Positions 1-64,000 of a DNA stretch of 64,000 nt are shown piece after piece. The DNA comes from Buxus sempervirens (taxonomy: Eukaryota; Streptophyta; Magnoliopsida; Buxales; Buxaceae). Position 1 is the first letter of the stretch. The number at the start of each line of letters is the position of its first letter. The notes under the pieces are model-generated. The model was not told the DNA's origin and did no database searches. It saw nothing but the letters and a program-made list of their open reading frames with translations. The stretch covers positions 14,006,858-14,070,857 of the forward strand of contig OX387190.1 of assembly GCA_947561395.2 (NCBI GenBank), written 5' to 3'. The position numbers were made by a program, and so were the translations under genes.

Positions 1-1823
1 TCCCAAAACCTTTCCACTCGAGGACAGAATCAAGGAACCCCCATTCAACCCTATCATATGCCTTTTCAAGATCAAGTTTTAACAACAGACCTAGGTCCCC
101 GGATTGAGATTTGTCTATAACAACCTCATTTGCAATTAGAACACAGTCTAGGATTTGATGACCTTGAACAAAAGCCGCTTGGCAAGGGTCAATGAGAGAA
201 GGGAGGATGGAACAGAGCCTAATAGCTAAGACCTTTGAAATGATTTTGTATAGACTAGTGACCAAACTGATTGGTCGAAAGTCCTTAATTAATTCAGCTC
301 TTGCCTTATTCGGGATCAAGACTAGGAATGTAGCATTAGTAACCTTATTGATTACACCATGGGTGTGAAATTCTTGTAGAGTCTTACAAACCTCATCCTT
401 TACTGTATCCCAGTTGTTATGGAAGAATGCCATGGTGAAACCATTAGGACCAGGAGCTTTATCACTAGACAAACTCTTAAGAACACATAAGATCTCATCC
501 TCTTCAAAAGGTCTTTCCAACCATTGACTTACCTCTTGGTCTAGAACCCTAACATTAGTTTGATGCAGCTTGAAATGATGATGCTGATTCGAGGAATACA
601 AATTAGTATAGAAATACGTTAAGGCATGTATCATCTCATTAGGATCATCAATCACTCTCTCCTCCACCTTAAGCCGACTAATGTTATTTTGCCATTTCCT
701 TCCCCTAGCTACAGCATGGAAGAATTTAGTATTTCCATCCCCCTCTTTAAGCCATGAAATCTGAGATTTTTGGCGCCAAGATATTTCTTCCTGACACAAT
801 AAAGATTGTAATTCCGACTTGATGCATAGCCTCTTGGCTCTATCTTCCTCCGATATGATCCCTTCTTCCTCTTTCCTATCAATCTCCCCTAGATCCCCCA
901 GAAACTACTTCTTCTTTTCCCCTATTGCACCAAAGGTTGACTTACTCCACACTCGCAATTTTTTCTTAATCCCTTGTAAGACCTTCATGACCTTAAAGCC
1001 AACCCAGCCGTGAATGGTAGGGAGGAGGTCGTACAAACCAATTCCTAATCAACTCATGGAAACCCGGATGAGAAAGCCACATATTTTCAAAATGAAAGGG
1101 ATAAGGGCCTTGTGGCTCTGACTCGGTGGAAAGTAGAATGGGACAATGATCAGAGACAATCCGTGGGAGGATGCACTGAGATATAAATGGGAAATGGTCA
1201 TCCCATGGGACTAAAGCAACACATCTGTCGATCTGAGAATAGATAGAGGGGGAACTAAAATTTGACCATGTAAAGTCTCCACCATTGATTGGGTAATCAA
1301 TCAATGACATATCCTAAATCCACTCCAAGAAGGCTCTCATGCTACGCGTAACACGCAACCGACCGCCACTTCTTTCAGAGGTAAATCTCACAACATTAAA
1401 ATCCCCCATGACAACCAACGCATGATCATCACCTGGATGTAATAAGTAAATTTCATTCCATAAACTTTGCCTATCTCTAGGCTGACAAGGGCCATAGACC
1501 CCCGAGAACAACCACTGAAATTGATCCTGAAGGTGGAGGAAGGAGACTGAAATAGAGAAAGTCTGTACCATTATAGAAGACCCAGAGAGGACGGATGAAT
1601 TCCAAATCAAAATAATACCCCCAGAGCGACCCACAGAAGGTTTAAACTCCCATTGGCACGAACGCCTACCCCACAGACGCGTAATCAATCTACTGTCAAC
1701 TAACTCCAATTTAGACTCAAGGATTAACAAGATATCCAGTTTTTGGGAAGAACAAACTGATCTCACAGCCCTCTTCTTTTCCACTGCCCCCAACCCTCTC
1801 ACATTCCAGCTTACCACCTTCAT
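1..1823 (-). pseudogene. LINE ORF2: endonuclease and start of reverse transcriptase (partial)
   Basis: The ORF opens with MKVVSWNVRGLG at 1823, the classic start of plant L1 ORF2. Endonuclease motifs follow in order: SWNVRG, an E in LILESKL, SGGIILIWN, YGP, GDFN, then GGDFTW, IDR and SDHCP near 1310-1100. The catalytic Asn, Glu, Asp and His positions are therefore present. A TAG at 1313-1311 and another stop near 993 break the frame. Between about 470 and 1 the translation gives reverse transcriptase block 1-3 motifs: FLVLIPNK, DFRPISLV, QAAFVQG and LDLEKAYDRVEW. The YADD active-site block should lie beyond the left edge. The role of an intact ORF2 is to nick target DNA and prime cDNA synthesis. 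This copy cannot do so as read. Confidence 0.85.
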
Positions 1824-1899
1824 GGTGAAACATTTGGACCCTTTGAACTACTCCCTAAAAACTGATTGACCACAGAAGAGATAGAGACCTCACGACCCT

Positions 1900-4360
1900 C
1901 CCTAGACATTACATTAGCAACGACAGAATCTAGGAAGATTTCTATACCTTCAGACATAGGCAGACCCTCCTCCTCCGATTCAGACGACCAGGAAACCCCC
2001 TAATCCTCAGCTTCAGCCCCAAACAATCCCACAACCTCATCCCTATTATGCACGCAATTCTGATTATACTGGGAATGGTGAGGATGATCAGAACTTTCCA
2101 GTGCAGAAGTGTGTTTATCAAGATCAACATGTATGTCATCCGAGAATAAAGGAAGTGAATTAAGGGGGGGAGCCAAAATTAAGTTGCATACCTGAAAAAA
2201 GCTCATGGTTACCAATAGGCCATGTGAAAGTTTGGGAAGGATGAAGAGGATGAAGCTTGCACCCTGCAGATAATCTCCTAAATATCTCCACCTCCTTCGA
2301 CTGTCTTGAGGTACTTGGATCTAAAAGGATACCCTTCCCGCGACTTGGAACGAGACATGTCCTCTCCACAAACGCCGCCATAGTCTGAGAAGAGGCACCC
2401 ATTTTTGCCCCTAACGCTCTCGCAGGTGAGGTAGAATCACCCCCATTCCTATCAGGAGATGATGAAGTCGGATCAACTACTGGTTGATTAATTCGATCCT
2501 TGTCTGCCTTTAGCACAACTGAGTTCTGATTCTAATGATTTAGAACTTCAGTATCAACCGGTATACTCACTACTGCAAGAACTTCCAAAACCCACTTCTC
2601 AACTTCAGTACGCCACGGATCTGAAACGGAACGGGGAAAATTAGGGACTGAGGAAGACGACTGCTGAAATGGGGGAGTAGCTTGACGGTACAGAGGGCCA
2701 CTGCCAAGAATCCCTTTCCCCTTCACGAAGTTAGACACGTTGTCACGAACCCTTTGTTCATGGTTCACAACTCCGTTGCTATCTCCCATTGAAGCCTGAT
2801 GCCCTCGAGTGAAGACAGGTGAAGGGGGAGAAGGTGAGCAAATCTCTCTTAACTCTCTCATACCTTCAACACCATGAACTGAGGTGGTTGACGCTTGAAT
2901 CGGAGGGATGACTTGAGCTCCCTACTGCAATACGGGCCCAAACGTAGGCCCCATGGTCTGCTGCAACCCTGGTCCAGACGTGGGCCTTTCTCCAGACTTA
3001 GGCCCCACTCCACACATATGCTCATCGACAGGGAGGCAATCTCCTAACTCAATGGGGGAAGGTCCCACTACTTCCACGTTACACCCCACTTGCTGAGAAT
3101 TGGGAGTAACAAGATCAAGATGTGTAAATTGTTCTCCATTTAATGCGCCTCCTGCTAAGCCGTCATATTGAGGACTCGTGGAAAACCTGTGAGACACTCC
3201 ATCTCCCGCGCCGCCATGGGCTTGGAGGAAAGTATCCCGATATGATTTCATCTGACACGGGATGGCCACCTCAGCATCCCTAACCTCCAGCCACTGCTTC
3301 TCCATGGGAATGCAGATGTACAGCTCGTAACTGGCCTGGTAATCCTTTACCAAGATGCAGCGAGGAACAAACCTGCAAGAGGTTTCCTTGATCCACATTC
3401 GTATTCCTCCACTTAACGTACCTGACAAGATAAGCGAACCCCCACGAATGAAACCTCCACACAGATCGCCTATTTGCTTCAGAGAATCCAGGGATAATAA
3501 ATGAACAGGTAAACAACACACAATAATCTCCATCCCATCAGAGCAACCGTATTCTACTCCCGTGGCAAAACCGTTAACCCATGGTGAGAAACGGATCGAA
3601 CCTCCTTGGAAAGACATTTCTAATTGCTGTACCAGCCGTGAAGCATCCTCCGCTGAAAAAGGGAAACACAGAACTTCCACCGGAGAGAGAGTAAGGAACG
3701 GAACAGGAGAGGGAAACCCACCCCACGATGATATTTCCTTACCAAAACCACCCCAATTTGCAACAATCGAAGAGCTTTTTCCTAGCACAGGAAATTTCCA
3801 GCAGCTTTTCGTCGGGGGATTAGTTTGAGACAAACGAAGCTCAGGGAGGGTACCTTTCTGAACTCTGATATGCTCTATAACGCTGTTTTTTTCCCACCCT
3901 TTAAAAACTCTAGAACCTTGCGTACTGACTTGCGATGAGCAAGGTGAGCACCCCAACAGGAGGTACTCCCATTTCCCATATTTTCCATCCTCCGGAAAGA
4001 TCATACAACACCTATGACTCCTACGAGGGCCAACGCTCTCAAGGCGTAAGTACAAGCCCCTTTGGTTTCTAGCACATACCAGGGTCAACACGTCCTAGCC
4101 ACGTCGATGCCTTTGTATTCCTCCCACACCTAGACCAGCGCAGAACAGTTTTGTACTATGAACAAACCAGTTCCGTTCAGCTTCGCCCGAAACAATGAAG
4201 GAACAGAGACCTTCCCTTCTCTCAGTAACACGAACGGAACGCAGAGAGTACTCAAAAACAAATTGCTTAGCTTGTATCCAAGCTTCACGAACGTCACCAT
4301 TAAGGGACCCCATTTAAACATCGACACCTCACCGTCGAAACAGAAGAAAATCAACAACAC
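1900..4360 (-). pseudogene. LINE ORF1, gag-like with DUF4283-type core (broken)
   Basis: Three consecutive stretches on the minus strand (about 4360-4095, 4091-2922, 2861-2160) form a gag-like ORF1 upstream of ORF2. The middle stretch carries the pattern typical of the plant LINE DUF4283 region, with LPVHLLSLDSLKQIGDLCGG near 3510-3450. The C-terminal part is Pro, Ser and Gly rich, as in other plant LINE ORF1 tails. No intact CCHC zinc knuckle was found. The stretches are separated by stops and frame changes, so no full ORF1 protein is encoded. In this family the protein binds the RNA; here it is only a relic. The family call rests on this core and on the endonuclease directly downstream. Confidence 0.65.
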
Positions 4361-4621
4361 TGTCGAAAACTCCCAGAAGGAGAAGAGGAATGTTTACGCC
4401 TCACTAACGAATGTCACCGACGAAAAGCTCTCCGGCAGATTCTCACCATCGTCAAAGCCTCACCGTCAGATTCTCACCGTCGTCGAAGCCTCACCATCCA
4501 ATTTTCTTTTATTCAATATGATATTATCTTGAATTTCTTTGTTTTAATGTTCATAAATACATTTGAGATACGTTATTGCTTATGAGATGCATATATAAAC
4601 TTTATGGAAGAACAATTGCAT

Positions 4622-4890
4622 TAGGGTTGCTTATTGGGCTGGGTTGGCACGAGCACGGCACGGTCTAGCACGCTTAAAGCGTGCCCATGCCTGGCATGGC
4701 CCACAATTGGCCCGGCACGGCCTAGAACCTATTAGCAGGCCGTGTCGTGCCTGGGGTATCAGGCATTGGGCCCGTTAAGGCACGGCCCACCAGGCACGAT
4801 GGCCCGGCGGGCTGTGCCCCGCGAAGCATGGGGGCGGCATGGCACGCTTTAAGCGTGTAATATTGTGCCATCCCGCGTGCTGGCCTGCAA
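4622..4890 (+). repeat. GC-rich subterminal repeat region of the hAT element
   Basis: Dense, imperfect GGCACGG, GCCCGGC and inverted copies (for example CACGCTTTAAGCGTG at 4844-4858, itself a palindrome). hAT transposases are known to bind subterminal repeats. Similar blocks occur at 28380-28560, 29030-29211 and 29965-30103 in this window, all in hAT derivatives. Confidence 0.7.
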
Positions 4891-5477
4891 GCTTGTATTA
4901 AAAAAAAGGGGGTTTTTTGCCTTTTGTGGGTTTTTTTACAATTTTGGAGAAAATTGTATTCTAATATATGTAATGTATGTGTGTGAATCATAAATATATT
5001 TTTTTGAAATTTTTGTATTTTTATTTATTTTTTTCCTTAGTGCTAAGGGCTCTCTGTCTCTCTCTTGTATGAAGGCCCTCTCTAGTCAAGCATTTAATGA
5101 ACATTGTAAGGATCAAGTAACCCTCAAGCACATGGTATAAGAGAGACTTTTTTATGCTAATAGCCTCACGTGTGGCTTCTCTATGCTATTGGACTAGCAT
5201 CTAGTGCTCTAGAATGTGTCTAACCTTAACAAATAAGAGACGTTTTGTCTCCTACAAAACAAAAAGAAAGTTCTCTTTGCCGCCATTTTTCATGTAATAG
5301 ATGTTCAGGCTTCTACAATTTGTTTTTTGGGAGTTGAGAAAAGGGCAGACTAAGAAGGAAGGTGTAGATACAAGTCACACAACAGTTGTTGAACTTTCTC
5401 TAATTCTACTGGAGTGAAGAGGACAACATTTCTTGAGTTGAAGAGATCTTTCTACAACAAATAACTTCTTTCAACAG

Positions 5478-5948
5478 GTAAGTGAATATATATTTGTTTT
5501 TTGAGAGATCTTTCTACACGTTATGAACACATGGGAAACTCTAGATAATCATGGGTCTTGTAGAATCCATCAGATCTTGATGGCAACAAACTGAGATGGT
5601 GTGAGGTGGTCTTGTTTTGCCCATAAATCCATGGTTGACTGCTATATTGTCAGTAGTTTCATCTTGGGTTGTGTAGGCTTTAAGTAAACCCAAGATGTAG
5701 TAATCTATTGACTTTTTGGATGCAGGTTCTTCTTTGTTCTTCACTTTTTTCATTTTTAAAATTCTTTTGAGGTCAATCATGTTTTTTACTTTCTGCCGAA
5801 TATAAATCTTGGTAATGAATTCTAGTTTTAAATATTCTCCTTTGTCTATACTTGTATGTCAGTACATCTACATCTATAAACTTTAAACCTTCAAGTTCTT
5901 CATTTTTCTTCATTCATATTTATTTATTCAATTTTGCATGTACTCTAG
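5478..5948 (+). other. Predicted 5' UTR intron of the hAT transposase gene
   Basis: A canonical donor CAG|GTAAGTG lies at 5475-5482 and an acceptor CTCTAG ends at 5948, two bases before the ATG at 5951. The small hAT unit at 29.5-30.1 kb has a comparable GAG|GTAAGT donor after its leader exon, which supports the reading. No transcript evidence is available. Confidence 0.45.
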
Positions 5949-5950
5949 AT

Positions 5951-7995
5951 ATGTCTTCTTCCACCACACAACAAGAAAGGAAAGAAAAAACAATTCAACG
6001 GCCTCTAAAACCTCAAGGATATGCATTTGATGACAAACCATTGTGAAATCATGTTAAAGTTCTTAGTATTCCTAAGGGTGGTGGTGGAAACAGATACTGG
6101 TCATGCAATTACTGCAACAAGAAAGTGATTGGATCATGCTCAAAAGTCAAAGGCCATCTGTTAAAGATCCCTAACCATGGTGTTGAAGGTTGCAAAGGAA
6201 TAAAGGATGATATTCATGAAGCAATCAAAAAAGAATATGAAACTGCTGAACAAATGAAAGCTGTAGATGCATTGAATGCCAGGAGAAGGGCTGAATATGT
6301 TTCAATTCCTGAAGGATCGGATTTACTACAATCCAAAAAAAGGAAAGGAGCAGCTCCGGGACCATTAGAAAGAACTTTTGAAGTGGCAACAAGAGATATT
6401 GTGGATAAGCTTACAGCTCATATGTTTTATGAAAGTGCATTGCCTTTCAATTTTGCAAGGTCTCCCTATTTTCGCGAGTATTCGATGATACTAACCAATG
6501 GTAAGATAGCAAGTTACACTCCTTATGATAGGCTACGCACAACATTACTTGCACAAGAGAAAGCACATATTGATAGGAAACTCCAACCAATAAGAGATTT
6601 GTGGAAAAAGAAGGGGATTTCCATTATTTCAAATGGGTGGACAGATATTCAACGTCTGCCTCTTATAAACATAATGGCTGCATCTGTAGGAGGAACAATG
6701 TTTTTAAAGTCAATTGATACAAGTGGCAAGGTGAAGGATGGAGAATATGTAGCTAATTTATTTTTGAAAGTGATTAACAAAGTTGGTGAAAAGAATGTTG
6801 TTCAAATCATCACAAACAATGCATCAAACTACAAGGCTGCTGGGATGATAAATGAAAGCAAGCACCCTCATATTTTTGACATCATGTGTTGTGCATAGCT
6901 TGAACTTGGCATTAAAGAACATTTGTGAGCCAACAGAAAAGTCTCCTCACTTCTCTCAATGTAAGCGGATTGTAGACTGGGTCAATGATACACGTAACGT
7001 CCGCACTTTTGTTGTCAATCATAGCATGGCTTTATTTAACTTCAAAAGTTACTCTGAATTGAGTTTGTTAAGGGTAGCAAATACAAGATTTGCATCAAGT
7101 ATTATCATGCTTAAGCGTCTAAAGGAAGTAAAGCATGCACTGGAGATGATGGTGAGGGATTCTGAGTGGAGGATTTATAGAGGGGATGGTAATACTCCAG
7201 TTGAAAGTAAAGCTAGAGAAGTTAAACAATGCATTGTTGATGATAGTTGGTAGGATAATTTAAATTATTTGCTGAAGTTTACAAAGCCTCTTATTGACAT
7301 GCTACGAGCAGTAGATACAAACGGTCCAATATTACACTCGGTTTATGATATGTGGGACACCATGATCGAAGATGTTATGGTGATAATACTTGGGCATGAA
7401 GGAAAGGATACAAATACAGGTCAATCTGAATTTTTTGATGTTATTCATGCAATTTTAGAGAGTAGATGGAATAAAAGCAACACCCCTCTACATTGTGTGG
7501 CCCATTCACTAGTGCCCAAGTATTATAGTGATGCTTGGGTTCGAGGTGGTAACAATGGTATTCCACATTTGTTACCACATGAAGATCAAGAAGTCTCTAT
7601 GAATAGAAGTAAATTTTTTAAAAGGATATATCCAGATCAAAATGATCTTAGAAGGGTCTATGCAGAATATGGAGCATTTTCTAGTGGATCAAATTACTTT
7701 AGCCAATCTCATGTGATTGAAGCTAGAACATATGAAGAACCTATAAGTTGGTGGGCAAATCATGGTGCTTCAACACCATTGTTGCAAGCTTTGGCTTTCA
7801 AGTTACTAGTGCAACCGGCATCATCTTCTTGTTGTAAGAGATATTGGAGTACATATTCATCGATTCAAGATATGAAAAGAAACAAGTTAGCAACAAGTAG
7901 AGCTGCAGACTTAGTGTTTGTCCATTGCAATCTTCGCCTAATGTCAAGGAAGAAGAAACAATATAAAGAAGGGGCAACAAAATTTTGGGATCTAT
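5951..7995 (+). pseudogene. hAT transposase, main exon (broken)
   Basis: The reading starts at ATG 5951 (MSSSTTQQERKEK). A BED-type zinc finger follows (WSCNYCNKKV at about 6100, with the downstream H and C residues). The DUF659/RNase-H-like core is near 6600-6850 (SNGWTD, then TNNASNYKAAG). The C-terminal hAT dimerisation region is near 7740-7960 (WWANHG, then KRYWSTYSSI and KLATSRAADLVF). Relatives usually have SDGW and TDNAS at the two core motifs, so both expected catalytic aspartates are asparagine here, each explained by one G-to-A change. There are also nonsense codons at about 6045 (TGA for an expected Trp) and 7251 (TAG for Trp), and a frame change near 6870. The gene is dead, but similarity is continuous along the whole protein, so decay is moderate rather than ancient. 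Confidence 0.85.
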
Positions 7996-8091
7996 GTAAG
8001 TTATGCATTACACATAAGGTTCTTTCCAAATAAATTTTATACTAATTATTGCAATCTTTAGCTAAATAAAATTTTCCTTTTGTATGGCTAG

Positions 8092-8267
8092 GTGGAGACA
8101 AGGTTGATGTAGATAGATGTGCTACAATGGAGCTTGCAAATCTCTCTCTTGATGAACCAGAATTGGATACTATGACATTTGATGATGAGTTTGAGCTAGA
8201 AACCCAAGAAACATCAATGTTACAACTAAGTGATAGTGACATTCAAGAGGAAGTACACAATGAGTAG
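8092..8267 (+). pseudogene. hAT transposase, C-terminal acidic exon
   Basis: The main exon ends at 7995 with donor GTAAGTTATG, after the first base of a Cys codon. An acceptor TGGCTAG ends at 8091, and the exon restarts with the remaining two bases, giving C-GDKVDVDRCATMELANL and then an acidic tail ending EEVHNE with TAG at 8265-8267. The open frame and phase match across the 96-bp intron argue that this is a real last exon. The acidic tail is common in this hAT group. Confidence 0.65.
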
Positions 8268-8809
8268 CTTCAAACCTTTCATAATTAAATTTTGTGAACT
8301 TTGCAAATCATGTATTTTTTTGGTAATGTTCAAAAATAGAGAACATAGAACCCGTTTAGTACATCTCTTTTTGTGCAATTGAAGTTTAAATATATGTTGT
8401 TATTTTGAAGTTTGAATTTGAAGCATAAATTTATATGCTTGGAATACAACTGAATTATTGAGTTACATAGTAATTTAAGATTTTCATGTAACTAAAAATT
8501 AATATTGTTGTGAACTGATGATAAAGTCCAGCTAAAAGGCAACTTCACCTGGGGAACATGTAATCAGGTGCACTTTCTAACCTTCTGCTTCTTAAATTTA
8601 TAACAGTTGAAGTTACTCTAAATTCTCTAAAGTAATGTCCTGTTTAATTTTATAGCTTTCAAGTTTCAACTTTATAACTATGCTTTTTATATCTAGTTGA
8701 TGATTATATGTTTCAATAGCTATATGTAAACACTAGAATGCATTTAGAATAGTGAATAATAATTGTAGTATTTAATTTTCTTATACACACACATGTATAC
8801 TTCTTAGCC

Positions 8810-9460
8810 GAGTCCCAATATCCGTACCCAATTTTTGGACACTTTTTAGCCAAGTCCCCAATCCTAGGTTTTAAGGGTCAGAGGTGTCCGACTCCTAGAC
8901 ACCTACCCGCACCGGACACCTGTACCCAAGTCCATGTAACATAGCTCCTAGGTGCTAGCCACCCCCGCGCCCAATCTTGCGCTTGCCAATGCGGTCTGGG
9001 GCCGTGCCCGCACGGGCCTCTGCTTAGGGCACTCTTGGCTCCCCTGCGCTTGGGTTCTTTTTGGACCTTGGCGCCTGGGCTGCGCGCATAGTGTGTGCCC
9101 AAGGGCTTGTCGGCCTAGATTTTGTGAGCCCGGGCGATTAGACGATCCATAGTGCCTAGGCAGCATGCCTGGACAAATCAGGGTGTATAAGGGCGTGCTT
9201 TTGGCATGCCTAGGGGATTTGTCAGCAACTATGGTGCACCCAGGGGACCCTCAATGCTTGGGTGAGTCTGGGCAACCATAACATCTTGGCATCTTCCCAA
9301 GTGCTCTGAAACGTTTTTTCCTCCATATTTTCTCGAAAATATGAACACGCATCTTCCTTAAATTTGCAAGGGGACTTTTCCGCACAGAAAAATCCACATC
9401 TCGTGAAGATGGAATCCCAAAACTTGACAGGATGTAATCAACAATGGCTCCGATACTAAT
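8810..9460 (-). other. Unclassified GC-rich segment with a primer-binding-site-like word
   Basis: Composition changes sharply here (GC rich, CCTAGGCATGCC-type words) between AT-rich flanks. On the minus strand, ACATTAGTATCGGAGCC at about 9455-9438 resembles an LTR end followed by an initiator-Met tRNA primer site (usually TGGTATCAGAGC). That suggests a non-coding LTR element relic, but no second LTR or coding domain was found. Open frames on both strands look like by-products of GC richness. Confidence 0.3.
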
Positions 9461-9559
9461 GTAGGTTTTAGATACATACCTGTAACAGATCCAAACTCGA
9501 ATGCTTTTTTTACCATATGACAGATTTATTTAAAGCATAACATGGAATATAAACTATAA

Positions 9560-9650
9560 AGCGCATACGGCTGAGCATGGTTCAGTGAAATCCATGTCAT
9601 ACCAGGTTTAAAACTCCACTGCATCTGACCACTTAACCCAGCCTCGTCAA
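9560..9650 (+). repeat. Possible tRNA-derived SINE fragment
   Basis: GCATGGTTCAGTGAAATCC (9574-9592) resembles the box A region of plant SINEs, and GGTTTAAAACTCC (9605-9617) resembles box B (GGTTCGANNCC), at a normal spacing of about 30 bp. No clear tail or target-site duplication was seen. It could also be a degraded tRNA-like sequence of no significance. Confidence 0.3.
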
Positions 9651-10366
9651 TTATTTCACATTCTTTATTTCTTATGTACTTTTTCTACTTCTAATCATTT
9701 TTAATTTCCCATTTTAAAGATTGTCTCATAGAGAACAGACCAAGAAAGATCATAGAAGAAGAAATTGAATAACTTATGCCTTCAACCACAATTGTACTGA
9801 TATGAGCATGTTTATTGCTTGAATTGGCTTTTCCAAAAATATCAACACATTTTCAATCGTTTGTCCATAAATAGTACATTATAATCTTTCCATTAATATG
9901 ACAGGCTACATAAGCCAGCTAGAAAATGAATACCTAAATAAAAGGAATATGAAGCAAACATACAAAAAAAGGGCAAATATTCCAACCAATACAAGGTATT
10001 TATGACATTGTGATTTAAAGAAATCTCTTCCTACTGTTCAATCTATCTTCCAAATTTCTACCATTCACCAATATAACTTTCTAACTAAAAAGAATATATC
10101 TTTCTAACTGATTTTGTCCAAGTATTTACACATGTGCAAGCATCTTGACACATTGGGATAGGGGAATAGAATTAATATTTCTGAACCTAGCATGTTACAA
10201 TTAATTTTGTTATATATTGTTTTTATCCCTTCACCAAATGTTATTTGATCCAATAAAATGAAATGAAAAAGAAGAAGAAATAAAATGAAAAAAAGGAATG
10301 TTTAATGCATTATTAGGACACATAAGATAGAAGAAGCGGAACAAGGGAAAAAATAAGGAAACTTAC

Positions 10367-10438
10367 TGTTTTTCCAAATAATGTATCTCCAATTGGCTCT
10401 CCGAGCCTTTTTTGTTCTATAGCAATTTGCATCTCCTT
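10367..10438 (-). CDS. Dehydrogenase exon 4 (24 codons)
   Basis: The minus strand gives KEMQIAIEQKRLGEPIGDTL then FGKT, bounded by acceptor TTTTTTCAG (10447-10439) and donor GTAAGT (10366-10361). As I recall it, the Arabidopsis homologue At1g72190 continues from LLGLLKKQ into NEMQISL...LGEPTGDTLLGKTVF, which matches in order and in phase (phase 0 on both sides). The next expected exon holds the GxGxxG NAD-binding loop. I do not see it between here and base 1, so it should be left of the window across an intron of at least 10.3 kb. Otherwise the gene is truncated. The exon is far from its partner, and only the exact phase and family order identify it. Confidence 0.85.
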
Positions 10439-10599
10439 CTGAAAAAACAAAAATAAAATATCAGAGAAAATAGTTTACGAAGAAAATGATATGAGTAATC
10501 GCACAAAAAAGATAGCTTTACAATATTATTAGAATAAGATCATATTATATGTCCACTGACATAGTGACGTGGCAGTAGCTAATAAGCAAGGAAACACCA

Positions 10600-13500
10600 C
10601 CTGAATTGTGAAATTAGTAAAGTTTTGAGGTAATTAGGTAATATTTAAAAATAAGAATAAATAATAGGATGAAAATAAATTAGAAGTTAAAGATTAAGTG
10701 AAATTCTAATCCTAGTTAGATTAAGGAAAGTCTAGTAAAATTATAATCCTAGTAGAAAATCTAATTACTAATTGTAGTAGAAAACCCTAAGGCCCCATTA
10801 TAAATACAAAGCTAGGGATTATTTTTAAGAATTTTAGCCTATCAATGGAAATCTGAATGTAAAGAGAAAGCCTAAGTGTTTGGACATGGAAAAGAAGAAG
10901 AAGAAGAAATAGTGGGTTAGAGAGAGAAAAAAAGGACTCAAGCTATAGAAAATTCCTGTCCAGATTTAATCAAAACGTGATTTGGATAGATTCCACCGTT
11001 GGATCAAGCTGAAATTTTGTGGAGATATGCTTGACATCTAGTTTTTTAATTTGAACTTTAAAGATTTTGTTTGGAGCTGTCTAGCTTAGTCCGAATTTGG
11101 CTAAAACGTGACTACACCTATCGTTCAAACAGAAAGGGGTTTTTAGCGGTCAAAGGTAGGTTAATCTACAATTTTCCAGTTGTCTGTAGAACCCTAACTA
11201 ACGAATTTATGCCTAAAACTATTTTTGAAAAATTCTAAAAACATGAGATGATGTGGAATCCATGATATACCTTGTGAAAGTATTGGTTGTTTGCATACCT
11301 ACTTAGATTTCATGAAATTTAGCATGTTAGATGTGATATTTAAATTCAGATCGTAAAATCATGTTTTTATTCATGGGTTTTGCTCTTAACATGTCTAGAA
11401 GCATGCTACTAAGTTGATTTGTATGATTGCTTGCGCGTTTGATTGAAACCATGAAAATTGAGTATGAAATGGAAACTTAGAACCTTAGGATTTCAATGGG
11501 AAGATGGTCAAATCTTAATCGGGGTGAAATTAGTATGTTTGGATAGTTAGGAAATCATTATTGGATGCTTAGAAATGTTAGAATCATTGGATGTGGAGAA
11601 AATCAAGATGGAAAGTTAAAATCATGAAAATTGGATTTTATCGGGCGGATGCTTGATGTAGCGCTCGAGCTCCATGTTAGGCAATTTGTTTTACTCTAAG
11701 GCCGCTCGAGCGGCAGGTCGAGTGACCAACCCAGATTTGTGATTATGTGTATTTTTGCATAATTTGTATAATTTTACTGACATCTATGCCTTGATACATG
11801 TCTAAATACATGATTATGAGCTTTTAAATCGATTCTGAATCATTGATATTTGTCCATTTAGATATTGACATGTTTATTGAAATTATTTGATATAGTTGTT
11901 GATGAAAATCATGTGTGACTTGCATTATGCATTAGAGAGGATTTATTGTATTTCTTGCACGTGTCCAGCATGAAATTGACATTATCATTGGAATGGGTGA
12001 GATGTGAAGGTTTACCAACAGTCACCAATAATCTTTGTTCATATATTTATTTCCTTACGTGTCGTAGTGAGGACTATCCATGGAGTCAAAGACCTAGCAT
12101 GTAAGATGTGGCTACCAAGTAATGTGAGACCTTGAAGGGTAAATCTCTGAAAGGCATTAATAGGTTGAGATCGTATTATTGTTTAGAGCCAGACGGCACA
12201 AAGATATTGGATTAGGTCTCCATTCCACAAATAGTGGTTCGGTATAGTGCTCTGATCGGTTGAAAGCCCGTAGAACTACGATGTACACGTGGAATACTTT
12301 AGATTGCCCCGAATGGTGTCTGTAAGTTAGGACATGTGTCGGATCTGAGGTATCTAAACAATCTCACAAACCCAGCTATTATAAGGGAGCCAGGGGGAAG
12401 TTCCTTATAATTTGCAACTTTAAGATACTTCGTGATGTGAAAACGAATGTCTTCAAAGGTTATTTGCACACTTTCACCAATAAAAGAAATTATAAGGGGG
12501 TCGGTGGGGATGGCTCTTATAATCTGCAACTCTAAGATACTTTGTAATGTGAAGACGAATATCTCTAAAGGTTATAAACACATATGGTTGGTTGATCTTG
12601 ACTTTGTGTATTTTGGAGTGTTTCTTTCATATAGAGTTTTCTTAGGGATTCATACGTATAGACCTCATATAGAAGTATTAGGAAACATGATATACAACTA
12701 GATAAATAAGCAATTAAACAAGTAGAATTATCACATATGCAATGCGAGTATATAAACAAGTAAATTACAATCATATGTGTTTATAACCTCTAGAGATATT
12801 CGTCTTCACATTACAAAGTAAATTAGAGTTGTAGATTATAAGAGCCATCCCCACCGGCCCCCTTATAATTGCTTTTGTTTGTGAAAGTGTGCGAATAACC
12901 TCTAAAGACATTCGTCTTCACATCATGAAGTATCTTAAAGTTACAAATTATAAGGAACTTCCCTCCCTGCTCCTTTATAATTGTTGCGTTTGTGAGATTG
13001 TTTAGATACCTCAGATCCGACACACATCCTAACTTACAGACACCATTCAGGGCAATCTAAAGTATTCCACGTGTACAACGTAGTTTTACGGGCTTTCAAC
13101 CGATCGGAGCACTATACCGAACCACTATTTGTGGAATGGAGACCTAATCCAATATCTTTGTGCCATCCGGTTCTAAACAATAACACGATCTCAACCTATT
13201 AATGCCTTTCAGAGATTTACCCTTCAAGGTCTCACATCACTTGGTAGCCACATCTTACATGCTAGGTCTTTGACTCCATGGATGGTCCTCACTATGACAC
13301 GTAAGGAAATAAAAATACGAACAAGGATTATTGGTAAACCTTCACACCTCACCCATTCCAATGATAATGTCAATTTCATGCTGGACACGTGCAAGAAATA
13401 CAATAAATCCTGTCTAATGCATAATGCAATTCACACATGATTTTCATCAACAACTATATCAAATAATTTCAATAAACATGTCAATATCTAAATGGACAAA

Positions 13501-14757
13501 TATCAATGATTCAGAATCGATTTAAAAGCTCATAATCATGTATTTAGACATGTATCAAGGCATAGATGTCAGTAAAATTATACAAATTATGCAAAAATAC
13601 ACATAATCACAAATCTGGATTGGTCACTCGACCTGCCGCTCGAGCGGCCTTAGAGTAAAACAAAGTGCCTAACATGGAGCTCGAGCGCTACATCAAGCAT
13701 CCGCCCGATAAAATCCAATTTTCATGATTTTAACTTTCCATCTTGATTTTCTCCACATCCAATGATTCTAACATTTCTAAGCATCCAATAATTATTTCCT
13801 AACTATCCAAACATACTAATTTCACCTCGATTAAGATTTGACCATCTTCTCATTGAAATCCTAAGGTTCTAAGTTTCCATTTCATACTCAATTTTCACGG
13901 TTTCAATCAAACGCGCAAGCAATCATACAAATCAACTTAGTAGCATGCTTCTAAACATGTTAAGAGCAAAACCCATGAATAAAAACATGATTTTACGATC
14001 TGAATTTAAATATCACATCTAACATGCTAAATTTCATGAAATCTAAGTAGGTATGCAAACAACCAATACTTTCACAAGGCATATCATGGATTTCACATCA
14101 TCGCATGTTTCTAGAATTTTTCAAAAATATTTTTAGGCATAAATTCTTTAATTAGGGTTCATAGACAACTAGAAAATTGTAGATCAACCTACCTTTGACC
14201 GCTAAAAACCCCTTTCTGTTTGAACGATAGGTGCCGTCACGTTTTAGCCAAATTCGAACTAAGCTAGACAACTCCAAACGAAATCTCTACCGTTCAGATT
14301 GAAGAACTAGATGTCACGTATATCTCCACAAAATTTCAGCTCGATCCAACGGTGGAATCTCTCCAAATCGCATTTTAATTAAATCTAGACAAGAATTTTC
14401 TGCAGCACTTTTCTTCTTTCTTGAGTCCTTTTTTTCTCTCTAGCCCACTATTTCTCCTTCTTCTCCATGTCCAAACTCCTAGGGTTTCTCTCCACATTCA
14501 GATCTCCATTGATAGGCTAAAAGTCTTAAAAATAATCCTTAGCTTTCTATTTATAATGGGGTCTTAGGGTTTCCTACTCCAATTAGGAATTATTTTTTCT
14601 ACTAGGATTATAATCTTACTCGACTTCCTTAATCTAACTAGGATTTGAATTTCACTTGATCTTTAACTTCTAATTTAATTTATTTTCGTCATATTATTTA
14701 TTCCTATTTTTATATTTATCTAATCACCCCAAAACTTTACTAATTTCACAATTTAGG
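10600..14757. repeat. 4.16-kb imperfect palindrome (two inverted LTR-derived arms)
   Basis: The left arm 10600-12586 and right arm 12772-14757 are reverse complements over nearly 2 kb each, around a 185-bp spacer (12587-12771) with the centre at about 12679. By eye, blocks range from about 1% divergence (11270-11400 against 13960-14090) to about 8% near the centre. The left arm reads as the plus-sense strand of a Tekay-like LTR: a TATAAATA at 10799-10806, a GCTCGAGCGGC block near 11700, and the usual 3' portion. Sequence beyond each arm differs. The right arm goes on to a TGTAATATCC LTR start at 14961. Confidence 0.92.
12379..12586 (+). repeat. Two-copy tandem repeat (about 111-bp unit) at the inner end of the palindrome arm
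   Basis: TTATAAGGG... at 12379 and again at 12490 begin two units that share the CTTATAAT, AAGATACTT and GTGA(A)GACGAAT words. The mirror copy is at 12772-12980 in the right arm, so the duplication predates the inverted duplication. Confidence 0.7.
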
Positions 14758-15797
14758 ATCCCCCGTAACAAAGTATTATTATTAAAATGTTCTTTTTCTA
14801 CTTAGTAGGCCATCAATCTTGCTATATAAATTCAATTTAATTCAATCTTGAGTCCAATTAATTTTTTAAGTCTAATGATTATTTAATTATTTCATTTAAA
14901 TAATTAGGGTAATTAAGAAATTACTAAACTACCCTTATGCAAATTTCTAGGATATTACAACAGAAATAGATTTGGCATAGATTTCCTTAGTTAGGGTTCT
15001 ACATGGAACTTAAATTGTAGATCAACCTATCTTTAATCAAAAAAATCCCTTTTTGTTTGAACAATAAGTGCAACAACGTTTTGGCCAACTTCGGACTAAA
15101 CTAGACAACTCTAAACAAAATCTCAACCATTTAGATGAAAGAATTAGATGTCAAGAACACCTCCAAATTTGAGGCCAATCCAACGGTGAAATCTCTACGG
15201 ATCGTGTTTTGATGAAATCTGGATAGGAAATTTCTGCCGCACTTTTCTTCTATTTTGAATCCTCTTATTCTCTCTCTAGATCAATATTCTTCCTTCTTCT
15301 CCTTCTTCTTCTCTACGTCCAAACTCCTAGGGTTTCTCTCCATACTTAGATCTCCATTGATAGGCTAAAAGTCTTAAAAATAATCCCTTGCTTTCTATTT
15401 ATAATGGGGCCTTAGGGTTTCCTACTCCAATTAGGAATTAGATTTCCTCCTAGGATTATAATTTTACTAGACTTTCGTAATCTATCTAGAATTACAATTC
15501 CACTTAATCTCTAACTTATAAATTTAATTAATTTTCGTCCTATTGTTAACCCTTATTTTTAAATATTACCTAATCACTCCAAAACTTCACTTATTTTACA
15601 ATTTAGGACCCCTAACCAAATATTATTACTAAAGTGCCCTTTTTCCACTTAATAGGTCATAAATCTTGCTATATAAATTCAATTTAATTCAAATTTGAGT
15701 CCAATTAAATTTTTGAGACTAATGATTATTTAATTATCTTATTTAAATAATTAGGAAATTACTAAACTACCCTTATGCAATTTTCTAGGATATTACA
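14130..15797 (-). repeat. Tandem direct copies of a Tekay-like LTR start
   Basis: About 830 bp (14130-14961) is repeated at 14962-15797 in the same orientation. Both copies end with the plus-strand word GGATATTACA, i.e. a minus-sense LTR start TGTAATATCC. They share CTATTTATAATGGGG (TATA region on the minus strand), a TTCTCC-rich leader and the CAACGGTG(G)AA words. By eye divergence is much higher than between the palindrome arms, so the second copy is an older or independent insertion. Confidence 0.75.
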
Positions 15798-18049
15798 CAC
15801 CTAGATGAAAAACCAATGGTTTCCATCATTCTAGATATATGATAGGTAACAAGCATCCATAGGAATGACTGTTTCTTGCTAAAAACTGAAATATCTTAGA
15901 CATGTATGAGACCCAAGGGTATTAGAAATCTAGTTAATGTTGAACAAACTTATTATCAACCAATAAAATTCAATGCAAACTACCAAGGAAATTGTAGTGT
16001 TATTGAGCTACATAAATCATATGCTTCCTCCCATAATTTTAAAGGCATGTTTAGAGCATAGAACTGCAGACCTTTGATAATTTCAGGTTAATAGCATTAC
16101 TGCTGATCTGAAGATCTTACTTCATTACTCAAATTAATATATCTATAGTGAAGATCAGCAAGATTTTATTTGCATCTAATGAATTAAAATCAAAAAGGGA
16201 AAAGCTATAAAAAAATTTCTTATAGCAAGATTAAGTTATATATGACGAGTCTGTTACTGATGCATAAAATTCATAGAATCGTGTTTTGTATTTTTGGATT
16301 TTCAGATACTAAAACTAAGGCTGGATTGTCTGGTAAAATGCTACCAAGAAACCTGGAGAGACATGGATTTCACACATGCCAGCTTATTTGTGGAACCCCA
16401 CTTATTCACATACTTCAAATCAAGCCCACTTCACAAGGCTTCAGCCCCAAAAACATTTGCAACAGGAAAAAAGGGCTCCCCTAATTAATATTTTTTATGA
16501 AAAGTAACATAAATCTTAACAAAAGTTTAAAAGATATTGAAATTCAAGGCTGTTGTTACACGTGTGGAAAAAAATGATTTCCATATGTACTACTCAAAGC
16601 ATCCATGCTTTTAAATATCGATATCACCATATATATTGCCTCCTGGGGAAAGGAGATATATTGCTTGATATATTGATGAAAATACACAAGATTACACTGA
16701 TGGATTTATATTTCCTCTCCTGGAAAGGAGGTATATCAAATGATATATTGAGAATTTATAAATATTTAAAACCATGGGAGCATCCTCTATCAAGAGACTG
16801 GCTTGGATTAGCCATATCATTGCTCAATGCAGCAGAAAAAGACACATTTCACCAAGCAACTAACCCAGAGAGGCAGAAAATATTCTATTGATCTAGAACA
16901 ATAAACATATGACCACATTCTAGAACAAAAAAATTTTGCATAAATTCATAATCTAGAATAACTTTTCTTCATATTTTGGATATAAATAGATCTATTGATC
17001 AAGAACAATAAGCATTTGACAGTTTTGATCACATTCTTGCATCTAAATTATGGATCATTGGCCACTGAAAGTGAACGTTTCTTACTGTATAGTTAGCATC
17101 ATCCCAAGTGGCATCAGTTCAAATATTTTGTGTTCAATTTACCAATATAAGGTGTCTATCCAATGACGTATTCTTGTGCACTCATAAAACTCCTCTGGGT
17201 TATGAAGTGTTGCATTCTTAATATGATTTATAATATATTATATCTTGAAAAAAATCCGAAAGATGAAGTTCCTGAATTTTACTTTTTGAGTCAGCTCACA
17301 GATGTTGCACCTGACACACCATATTTACGAAACAGCCTAGAGTTGTAAAAAGTAAAAACCCAGTCCGGATATGCATTTAACAAATCAAGACAAAGATGAC
17401 AAATGTTTCCTAACTGATTGTACTTAACGATTCATAAATGCAGATTCATTAACTAAGTTAATTCATGTTAACATGGATTTGGGTGCATGTCTGTCAATGT
17501 GCCAAATTTGTCTGACCCCCAAGGTAACTAACCGTTTAATATTTATTTCAAGATTTTTATGATATATAGCACCATAATATGGTACTTACCTATTCAAAAT
17601 AACAGCCTCTACCCATGACAATTAATTTAAATATGATATAATATAGTATTAACAATGCATGGACATGATTTCTATTCATTTTAGACTTAGTAGACTATCA
17701 TCCATATCCTACCTACGACACATGTCTGCATCGTGTCCCATTGACACGCATACTTTGAGGTAAGGAACAAAAAAAAGGGTTCAAGTGACGTATATTTAAA
17801 CCATGAACGAAAACCCTTTCCTCTACATGCTTGCATAGTTATCTACTGTTGTGAGAAAAATGTAATTTCCTTATACAATTCCTTTTTCTGGAAATGAAAA
17901 ATATTCTACAGAAACCTTATAACCCTATACATGCTCTTCTAGATATAACAATATGCCTACTCCGAACTTCTTGTGGTCGGCAATAAAAAAATAATGTCCT
18001 TTCAACAGAATCTGTAAAAGACCATATTTTTGGTCGTGTATATTTAAAT
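15798..18049. other. Unassigned intronic DNA
   Basis: AT-rich sequence with short open frames on the plus strand (16294-16488 and 16553-16891), none of which I can assign. The words GGAAAGGAG(A/G)TATAT occur twice near 16640-16740. No host exon with a family match was found here. Confidence 0.5.
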
Positions 18050-18059
18050 AAATTTTAAC

Positions 18060-18200
18060 AAACTATCTGAAGCCTTTTAGGTCTTCCTCTAACCCTTTTA
18101 GATCCTTCAATATGCACCTCTCATACCCTCTCCCAGGTGCCTTCTTCAGTCTCTGCCTTATGTGCCCAAACTACCTACTTCATCCCATCTCCTGGACTAT
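18060..18200 (-). mobile_element. Possible scrap of an RTE-type LINE C-terminus
   Basis: The minus strand reads EVHIEGSKRVRGRPKRLQ near 18130-18070. This resembles the RGRPK-type tail that follows the reverse transcriptase in plant RTE-clade LINEs. Only this short stretch is recognisable. Confidence 0.3.
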
Positions 18201-18949
18201 TGCTGCACACTGTCAAATACGCTCATTTTTTACCTTATTCTTCGTAGCCTTCGATAATTATTATAGTGCTATAATTGATGACACGTAGGACAACAACCAG
18301 CATATGCAATTCCGAGGAAGGACACCCAAATTTCACCAAATCTTGCCTCACAACCCCACCACAGCACACTCCCCCAAACAACCACCACCCATAAACACAC
18401 TAAGTAGGAGGAAATTGATACTTTGCCTGTTTTAGGGCTTTCAATGAACTTTTGGAGGCATCCCATCAGAATTTCAAAGCCATATGCAAGATTTCAATGA
18501 AATCACCTTTGAAAAAGATATTTCAGCAAAGTAAAAATGTAGCCCATAGTTAGCGAAATTTCAACAAAAACACTTCCTTCCCACCATTTTTGAGTTTCAA
18601 CTTTCAACTCATAGCTAAGTCACTGAAAGAACACCTCATTTGTGAGTCTTTCACAAATCTAGATGCTTTCCAATTAGGTTTGACAAAGATTGAAAGAGAT
18701 TTTTTGCCAAGATATGATGTAAGCATGCTTCCTTTTTTTTTTCTTCAATTTTTATTCAGTTTTGTGGCTTCTAAACTCAATGACAACGTAAGAAATTTGT
18801 GTATTTTGTGTAATGATAACTGATCTATTAAGTGTCAACTAAATTTTATTAATTGTTTGCCAAAATAGATGAAAGTATTTATAATTATGAAAATTAATAT
18901 ATTAGAATAATAGATGGTCTAATTATAATATCAAATTTGTAAAAAGATT

Positions 18950-19885
18950 TCAAAGGCTCGGATTCAGGATCTAGGAAACACGTAACCAGCAATTCTTTTG
19001 GGATATTTCTATACGATATGGTAAGGGCTTCTGCAAAGTCCAATGGTTCAGCTTATAGGAAATTATATGACATGATTGCCTAGACTTTGGATGATTAATG
19101 GGACTGTATTAGGTATTGTAGGTAGGATGTCATAGGGTTATCTGGGATATCTAACAGTTTATGTCCTCTTCCCAAAAATAATGGTTCCGTACTTTACTCT
19201 AATCAGTTTAAAGCCCACAGAATTGCGATGTCCAATAGATACTATCTTTCTCCAATGCATTTCATATTGCATCATTGATTGGGGCATGTAATTTGTTTTG
19301 CATAGCCTGACACTGAAGAATGTATTGTTTAGAATATGCATGCATCCTAGGTTTACACTGATGGCATGATTTAAATTTTGGTTTTGCATGTGTATGATTT
19401 TAGTTGGCTGATTCTACATGTCAAAGTATGGGAACCAAGTCTGTAGACTACTGCTTACTGAACATTGCTCACCCCTATATTTTTTCATACACAATTACGG
19501 ATGTCGATCAAGTTTTTGGAAGAGTAGACTTATAACGGGATCGACATATTGATGCATCGTGATAGTCTACTTAGTTTAGAAATTTTGATTATGTGTTGCA
19601 AGTTTTATTTGTTACTGTAAATTTTTTGAACTTAGTTGTATTTGGGTTTCTGTTTTAGTTATTTTATTATTAAACACTGATACGATATTTATTTTAATTG
19701 TTTCTAGTCTCAAGTATAAACGATTTTATGTAATTATCAATGATGATATCATGAGAAATCAATGCACAAACGAAAGAGGGTTGCTTGATTTTTGTTTAGA
19801 GAATGAAAATCAGTTACATTTCAAGATTTCCGTAATATTATATTATTTTATTATTTATTTTGATTAAAATTTGGGGTGTGGCACC
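18950..19885 (+). mobile_element. Old Tekay-like LTR relic (3' half)
   Basis: It shares with the palindrome arm the words ATAATGGTTCCGTACTTTAC, CTAATCAGTTTAAAGCCCA and GAATTGCGATG (compare 12230-12285). It ends with the CTCACCCCTA-type block and GGGGTGTGGCA, like other LTRs of this group. It is diverged, with no matching start and no target-site duplication. It is a fossil. Confidence 0.5.
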
Positions 19886-20103
19886 TATCCATCAAGATAT
19901 GATCCCCATGCATATGCCTGTCCATTGTCACTTATATCTATTAGTGAATCTATCTCATATACATGCTACCCTCAATATCTACCCATGAGCATCCTAGTGT
20001 GTATGAACCATAAAAAACCATGAAAGATACATGAAAAATTACACAAGTAGATATCATCATACTATGAGTTAGCAACAATATTATCACTATGCAAAGAGCA
20101 TAC

Positions 20104-22569
20104 TGTGGGAACACGGCCCGTGGGGGTCGGTTCGGGTCAATAGAGTCGCCACCATCCATGGTTTGATTTCGGGTGTGGATGGACACCAAGAAAAATTAGT
20201 TAATCTGATGGGAGTTTTAAATTTGATTCAACCAGATTTCTGGGTTAGGGGGTTCAATTAAGTGGTTGGGAAGGTGTTAGGCACCCAACCACCCCTGGTT
20301 CAATGGACCAGTTACCTTATCTAGATTTCACCCTAAAAAGAAATTATTTACTTACAATTTCAAGATTTTAACTATTTACAAATACTAAGGAAAGTTCCTA
20401 AGTTTGTTAAATTTTACAAGAGTGGAATATTTCTAAAAAAACATCTTTACAAATTTCTAAAAAAAATAAAGTTTCTAAAATGAAGGTTTCTAAACTTCTA
20501 AGTGTTTTTAAATTTACAAATCCTAAAAAGTAAACATTTCTAAATTTTTTAGATTTTGTACAAGAGAATTATTTCTAAAATTTTACAAATTTCTAAAAGG
20601 AAAATTTTTAAATTTAAAAAGGAAAGTTTCTAATTTTCTAAATGTTTCTAAATTTAATAATATACAAATCTAAAAGAAGAAAATTTCTAAGTTTGTTAAA
20701 ATTTATACAAGGTAATTATTTCTAAATATTTAAAAAGGAAAGTTTCTAATGTTCTAAAAAAAAAGGAAAATTTCTAATTTTCTAAATGCTTCTAAATTTG
20801 ATAATATACAAATTTAAAAAAAAAAAGAAAATTTTCTAAGTTGGTTAAATTTTATACAAGGTAATTATTTCTAAATTTTTAAAAAAGAAAAGTTTCTAAT
20901 TTTCTAAAAAGGGAAATTTTCTAAATGTTTCCACAAACCTAAAAAGGAAAATTTCTAATTTACCAGAAAGGAAAGTTTTATTTTTTTATTTTTTTATTTT
21001 TATTTTTACAAGTGTTTCTAAATTCGTTAAAACCTAAGTTTGCTAGACTTTTGTAAGGGGAATATTATATATACATTTTTTAATCTTACCAATTACAATT
21101 TCCTAGAATTTATATATAAAAAAAAATTTACAAGAATTTAAACTTCTTTCTGATTTATCAATGATTCTCTAACAAGAATTTAAACTTCCTTATGATTTAT
21201 CAATGATTCTCTAAAAACCCTATTTTTTTTCCAAGGAATAAATTGTACAATCTATCCTTTCAGAATTTTATAATAAAATTTTTACTATATTGTCTGAAAA
21301 TAAGAATCCTGAAATTTCGAAATAACTATTAGAGATCAAGTAATGCTAGGAACAAATCATCCAACTACTTACAAATAATAAGAGACACACGTCCCATTTA
21401 CGTTGGTCTTGAAATCACATTAGCAAGTGAGCCCTTATTTTTTACTAACTGATTCATGTAATCTCCACGGCTGATCTTTCTTCTTTGTACAAATTGCATA
21501 GCAATTACAATCTATGTTTTATTCTTTCTTTAGATAAACAATAACAAAAGTCATGCATAAAAATATCAGGAATTATATTACATAGAAAGGAATAATACAA
21601 ACGAAGAACATACATTCTACAAAACTGTAGCCTGGCTCGCTTCTAGACAATGTCAACTGGAGGCTAATCCTCTCCAACCAAGCAACATTTCAGACAGAGG
21701 AATTTAGCAAACATGTTATGATTAACTAGAGGAATACCATAAGGGATTTACGGCACTTACCTATGAGCTTGTCTTGCTAGAATAATAGCAGAAGGAAGCT
21801 AAAACTGCGACAAGGTGGGCTGCGATAGAAGGATGCAACGACAGGATCCTTACACAGTGCGACAGGATGAGATTATTCCCACAGTATTGCAGTAGCAGCT
21901 GCAGATGTTTGCGGTTAGGGCCGCGACAGTGAGCGAGAGAGATTGAGAGCGAGAGAGCAAGCGAGAGAGAGAAGTGGAGGGTTTTGTTGCTGAGTCTCCC
22001 CCACAGATGAGAGTTTTCTTTTCGTCCCCTATGCTAGGAGCAACTCGTCCCTTTTTAAAGGGGGCGAGTTGCCGTTTTCAACCGAGAAAGGGAGGGAGAG
22101 AGCTCCAGCCAAATGGAAAGTAATCCCCTGATTTTCTGGAGTATTCTCGAATCTAGGAGAAGAAATAGAAAGAGAGGAGGAGAACTCGAGAGCAAGGAAT
22201 CTGATTTCGGAAAGTTTCGCCATGGAAACTTCCGAAATTTGAAAACTGGTTAAAAACCTACAAAAAAACTTCCAATTTTCCTCTTAATCACCTTCTTTGA
22301 ACTTGGTAATTAATTTAGGCTGATTTCCTTTCAATTTGGGTTGCAAAATAGCAACCCACGATTGAAAATAGAAGGCTGATGCTCGTTGGGATCCTAGGGG
22401 TGGTTTTTTGTAAATTTAAAAACCTTTATTCCACTTCTGATATTATAAAAAGTTTAGGGTCTAAAAATTAATTTTCAAAATTTCATTTTTCCCCTATTTT
22501 CTAAGTTTTATTTCCAAAAGTCCATTTTTCAGTTTTTGTAATTAAAATCCCAAAATTGGGGTTCTGACA
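20104..22569 (-). mobile_element. Tat/Ogre-type solo LTR (2,466 bp), TSD CATAC
   Basis: The element starts TGTGGGAACACGG and ends GGTTCTGACA, flanked on both sides by CATAC (20099-20103 and 22570-22574). It contains GAGTCGCCACC (about 20145) and GTTAGGCACCC, words typical of plant Tat/Ogre LTR regions and shared with the LTRs at 30533, 44388 and 61715. Sense is probably minus, judged from homologous copies. There is no coding capacity. The exact target-site duplication suggests moderate age. Confidence 0.85.
20370..21060. repeat. Degenerate TTTCTAAA-type low-complexity array inside the solo LTR
   Basis: Dozens of imperfect 9-25-bp units built on AAATTTCTAA(A) and AAAAGGAAA occur one after another. 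They lie inside the LTR at 20104-22569. Confidence 0.75.
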
Positions 22570-22959
22570 CATACAATATGAATAAACTAGAAATTATGGT
22601 AATGGAGATGACTTCAAGCAACTAGGCATGCATTGTGCCTGTACCTCCAACATTTTATTCTTCTATTTGGATTGGAGGTAGGTTGCTAGATTTATTTACG
22701 TTTTACAAGGTTATTTGATTTATACTCTCATTTGATTTTTTAATTTATTTCATTTGTTCAATGATATCAAGCCGTATGCATATATTTTTCATATTTAGAT
22801 TTATTTCCTTGTCATTATCTCTTATTTTGACATCTACAAATTTCACAATGTAAATCAATTAATTAGGTATAATTCTCTATAATTCATCCCTTCAATGTAT
22901 TGTTACTTTCTTATATATATGAAAAAAAATTATCTATCTCCATTTCTTTCAATTTTTTG

Positions 22960-23463
22960 GGTTTTTAGATGTCTTTAAATACATTTATATAAAAAGTTTC
23001 AAATCAAAATCCTATCATTCTAATGAAATCACTATTTTTCCGACATTGGGGGAAACCAACTAGTGAAATTTCCACCAACACTAGATGGACAGCCTCAACC
23101 TCAACTTTTGGCATAGTTTTTGACCATGGTCACTAGGCACAAAACACCACAACTGCCTAGCAAAATTGCCTACAATAAATCACGCAATCTTTCCAAGTAT
23201 ATGGGTTACTACTTACCTCTAGAACGCTATAAATCCATCTCCTTCGAATGAACCCAAAAGTTCAGCCAAGCTTATGTTAATGTTGCACCATCCTAGAGAA
23301 CTCCAAACCTCATCTCCACCATTCAGATTAAAGATTCATTAGTCATAAACCTCTCCTCCAAATTTGAGGCCAATCTAATAGTGGATCGTCTCCAGATCGC
23401 GTTTTCATGAAAATTGCTCAGAGTATATTTCTGAAACAACTTTCTTCTCTCTTAAGGTCTCAT

Positions 23464-23511
<48 letters not shown>

Positions 23512-24140
23512 GGTTTGATTTCTCCTTCTTTTCCTTCATCTTCACAATGTCCAGAACTCTCTCCCATGGCTTCCACACGTTTAGATCTCCATTTAATATG
23601 ATTAAAAAGTCTAATTGTGAGGTAGGGTTCAGTATTTATAATATAGCCTTATTGTTTCCTACTTCGACTAGGTTACTAGTTTTCCTTTTCCAATTAGGTT
23701 ATTGTTTTCCTACTTGAATTATAATTCCACTAGACAATTATAATCTAATTATAATTTCTAAATTTTAGTCTATCCTAATTAAATTAGAATTCTTTACCGA
23801 AACTTCCTAATCCAACTAGGATTTCCAATCTCCTATTTTAACAAGGTGTACTAATTCACTTTATTCTATAACTTCTAATTTAATGAATTTTCGTCCTATT
23901 TTTGTTTCCTATTTTTAAATATTACCTAAACACCTCATAATCTTACTTATTTACCAAATTAAGGCCCCTAATTAAATATAATTACCAATAAGCCCTTTTC
24001 TAACCTATTAGGCTATAAATCATGCTATTTTAAATTCAAATTAAGCCCAACTTAGGTCTAATTAAATTTTCAAGTCTAATAATTATTTATTTAATCATTT
24101 TATTAATTTGGCTAATTAGAGAATTACTAAAATACCCTTT
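22960..24140 (-). mobile_element. Third partial Tekay-like LTR copy, diverged
   Basis: It aligns in order with 14.13-15.8 kb: TTTGAGGCCAATC, the GATCG(C/T)GTTTT word, a CT-rich leader, TTTAGATCTCCATT, AGTATTTATAA (TATA side), then the CTAGGATT and TTACTAAA(A)TACCC words. The ends are not preserved. Orientation matches the right palindrome arm. Confidence 0.55.
23466..23510. repeat. (TC)n microsatellite, about 22 units
   Basis: An uninterrupted CT run in the leader part of the LTR relic at 22960-24140; the equivalent position in the other copies is only CT-rich. Confidence 0.95.
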
Positions 24141-24310
24141 CTTTATTTAAACCCTATTGAACCATTGGATTTCTTCAAAAATTGCTAGATTTAATCTCAT
24201 CATTGTTTTTCTTTAGACCAATTTCATCTGTAGATCAATTTGCATTACATGGAGTTCAAGTGAATAAGTTAACCACATGATATAAGATTATTAGATGAAA
24301 AGTAACATAC

Positions 24311-24438
24311 TTGCCTCCTGAGGAGGCCTAAGATCAGATATATGGCCATCTCTGCACATGATACTGAATTCCCAGTTACATCACCAGGAATTCTAGCAAC
24401 TTTAATTCCATGCCTTGTTGCAGCATCTATGTCCACAC
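24311..24438 (-). CDS. Dehydrogenase exon 3
   Basis: The minus strand completes a split Gly codon and gives VDIDAATRHGIKVARIPGDV, then TGNSVSCAEMAIYLILGLLRRQ. It is bounded by acceptor TTGATAG and donor GTATGTTACT. This is the end of the N-terminal catalytic half and the start of the Rossmann-linking helix in D-isomer-specific 2-hydroxyacid dehydrogenases. The VDIDAA...GIKVARIP and SCAEMAIYL motifs match At1g72190 nearly residue for residue as I recall that protein. The exon is 128 bp, starting in phase 1 and ending in phase 0, consistent with its neighbours. Intron 2 (24439-24595) is only 157 bp, in contrast to the 13.9-kb intron 3. Confidence 0.92.
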
Positions 24439-24595
24439 CTATCAAATGGACAAATTTTGAAGTCATGCATAAGTCTATAGTGATGTATCAGTTTGATAAT
24501 GAATTAAAGTACAACATAATGAAAAGAAACTGCAAGTACATCAGAACCTCTACCAATATGTTAGATTAGAAATGTATTAAAAATACGAAGATAAC

Positions 24596-24740
24596 CTTCT
24601 AGCCCAACACCAAACTGCATAATAAGCTTCATCTGGCTTGCGCGAGAAATTACTTTTGAATCCATCCGGAACATTTTTACTACACAAATTTGGTAGTTGG
24701 AAATAACATCAGGCACATCCTCAAGGGGGGCATCATCAAC
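24596..24740 (-). CDS. Dehydrogenase exon 2
   Basis: The minus strand gives VDDAPLEDVPDVISNYQICV, then VKMFRMDSKVISRASQMKLI and MQFGVGLE plus one base of the next Gly codon. The acceptor is TTGTTAG (24747-24741) and the donor GTTATCTTCG (24595 downward). The family pattern VIxNYxICV...MDSxVISRAS...LIMQxGVGL is complete. It forms part of the substrate-binding domain, ahead of the NAD-binding fold. The exon is 145 bp and undamaged. Intron 1 (24741-26884) is 2,144 bp. Confidence 0.92.
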
Positions 24741-25858
24741 CTAACAAGATAAAAAAAAAATACAAGTGCTGAAATAGTCATGCTATGTAAAAAACAAAAC
24801 CAGTCTTTTTGATGTGCAAGAAACAGTTACTGACACTTCAACACGAAGACTGAGAGAGCCACCAAAAATGAAATTGACAATGTCCTATAGCAAAACATAG
24901 GATGACCCGAGATGTAATATTTATTCTTAAAATTCAGGCACAAAGTCACATGAGGAAGGTTATTGATGCATGGCTTAATAGCATAAAAATATTACATTCA
25001 TCATAGCTAAGCATAGAATTCTGGGTCAATCTTGTCACTTTTAAAGCTGGAGATCGAATTTCTGCAACAGAGAGATGAAATCCCTCTGAGTCCGAAAATC
25101 ATGTGATTCCAGGACCCCACAGAATGCCCATTTGGAACTTGGATACCAAGTCAAGTCAAAGCAATGTGATGGATGCGTTGACCATCACAATGTAGTGGAT
25201 TCCACTTTTGGCCGGCTTTTCTTTAACACACATAAGTTCAGATTTGCTCATAGTCTACACATGGTGCAAACTAAAGGATGTGTTGACCACAAAATGTGGT
25301 GGAATCCACTTTTGCAATATTAAAGTTGCTGGTTAAGAATCTAAATGAAGGACTAGAAAGTAGCTGTTAACTTTCTTGATTGTGATAAGGGTGGTTATCA
25401 AAAGAGCACAATTCCACAAGATTCCATTACCAGGTCCCACTACGTGGCAAACTGAGTTAACTGAATGCTAGGAGAACAGGATGCAAAACACCACGAAATT
25501 CTCAATTTTAGCCAATGCAATTTCTCCATGTTCAAGAATCTGCATGAAGCCCATTCTATCTAGTCACCACTCTTTAATATGAGATTTCAGGTATATATCA
25601 GGAAAGTAATGCTGTTTTAGACAAAGCATATTAGGAGAGTTCATAAAAGAATGTAAACACAGATGCATTAAGATTTCATCCATAATTTGACACAACCAAC
25701 TATCTTCTCTCTGGGTTTTTTCCTTTTTTGGGAGCTTTTTTCAAACTCATTTTCCATCAAGAAATGTAGCCTGTACAAGGGTGGTTAGGCAGACAAGGAT
25801 ATGCCTTATGAACAACCAAGAGCCTAATCAAAAAAGTAAGGGGGCAGAGACTTACCAA

Positions 25859-25878
25859 CCCCCCCCCCCCCCCCCCCC
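25859..25878. repeat. Poly(C) run of 20
   Basis: Twenty consecutive C bases, followed by C/A-rich then A-rich sequence. Tracts of this kind are hard to sequence, so the exact length is unsafe. Confidence 0.9.
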
Positions 25879-26161
25879 AAACACACCCACCCACCCCAGC
25901 CCACCACACATACACAAAAACAAAACAGAAAAAAAAAAAACTATTCTTTTTCTTAAGTTTTCTTAAATGTAGTTAAAGAATGGGTTGGATTATCCATATG
26001 TAATATTGAAGCACCAACTTTGACCTCCGTTGAATTTTTTTTTCTTATTTATGTGTTCTCTTTTTAATTCACCTGTCAGTTAAAAATGCACATTGTACAA
26101 GGAGGGTGCACTAAGGCAAACTCCATCATGCTTCATTAGCAAACAGAAAAGGCTAATTGCA

Positions 26162-26175
26162 TATGTATGTATGTA

Positions 26176-26214
<39 letters not shown>
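26162..26214. repeat. (TATG)n(TG)n compound microsatellite
   Basis: About five TATG units run into about sixteen TG units inside intron 1. Open frames through it are artefacts of the repeat. Confidence 0.95.
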
Positions 26215-26216
<2 letters not shown>

Positions 26217-26884
26217 ATATAGCTATATATATACACAAACATGAGTTTTCACTCGATAATTTCTTCCTTTTTATCTTTTGAAAACACGTGGTATATGCTA
26301 TCAGTATCATGAATTTCCTCAGAGGAGATTAAATTAATCTACAAAAATCCATCTCCAAAATGCTGGCACAAGCCGCCGAGCATAAAGTAATGACCTAAAC
26401 AACACCACATCTCCTAACTTCCAAGCAAAAAACTGGAGTAAGATTCAAGGATCCCACTAACACAAAGTAATGACATGATGATGGTTTGACTGCACCACTG
26501 TACATCTGTGTGTGAACATTCATTTTGCATCCTGAAGCAAAACCATAATTCAATAAAAATTTAACCTTATCAATTATCAACACAGAATCTTTATTGAAAT
26601 TTTTTAATGGAAAATTTTTGGTATAAAGATCTTTTGATGGAAACACAAGTTGGTGAATTAACTTCAACTATCAATAAATCCTGTATCCGAATCAAAAAAT
26701 TTACAGAATAAATTCCCACACACATTGTCAAATAAATAGAGACATAAGATAAGACAAAGTAAAATAAATAAATAACTACAACTAACATGAAAAAATTCTG
26801 CTTACAATTCAGCACTGATATTGAATTCCATGAGCATACTTATAAATTTCCCATAAACTGTGGTTAGATGAAAGATAAACACAC

Positions 26885-26995
26885 CTGAATAAAAGGACAA
26901 CCATTCAAATACTCCCTCGTATAATTGTGTGAACCAGGGAAATGAGGACCGCAGAAAAGAACACGAGTAATTCGCATATCAGTGTTCTCAACCAT
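26885..26995 (-). CDS. D-isomer-specific 2-hydroxyacid dehydrogenase, first coding exon
   Basis: The gene runs on the minus strand through exons at 26885-26995, 24596-24740, 24311-24438 and 10367-10438, encoding the first 152 or so residues. It starts MVENTDMRITRVLFCGPHFP and continues GSHNYTREYLNGCPFIQ, where RVLFCGPHFP and NYTREYL are hallmarks of the plant At1g72190-like group. The enzyme is expected to be an NAD(P)-dependent oxidoreductase acting on 2-hydroxy/2-oxo acids; the substrate is not known to me. The NAD-binding GxGxxG and catalytic Arg/Glu/His exons are outside the window. The start codon at 26995 was chosen because the preceding codons (VEN repeated) are not conserved and an acceptor lies at 27033, suggesting a split 5' leader. 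No damage is seen in any of the four exons. Confidence 0.9.
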
Positions 26996-27032
26996 GTTCT
27001 CAACCTTCCTTGAAATATCTGCACCGGAAGAC
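26996..27032 (-). other. 5' UTR part of the first coding exon (predicted)
   Basis: An acceptor-like GAAATCCAG ends at 27033 on the minus strand, immediately before leader sequence that runs into the ATG at 26995. The frame is open but unlike relatives, so it is read as UTR. Confidence 0.4.
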
Positions 27033-27967
27033 CTGGATTTCAAATAAGAGATTTTAAGTACTGTGTTAGTTATGAAAACAGACATTGAATTTTCTGAAGG
27101 CCCCACCGCATCTACATGATTGAGTTTCTTTCCAGAAAAAGTGCATGTTAGGAATAGGGGAAAAATCCAATTTAGGTGATTCTGTGACTGGCTATACATT
27201 CTAACTCACATACCCAACAGGGTTTCCACAGCAGAACATTTCACACACAAACACACACAAACGTATATACCTGTATAGATACATATAAAAACATTTTTTA
27301 GGATCAAGAACTTCCCACTAGACTTAGAGCGCAACTTTATTTCCTTATACCATAGCAGGATACTGGACTTTAGCCCAAAACCCCCAACAATATGGACCCT
27401 AGAAAATAAGTAGTGGAATGCAGTTCCACTAGTTAAACTTCAAAATAAACCAAGAAGCTTAAACTTCATATAAACTCCAGAAAAGAAGTAGTGGAATGCA
27501 ATTCCCGCATTACTTTTCAAAACCACATCAGCAAATGACAAATAAAGGGGTCCTATAATATCAGTTAAAACCAATCTGCATGACGGTCCAAATTGATACA
27601 AGATACTCAGTTTCTTGAGTTCATATTAACCCCGGAAGAGTGTAGTGGAATGCAGTTGAGCACCAATTTCCAAATTCGTAGTAGCCAAAAAATTAAATAA
27701 ATAAATAAATAAAAACAATGCCCAAATTTTTAGACCATTGAATTATCCAAGGTAGACTATATTATACTTAAAAAAACGCCACATCCAAATCGGTTCAAAA
27801 TTCTCAGTTCTTCAGTACATATTAACCCCAGAAGAGCCACTTTGCAAAATCAGAGTAGAAAACGAAAAACAACAACAAAATCCCAAAATTTCGGACCAAA
27901 CTACTTTACATTCCAAAGACAGTCAATAAAGATATGAAACATCCAAACAACTAACACCCACAGTTAC

Positions 27968-28371
27968 CTGAAATCAAGTAACCATTAAACTATGTACGAG
28001 AAAGAAAAAAATATAACTTCTCTTGTTACCCCCGAAGAAACCGAGCCGCAGAAATGGCGAGGTGTGGAAGAATTGAACCTCTGAGACCTCTTTGCACTAC
28101 AAAAGCCCCGTTAAGAAGCAGCATATCAAATTGGGCAATTTATTTGACTTTCTAGCAGTCACCCCTTCAAATGTACGACACCCGTATTCCTTCACAAAGA
28201 CGAAAATTTTTGGTTCAGCGGTCAGCTTTCCACTCAGAAGGTAACGAGAATCACCCTAGAATCCGCAGAAATGGAAAGAAAATGAACTTTGCACTCAAAA
28301 AGGTTTTTTAAGCGTCGTTGGCTTTAAGGTGGGTTCGAATATTTCGTAGTCAGTTTCCATTTGGTTATATA
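27968..28371 (-). promoter_or_regulatory. Likely leader exon and promoter region of the dehydrogenase gene
   Basis: Unique, less AT-rich sequence upstream of the first coding exon. Possible leader-exon donors on the minus strand are CAG|GTAACTG at 27968 and GG|GTAACAAG near 28030. The hAT derivatives begin at 28372, so any core promoter must be compressed between them and the leader, or lie beyond. Between 27033 and 27960 there are loosely repeated TAGTGGAATGCAGTT and CCCC(A/G)GAAGAG words in the putative leader intron. Confidence 0.35.
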
Positions 28372-29212
28372 TAGCTTATCGGCCGGGCCAGCACGGGCAC
28401 CGCCCAGCCCGCTTTAAACATGCCCAGGCCGGCACGACACGGCCTAGGGATGGCCCGGGCACGCCACGGCACAGTGGTCGTGCCGTGCCGGGCCTAGGGC
28501 CCGTTTGGGCACGCCCGCGTGCCCAAACGCTGGGCACGCTCCAATGGCAGGCCCACGTGCCAGCAAGCCCAATTAGTTTAAATAACCCAAAAATTGTTGA
28601 TAACAAGATTTGAACCTTGTCCAACAGGCTGAAAACCTATCTCTTTAACCACTAGAACAGATTGACTTCTTACAACAATAATATCATAATTAAAATAGTT
28701 TACCTAAAAATTAAGGATTTCCATGATTGTTGAAACTCTTATATAATCATTTAAAGCTAAGAAAATAACTAAGTATAAATAAGCCGAAAAAACTGTTATA
28801 AAATCTCTAATTAAATATATTTGTTAAATCCATGGTTTTTAATTAGACTACTTTAAGTCTTTAATGGGTGTAATTTATATTTTTTTTTGAGCAAAATCTA
28901 TCTAAATATGTGTAAAACAATTTTGTGAATAATAAAAATATTTTTCAGAATTTTTTAATGATTTTTTTGGATTTTTTGGTGATTTTTTTGAATTTTTTCT
29001 TTATTTTTTTTTAAAAAATCAAGTTTAATACCTGGCCCGCCAGGCCCGGCAGCGGCCCGCCGGCCCGGCGGGCTAGGCCCGGCACGGCACGCCTGCTGGG
29101 GCGTGCCGTGCCGGGCTGGGGTTTTGGGCAAATGGGCCTGGCGTGCCGCGGCCCGCCCGAGCACGCCTGAGGCGTGCCGGGCCGTGCCGGGCCGGCCCGC
29201 CGCGCATGCCTA
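28372..29212. mobile_element. Non-autonomous hAT element (about 840 bp)
   Basis: It has GC-rich ends of GGCCCG/GGCACG words (28380-28560 and 29030-29211) around an AT-rich middle. The ends read TAGCTTATCGGCCGGGCC at left and, inverted, TTAGGCATGCGCGGCGGGCC at right, which is an imperfect TIR pair. I could not match an 8-bp target-site duplication, so the boundaries are tentative. There is no transposase. Confidence 0.55.
28598..28672 (-). other. tRNA-like sequence inside the hAT derivative
   Basis: The minus strand reads CTAGTGGTTAAAG (D-arm/box A like), a 5-bp stem ATAGG/CCTGT closing a 7-base loop TTTTCAG, then CAAGGTTCAAATCTTG (T-arm/box B like). The loop would present TTC, a Glu anticodon. 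The acceptor stem does not pair and the T loop has the wrong size, so this is a decayed tRNA or SINE head rather than a working gene. Confidence 0.4.
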
Positions 29213-29470
29213 ACAAGGCCTATGGCCTAGTCGTGCCATGCCAGTCCAAAGGCAGACACCCGTTGGACCGGCCCACTAGGCACAAAAACGGCTAGCCGTT
29301 TTTTACCCCCCAAAAAAGTGTTAAAAGTAAATTTTTTTACAATTTACCCCCCAACAGCCATATTAAGCGGTATACTTGTAATTGACTGTAAATGATCATT
29401 TCTACCCTTTCAACAACAAATAACAGTCATATTTGAGGGTAAAGGTGATAAAAAACTATTTTTGATTTTC

Positions 29471-29478
29471 TATAAATA
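29471..29478 (+). promoter_or_regulatory. TATA box (TATAAATA) ahead of the foldbacks
   Basis: TATAAATA followed by a CT-rich start region; transcription would begin near 29500, about 40 bases before the first foldback. Confidence 0.6.
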
Positions 29479-29537
29479 GGCCTAACCCTTCCCATTCCAA
29501 ACTACACCTCTTCTCATCTCTTCTCTTCTCTTCTTAT

Positions 29538-29650
29538 TTTCTTAGAGTCTTGTTTAAAGATTTGGCAAATGGCCGGCAGCAGACTTGGCAGAGTTCTCAC
29601 ATGGGCCCTAGGCCGACCATTGACAAATCTTTAAACAAGACTCTAAGAAA
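29538..29650 (+). ncRNA. Foldback 1, miRNA-precursor-like (113 nt)
   Basis: Arm 29538-29577 pairs with arm 29612-29650. The first 27 bases are perfectly complementary (core AGAGTCTTGTTTAAAGATTT), then pairing continues with few mismatches to about 38 bp. The loop is 34 nt. The size and pairing fit a plant pre-miRNA, but processing is unproven. Confidence 0.6.
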
Positions 29651-29684
29651 GTGATAAAAAATTTTTTGTTTCCTTCATTTTCTT

Positions 29685-29779
29685 CGTAGAGTTATGTTTA
29701 GTGATTTTCTAATGGCTGGCAAAGTCACAGTGCTCCTTGAGCCCGTCCATTAGCAAATCACTGAACAAGACTCTTCACG
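29685..29779 (+). ncRNA. Foldback 2, diverged duplicate of foldback 1
   Basis: Arm 29685-29720 pairs with arm 29741-29779 with about six mismatches and a small bulge; the loop is 20 nt. The arm sequence (AGAGTTATGTTTAGTGATTT) is recognisably related to foldback 1, so the two arose by duplication. Confidence 0.55.
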
Positions 29780-29788
29780 TCTAAATGA

Positions 29789-29868
29789 GAGTTGCAAAAG
29801 TGTTACTTGCATCGATTGCTGCTTGGACAGTCAAGCGGTAATAGATGCAAGTAATACTTTTGCAACTC
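29789..29868 (+). ncRNA. Foldback 3, near-perfect hairpin (80 nt)
   Basis: Arm 29789-29825 pairs with arm 29832-29868 around a 6-nt loop (GACAGT). The outer 25 bp have a single difference, equivalent to a G-U pair, and the inner 12 bp have three or four. It is not obviously related to foldbacks 1 and 2. Confidence 0.6.
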
Positions 29869-29891
29869 CTTATCTCAGTACGATTCAAGAG

Positions 29892-29957
29892 GTAAGTAAC
29901 TTTTTTTTACTATTTTTTCTATTTTCTCTCTCTTTTTTTCTTTTTTTTTTTGTGCAG
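29892..29957 (+). other. Predicted 66-bp GT-AG intron after the foldbacks
   Basis: Donor GAG|GTAAGTAAC at 29889-29900, a T-rich tract, and acceptor TTTTTGTGCAG ending at 29957. It is comparable with the leader intron of the hAT gene at 5478. Confidence 0.5.
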
Positions 29958-30103
29958 AAAACTACCCCGAGCCCGACACGACCCAGCCCTAGCCATGCTA
30001 TGGGCTGGGCCGTGCCTGGGTTTTCCTTGACGAGCCAGGCACAGCACGACCCATCAAGGATGCGGGCCATGCCCATGTCGGGCCAGCCCGTTAAGCAACC
30101 CTA

Positions 30104-30532
30104 GGTGCCTATACACTCTAGTGCATAAAAAAAAAGGTTAGGACGTGTAAGGATAAGAAATTGCTAAAGAACATCTTTTGGAAAGTGAAAAATGAAAAAT
30201 AAGAAAGTTATGAAAATTACACTTAGACCCCCCCTAAGGTTTAACTCGCCAACACTTAGACCCCTTAGTTTTAAAAGCGATCACTAACACCCCTTTAGGT
30301 TCTAAAATTGTACACATAACCCCCTTGTCGTTATCTCCCACGTGATGACATTAGTATATGAATGTTAAATGACAAAACTACCCTTCTTTCTCCTTTCGAT
30401 GAAAGAGTTGGGTTTCCAAAGACTTCCATCCCATTAGATGATACGTACTTGGCCATTTGATATTGATTTTTTCTCCAAATCAAATGAGAAAAGCTGGGTT
30501 TTCATATATGTTTACTCTTGATTTTTCCTCTT
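30104..30532. other. Unassigned flank with repeated CCCCTTAG words
   Basis: CTTAGACCCCCCCTAAGGTT-like words recur three times between 30222 and 30330 (acccccttag/acacccctttagg). This is suggestive of a repeat end, but no element could be defined. Its continuation after the solo LTR is 33754-33821. Confidence 0.4.
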
Positions 30533-33500
30533 TGTGCGCACATCCCTGCGAGAGGCCACACTGAAAATGGGAAGGGGTTTCGGGGTATTGGAGTCGCCAC
30601 TGCCTGAGATGTGCAGGCAGACACTTGGGTGCCTATACAGGTCTAAGATTTGCTAATCTGCGGCTTTTTTAGAGATTCAGGCAAGTTCTCGGTTATGGTC
30701 CGCGGAAGTCCGAAAACATCCCAGTCCGCCCCGTCAATTGACGGGTCTCTCGGGTCTCCCTGGTTCAAGTCAACTTAGTCTCACCCTGTCCTAATCCAAC
30801 ATGTATCAAATTAAATCTGGTAGGGACTTTTGCAAGTGTAAGTCCCTTTCATTCATTTTTATCTTTTTAGCCATTAAAGTGAAGTGGGACGGATGTGGGC
30901 CCCATTGGAAGACCCATTGGTTGCCAAGTTGGGCTTTAAGTCAAGCCCAAGGCCCAACTAAGGTTATTGGGTAACCTTTATTGGATCAGGTTATTTGACT
31001 TTTGGATTTAATTTTATTTACAATAGTTAATGGGTTCAAGCTTTTTAAGGGCCCATTGGGCTTGGTGTTGACCCCCAGGCAATTAACCAAATGGCCTTAG
31101 ACCCGTTATCGAAATGGGCTTTGGTTTGGGCCAGACTGGATGCGGGTCTCGTTGGAAGACCCACAGTGCATCAAGTTGGGCTTGGAAGGCCCAGGGCTCA
31201 TTTTTGGGTTTCCGGTCGACCTAGAAATCCTACTGGTTCACCCGGTCTCATTAAAACAATTAACAAATAAACCAAAGGCTTAAAAATCCATTTTTTGACA
31301 TTCTTTAAGAATAACCGAAAATATATTTCGGTTAAACAGAGATACAACATGACCGAAAATTATATTCGGTCACATTATATTTTCTGGTTTAACCGAAATA
31401 AGTTTTCGGTTATTCACAGAAAACTTGTTTGCCGACCTGAGCTTTTGGTAAACCTAAAAAATCAATTTTTTTACCTCTTTCTACAAGGAACAGATTCCCG
31501 AGACTTTAGGGCATGCTTGGGGTCTGTGTGGGCCCCTGTGTGGGCCCACAGTGGTTCAAATGGAGGCTTATGACCCTCTTTTGAAGGATATAAAAATGAA
31601 CAAAATGGAAGAAGACTGGGGGTTGCCTCTTCCTTCTTTTGTACCAATTCCATCGAAGAAACAAGGACTTAAGTGTCCCTGTTTTGGCTTCTTCTTTACC
31701 TTAAAAAAAATCAGCAACCACACATGAGTAAATAAGCATCATCAAATGGACCCAAAGAATAAACCTACATATATGCAAAGTTAGACTAAAAAGTGGAATA
31801 CATAAAGCGTCTTAAAAATCAACAACCGACATGTACATGAAATCCCTAACGACACAAGCTTGCATGTGGAATATATACAAAGGAAGGCAGCACTAATTTA
31901 TATGACAAAAAAAAACAGCAACTTGAATTGGACAAAATCATGGTAAAAACATACAAGAAAAGGTAAGCAAAAGATGCTCATATGGTCTTAATGCATGCTC
32001 CAAATGATGATGAATGATGGAGGGATTCTATGCATGTCTATAAGAACAACTATACCACATGTGAGTAAACTAAAAAATGAAACACAACATGTACTATATG
32101 CATTTTATAGCATCATCACATCAACCTAAGCTACTTATTTGAACTAAGAAAAGAAAACAACTAGTGAAAGGATAAAAGGGGGTTATACGTGGGATACATT
32201 AGATTGAGATAAAAGGGAAAATACTCCCTTATTAAAGGAAAAGAATATCGTAGCAAAAATAGCAGCTTAAAGACACTTAAAATTACATAAAAAGACCTCC
32301 CTTTCTCTCCTTAACTTACCGAACACTTTCCCTTGCCATGGAGGGGTTGTTTGCATGTATAAAAGAGGAGAAAGTAAGAGAGATGAACAAACATATCATG
32401 ATATATAAAAACAGTAGATATATGGTGAAAGAAAAATAAAATAACTTAGATTTCATATACCTTCAAATATGTTAAATCAAATATACAAAGGAGCTCACCT
32501 TGAGGGTTTAAACCCTTAATAGAGGTGAGCTTGGCTCCCTTTCGCAGCAAAATAGCTTTAGGACAGTACCTTCCTCCTTCCAAGAACTCCTTCAAGACCC
32601 TTCTTTTGGCTTGAGATGAAGAGAGAAGGGTAGAGAATGGTTTGAGCAAGATTTGGATGGGGTTTAAGACTTGAAAGGGTGGAGAAAGTGGAGAGGCTAA
32701 GGGGCAACCAACTTTGCTTGAGTGGGGTTCAAGGAGGAAGAGAGAAGGGAGGCCAGCCGTGGGATGGAGGGGTGAATGAGGAGAGAGAGGTGGGAGAGAA
32801 GGGAGGGTGTTCGGCCTTCATCAAAGAATGGGGGTAGCCCCCCTTTTATAATGAAAAAAATGAACCAAAAGTAAATTTTAATCACACTTGTTGACCAAAT
32901 TTTAATTTTATATGTAATGTAACTAAAACTTAAATAATTTTTATTCTTATCTTGGACACCTCATGGGGGACACGTATCCCCCATGTGCAAAATGTTTAAT
33001 ATTTTATTATTTCTTAATATCTTTTATTTTCTAATTATCTAAATTACTTGAAATTTTTAGATTTTCTTATTATTTTGTTTAGATCTTTGTTTTGGTTTTT
33101 GAGCACATGCATGCTTTGATTTTTTATTTTCTTTTTCCTTTATTTTAAACTTCTTAATAAGGTGTTGTATGAAAATATTATTATTTTAATTGAAGATTCT
33201 TTTCTTTTTGCCATTTTTGCCACATGTGCAGATTTTCCGAAACTTTGACTGCTCATATTTCTTTCATCTGATATCCGATTTCAGCAAACTCAGTGGCGTT
33301 GGAATCAGCTCGAGATTCCCTATCCACTGAATTAGAGTTTGGCAGTAAATTTAGATTTTTTAGCAGAAGTGCAAAGTCGCGTCCCGAAGCCAGTTTTGTT
33401 CATATCTCCTTATCCGGGACTCCGATTCTAGCAAACTCAGTTGCGTCGAGATCATGTCGAGATGCTCTTTCTACTGGTATAAAATTGAGCAGCTAATTCA

Positions 33501-33748
33501 GAGTTTTGCAGAAAGCTGATTTCTGCTATTTCCAGATTTGACCAGCCCATAACTTATTTATCCGGGCTTTGATTTGAGCAAACTCAGTTGAGTTAGAATT
33601 GTATCGAAGTCCTCTTTCTAATGGTATGAAGTTTGGTGGTCAATTTGCACCTGATCAAAAAGTCAACTTTTTGACCCCTTCAGGTTTGACTTTTTCAATT
33701 AGGGTTTTATTCTTTCATTTTTGGGGGTGCAAAAATGAGGTGCTGACA
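30533..33748 (-). mobile_element. Tat/Ogre-type solo LTR (3,216 bp), TSD CTCTT
   Basis: It starts TGTGCGCACATC and ends GGTGCTGACA, with a perfect CTCTT duplication (30528-30532 and 33749-33753). GAGTCGCCACT lies near 30591. The homologous LTR at 44388-47589 lies in the opposite orientation. On its sense (minus) strand a TATAAAA box is at 32850-32844, about 900 bp from the LTR start. There is no coding sequence; it is what remains after recombination between the two LTRs of a full element. Confidence 0.9.
31313..31411. repeat. Three evenly spaced short palindromes
   Basis: AACCGAAA...TTTCGGTT (31313-31333), GACCGAAA...TTCGGTC (31351-31371) and AACCGAAA...TTTCGGTT (31391-31411) start 38 and 40 bp apart. 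Arms are 7-8 bp and loops about 5 bp. Confidence 0.85.
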
Positions 33749-33821
33749 CTCTTCTTCGGTTCGCCTTTTGATTTTGAAAATTTTATCTGGTGGATTTATA
33801 CTGTCATGGAGTATGGTGGAG

Positions 33822-34027
33822 TGTTAAGGCAAGCCCAATCACAAACTCAGGCCCATCTACAACAAACAATGACAGCAAGAGTTTTCCAGAAGGTTCAAGA
33901 AATGGCCTATGTAATCAGTCTGTAACAACTGGCAAAATTAGTTGCCATTGATTCTTTGTACTACCCTTTATAAAGGCATGATGTATACATCAAGGGAAAG
34001 TGAGAGAAAGAAATATTTAACTCAACA
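33822..34027 (+). repeat. Copia 5' LTR
   Basis: Starts TGTTAAGGCAAGCC and ends TTTAACTCAACA; includes TTTATAAAGGCATGATG (TATA region). Confidence 0.9.
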
Positions 34028-34040
34028 TAGTATCAGAGCT
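34028..34040 (+). promoter_or_regulatory. Copia primer-binding site
   Basis: TAGTATCAGAGCT, close to TGGTATCAGAGC, complementary to the 3' end of initiator-Met tRNA, directly after the 5' LTR. Confidence 0.8.
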
Positions 34041-34053
34041 TTTTCACAGACTA

Positions 34054-37000
34054 ATGTCCGCCATGGCGAGTTCTCCTACTACAAAATTGTCTTCTTTCTC
34101 CTCTCTTACTACTTCATCGTTGCCCTCTCTACCACTTCCTAATCTTTCTCATATCGTCTTGGTTAAGCTCATGTCAGAAAATTACTTAATATGGAAGGTA
34201 CAAATAGTTCCTTATCTTCGTGCGCAGAGACTTTACAAGTTTATTGATGGATCTAATCCTCCTTCCAAATTTCTTGAAGATAATCTTCCTAATCCTAGAT
34301 TTGAAATATGAATGTGGCAGGATCAGTTACTAATGCCTGCTCTCATCTCTTCTTTCTCTGAGCCTCTTATATCTCAGGTAGTTGGTTGTGATATAGCATG
34401 AGATGTATGGCTCTCCCTTGAATCAACCTATGCCTCCTCTTCTCAAGCTCGTATTGTTCAAACGCAACTTCAACTTGCGTCGCTCAAGAAAGGGAGAGAT
34501 TTTATAACCGTTTATTATAGACGAGCTAAGCTTCTTGCAGATACCATGGCCTCTGCTGGACGCCCCCTTCTAGCTTCTAAATTTGTTCCTTATTTGCTTG
34601 CCGGCCTTAGTTCGGAATATGATTCATTGGTTTCTTCAATTACTACTCGCCTGGATCCTGCTCCACTCGAACAATTGCTTGCCCACCTCTTGGGTCATGA
34701 AGCACGGCTACAACACCATACTTCTTCACTGTTATATGAACCGTTTGCTAATGTCACTTCTCGATCTCCGTCTTTCTCTGTGAATCGTAGTTGTCCTTTT
34801 CTTCATGGTGGATGCAATGGTTTTTCTCATAGTTATGGTGGTTGATCCAACTTAAACAGGAGCCGTGGTTACTTTGGATTTGCTGGCATCTCCTCACCTG
34901 CTCAATCTCCTACTTCTAACAATCGTTTTGTCTGCCAAGTGTGCAACTGAATGGGTCACTCGACTCTAACATGTCTTTATCGTTTCAATCAAGCGTATAC
35001 GGTTGCTGCTCTTGCTTCTACTCATTTTACTACATCAAATGTCGTCTCTGATTTCACCTGGTATCTAGACATTGCTATATCTAACCATTTTATAAGTGAC
35101 CTTGCTAATCTTAACTTGCAAGCATCTACATATTCTGGTGAGGGGCATCAGCATGTTGTTAATGGTAATACAACTTCTATATCTCACTCTGGATCTACTT
35201 AATTTCCTTCAATTTCTTCTCCCTTTATTCTTAACCATCTATTGTGTGTGCCTTCATTTACAAAGAACCTAATCTTAGTCTGTCAATTTTTTCTTGATAA
35301 CAATGTTTACTTTGAATTCTTTGTTAATCACTTTTGTGTTAAGGTATGTGTTACAAGGAAAATCCTCCTCCAAGGGATAGTCAATGAAGGATTCTATGTG
35401 TTCTCCCCAGACAAGTCGTCCCCACAAGCTCTCATCACATCTACTCCTCCCTTAGATATATGGCATGCTTGCTTGGGTCACCCACCACTACGAATTGTCT
35501 GTTCTGTTCTACAACAACTCAGCTTCCATTTACAAATTATGCATCATAGTTTTGTAATGCTTGTATTATGGCTAAAGCACATCGTCTCCCCTCCCCTCCC
35601 CTCCTCATCCTTCCAAATCTCATGCACCCTTTGAATTAATTTCTTCAGATATCTGGGGTCCTTCACCTTTTGCATCTCCTGATGGATTTAAATACTATAT
35701 TGCTTTTGTGGACTACTTCTCTCGTTACATTTGGCTTTTTCCATTAAAGTGCAAATCTAATGCTCTTGCAATTTTATCAAATTTAAAGCTCAAGTTAAAC
35801 TTCAATTCAATTGCAAAATTAAACAATTTCAATCAGATTCTGGTGGTGAATGTTGAGCGTTTTCCTCCTACCTTGCTAATGCTGGTATCATACATTGATG
35901 CACTTGTCATCATGTTTGTTCACAAAATGGTGTCGTTGAATGGAAGCATCGTCATATTGTAGAATCTAGTCTTGCTTTACTTGCCTATGCCTCTGTTCCT
36001 CAGCGTTTTTGGCCTCATTTTTTCCTTCATGCTGTTTATCTAATTAATATTCTTCCTTCTCCATCTTTGCAGAACAAGTCTCTCTTTCTTCTATTGTTCA
36101 ATTGTAATCCTTCACTCTCCAATCTACACATTTTTGGGTATGCTTGTTGGCCCTTTACTCGGCCCTTCAAACCTCAGAAGATGGACTATCGTTCCACATT
36201 GTGTCTATTTTGGGGTGAGTCCAACCCATCGTGGGTTTGTATGTTATAACCGCAAAATTGGACGGTGTCTTATTTCTAAAGATGTAAAATTCAATGAAAC
36301 CTCTTTTCCATTTAATTCACTTCCTAAGCCTAATCCGGCATCTCAGCCCACTACATCCCCCACTCACACTCTATTACCCATTCTCTCTTTTACCAATCCA
36401 TCTTCACCGTCCATACTAGGTCTAGGCCCATCTACCTCTCCGTCCATCTCATCTTCTTCTTCACCTACTCCCTTATCATCATCTTCTCCATAGAACCATG
36501 CCGCACCAGAACATCCTCTGACCGCATCAGATCTTCCTCAGGCTTCTTCACAACCTACTCATTTGATGCTCACTTGGTCATGTATAAACATGGCTCGGCC
36601 TTGGTAGTTTACTGATGGCACCATAAGATGGCCTACACCTAAAGCTCTACTCACTATACATTCTCCCATTCCTAAATCTCCTACTTGCTTCTCTATTGCT
36701 AATAGATTTCAGGATTGGAGAGATGCTATGTCAAAGGAATTTCATGCCTCAATGGCTAATGAGACATGATCTTTAGTTCCAGCTGAGGAAGCCTCTAATA
36801 TCATTGGTTGTAAATGGGTGTTTCGCACCAAATATCATGCCAACAGCTCAACTTAAGACGAAAGGCAAGACTTGTTGCCAAGGGGTATCTACAACAATCT
36901 AGCGTCAACTACGATAAGACTTTCAATCCGGTGGTCAAACCCACCACTATCCGATTAGTGCTTTCGCTCACTGTTTCTCGCTGGTGGCCAATATGTCAAT

Positions 37001-37175
37001 ACAACGTCCAAAATGCATTTTTGCATGGTTCCCTTTCAGAAACTGTTTACATGGCTCAACCCCCAGGATTTGTGCATCCTTAATTTTCTTCCTTGTCTAC
37101 AAGTTGAAGTGAGCACTCTATGGTCTTAAACAATCCCTTTAGGCGTGGTACTCAAGGTTAAGCACTCGTCTTATT
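34054..37175 (+). pseudogene. Copia gag to reverse transcriptase, fossil coding region
   Basis: Parts in order: gag with the ENYLIWK motif (about 34170) and a zinc-knuckle remnant (CQVCN, about 34930); a protease remnant with WYLDIAISNHF (about 35060); integrase with GNAG-type DIWHACLGHPP (about 35455) and the FVDYFSRYIWLFPLK block (about 35705); then RT with [11 protein letters not shown] and NAFLHG (about 36860-37020). The end is cut by insertion of the solo LTR at 37176. It is broken in several places and does not encode a polyprotein. Confidence 0.85.
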
Positions 37176-39529
37176 TGTAGCGCCCCGGGACCGGGTTTGC
37201 CCATACGAGGCACCAACCCGTCCCTGAGCCCTACTTATGGGCCCAAAAGAACTTAATTGATACAATCAAGGGCTATTACAAAGTAATCATCAGAGTGCAT
37301 AAGCATACGAAGCATGGAATAAAAGTTTCCATCTAGCAAAAAGGGCACCTGTATACACACAAGTTCAAAAGCATAATACCCGTGTATACTAAAAGAAGCA
37401 AGTAAGTGCTCACAATCTCTCTCCTTCATATGTACAATCAAATACAAAGTCATGGTTAAAAAAAAACGAAAGTACAAGTATCATGAGGAGAGCCCTACAA
37501 TGGGAGGTAGTAATCCTTAGGTCTATAGTTGGGCTCTCCCTCAAACTCTATCCCAGTATGAAGCTCACCAGGAGGATCTGAAAACAAAACCAATAAAACA
37601 AAACACGCGTAAGACTAAAGTCCCAGTAAGCAGCAAACATGCATAAATAGAATAGTTTATGCAATTTTTATAACATCATGATAACAATCTCAAATATAAA
37701 ATACCAAATCTAAGTCAAAGTATCTCAATCGAATACAGTTCAATAAACACAATCATAATGTAAGCATGTCTTGGTAGGACTCGTGGATTAGCATGTCTTG
37801 GTAGGACTTGTGGATTAGCGTGTCTGTAAATTAGATTAACAACCTCTGTCCATGTGCCACCTACACAAGACTTATAGAAAGAAGCCTAGCTAGGGACATC
37901 TCAATATGCGGAGCACCCATGCATGGGCTGGCAAGTGACAACCCCAAACAATGGCCTAATCTAGGCCTCAAATCAAAACATGAATCACAAGAACATCCCG
38001 TCGATTCCCCGTGGTGGTTGGTTGCTGCAGCACCTCTACACTAGATTCCACGTCAGTATGGAGGGCCTCACTAGATTCCACATCAGTGGACACAATTATG
38101 GACAATGTCATTAAAACTAACAAGCCAACACTAACACACTAACTAGACTCACTATGGATCCATATTAAGTACCATGCCCAATTAGACGACTCACAACTCA
38201 AAACAAAACCATTCAAATAGGATACTAAAACAAGTGCTTCAATGCACTAACTAGGCCCAAGTAGGATTCCCCATCCACTGCCAATCAGCCAAGGCTAAGT
38301 GAGATTCCTCATCCACTACCAAAAAAAACCATATACCAAGTGCCTTGTCAAATAACACAAAAATTCTCAACCTTGCTTTCATAAATCCAAATCAAGCAAA
38401 ACAAATGCCATAAAATCTACAAAATATTGATTTGATGAGTGAGATAGTCTTAGGATTCACAATCACCATACCAAAAATCAATGGATTCCGAGACAAAAAG
38501 TTTTCGACCTTGAAAAATATTCCAAGTATGGTTAAAAGCGTTGACTTGTTATTGGTAAGGAATTAGATCTTGGGATTATTTTTAGTGCTTCCAAATGGGG
38601 GATAAAATCTTATTTACATGTAAAGACTTAAGTAAATAGAAATGTAAAAATAATCATAACATTTATTAAATGTCTTTCAGGTAAATAACGGTGTTGAATA
38701 GATTATCTGGGAAACAAAGGCTGAGAAAAACAGTGAAGATGGGCTCATGATTAGGTCCACAATTAATCGCCAATCAGCGATTAGGTCCGCAATTAGTTGC
38801 TTGTTCGTGATTAATCCTGAGGCCTAATCTTGAATCGCGATTAGAATTTACAGAGAATGTTTTTGGGGGTTCTAGCTCACGATTAATCTCCAAATTTCAG
38901 GATTAATAGCCAACTCAGGTTCTTCATATTTTCAAGCTATTATTCAACACTAAATTGACCTATACCATTTCTAACTTTTCAAAACCAACTGGGATGATCA
39001 TAAAACATTCCAACATGCTTAAAAACACCCACTAAACAGAAATTCATCCCAAATATAATTAAACACAAACCCGAAAACATTAAACCTCATTTAACATGAC
39101 AAATTCAAATCCAAATTTGAAATATTATCAATGTATGTCGAAAATCCACAACAAATCAATAGACAACTAAACAAGAATGCTATACAACCAAAACTATATG
39201 AAATTTAGGAGCTAAAACCAACATGCAAATCCATTTCCTCAATTCAATCAAACCCTAGAGAAGAGAATCCAAATTTTGGCAATACATTTTGGTTGGAAGG
39301 GTTTGCTACTTACATGTTTAATGGAGAAGCTCAACTTCCCTCCAATGTCCCTTCTTCTTCTTCATATTCTTCAAGCTTTCAAGCAACCTCACACTCCTCC
39401 TCTTGCCCTATACGTCCAACACAAGAAAGGAGGGTTCAAACACTTAGAAAAATTCAGCTAAGGCATATATTGCCTTTCTTTTGTTTTTCAAAGTTGCCCC
39501 TAAACAAGGCTTTTATTTCACTAAACTCT

Positions 39530-39850
39530 TGGGGGTACCTTAGTGTTATGTGGGGGTACCTTAGAGTTATTTAGGGGTTTAACTTAGTTATTCAAGGGGG
39601 TATACGTTAGGTATGCTTGGGAGGGTGTACCTTAGTTATACAGGGGGTACCTCAGTTATACTTGTGGGGTACCTTAGTTATATAAGGGAGTAACTTAGGC
39701 ATACTTGGGAGGGTGTCTTAGGTATACAAAGGGGTACCTTAGGTAATACAAAGGGTGTACCTTAGGTATTCTTGGGAGGTACTTTAGGAATTCTTAGGAG
39801 ATACTTTAAGTATACTTTAGGTTTACTTGGGGGTGTGCCTTAGGTATACT
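39530..39850. repeat. Degenerate GGGGGTACCTTAG(TTATA) tandem array in LTR A
   Basis: About a dozen units of 20-30 bp around GGGGTACCTTAG.TATAC, with frequent small changes. Confidence 0.8.
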
Positions 39851-40003
39851 TGGACCAAATTAATGTTAATGAGGGTTTAAGAAAGATCTTGGAGTGTTGC
39901 AATTCAAATTTGGGCATAAAATAATAAATCTGGAAATTTTGCACTGAATGCATGAACATTAAAGTTTGGACGTTCGGGCGTTGAAATTTTATCAAACAGG
40001 TTA

Positions 40004-43000
40004 TGTAAAACCCCAAATTTTCAGTAAATAAATAAATAAAATTTAATACAGATATTTGGAGTGTCAATGAATTTGTCAAAATAAATTGGGGATTTAATAT
40101 AAAGGAATGATTTCGGGTACTTATAATTCGTTCGGGATGTATAACGGACTAATAATGACAAAGAGAATAAACTTGGAAATTTCGGAAGAAATTGAATGGG
40201 TAGATGTGAAAATATTAAGAGAAGGGTATTTTGGTCAATTCACATTAATTATCGGTAAATAATTAAATACATTAATTAAAATTGTTATTAGACTTGAGAA
40301 ATAATAATAGATTTAAGTTGTCGTTTAAATTGTTTATTAACAATGATATTTAAAGCTTAGTAATTAGAATAATGGCATACTGGTAATTATGTTTGATTTG
40401 AAGCCTGAAGTCGAGGAGATGAGAATTTTATTAAAGGATATTAATTATAATTATAGATGATCACACGGATAGAGAAGATCCGAAGTTTGGCGCAGATCTG
40501 ACCGATGGATGGTGAGATATCGAGGTGAGGGTGGATTAAAGGTCCTTATTAAATCTGATTGGTGGATAAGTAACGAACCCGACAGTAGTGCGATACGTGG
40601 GATCAGAGGAGAATAAAATAGGGTTTTTATATTTATTTGGGGTTGATCGTAAGGGAGTTTTAGTTTTTGGGTTCTGGCGGCTGAAGAGAGAAAAACGAAC
40701 AAAAGAGAGAGAGAGAGATCGAGAGGATAAGAAGAAGAAGGAAGGAGAGAACGTATCTCTGGTTTCTCATCATTCCTAGAGTGTCTCTTGCCTGTGAAGA
40801 GGAGAGGAAGTCGCTGGTTGGAAGAAGAAAGGATCTTGAGTGAACAGAGGTAGGTAGCACCGTTTACTCGTTCGTTTTGGTTTCCAGCGGTTTATTCGAT
40901 TCGAGTTGCATGATCTTTTATGTTGTAAATATACGAATATTGTCTGATATTAATTTTATATGAATGTTAGAAGCGATTAGAACACAAAAATATGATTTTT
41001 AGAAACTCCGTTCGTCGTTTTGGTTAAAGCGCCGACCGTGCCTGCACTTGGTGCTCCTCAGCGCTATTCGGCGTTAGTTGAAATATTTAGAGCGCCCGTG
41101 ATTGCCGACTAATAGTCGCTCGGCGCTCGCTATATTTAAAACGAAACGCGTTATCGCCGATGAGTGCCGCCCTACTGAGCGACCGTAGGCGATCAATCTA
41201 AAACACAAAATTAACGCTTGTAATGATTACAAGCCTAAACTCCAAATATTTCTATATACTCTAATGAATTAAAACCCAAACTTAAATATTTCCATCTTAC
41301 TTTATTGAATTAAACTAAACCCTAAATACTTTCATATGCCTTTTTGACCCTCACCAAACTTTAAATAACTTGAAAAACTTAACCTAAACCTAATTAGATT
41401 GTATACGTAATCTACTCTTCTACGAAATCTAAAGTGTAATAACTTTTGATAAATTAACCAAATCTTAATTAAGTCCTAATGCTTTGAAACGACCCAAATA
41501 TATATTATTAAACAATTAAAATTTTATATTAATGTAATTTATACATTATTATAACCGCACTCTAGCGTACATGATATGCGTCCAATTTCTGGTGTAATTA
41601 AATGTCTGTCTAACACTAAATCAGGATGTCACGCTAAACTTATTTAAATGTACTGAACAAAATATTATAATTAATAACTGAGAAACTGTTTAGAACCAGA
41701 CTTTGAATTATCAACTAAACATGAACCTAATATGCTATAAATAATAATGGAAATGAGAATTATTTGTGCATTGGCTTGGTGGCTAGTTTTATTGATAACC
41801 TGCTTGGTGGCAGAGATGTATTGTATATTACCTGCTTGGTGGCAGAGATTATAACCTGCTTGGTGGCAGAGATAACCCGCTTGGTGGCGGAGACCCTAAC
41901 CCGCTTGGTGGCGGAGACCCTACCTGCTTGGTGGCAGAGATTACCCGCTTGGTGGCGGAGACCCTAACTCGTTTGGTGACGGAGACCCAACCTGCTTGGT
42001 GGCAGAGATAACCCGTTTGGTGACGGAGACCCTAACCTGCTTGGTGGCGGAGACCCTAACCCGCTTGGTGGCGGAGACCCTAACCCGCTTGGTGGCGGAG
42101 ATACCCGCTTGGTGGCGGAGACATTACTCCTGCGGGAGAGATTCATTACCTCCCGTGGGGCAGATGTATTTCCGATGGATTGCATCCTACAAGAGAGGTA
42201 CCTCATGTGGGAGAGATGTGATTATGCGTGATTGCATCCCACATGGAGGATGGGTGTGTGAGTTACCACTGAAAGGTGAGGAAGCTATCTCCTAGGGTAG
42301 AGGTAGATGCTAGGTGTTCACATCCTGCGGTAGAGTTATACTGTCTCCTGCAGGGGGTACCTGTAGTCTTAGAGATGTGCATTCTCCTGCGGAGCTTGTG
42401 TGGATACTACGTGTTTGTGTTCTGTGGTAGAGATAGGCTACTACCTGAAGGTTGGCTTTTATTACTGATATGATGTTTGATTCTCAGGTTGATGGATTGT
42501 TTATTTAAAAAGGAAATATTGAAATGTCATAACTGAATAGAATTGCTATGAGTTAATGAGAACTGTTAAAATGGAATATTATGGAATCATGAATAAAATG
42601 TGGAACTACTCTTAAGAAGACACTAAAGAAAATAAACCAGGAACCATGGGAATGTGAAATATAATACATTGTCCTTTAAATTGAACGGAAATGCACAGGA
42701 TTAACTTCTTTTATTTCAGGCACTGATTACATGTTTGTTTTATATTGAGATTATTCGTTTATCTTATTGACCGTAATTAGTCGTCTATTTTACCGAGCAT
42801 GAAACCACTGTTATTTTATATATGCATAAACTGTTTCTTCATGCATGTGTTACCTACTGAGATATTCGTATCTCACCCCTACTTTATATTCTATTTTTCA
42901 GGTCATCTTGGAGAGGACGCCACGGGTTAGACAGATAGTGGGTTGAAGCCTAGAAATTCCATATGAAAAGAGTAGGATGATTTTATATAGTTGTATTTAT

Positions 43001-43247
43001 TTTATTGGAATCATAATAGATGATTTGGTAGGATATTAAGAGTTAGTTAATTTGTAGTTGCCTTCATTTGAGTAATTGATGTAATAGGGAGATTCAGTTA
43101 ATAATAAATGATTTAAGCTTCCTAGCACTCTGATAAATCTTAGTTCTTTATTTCCTTATATTTGAACTGATTGTAATGTACCCAAGTTAATGCCTTGATC
43201 CGAGTCAAAATGAGAAAAAAAAAATGACCCGGATTCGGGGCGTTACA
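40004..43247 (+). mobile_element. Tekay-type solo LTR B (3,244 bp) nested in LTR A, TSD GGTTA
   Basis: It starts TGTAAAACCCCAAATT and ends CGGGGCGTTACA, flanked by GGTTA (39999-40003 and 43248-43252). It is in inverse orientation relative to A, C, D and E. It carries a promoter-like TTTTATATTTATT near 40626 and the conserved block CTGAGATATTCGTATCTCA near 42856, which is found inverted in LTR E near 55533. It has no coding sequence. It is the youngest layer of the Copia / A / B stack by position. Confidence 0.92.
41771..42121. repeat. Minisatellite, about 15 units of GCTTGGTGGCGGAGACC(CTAACCC)
   Basis: Units of 16-32 bp share GCTTGGTGGC(G/A)GAGA. Two variant units read GTTTGGTGACGGAGA. There are no unique spacers, so this is not a CRISPR-like structure. 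Confidence 0.92.
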
Positions 43248-43633
43248 GGTTATGTAGAATTTCTCAATGCGCACACATGATCTGCGTGTAATGGGGATCC
43301 GGTTCAAGTGTTTGGTCAACATCCGATAAACGCATGATTCAAGGTCCATGCGTTAATGCTAATTTTCACACTTAACTTAAAATTTTTAGAATTTGAGTTC
43401 TATTTCACTAGATCTTCTTGGAGGGTACCTTAGCCAATTAAAATTTAGACATAACCTTAATTAAGCTTACCTTAATAAGCTTTAATCAAGTTCAATTTGC
43501 TTCCCCAAAGTCTCAGTCATGATCCACATTCGCCTGACCTTCATAGCACAAGTACTTAATTAGTCTAATAATCCACTTTAAATAAATAAACTTAATAATT
43601 AAGATATAATCAGGGTCGGGGTTTTACATTATT

Positions 43634-44124
43634 GATCTTGATTTCCGTATTTCCTCTGCTAACTCATCTTTTTTTATACAAGTTGCTGGTTCTTTGTGCC
43701 TACTGTATATTATCAGGTTCTAATTTGATCTCTTGGTCCTCCAAGAAACAACTTACCATTGCCCGATCTTCCACCGAAGTTGAATTTAAGGTTGTGGCAA
43801 ATGACACTGCTAAAGTCATCTGGATTCAACATTTCTACAGGGACATTGGAATTCCTCTTTTGGCTGCCCCTACTCTTTATGGTGATAATATTGGTGCAAT
43901 TTATCTCTCTTCCAACCCAGTTTTTTATGCTCTTACCAAGCATGTCAAGATTGACTTTCATTTTTTTTGGCAAAGGGTGCTTAACAAATCTCTTCGAGTT
44001 GCCTTCATTTCTGGGAAAGATCAAATTGTTGATGCATTAACTAAACCTTTGCCTATTGCTCGTTTCACTCAATTGATTTCAAGTCTGCGCTTACGTTCTC
44101 TTTTGCTGGACTTGAGGGGGGGAA
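43634..44124 (+). pseudogene. Copia RNase H region, fossil
   Basis: After the inserted LTR, RT/RNase H coding resumes with WSSKKQLTIARSSTEVEF (about 43735), the LYGDNIGAIYLSSNPVF block, KHVKIDFHF and DQIVDALTKPLP (about 44020), ending before a GAGGGGGGGAA purine tract at 44114-44124. The motifs are those of Copia RNase H. It is part of the broken element. Confidence 0.88.
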
Positions 44125-44330
44125 TCTTATGGCAAGCCTAGTCACATATTCAGGCCCATCAGCTGAAAACAATGACAACAAGAGTTTTTCAAAAGGATCA
44201 AGAAATGGCTCAAGAAATCACTCTGTAACAGCTGGCAAAATTAGTTGGAACTAATTCTTTGTACTACCCTTTATAAAGGCATGATGTATACATCAAGGGA
44301 AAGTGAGAGAAAGAAACATTTAACTCAACA
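44125..44330 (+). repeat. Copia 3' LTR
   Basis: It aligns end to end with the 5' LTR (206 bp each) with about 26 differences counted by eye, and ends TTTAACTCAACA. Confidence 0.9.
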
Positions 44331-44979
44331 TGGAGAAGTCGGGTTTTCTGGTGGACATGCTGGGCAGATGATCCTTGTAACGCCCCGTGTAACCACCTTA
44401 TTTTTGCACCCCTGGAAGTGCTAAAAATGCAAAACCTGGCTAAAAAGTCAAACCCTGAGGGGTCAAAATTTGACCTTTTGATCAAGTGATAATTGGCTGC
44501 CTTGATATTTCTCAATGGATAGAGAATCCCGACATGAGTCCAACGCAACTGAGTTTGTTGGAATCGGAGTCCGAATGAAGGTTCTGTGGGCTGGTCAAAC
44601 TTGAGGGTGAGCCGAAAGTTGACTTTTTGCCGAACCCCGTGCCAAGTGCTTAGCTCTACATCATTGGATAGAGGGCTCCGATACGAGTCCAACACAATTG
44701 AGTTTGCTCAAATCGGAGTCCGGATGAAAGAGATATGAGCTGTTGAAGTTTCTGAGCGGAAAAACCGGAAACTGCACACGTGGCGCAGGAACTGCACACG
44801 TGGCAGCCAACGCAGCAAAATATCTCAGGGACTAAATATTAAATATCCAAAAGTTGCTAAAAATCTCAGGGACTAAACCAAAATTCGCAGGGGGCAATCC
44901 GTAGATATCCAAAAGTGTCAAATCGGTCAAATAGGTCGAATCGGTCAAGTCGAGGGGCAAATCCGTAATTTTTTGATTT

Positions 44980-45225
44980 GTATCCGGTCAAATATATCGG
45001 ATACACATAGGTTTGTGTATAACTGACATCAAATGTCGGATACAAAGATTTTCTCGGTGAGATTCGCGTCGATTCGCCGACAGATTCGCGGCGGCATTTA
45101 ATTTTCAAAATTATTATGTCTTGTATCCGATATAATATGCTGGATATAAAGGGAGTGCAGTGTATCCGACATAATATGCCGGATACAAATGAAGTGCATT
45201 GTATCCGACATTAAATGCCGGATAC
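44980..45225. repeat. Five GTATCCG...CGGATAC palindromes just upstream of the TATA box in LTR G
   Basis: Units at about 44980, 45017, 45122, 45162 and 45201, for example GTATCCGACAT...ATGCCGGATAC. Starts are about 37-40 bp apart within each cluster, with one 75-bp interruption between the second and third. Confidence 0.85.
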
Positions 45226-45235
45226 AAAATTTATC

Positions 45236-45245
45236 TATAAAAAGG
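45236..45245 (+). promoter_or_regulatory. TATA box of LTR G
   Basis: TATAAAAAGG, about 850 bp from the LTR start and directly after the palindrome cluster; it fixes the sense of this LTR family. Confidence 0.6.
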
Positions 45246-46380
45246 CAACTGCAGCCCCATTTCCGGGGTTGGCTTCCCATTTTTGTTTTTCCCCTTCCTT
45301 CCCCCTCTAAGCCAGCTCCGAAATCTCCAACCTTTGCCCCTCCTTGCACCCCAAACCCAACAACCTCCTTGCTTGACCATTTTACCCCTCCCCATTCCCT
45401 TCTTTCCCTCACTCAAGAAGTTGAAGAAGGAGAAGAGGCTGCTGTTGGTGTTGAAGAGGAGTGCTCCAGCCATTGTTTGAGTTTGAAAGGAGGCTCCACG
45501 TGCCTTATTCCAGGGTTAAACCCTAAGGTAATGTTTTTGGTGGCATTATGTTCAACATAGATTGAAATGAGCATCTTTTGAGCATGTTGTAATATCTTCC
45601 ATCTTCAGCATGTTCGTTCCCTTTCCAGCATACTACTACTTTCTTTCCCCATTTCTCTTGCTTGTTTTAGCCTAAAAACCCCCTTGGTAAAAGGGGGGAG
45701 ATGCATGTATGTCTCATGGAAGATGAGGGTCCGTCTAAGCATGTTTTCCATAGCTTGTCGTTGTTATCTTATTTGCATGGGGGAGCATGTTCCTCCAGTT
45801 GGTTATCCGTCCATTGTACCCCATTCTAAACCCCCTCATTCCCTTCTTTAAATAGTTTTACTCGAATGATTTTGCATGTGTGCTGAGCATGAAGTTAGTG
45901 ATTTAATGTATAAGCTTAAGCTAGATTATCTAGGTCATGTTATTCATGCATATTTCTTGGAAAGTATGTTCCCCATGCCCCTTTTGCTATATCCCTTAGC
46001 TAGTGTTATAGACAACATGATGTTATCCTCTCTCTAGCACATGCATGCATGCATGCCTTCACACACCATTGGAACCATGCTATGCCATTTCTTGCTTAAG
46101 TTTTTAGCTATTTTAGGGCATATATGAGCCCACACGTACTTCATGTTTTGTGCCTATAGCCCATGATGAAACCTACGCTCTCTTTTGTTTTCTTTTGGTT
46201 AAAAAGCGTGCATGATTGATCCTGATTGGTGCCCCTCCTTATTGCGTCACTTGTTGGTTACAATGGGAGATTGTTGGAGCCAGTACAGGGACATTCAGGT
46301 CCCTGTCACACTATTGGGACACCCCAAGAAGCTTAAAAACCCAACCCCAATGCAAAAATCCAAAAAAAAGGCTTCTGTAT

Positions 46381-46487
46381 GTTGATCCGGCAACTCAGGC
46401 CGGATCAACAGAGCCCCATTCGTAGCCGGCAAAAGATGCCGGATACACTGAGGTCTGTGTGTAACCGGCATCTCAGGTCGGCTACAC
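46381..46487. repeat. Second triple palindrome array in LTR G
   Basis: GTTGATCCGGC...GCCGGATCAAC (46381-46409), GTAGCCGGC...GCCGGATAC (46422-46446) and GTAACCGGC...GTCGGCTAC (46461-46484). Start spacing is about 40 bp, as in the array of the homologous LTR at 31313-31411, but with different words. Confidence 0.85.
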
Positions 46488-46564
46488 TGCCAGAATACCA
46501 TTTTTCGCCATTTTGTGATATTGTGCTATTTTTTTGTTTGTTTGATCAATTCGGATGAACGAGA

Positions 46565-46650
46565 AGGGTTTCCGGGTCACCCGGAAACCCAAGACCCGGA
46601 AACCCAAGATGGGCCACCCGGAAACCCAAGACCCGGAAACCCAAGATGTG
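46565..46650. repeat. Short GGAAACCCAAGACCC tandem repeat in LTR G
   Basis: Four to five units of about 18-20 bp based on CCCGGAAACCCAAGA. Confidence 0.75.
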
Positions 46651-49600
46651 CCATGGACCGACCCGGTCCAGATTGATTCCCAGTGGGCCTTTCAACGGGG
46701 CCCACCAAGCCCGACAAACTTATTTTTGCTAAATAAGATAATTAAATGGATTGAGTGGGCCAAACCCATTGAGGCCCACCAAAACCCAATTCGAGGCATG
46801 CATGCTCAAATTATGTGATGGTTTGGCCGAGACCACAGGCAGGGCCTGTCGGGCCCATTAAGCCCATTGAACCCAACCAAGGTTAGGGTTTCCAAACCCT
46901 AACTCAAGTAGTCTTGGGCTTTCAAACCCAAGCCCAGGTAAAGGGCCCCAAGCCCAATGCTTGGCCCATTTTGGCACAGTTAACCAAGATAATCTGAAAT
47001 CACTCGGCAACCCACTGTGTGGCCCACAAAGCAATCCAGACTCATTTTTTGTATGGAAATCAAATTTAATCAAACTTGAACCATTAAATAAAATCAATTC
47101 ATTTGAACCATGCCCAAAAGGCTTCCCGGGCTAGACTGAGGCCCACCAGGGGATACGTGGGCTTAACCAAGCCCACCAAGGAATCCGCGGGCCTTCCAAC
47201 GGGGCCCGCTCAATCAGACTCAGATCACTATAAGCTAAGAAGATAAAATCAAAGTAAAGGGACCCATACCACTTTGGCGGTCCCGCCAGACTTAACCAAA
47301 ACTGTGCATGTTGGAATAGGAATCGGGTGAAACCAACTGAGTTGACTCAAAACCAGGAAACCTATGGGACCCTCACTTGATGGGGTGGACTGGGGTGTCT
47401 ACGGACTTCCCCATACCACAACCGAGAACCTACTTAGAATCTCAAAGCTGCAGACCAAGCCTTAGTAGAAGAACTTAGGCACCCAGGTGTCTGCCTGCAC
47501 CCCATCAGTCAGTGGTGACTCCAAACAAATCCCGAGGCACGCATCGTTTTGCATGCACCTCGTCGTGCGACCGAAATCAGGTGCGCACACCCCGGATCCA
47601 AGTTTATTTAAAAACATAAACCCAAATCTGGTTTGTTAGTGTAATGGCCCAAAACAACTAATCTAGACTTGAACAATTCCATTAAATATATCAGAGTGTA
47701 GAAATAAATGACAATTCTTTAACAAGCATGGTATTTAACCACCAATAATAATCCAATATTAGTATATTCATAAAGTTTGGAAAGGGTTCAACTACATAAA
47801 ATAAGCGACATCCAGTAAAGTAGTGTAAATAAAATTTCCAAATAATCCCTTTAATAACATCAAAATCCTCAAATAAAATAACTAATGTCAATCCCTAAAC
47901 AAAACTAAGTCAAATCCATATCCTCTTGAACCTACACAAGAATGAAATAATCTTCTTCTTGGTAATCACAGTAATCCCCCGGAGTCTCTACCCCAGCAAC
48001 GTCCTCTCCATGAATATCTGAAAACAAAACCGATAAAACGATAATGTGAGAAACAATATCTCAGTAAGTAGTCATGCAAATAGTTGACCACAATAAATTA
48101 TGCAACGCTTAATTAGATTAACCACAATATAATACAAATAACAATATCATAAAAATAGATCAAATCCAATTGTTCACCTCATGGGACTTATGAAATAGTA
48201 AACCAGAGAATGAGAGTAGAAATGCGCTAACATGTTACCTAACCGAATTACAGTGAACCAGCTGCCCTGCAGTCTGGCTATTCAACACCAACAGAAGAAC
48301 CCAACCATGAGTTAGCATGTACGGCCCAACCTATCCAGGAGTGGGTAACGTAGCAATCAACCTATCCAGGAGCGGTACCACACTCGAGATGATGGAATGC
48401 CTATGACACAGAATTCAAATCCTTCTAATAAACATTTCTCTTACTAGCTATTCTATGGATCCATATAACCGCTAAGCCCACTCAACAGTGGAAAAACAAA
48501 CCAAGGAATGGACATAATTCTCAATAATACCCACAAATACAGAACCTCATCTGTATAACCAAATCCGCCTTGCGGAAACAAGAAACTAGGCACCTGCCTT
48601 GTCACAACTGTGATCCAAAAACTAAAACAGAATGCTCCAAGTCATATGTCCAAACTTTAGGTTTCAACAGGCAAATAGGTCCCGAATGTGTATCGACTCC
48701 ATCGATGCACCAAATACCTTCATATCACCCAAATACAGGTGTATGAACTCACAAAATCAACTTTGGTTAAAAATAGAATCATTTGGAACAATGATATTAA
48801 GTAAAAGTGCCTCTTTGGTAAAATCTACCCAAAATCTTTATAAAAATGAATTTTAAACATCTGCCAGTGCAAACAATCACCAAATACCTTAAACTTGTTG
48901 ATACATAGGTTAAAATTGGATAAAAACCCTTTCGTAGTGAAAAACTAGGTTGAAAGGCCAATTTTTGAAATTCTAACAGCCAAGGCGCTTGAGAACGGCC
49001 TTATACTTTGGTTGTTTCAGGGTTGGTCGCTCGATAGATCGCTTGAGCGATTGTTCGAGTGACAGCTCAATCTGGAAAAATTGCTCTCGAGTTTGACAAC
49101 CATACAAGGGCGCTTGAGCGACTGCTTAGGCGGCACGATACGAAGAAAATCCGAAAATTTGTGAAAATCCATAAAAATTTCACAACTCAATATCTAATGC
49201 ATCAAATCCATTCTAAATCATTCTAAAACACTTTATAAACATGTTAGAACAAATCCCAACAAATAAAACATCATGAATCACCCAAACAAATCATCAAACC
49301 ACCGAATAACCATGAATATCAAATAAACACGAATTTATTTTTGTGCAAGATTTAAAGGGACTACTTACCTGGTTTTAGGAACTTAAACCTTCTCTAAAAG
49401 CACTAAGATTTCACCCCAAAGATTCTCCAATCACTCACAGCAAGTCTTGATCTCCTCTGGGTTCAAAAATCACACTTTTAAGAATCTTAAACATGCTCAA
49501 ATTTCCAGAACAGAAACTTATTTTTGTTTGGCCTTTACCTGGGTTTTGTGCACGAAAATCTCCTTCTTCCTTCTCTAAAACTGCTCCAGCAAGTTCTTGA

Positions 49601-49950
49601 ATATTAGGGTTTGACTTTAGGAAGAAAAGGAATAGGAGAAAGAAAAACTGAAGTGGGTGTGGGCTGCTGATCTCTATGAGTTGGACGTGCATAGCATATG
49701 CATTCATGTGACGCCCCGGACATGTTCATTAAAGGTATATGCCGGTTCCTTGACATCAGGTGAGGTCCCAGAAACGCTTCCTAAGTTTTAAAAAAAAAAC
49801 TGCTATATAACGGCTATAAATATAAGGTTGGGCTATGCCCCCGATACCTGATAAACACAAACAAGATCATATATGCATTATGCATCTATTCCAAGCTAAA
49901 CCATCACACATTCACAGACCTAAAATAAAGTTTACTATGTTTCATACCCT

Positions 49951-49953
<3 letters not shown>

Positions 49954-49987
<34 letters not shown>
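49954..49987. repeat. (TC)n microsatellite, 17 units
   Basis: Uninterrupted CT run near the terminal end of LTR D. Confidence 0.95.
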
Positions 49988-49989
<2 letters not shown>

Positions 49990-51337
49990 CATAATTTATA
50001 CAAGATCCAAAAAATAGATGACTACAAAAAGTGCTGCCCAACCCTATCCAGGATAGTAATAATCCTTAGGGTGGTAATCATCATCAGGTTCGTTATTTCT
50101 GCCTACCATAGTTTGTGCTCGCTCTGCAGATCTATCTGAAAACAAAATCAGTAAAAAAACAAAACGCGTGAGACTAACGTCCCAGTAAGTAGCACAATGC
50201 ATGATAAGAACAGTTTATGCAAATCTTTAAACAATTCAGTAGCATGCTTATTTACTATACAATTAATCTCTAGCAAAATCATACTAAGAAGCATATCAAT
50301 CTCGTATAAACAATACTTTGAACTTGGTGCAATCATAAATCATAAGCAAATAAGTTCAGATTAATTCAAACCATGATCTCAGTAAAAATCTCATGTAATA
50401 ACAATGATTTAATTCACTTGTCCAATTCACCACGTCACGACTTACAATGGAAAGATCTAGTTAGGATCGCTCTTCCAAAGTGGAGCACTCAAGCATGAGA
50501 CATGCATGAGCTGGCAATTACAACCCAGTCCAACCATAGCAAGTTAGTGATCTCTTTCAGACCATCGAGTTAGTGATCTCACTGAGACCATCTAGTTGAC
50601 TTTATGGGTTGTTGTTTCACATTTTGAGGAGGATGAAAGTTCACAACCCCTGGCCCGTCATGAGCTAGGGTGAACGGCAATCCACTACTCCAAATATAAT
50701 AATACAATATCATGGTTATTTAAATATCATAGGCTAATTGCCTTACTTAGGTATGCCTTATGTTACACACGTTAACCATGAAACCAACTTTGACTTAACC
50801 AACACATGAGAAACCACTTATTGAACACAAGTTAGAAATAACCAATTTCGTGCTTGAAGAAGACCAACACAAATTATCCACACTTTGTTTGCAGTTGCTG
50901 CTTACTATGTAAATCTGATTTTAACTAGTTACTTGAATGCTAAACCTAATCCAATCTATATAGAATTGGTATGCGTGCCATATATCGTTGGAAAGATCTA
51001 CGAATCTAGTTTCCAACGCAATAAACAATTCGTAATTTGTAGTTTCCTACAGGAAGGTATGACTGTTTTACTACAGGTGATTCAAAACAGCCGCGAAACC
51101 TACTGGATGGAAATCATCAATTTTTCTAGATTTTTCTTGCAATACCTCGAGTTCCAATTGGTCCTAAACCAATTCCATTCAACTACAAATACCCTAAACT
51201 AAATTTTAGAATGCTAATATGAATTTTTATGCGAATATTCCTAGCCTTCGCAAGCCACTGAAATCTTACACAGGTTTAAGACAGCCTAACAAAGGTGCTT
51301 CTATGTGTTAATTTCAAATTGTTTCTATATTACAGAT

Positions 51338-51612
51338 CAATTGTCTACCAGAGGTGCCCTACGAGCAATTCAAGCAACCCTATACAACCCAAGACAACCC
51401 AATGCAAGTAACCACCAAGACAACCCAATATCCAGTCAAGCTAAATCAATTCAACGGTCTACCAGTAACTGTCTACCAGTAATCAATTCAAGCTAAATCA
51501 ATTCAAGCAACTGTCTACCAGTAAGCAATTCAAGCTAAATCAATTCAAGCAACTGTCTACCAGAGGTGCCCTACGAGCAATTCAAGCAACCCCATACAAC
51601 CAAGACAACCCA
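51338..51612. repeat. Interspersed tandem words in LTR D
   Basis: TGTCTACCAGAGGTGCCCTA with its downstream sequence occurs at about 51344 and 51551. Between them are several copies of CTGTCTACCAGTAA and CAATTCAAGCTAAAT. Confidence 0.8.
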
Positions 51613-52605
51613 AATGAAATACAAGAACCTAAATCAGCACCTATTGTGATCAGAAAAAAAAATCAAAACGGAACAAGATCATAAGAAATTAGAACCTAAA
51701 TCCTAACAAGATCAAACAACGAAACTTTGTCGATCAAAACCAAATAGTGATTGATCGTTTACAGCTAGAAATCGAAACAAACTAAACACCAATCGATCAA
51801 ACAAGAAAACAAATGCTACTTACCAGATTTCGCACAATCCACACTTCAATCGCCCAACTTTTCCTTCTCCTCTCCTTTCCCCCACGTTTTCCCCTTTTCT
51901 TCTTCTTCTTCTTCTCTTCTTCTCCTCGGTCCCCCTTCTCTGCATTCTCTTTTCTTCTTTTCTTTTCGTCCTCTCAAACCCTTGACCTCAATGAAATGAG
52001 AGAAAGAACCTACGGGTTCTTTATCTCATCAATGTTATAATTATTTTTTTTTTAAAACAAGGAACAGGTTCAATTCATTGAACCAAACGAACCAAACCCC
52101 ACTAATATATATATAGGCTTAACTAATGTAACCCACTAATATAACCAAACGAACCAAACCCCACTAATATATTTAAGCTTAACTAAAATTAAAATTTTTT
52201 TTTCTAAAAATTTCCAGGGTTTTACAATGCATTAGGTTATTTAACTGTTTTAAAGTATTTTACCACAATACCCTCCTTTAAGCTAAACTAATCAAACTAT
52301 GAAGCCTCAAACCAAATAAACCTTTGGGTCAACCCACTCTCTTTGGGTTCGACCAACTCCCTTGTTGTTTATTTTATATTTAATTAGCTCTTACTAATAA
52401 TCTGAATAATTATAATAACTAACTTTCTCCCTAATTTAAACTTAAAAATCTCACCTTAGATTAGCTTTCCATGTTCTCCTCCATTTCACCTTGAACTCTT
52501 CCGGTTTGAACCAATATCTTATCTCTTGCATATTATTAACCCAATTAGTCTATTTAATAATTAGTTTTATTTATTACTAAAATCTGGGATTTACATTCTC
52601 CCCTC

Positions 52606-53832
52606 CTACAAATAAATTTCTTCCTCGAAATTTTTACCTTGAGATTCCTCAAATAAAGATGGGTACTTCTTCATTTCAGATTTCAACTCCCATGTAGCTT
52701 CTTCCACTATATGACTCTGCCACAGCACCTTAACAAGTGGAATCACTATTGTATGAAGGATCTGCTCACGTTTGTCTAATATTTGCACTGGATGCTCCTC
52801 AAATGTCAAATCCTTACGTATGACAAAAGGCTCGTAGTCAATGATATGACTAGGGTCATGCACATATCGCCTTAGCATCGAGACATGGAACATATCCTGA
52901 ATTACTCCAAATGAAGAGGGCAATGCTAAGCGGTACACCACTGGTGCCATTGTACCAATAATCTCAAAAGGTCCTACAAATTTGGGGGAAAGATTTCCTT
53001 TCTTGCTGAACCTTTTTATACCACGGAAATGAGATACCTTAATGAATACTCTATCACCAACCTCAAATTTCAGATTTCTCCGCCTAGTATCCACATAACT
53101 CTTTTGGCGACTTTGAGCTACAAATAATCTTTGCTTGATCAATTTCACCAAATCAACACTGTCCTGCACATACTAAGGACCCAAGTACTGCCTTTCACCA
53201 ACTTCCTCCCAACAGACTGGTGATCTACATGCTCTACCATACAATGCCTTGTACGGTGCCATCTGAATGCTCGCCTGATAACTATTATTGTAGGCGAACT
53301 CTACGAAAGGTAGGTGCTTACTCCAATTACCTCCCCAATCAAGGACATAACATCGTAACATATCCTTGAGTGTCCGAATGGTCCTCTCTGACTGCCCAAC
53401 GGTCTGAGTATAGTAACTAGTGCTAAACTTCAACTTTGTACCCATGGTCTTCTGGAAAGACTCCCAGAACTGAGATGTAAATCTAGGATCACGATCAGAA
53501 ACAATGGATACTAGCAACCCATGCAATCTCAATATCTCCCACACAGACAGCTCTACTAGTGCATTAAGCGGTTGGTTCATCCTGATAGGCAAAAAGTGAG
53601 CTGATTTAGTCAAACGGTCCACTATCACCCATATGGCATCATGCCCCTTTGGAGAAAGAGGAAATCCACTCACAAAATCTATGGTGATGTGCTCCCATTT
53701 CCACTCTGGAATAGAAAGGGCCTGAAGCAACCCTGCTAGTCTCATGTGCTTTGCCTTGACCTGCTGACACACCAAGCACTTAGCCACATATTCTGGAAGA
53801 GGATGGAGATATGAGAATTTGGTTTCTCCCAT
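52606..53832 (-). pseudogene. Chromovirus integrase and C-terminal remnant, fossil
   Basis: Starting near 53800 the minus strand gives the end of the integrase zinc-finger region (YVAKCLVCQQVKAKH), then the core: WEHITIDFVSGFPLSPKG, DAIWVIVDRLTKSAHFLPI, SIVSDRDPRFTSQFW, the GQSERTIRTLKDMLR block and ALYGRACRSPVCW. The C-terminal part has the GPFEI motif and ends in a region of chromodomain type (about 52750-52620). These are Tekay/Del-like chromovirus motifs. The remainder of pol upstream is absent. It is a broken fossil. Confidence 0.85.
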
Positions 53833-53899
53833 GGTGTCCCCTGATGTAACCTATATAAACATTGAGATGACTGTAGACAAAAATGGCATTTCATTTTTT

Positions 53900-55298
53900 C
53901 CAGTTCGAAATTGTCAATTTTATACTTGAGGGATGTGAGGATAAGAAGGGTAAGATGACCAGTGCCGAGAAAATGGTGGAGAAAGTGTTAAAAAAAATTA
54001 CTTCCACCTAGGGAAAGGTCTGGGAGTTAATTTGCAAGGGAGGTTGGAGCCGATAAAGGTGAAGAAACTAGTCCCAAAGGCAGGACTGGGAATGAAGCCA
54101 GGGAAATGGAGAAGGCAGAAGTAGACAAAAGAAGGAAACGTAGAAAGAAAATTCCCTCATTTAAGGGAAACTTTTCCAATACCCTCTTGCACGATCCAAC
54201 TGTCTCCTCCCACGGATCAGTCCAAGCCTCCATACCGTAACATCAATCCTTTTCAAAGGCTATATGTCCCAACTCTGCAACTCTACAACCCACTTTTTGC
54301 ACTTGAGACAGTGGGCGAGCCTGGGCTACAGTCTGAACAGCAGCAAGATTTTTCTGAAGATGTTGGGGCTTTCTTCGCCATGACTGAAGGCGAAAAAACT
54401 GAAGAAGATAAGGAGCTACCATTCATTGATTGGGTAGCAGTAAAAATTCCAGATGAGGTCATATCTGGATGGGGCCCTACAGCAGGAAAGGGTAGTACAA
54501 TTCATCTAGTGATGATGGCATCAGATTCTGAACTTGAGGAGCAGGCTTGCACTATTTCCCTTGCTCCAAAAAAAGTTTTTTTGAAAAATTGGGAGGAAAC
54601 TCCCCTTACCTTTGAAGCGGTGTTTGATTGGCAAGCAGATGCGGCTTCCAAAAAAAAACTCCATTAGTGGAATGCCTTTTTCTTGAAGGTTTTAATGAGC
54701 CTCATCTTTAGGAAAAGCTTTTTTAGAAGGCTCACAAAAAACCCAAAAAAAATGTTTCTATTTTTTATAGAAAATTTAAGTTTTTCAAAAAGGTCCAAAC
54801 CATTTATGAACCATATAAGCAAACAGAATTAGATCAGGATGAATATGACTTCGACCATGAGCTCGACTTTGACCTAATGGGGATCGAAGAAGAGATCGAG
54901 GTCGAAGAAGACGACCCTCCAAAAGAAATTGCATATCAATTGGAGCGTCATGAAAAGGGTGTTCAACCTAATATTGAAGAGACCATCTCAATAAATCTAG
55001 AGACCAAAGATGACCAAAAAATAATGAAGGTTGGGGCATGCCTGTCTGATGTGCAGCGTGATGAAAGTTCATGATTCTTGGCAGATTATGAGGATGTGTT
55101 TGCATGGTCATATTGGAATATGTCAGGATTGGATACTGACATGGTTGTGCACAGGCTACCAATTTTGCCAAGGGTTAAGCTGATCAAGCAAAAGTTGAGA
55201 AGATTGAAACCGGAATGGTTAAAGATGAAGTGGTTAAGCAATTCCAAGCAGGATTTTTGACAGTCTCCACGTACCCCGAATGGCTCGCAAATATTGTG
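53900..55298 (+). pseudogene. Tat gag-pol linker region, fossil
   Basis: An acidic, charged segment with GAFFAMTEGEK-like and DFDHELDFDLMG-like stretches leads to the FLADYEDVFAWSYWNMSGLD block (about 55078-55137), which stands just before the reverse transcriptase in Tat and Athila elements. Then the solo LTR E interrupts the coding sequence. Broken. Confidence 0.7.
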
Positions 55299-58200
55299 TG
55301 TAACGCCCCGGATCCGAATTACGTAGAAAAACCATAACTCATCTCCAGAGGTTAATATAAAACACAGGATCGCAATATCAGAGTGAAGGAACAACATGAA
55401 TACAACAATAGCTATATAACAGAGTGCGCTAAAAATAATCCCAAACTGAAATAAACTCACATGACCAAGTAACTACTCGCAAGTATCGTCCTCTCCAGGA
55501 GCAGCTGAAAACAAAACAAAAACAAACGGATGAGATACGAATATCCCAGTGAGCAGCACATGCATGCACAAAAACATTTAGTTCAGTTCTAAAACATGCC
55601 ACGGTTACAAAACATATACAGTGACGATAACATATCTAATTCAAGTAATTCGACAACATTCCAACAATCATATTGATAGAAATGCAGAAAACCATCATAA
55701 AAACCCAATTAATAACATCGGTATCAAATCTTGAATATAGCCATGAAATCACGTATAATCAGGTAACCATACATCGATGAAATCATCATTTCAAATAATT
55801 CAGGGTTTCGAAATACTGGTGTGTTTATCATTGGCCACTTCACACCAATAGAGTATTTTATCATGGGGTACCTTGCACCAATAAACTAGCGAATAAAACA
55901 TATCACGTCAAACAAAATCAAATACCAACATTGGTCAATGATATGTAGTTGCTTAGATTGGTTAATTGACATGCCAAGGCGACATCCACCCCTCCATGTA
56001 CACAGTTTCGGCCTACTCAGGGTTTCAGACACTCTGAAATGATGACCTACTCAGGGTTTCGTCATCCAATGCCGGCCTACTCATCGGGTTTCGGCATTGA
56101 CAACCAGGCCCACTCAGGGTTTCTGGCTGCTCTACACCGGCAGTGGCAACACTCAAAGCCATGCAATTACACCAATAAAACAAAAACATTTCATTACTAA
56201 GTTTAGACTCTGGATACAGGACAAGCTAAACCAGTAGTAAGTATAAAACTAGCAAATCAACCCAATGTGTTTTCCATCATGTAAAACTGACATATAGATC
56301 AACATGTTCAATTGCATAACATGGGTCACTCAGGACCAGATTACTCCCTCATGGAGTCCTCAAAGTAAATTCTCAAATAATTTCCCAGAATAGAATAAGA
56401 GATAATTCTAAACCAACCACCGATATAACACAATATTCAAGTAAATCATTCCCGAAGTGCACCGTGCATTCAAAGATGAACTAGCATAATAGTGTAGATG
56501 AATTTCAGCAAAAAAAATATGGTTTCAAAACTGACTTTTCAGAAGTAAACACATTATACAGAAACAATTACGGCATCCAAACTTTGATTAAACATAAATC
56601 AGCAAAACAGCTCCTAGATTCTCAATTTCGCTTTCATAATCTAAATCAATCAAACGAATGTCATAAAACCCTGAAAACACATTTTGGATGAGTGGAGTAG
56701 TCTTAGGATCCCCTATAAGGTCATCATACCAAAAAGCAATTAATTCCGAGACAAAAAGTTTTAGACCTCAAAATATTCTAAGTCTGGTTTAAAACATTGA
56801 CTTTTGGTGTATAATTTTTCTAGACAAATCTACAAGGAGTTTTGGGCTCAAATTTTTGTTGTAGTCTATTGAAGGGTAAACACATCTCCTAGAATTTTAT
56901 GGGCTTCTGAATCACTCATCTGGGTATCAAACCCAAAATGGGATTTTTGATAAAAATTGGGAAAACTGGAAATTTAGGCATGAACTGGAAAGTTGACTTT
57001 TTATTGGCTGAGAATTAGACCTTGGAAGTATTTTTTATTGGTTCCAAAAGGGGGGTAAAACCTTATTTACATGTAAAGACTTAAGTAAATGGAACAATAA
57101 ATACACAGGACATTTACTTAAATGTCTTTCATGTAATAAGGGTGCTGTTTCAACAATTAAAACTCATTTCATCCATCTACACCTAGGTTTATACAAATTC
57201 ATAAACTAATGAGCATCCTAAAATTTCAATAACACTAAGTTAGTTCCCATAGATTAGCTTTTATAAGGTAAAACCATCAAATTCTGGGTATATACGATTT
57301 GCCGCACTTATTGTGAAAATTGGGTGGGTGCGCTGACCTTGGGCCCTTGGCGCCAGGTCGGCTCCAGGTTGGCAGACCCAACTTGTTAGATGCGCCAAGC
57401 TACCGTGAAGGTACAATAGTGGGCAGCAGCCCAGCGGATGTCCCCTGTTTCTTCTCGGTAAAATTTCCACTCACTGTTACCTTGATCTAGCCATGACTGT
57501 CCTAGTTTCAAACCCCTAAAGTAATTTTTCTGTGATCCCACCACCTTCAATAGACGATTCAACACAAATCGAAATTAATCTAATACGTTTCCTATCACAC
57601 CTCAAAATCTTTTCGAAAAATCTAATTTTGAAACATTCTTCACAAACATGCAGTTCGGCTAATCCCTAAGAACACAAAACCAATACACTGAGGAAAACAA
57701 TGCTACTCACCTGCTGTGGAATCCCTCTAGCTCAGCAACTCAAATCTTCAACTGAGCACAACCAGCGGCAATTTCAACCTCCAAATCCTCTTGCTGCTCA
57801 CTTCTGATTTTCGACTCCTCCGATCTCTTCTGATTGAACAAGCAGGTTGGGCTGATCGCAGCAACCTTCGGCAGAAAGATTTCTTACTTCTGAATAGCTT
57901 CCAAACAGATCCAGCACCCCAATCTGCCTTGCCCTAGTTTCTTGATTGAGATGAGCAACAACCGCAATCTCCTCCTCCGAACAAAACGAGTTAAACCTAA
58001 ACTCCCCAAAATTGTTGCTACTTATAGTGGTCGCCTTCAGCAAATTAAATCAGGATCCCCTACTACGGCACTCCACAAATCTCCCTATACTAGCACTCAT
58101 ATTTGCTTATTATGACATGCATGCCTCATTATCCAGCCATCTTAAATCACCCAATCCAAATTAAATAATTCTTCTTACCTTCATAAATAATATTTTCCAA

Positions 58201-58326
58201 GTTAATTCACCTGAGAACTCCGATTGAACCCCTTTTATCTCCTTTTCTACAGAATTTTGCCACTTAACATTATTCTATTTACCTAAAATAAATAATTTTA
58301 ATTACATTAAAATTAGGGATTTTACA
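55299..58326 (-). mobile_element. Tekay-type solo LTR E (3,028 bp), TSD TTGTG
   Basis: The plus-strand ends are TGTAACGCCCCGGATCC and TTAGGGATTTTACA, flanked by TTGTG (55294-55298 and 58327-58331). It carries CAGCTGAAAACAAAACAAAA and GATACGAATATCCCAGTGAG near its left end, and CCTACTCAGGGTTTC repeats at 55990-56125. It sits in the RT coding region of the Tat element. Confidence 0.92.
55990..56125. repeat. CCTACTCAGGGTTTC(GNNAT) repeats in LTR E
   Basis: Four units, two of them each followed by a different word and its partial inverse; the position corresponds to the minisatellite of LTR B. Confidence 0.75.
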
Positions 58327-58331
58327 TTGTG

Positions 58332-60204
58332 TCAGTACCAAAGAAGGATGGGAAAGTCAGGATGTGCGTGAACTACAGAGATCTGAACAAGGCAAGCCCA
58401 AAAGATGACTTTCCTTTCCCCCACATTGACCTTCTGGTCGACAATACTGCTGTACATAGCCTGTTCTGATTCATGAATGGCTTCTCTGGATAATCAAATC
58501 AAGATGGCAAAGGAAGATCAAGAAAAAAATAGCTTTCATTACACCTTGGGGCAATTTCCCTATCAGAGAGCCATGACAGTACTGTTCCATAATATGATCC
58601 ATAAGGAGATGGAGGTCTATGTAGATGATATGATTGCCAAATCATGTAAAGAAGAGGACCACTTGATTAACTTGAAGAAGGTGTTTGATCGACTCAGGAA
58701 ATACAGTCTAAGGCTTAACCGAGCAAAATGTGTCTTTGGGGCTACATCAGGAAAATTGCTGAGATTCATAGTGAGCAGAAGGGGAATTGAGATTGACCCA
58801 GCTAAAGCAAATGAGATCATTGAAATTCCATCACCCAGAATGGAGAAAGAAGTTAGGGGTTTTCTTGGAAGAATTCAATACATAAGCCAGTTCATAGCAC
58901 AGCTCATTGCTATCTGTGAACCGATTTTTAAGCTGCTAAGAAATAACAACCCCACGGTCTGGAATGATGATTGCCAACAAGCCTTTGATAGGATAAATGA
59001 ATATTTACTGAACCTACCTGTACTAGTGCCACCAACTCCGGGAAGACCACTGATTCTGTACTTGTCAGTTTTGGAGACATCAATGGGGTGTGTCTTGGGG
59101 CAGCATGATGAGACGGGCAGAAAGGAAAGGGTGATCTACTATCTGAGTAAGAAGTTCATAGAATATGAAGCCAAGTATTCTCCTTTGGAAAAGACCTGTT
59201 GTGCTTTAGTGTGGGTTACTCAAAGACTGAGGCATTACTTCCTTGGTCATTCCACATTATTGATATCCCGAATGGACCCTCTGAAGTACCTATTTGAGAA
59301 ACCGGCATTAATTGGCAGAACGGCGAAGTGGCAGTTGTTGCTTTCTGAATTTGACTTCAAATATGTCACTCAAAAGGCAATTAAAGGTCAAGCAATTGTT
59401 GATCACTTAGTTGAGTATCCCTTGCCAGACTATCAGCCTTTAAAGATTAATTTTCCGGATGAGGCCGTGTTATTTACTGAAGAAGAGGACAGTGAAAGCT
59501 CTTGGTAGATGTTCTTCGATGGGGCCGCAAACATGAATGGAAACGGGATCGGGGCAGTTTTGGTAAAACCAGATGGTTCACATATCTCAATTGCAGTAAA
59601 GCTGATATTTGAATGCACAAACAACATTGCAGAGTATGAAGTATGTATAATCGGGTTGCAGGCTGCTCTAGACCATGAGGTAGAGGAACTTGACATATAT
59701 GGGGATTCGAGTCTTATCATCTTCCAAACAACTAGTGAATAGAAAACCAAAGATCACAAATTGATCCCATATCACCAGTATTTGGAAGAAACAAACACCA
59801 AATTTACTCGAATTTCCTTTAATTATATGCCAAGGGCCAAGAATCAGTTTGCAGATGCTTTGGTGACATTGGCTTCAATGATCAGTATTCCAGAAGGAAT
59901 AGATATGAAACCACTAGAAATTAAAGTCATAGATGAACCGGCTTACTGTCTTGTTCTAGAAGGAGTACCGGAAGAAGAAGTACCATGGTTTCAGGATATC
60001 AAGAATTTCTTGAATGATTGGAGTCTTCCAGAAAATGCTACCTCTACTAAGAAAAGGGCAATACAGAGATTAGCAGGACAATTCTTACTAAGTGGTGGAC
60101 AGTTATACAAGAGGTCACATAATGATATCCTACTCAGATGCATTGCTAAGGCTGAGTCAGAAAGGTTGATTGAGGCTGTACATGGAGGAGTCTGTGGACC
60201 CATA
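58332..60204 (+). pseudogene. Tat reverse transcriptase, RNase H and archaeal RNase H, fossil
   Basis: The RT starts with VPKKDGKVRMCVNYRDLNKA right after the inserted LTR. The YVDDM active site is at about 58620 and the FLGRIQYISQFI thumb at about 58860. The first RNase H follows (LSVLETSMGCVLGQ, then the YYLSKKF and EYEAKYSPLEKTC region). A second, archaeal-type RNase H begins with FFDGAANMNGNGIGAVLVKP (about 59512), with NNIAEYE and DSSLIIFQ. The linker to integrase ends at the MITE target site. The polyprotein is broken. Confidence 0.88.
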
Positions 60205-60212
60205 TGAACGGG

Positions 60213-60942
60213 TAGGGCTGGCAATGGGTCGGATATATATCCGAATTCGATCCGAATCCGATCCGAAATTGGCGAATCCGATCCGAAATCTAAGATCCGT
60301 GGTTCGAATATGGATCTGAAATCTAAGATCTGAAAAAATTCGGATTCAAATACGAATATACATATATCCGATCCGAATAAGATCCGACCGAAATCATATA
60401 TATCTTATTCATAAACCCAGAGTAGACATTGGTTAGAATGTAGACCATTTATAAACTACGGTTGAACCATCATAACTAAAACCAAAAACCTTTAAAGAAC
60501 GATTTGCTCTAAATCTAAACTTTCTATCCTCTTTGTCGCTGTCACCCTTTGGCGACTGGTACCAGCAAACCCACTTAAAGAACCAATTCCAAAACCCCCT
60601 ATTTTGAAACATTTTTTGCTCTGAAATTCCATTATCCAAAACAGGCTGGTTGTTCTAAGTTCCGGGGTACGATTTTTTTTGTCAGTCGCTCAATATCCAC
60701 TGTTGCGTGGTGCTTCAAATTTGAAGTTCAAACCCATTTCTCATTTAAATCCCTCTCTGAGTAGGGCTAGCAATGAGTGGGATATATATCCGAATTCGAT
60801 CCGAAACCGAAATTGGCGAATTCAAATATAGGATTTAGATCCGTGGTTCAAATACGGATCCGAAATCTAAGATCCGATAAAATTCGGATTCAAATACGAA
60901 TATACATATATCCGATCCGTATTCGACCGATTGCCACCCCTA
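60213..60942. mobile_element. Non-autonomous hAT MITE (730 bp), TSD TGAACGGG
   Basis: Ends are TAGGGCTGGCAAT and ATTGCCACCCCTA (TIR with one or two mismatches), flanked by a perfect 8-bp TGAACGGG (60205-60212 and 60943-60950). It is rich in TCCGATCCGAA words. A second copy of the left end (TAGGGCTAGCAATGAGTGG) starts at 60763, so about 170-200 bp of the left terminus occurs twice. There is no coding sequence. It lies between the RNase H and integrase regions of the Tat element. Confidence 0.92.
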
Positions 60943-60950
60943 TGAACGGG

Positions 60951-61714
60951 TACATGCTGGCAAAGAAGATTCTGCGATTGGGATATTATTGGTCAATGAT
61001 GGAGCACGATTGCTGTGTACATGTCAAGAGATGTCATCTGTACCAAATATATGCGGATAACAAGCATGCACCATCAAGTGAGCTGCACAACATGACATCA
61101 TCATGGCCTTTCTCCATGTGGGGCATAGATGTCATTGGCATGATCTCCCCAAAGGCATCAAATGGTCACAGATTCATTCTTGTAGCAATTGATTATTTCA
61201 CCAAGTGGGTTGAAGCAGCTTCGTATGCAAATATTACAATTAACCATGATCTTAAATTTTTGAAGCATAATATTATTTGTCGCTATGGTTTGCCAAATGC
61301 CATAGTATCAGACAACGCTTCAAATATTAAGAATAAGGATATGAAGAAGATGTGTGAACAGTTTCAGATTACCCATCACAAGTTAGCTCCATACAGACCA
61401 AAGATGAATGGGGCAGTAGAAGCAGCAAATAAGAATATAAAGAAAATAATTCAGAAGATGGTAGTAAGTTACAGAGATTGGCATGAAATGCTACCGCTTG
61501 CTCTACATGCCTACAGGACCTCGATCCGGACTTCTACTTGGGCAACCCAATATTCCCTAGTTTATGGAATAGAAGCAGTCTTACTAGTCAAAGTCGAAAT
61601 CCCATCACTAAGAGTGCTAATGGAAGCAGAATTGGAAGAAGCTGAATTGATACAGTCAAGACATGATCAACTCAATTTGATAGAGGAAAAGCGTTTGAAG
61701 GCACTTTGTCATTA
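60951..61714 (+). pseudogene. Tat integrase, fossil
   Basis: A degraded zinc-finger region (CHLYQIYADNKHAPSSELH) precedes the core: WPFSMWGIDVIGMISPKASN, FILVAIDYFTKWVEAASY, NAIVSDNASNIKN and the NGAVEAANKNIKK block, then YRTSIRTST. These give the D, D and E positions of the catalytic triad. Coding similarity ends near 61712, exactly where the next LTR begins. Confidence 0.87.
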
Positions 61715-64000
61715 TGTGCGGGTCGCATGGCGGGGCGCACAGATCTGCGTGCCTCCGGGAGGGTAAAACGGGAAAAAGGGAGTCGCCACCGCCTGATGGG
61801 GTGCAGGCGGACACCTGGGTGCCTAATCTTGTCTATTGGGCTAGTCTACGGCTTGAGATTCTGAGAAAGGTCTCGGTTGCGGTCTGGGGAAGTCCGTAGA
61901 CATCCCAGACCACTCCGTCAGATGACGGGTCCCGTGGGTTCCCTGGTTTGAGTCAACTCACTTTGGTTCTTACCCGATTCCTATTCCAACATGCCATTTG
62001 GTTGGGTCTGGAAGGACCACTTGAGTGGTGTGGGTCCCTTTAATTGCTTTTATTTTGCTTAATTAGGTGATTTGAGTCCGATTGGGTGGGCCCTGTTGGA
62101 AGGTCCACGGTGTCCTTGGTGGGCTAAGTCAAGCCCATGTACCCTTGGTGAGCCTCTGTCTTGTCCTAGGAGGCCCTTTGGGCTTAAGTTAAATGAATTG
62201 ATTTTAATTATCTATTCAAGTTAGGGTTTTAAGTGATTTTCATGCAAAAGTAGGTCGGCATTGGTGTGCGGGCCCTTGGGTGGGCCCATGATGGTTGCCA
62301 GAGTATTTTTAGATTATCTTGTTTAAATTTGCCAAAGTGCACTAGACATTGGGCTTGGGGCCCGTGGTCCAGTTTTGGGCTTGAAAGCCCAAATTCCTTG
62401 AAGCTTAGGGTTTGCACCCTTACTCGGTTCGATTAATGGGCTTGGCGGGCCCGATAGGCCCTAGCCCTTGGTCTCAGCCAAACCATGCTATCTATAACAC
62501 ATTACATTCCACAAATCAAGTTCGGGTGGGCCGCATTGGGTTTGGCCTTCCCGGTTGGGTTGGGTTGCTTAAGTTGCTTATTTACATGCTTCAGGGTTTG
62601 TTGGGCTTGGTGGGCCCCGTTGGAAGGCCCACTATTGGTTCAAAGGTTCAATTGAAGACCTTATTCAACATTCAACAAAGTCAAAGAACACACACACAAA
62701 AATGCATTGTTCTTTTGTGGGCTTTGCAATGTGGGTGGCTCTATAGCTTCCTAGGGGGTTTCTTTACAAGTCATGTGGACCCCTGAGAGGGTCCACTTTG
62801 GTTTAGGTTTGGGGTGGCATCCACTTTTGGCTTGGTTTCCTAGCAAAGACAAAGGGAAAAAAAAGAAAAAAAAAAGGGAATGAGGCTACTGCCATCTCAC
62901 TTTTCCTCGGCAATGTGCAGCATTGAGGTAGGGGTCCTGGCTCCCCCACCTGGGTACATCCAAGCTACTGACCAAATGGACAAAAGCAAAGTAATATCAA
63001 GACCTCCTGCCCCACTGTTCTAACATATGCACACATGCTTTGACACCAATAGAACAACAATAATAAAATGGGAACAGTAGTTAACATTTAGAGGGTTAAA
63101 ACATATTGAACTAGCGAGGATGCATGGGGGTTGCAGGGAAGGATTACATACATGCTTAGGGCTCCATGGGTTGAGGCTTGGGGGTGGTCATGCGGCTTCC
63201 AAGCCTGCTGGGGCAGCAGCAAACAGTAAGGGTTTGCTGCTATTCCCAGCAGCAACTCATTTGGATCTTGGGGGACTCAAACAGCAAAAAATGAAGTAGG
63301 AAAGGGTATCATGCTCATTGGGGGCTGCATGGTGCTGGAGAACTTGCCAGGGACAGCAGTAGCACCAAGGTCTACTGCTGTTCCCAGCAGCAACCTACAT
63401 AGGTCACTACAAAGGGAATGGGGGTGCTGCTGCTGTCTCTAGCAGCAGCTCTGGTGAGCCACATCAGCATGTTAAAGGGGAGTAGGAACATGCTCATATG
63501 CATATACAAATACAGCAAATGGTAAGGGGGTTAGGGGAGCAGGTTAATGCACACACAAAACCATAGCAGTGGGATGGGCAAAATAGATACATGGAGGGGG
63601 GTAAACCTGCTGGTGGCTACAGCAAATAGCAAGAGTTTGTTGCTGTCCCCCAGCGGTAACTCCCACGGTCATGGCAAAGAGTATTGTGGGGGTACGGGGA
63701 GCATACTTGTTACCCCTCCAAAACAGCAAATAAACACAGGGCACACATTCACAATGAACCAATAAGACAAACATGCATCATGCATGCACAATCAAGAGGT
63801 CATATTAAAAAGAACCTGCTGTAGGTAAAGTTACAGCATCAAACAAGTGGGGGTTTATCATGTAATAGGGGTGGGAATACATGGGTCTTGGGGGGAAGGG
63901 AAGCATGCATGGAAGGGTTGATGGGCCGGACTTGGTCTTAGGTTTCCAAACCTGCTGGGACAGCAGCAAACAGTGAGAGTTTCCTACTGTCTCCAGCAGC
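61715..64000 (-). mobile_element. Tat/Ogre-type LTR, partial at right edge
   Basis: It begins TGTGCGGGTCGC, then GGAGTCGCCACCGCCTGATG, GGCGGACACCTGGGTGCC and the CCGTAGACATCCCAG words, collinear with the left part of the LTR at 30533 and the inverse of the right part of LTR G. Only 2,286 bp are in the window, so it could be a solo LTR or one end of a full element. Sense is inferred as minus. Confidence 0.8.
63190..64000. repeat. Diverged repeats, each with a CAGCAG-type inverted repeat
   Basis: CCTGCTGG(G)...CAGCAGCAAACAGT...GTTTGCTGCT-type units recur at about 63200, 63350, 63610 and 63950. Each contains a 9-10-bp inverted repeat: AGCAGCAAAC/GTTTGCTGCT at 63215-63241 and ACAGCAGTAG/CTACTGCTGT at 63353-63381, with weaker ones later. 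Confidence 0.75.

Follow-up and report, generated by a model that had tools for sequence, protein, structure and literature searches.

The window (the whole stretch of DNA that was analysed, 64,000 nucleotides) contains at 29471-29957 three genuine hairpins, far above chance expectation, and these hairpins are the common cargo of a repeat family of non-autonomous hAT elements, ~1 kb long and bounded by TAGGGTTGCTTA-type termini. The family is mobile, occurring as discrete hAT units with target duplications, and an excess of compensated changes in its source lineages pre-dates insertion. Family, layout, mobility, pairing and this excess are observed, and they form the basis of our leading, if tentative, explanation that the family is a putative mobile Pol II-type hairpin-RNA (MIRNA-like) gene spreading on hAT ends; transcription, dicing, a target in trans and a benefit to the element are the steps that we infer.

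Results

A unit of three hairpins behind a TATA box

The first-pass annotation had described a TATA-led unit of three consecutive foldbacks followed by a GT-AG intron and a hAT terminus, and this layout was recovered (Table 1). The folds of HP1 to HP3 were located behind the TATA box at 29471, and the GT-AG signals (donor GT at 29892, acceptor AG at 29956-29957) and a hAT terminus ending at 30103 are present. When 29471-29957 was folded, as that annotation had proposed, the MFE was -171.9 kcal/mol, compared with -99.1 +/- 6.0 kcal/mol for 100 dinucleotide shuffles (z -12). HP1 has an uninterrupted 25-bp stem (29540-29564/29624-29648) among its 42 pairs, and 30 consecutive pairs form when the whole stretch is folded. 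HP1 and HP2 are diverged tandem duplicates whose likeness extends to the loops; the claim that they still pair was borne out, with pairing kept through changes on both arms. The HP2 of the window copy is without the family's 1-nt bulge. HP3 forms a near-perfect stem with one G.A mismatch and a 4-nt loop in the MFE structure.

Table 1. Features of the hairpin unit and of the related hAT element in the window.
Feature	Position	Strand	Basis or remarks
hAT element with interrupted transposase frames	4622..8033	+	DUF659, hAT dimerisation domains
AT-rich segment	28860..29020	+	in fuller sister copies stands after the splice donor
GC-rich stretch, site of sister copies' 5' end	29030..29280	.	
Conserved promoter-proximal block of the element	29340..29470	+	column identity 0.86-0.94 (10-base steps, 40 copies)
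TATA box TATAAATA	29471..29478	+	exact in 70/84 copies; TATAWAW in 77/84
Hairpin 1 (HP1)	29540..29648	+	fold; 1-nt bulge in 5' arm
Hairpin 2 (HP2), tandem paralogue of HP1	29688..29774	+	33 pairs
Hairpin 3 (HP3), sequence unrelated to HP1/HP2	29789..29868	+	37 pairs
Candidate intron	29892..29957	+	donor GTAAGT, T-rich tract, AG
GC-rich 3' subterminal region	29958..30085	+	sequence, column identity
3' terminal inverted repeat GCCCGTTAAGCAACCCTA	30086..30103	.	hAT 3' terminus; sister copies with 8-bp target duplications

Conservation differs along the element. The GC-rich ends show a column identity of 0.54-0.75 across much of their length (40 copies), below that of the promoter-proximal block, and the conservation of the TATA box does not exceed that of random A/T columns (fraction 0.32; 84 copies). 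The donor GTAAGT is retained in 30 of the 40 copies of the 40-row alignment, and 15 of them have an AG where the window copy has its acceptor. The window copy, an old one, keeps only its 3' end, no 5' terminus having been found in 29030-29280. Because its AT-rich segment lies upstream of the unit, whereas in fuller copies it follows the donor, the window copy looks composite, and the arrangement suggests that two related elements are combined in it. A 116-aa open frame on the + strand (29754-30104) runs through HP3 and the candidate intron; it has no Pfam match and is probably due to chance.

The unit is the interior of a mobile repeat family

The genome searched comprises 676.5 Mb. A 21-mer from an HP3 arm has 394 + 382 = 776 matches in it with at most 3 mismatches, against 4 + 3 = 7 for the reversed control, and an HP2 arm 20-mer has 90 + 118 matches with at most 2 mismatches, against 1 + 0. 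The number of elements lies below the number of arm matches, a hairpin being able to match with each of its arms, and we estimate the family at some hundreds of elements. The 487-bp unit gave 978 first-look candidates; the 40 copies that were scored, window included, are 77-100% identical. In the aligned copies the order is TATA box, HP1, HP2, HP3 and splice donor, and the fold z is at most -3 in 37 (HP1), 33 (HP2) and 39 (HP3) of the 40 copies (30 shuffles each). Twenty further loci were taken from 100 listed perfect HP3-arm matches, excluding those in the 40-copy set. All 20 match the whole or nearly the whole of HP3. In 12 the match extends to HP1, HP2 and the promoter block; the other eight are incomplete or, upstream of HP3, too diverged. 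In one locus (L062) the HP2 match falls on HP1, its own HP2 being detected separately.

Both termini (of the TAGGGTTGCTTATCGGGC...GCCCGTTAAGCAACCCTA type) were found in 13 of 21 copies examined, 788-1066 bp apart. The 8-bp target duplications of these 13 copies are perfect in five, agree at 7 of 8 bases in five and are poorer in three. A tblastn search of 20 loci of 8-9 kb, with the transposase frames of the 4622 element as the only query, gave no match at 1e-3, and the unit interior is tentatively regarded as a candidate non-coding transcription unit, not as a recognisable transposase remnant. The first-pass view of a single MIRNA locus born in one relic is thus replaced by the shared interior of a many-copy family. 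Of the scenario that the annotation itself had set against its view, many copies with randomly left-over hairpins, one half holds, the copies being many; the hairpins are orderly.

Two subfamilies and rearranged copies

Two subfamilies differ around the donor. In type I, to which the window copy belongs, the donor junction reads ...CAAGAG followed by GTAAGTAA; in type II, of which 40 copies were scored from 1658 candidates, ...CACCAATAT is followed by GTAAGTATTG, and L065 and L066 carry an acceptor CTTTTCTCTTGCAG that matches this donor. The three hairpins are kept in both types, and the GTAAGT donor is present in several type II copies although the flanking sequence differs from that of type I. 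The loop and base of HP2 are longer in type II, and the type I HP2 looks like a shortened form.

Several copies are rearranged. L107 (G000 C4:1606600-1608700) has five consecutive HP1-type 5' arms at 614, 778, 933, 1087 and 1242, four of them spaced 154-155 bp, while of HP3 only the 3' tail is left, followed by a donor-like GAGGTAATTAAG, the AT segment, the GC-rich end and the terminus. In L053, positions 436-473 form a perfect 38-base palindrome composed of the HP2 3' arm and its own reverse complement, which looks as though one arm had served to rewrite the other. Downstream of HP3, inverted BLAST matches indicate that L057, L062 and L068 carry the 3' part of the type II intron in the opposite orientation to L066. 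L065 and L066 (G000 C9:34.80 and 35.00 Mb) are 96% alike, as is their downstream sequence (~96%), and the pair probably arose by segmental duplication. The same 250 kb hold three further type II copies.

Compensated changes pre-date insertion

Changes were reconstructed by parsimony on a tree of 84 copies (41 type I, 43 type II), 12 of 96 having been dropped as too short; the second copy of L018 belongs to the 40-row set and is absent from the 84-row alignment. The null re-pairs columns within the same pair type only, so that column rates are kept. On internal branches, 13 double compensations were counted against 2.28 expected; none of 3000 nulls reached 13, the highest being 10. The tips showed 39 against 28.3 (fraction 0.028). 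Single changes that keep the pair made up 51.9% on internal branches, compared with 46.6% in the null (0/1000), and 45.7% compared with 45.4% on the tips. As single changes on the tips look neutral, the compared copies seem to decay freely after insertion. The internal-branch change rate of hairpin columns is about that of promoter columns.

A second tree was built from unpaired columns only, with 83 copies (L065 was omitted as a near-duplicate of L066). It gave 16 internal doubles against 2.91 expected (0/3000; highest null 11), spread 4/6/6 over the three hairpins. Support for the trees is poor, with 7 of 80 internal nodes of this second one reaching 0.9 or more. Its tip doubles, 76 against 38.6 (also 0/3000), are higher than on the first tree, probably because shared changes are misplaced on the second tree. 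In a previous test, 40 copies yielded 5 internal doubles against 0.99 (fraction 0.0022) and 17 on the tips against 11.5 (0.068).

Counts on the 40 rows were less uniform. Cells changed on both sides number 66, against 44.8 +/- 5.4 in shuffles (0/500) and 18-34 when the pairing is slid; pairs with a change on both sides are only mildly raised (30 against 24.4; 14/500 shuffles as high). The paired cells amount to 91.5%, compared with 90.9% in shuffles, and mutual information with APC did not find the true pairs enriched (40 copies, p 0.34).

Under RNA-level selection, G-U should be better tolerated than A-C. On internal branches, GC>GU and GC>AC changes number 59 and 63 (84 copies) or 62 and 57 (second tree); on the tips they number 254 and 268 or 271 and 280, respectively. 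This strand-asymmetry test for RNA-level selection was negative. HP1 and HP2 share a 1-nt bulge in their 5' arms, present in 78 and 79 of 84 copies, respectively; the HP2 of the window copy is an exception.

Likeness to miRNA precursors

A foldback precursor with a long stem, a trait of plant MIRNA genes, is found in HP1, HP2 and HP3. Rfam gave no match at the gathering cut-off in the window. A search of 29400-29960 alone yielded ten sub-threshold matches, led by mir-548 on HP3 with 40.2 bits (cut-off 90, E 1.9e-6), and these are taken as a by-product of the near-perfect stems. With up to 3 mismatches allowed, no 21-mer of the consensus hairpins recurs in the rest of the window or in L047-L049. 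One HP1 variant has 59 genome matches; the 20 stretches read comprise 19 single matches and the L107 array, and the partner 3' arm was detected in 18 of the 19.

The changes in the arms were also read in codon phase. In the antisense frame of the HP1 and HP2 5' arms, which yields a peptide like PLAKSLN(K/M)TL, internal changes are mostly synonymous, more than those on the tips, and the HP3 3' arm shows the same pattern when read as QAVIDASNTFATP, and no less so in the reverse frame GVAKVLLASITA. The synonymous counts are 19/6 against 27/62 on the tips for the HP2 5' arm (Fisher 5e-5), 21/10 against 59/63 for the HP1 5' arm (0.04; sense frame 22/15 against 53/82, 0.02) and 24/21 against 47/135 for the HP3 3' arm (5e-4; reverse frame 25/19 against 45/129, 1e-4), in a test of 36 hairpin frames in which the reading was picked post hoc and repeated changes at a few columns inflate the counts. 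The pattern was not seen in the HP3 5' arm or the HP1/HP2 3' arms, and promoter frames showed no marked difference (internal 0.26-0.37, tips 0.25-0.31). By column permutation the 5' arms gave 0.0076 (HP1), 0.60 (HP2) and 0.037 (combined), and the others 0.14 (HP3 3'), 0.35 (HP3 5') and 0.76 (HP1 and HP2 3' arms). The codon-like pattern is therefore exploratory: suggestive by synonymous count and much weaker by column permutation. A PDB sequence search with two arm-frame peptides returned three designed proteins at E ~1 for one and none for the other. It seems unlikely to us that the hAT family carries a mobile miRNA cluster that co-evolved with protein-coding targets, perhaps a host silencing gene as in the case of miR820; that source-lineage changes prefer synonymous sites as if they tracked the codons of a target, a part of the same reading, is equally doubtful.

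Discussion

Explanations for the hairpin family

A mobile small-RNA gene is possible because a promoter-like region is combined with three hairpins whose arms changed together before the copies landed. RNA polymerase II would transcribe the unit rightward from the TATA box, and the transcript would fold into HP1-HP2-HP3. Dicer-like enzymes would cut the stems into 21-24-nt small RNAs, and the downstream splice donor would aid processing or the life of the transcript. A relative, for instance the 4622 element, would supply the transposase that moves the unit by its ends. The equal frequency of G-U and A-C intermediates keeps arm-templated repair a serious rival to RNA-level selection. If the hairpins were passenger inverted repeats with no RNA role, and if template switching or cruciform repair at replication or transposition copied one arm onto its partner, arm copying would yield compensated changes without selection; we hold this to be possible, if somewhat doubtful. 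Equal G-U and A-C intermediates are what arm-templated repair predicts, and the perfect palindrome from the HP2 arm in L053, the inverted intron parts in L057, L062 and L068 and the row of five HP1-type 5' arms in L107 point the same way. Frequent arm copying should nevertheless have erased the bulge in both paralogues, and the ordered TATA-hairpins-donor layout is left unexplained. A bulge common to both would be expected if the precursor shape were preserved, and would not be if arms were freely copied.

Stems that are long and near-perfect typically serve as siRNA substrates, and those of the family could be diced mainly to siRNAs that methylate the element's own family, with no miRNA or host target. 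This self-silencing would also agree with the reading of 20 stretches matched by an HP1 variant, none of which showed an isolated target site, and it has a precedent in MITE hairpin transcripts, described as 24-nt siRNA substrates in a review (PMC12595863). It gives the element no motive for pairing kept through changes on both arms, and the stems also bear fixed bulges; we consider it improbable. The order of TATA box, leader and donor, together with the terminus and AT segment common to the 4622 element, would suit a structured leader of a once autonomous element that controlled translation or splicing and was retained after internal deletion. This is very unlikely, given the lack of a transposase match to the 4622 frames in the 20 loci of 8-9 kb and of hairpins in the 2.8-2.9 kb upstream of three 4622-related transposases. 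That the hairpins are chance structures or leftovers of nested MITEs, for which the hAT- and repeat-rich surroundings might speak, is contradicted by the shuffle z of -12 and by the recurrence of all three hairpins, in unchanged order, throughout 40 aligned copies and most others read, and can hardly be entertained.

Relation to known systems

The closest precedent for the mobile hairpin-RNA gene is miR820, whose miRNA genes lie within rice CACTA elements and target OsDRM2; miR820 and its target site changed together with pairing kept (PMC3459959). The likeness consists in miRNA-type foldbacks, here candidate ones, inside a DNA transposon. Whereas miR820 sits in CACTA, the present family has hAT-type termini, 8-bp duplications and three hairpins per element. 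MITE-derived plant MIRNA genes resemble it as short non-autonomous DNA elements with many copies and foldback RNA (PMC3086885, PMC10004981, PMC12595863). Their foldback is described as the MITE's own inverted repeats or as two inverted neighbours (PMC3086885, PMC12595863); the foldbacks here, in contrast, are internal, apart from the termini and behind the element's TATA box. The MIR482-MIR1448 polycistron of Populus likewise has two homologous hairpins in one transcript and, unlike the present family, is not called mobile in the relevant part of its description (PMC3475693). The search of open-licence main texts yielded no mention of the hairpin-arm sequences, nor any hAT family described as carrying three hairpins internally, downstream of a TATA box of its own.

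Non-autonomous hAT elements of the nDart1 type are short, with GC-rich ends and a terminus similar to that of the family here. We know of no hairpin cluster or TATA unit in nDart1, and no description of nDart subterminal features was found in the open-licence literature. The nDart1 element of rice is listed as hAT (PMC12595863).

Should the mobile-gene explanation be true, cut-and-paste transposons can carry miRNA clusters about as complete genes, with promoter, several precursors and splice donor; the large copy family would be a natural record of miRNA-precursor evolution, and another transposon using small RNAs in trans would stand beside miR820. Short of confirmed small RNAs, the family is a hAT family that is unusual in having maintained its inverted repeats. 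If passenger repeats are the answer, it offers a clear data set on how arm-templated repair can mimic RNA covariation.

The 4622 element and other surroundings

The 5' terminus of the 4622 element, TAGGGTTGCTTATTGGGC, is the same as that of the hairpin family, and the two have the AT segment in common, so that this element is a possible mobilising relative. The first-pass annotation had noted no such foldbacks in its leader, and no copy of the hairpins was found in the element. They are equally absent from the 2.8-2.9 kb upstream of three related transposases (L047-L049), which are three of the seven other close transposase copies among the matches listed. The dehydrogenase gene that had been placed just downstream of the unit did not appear among 17 window ORFs, a subset of all ORFs, that were scanned with Pfam; the matches above cut-off in these were to hAT, retroelement-type and one endonuclease domain. 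The window also carries an inverted repeat (10600-12590 / 12768-14757) with 2-kb arms that are 92.6% identical and ~180 bp apart, far larger than HP1-HP3, and tandem repeats of ~135 bp with related shifts at 41796-42122.
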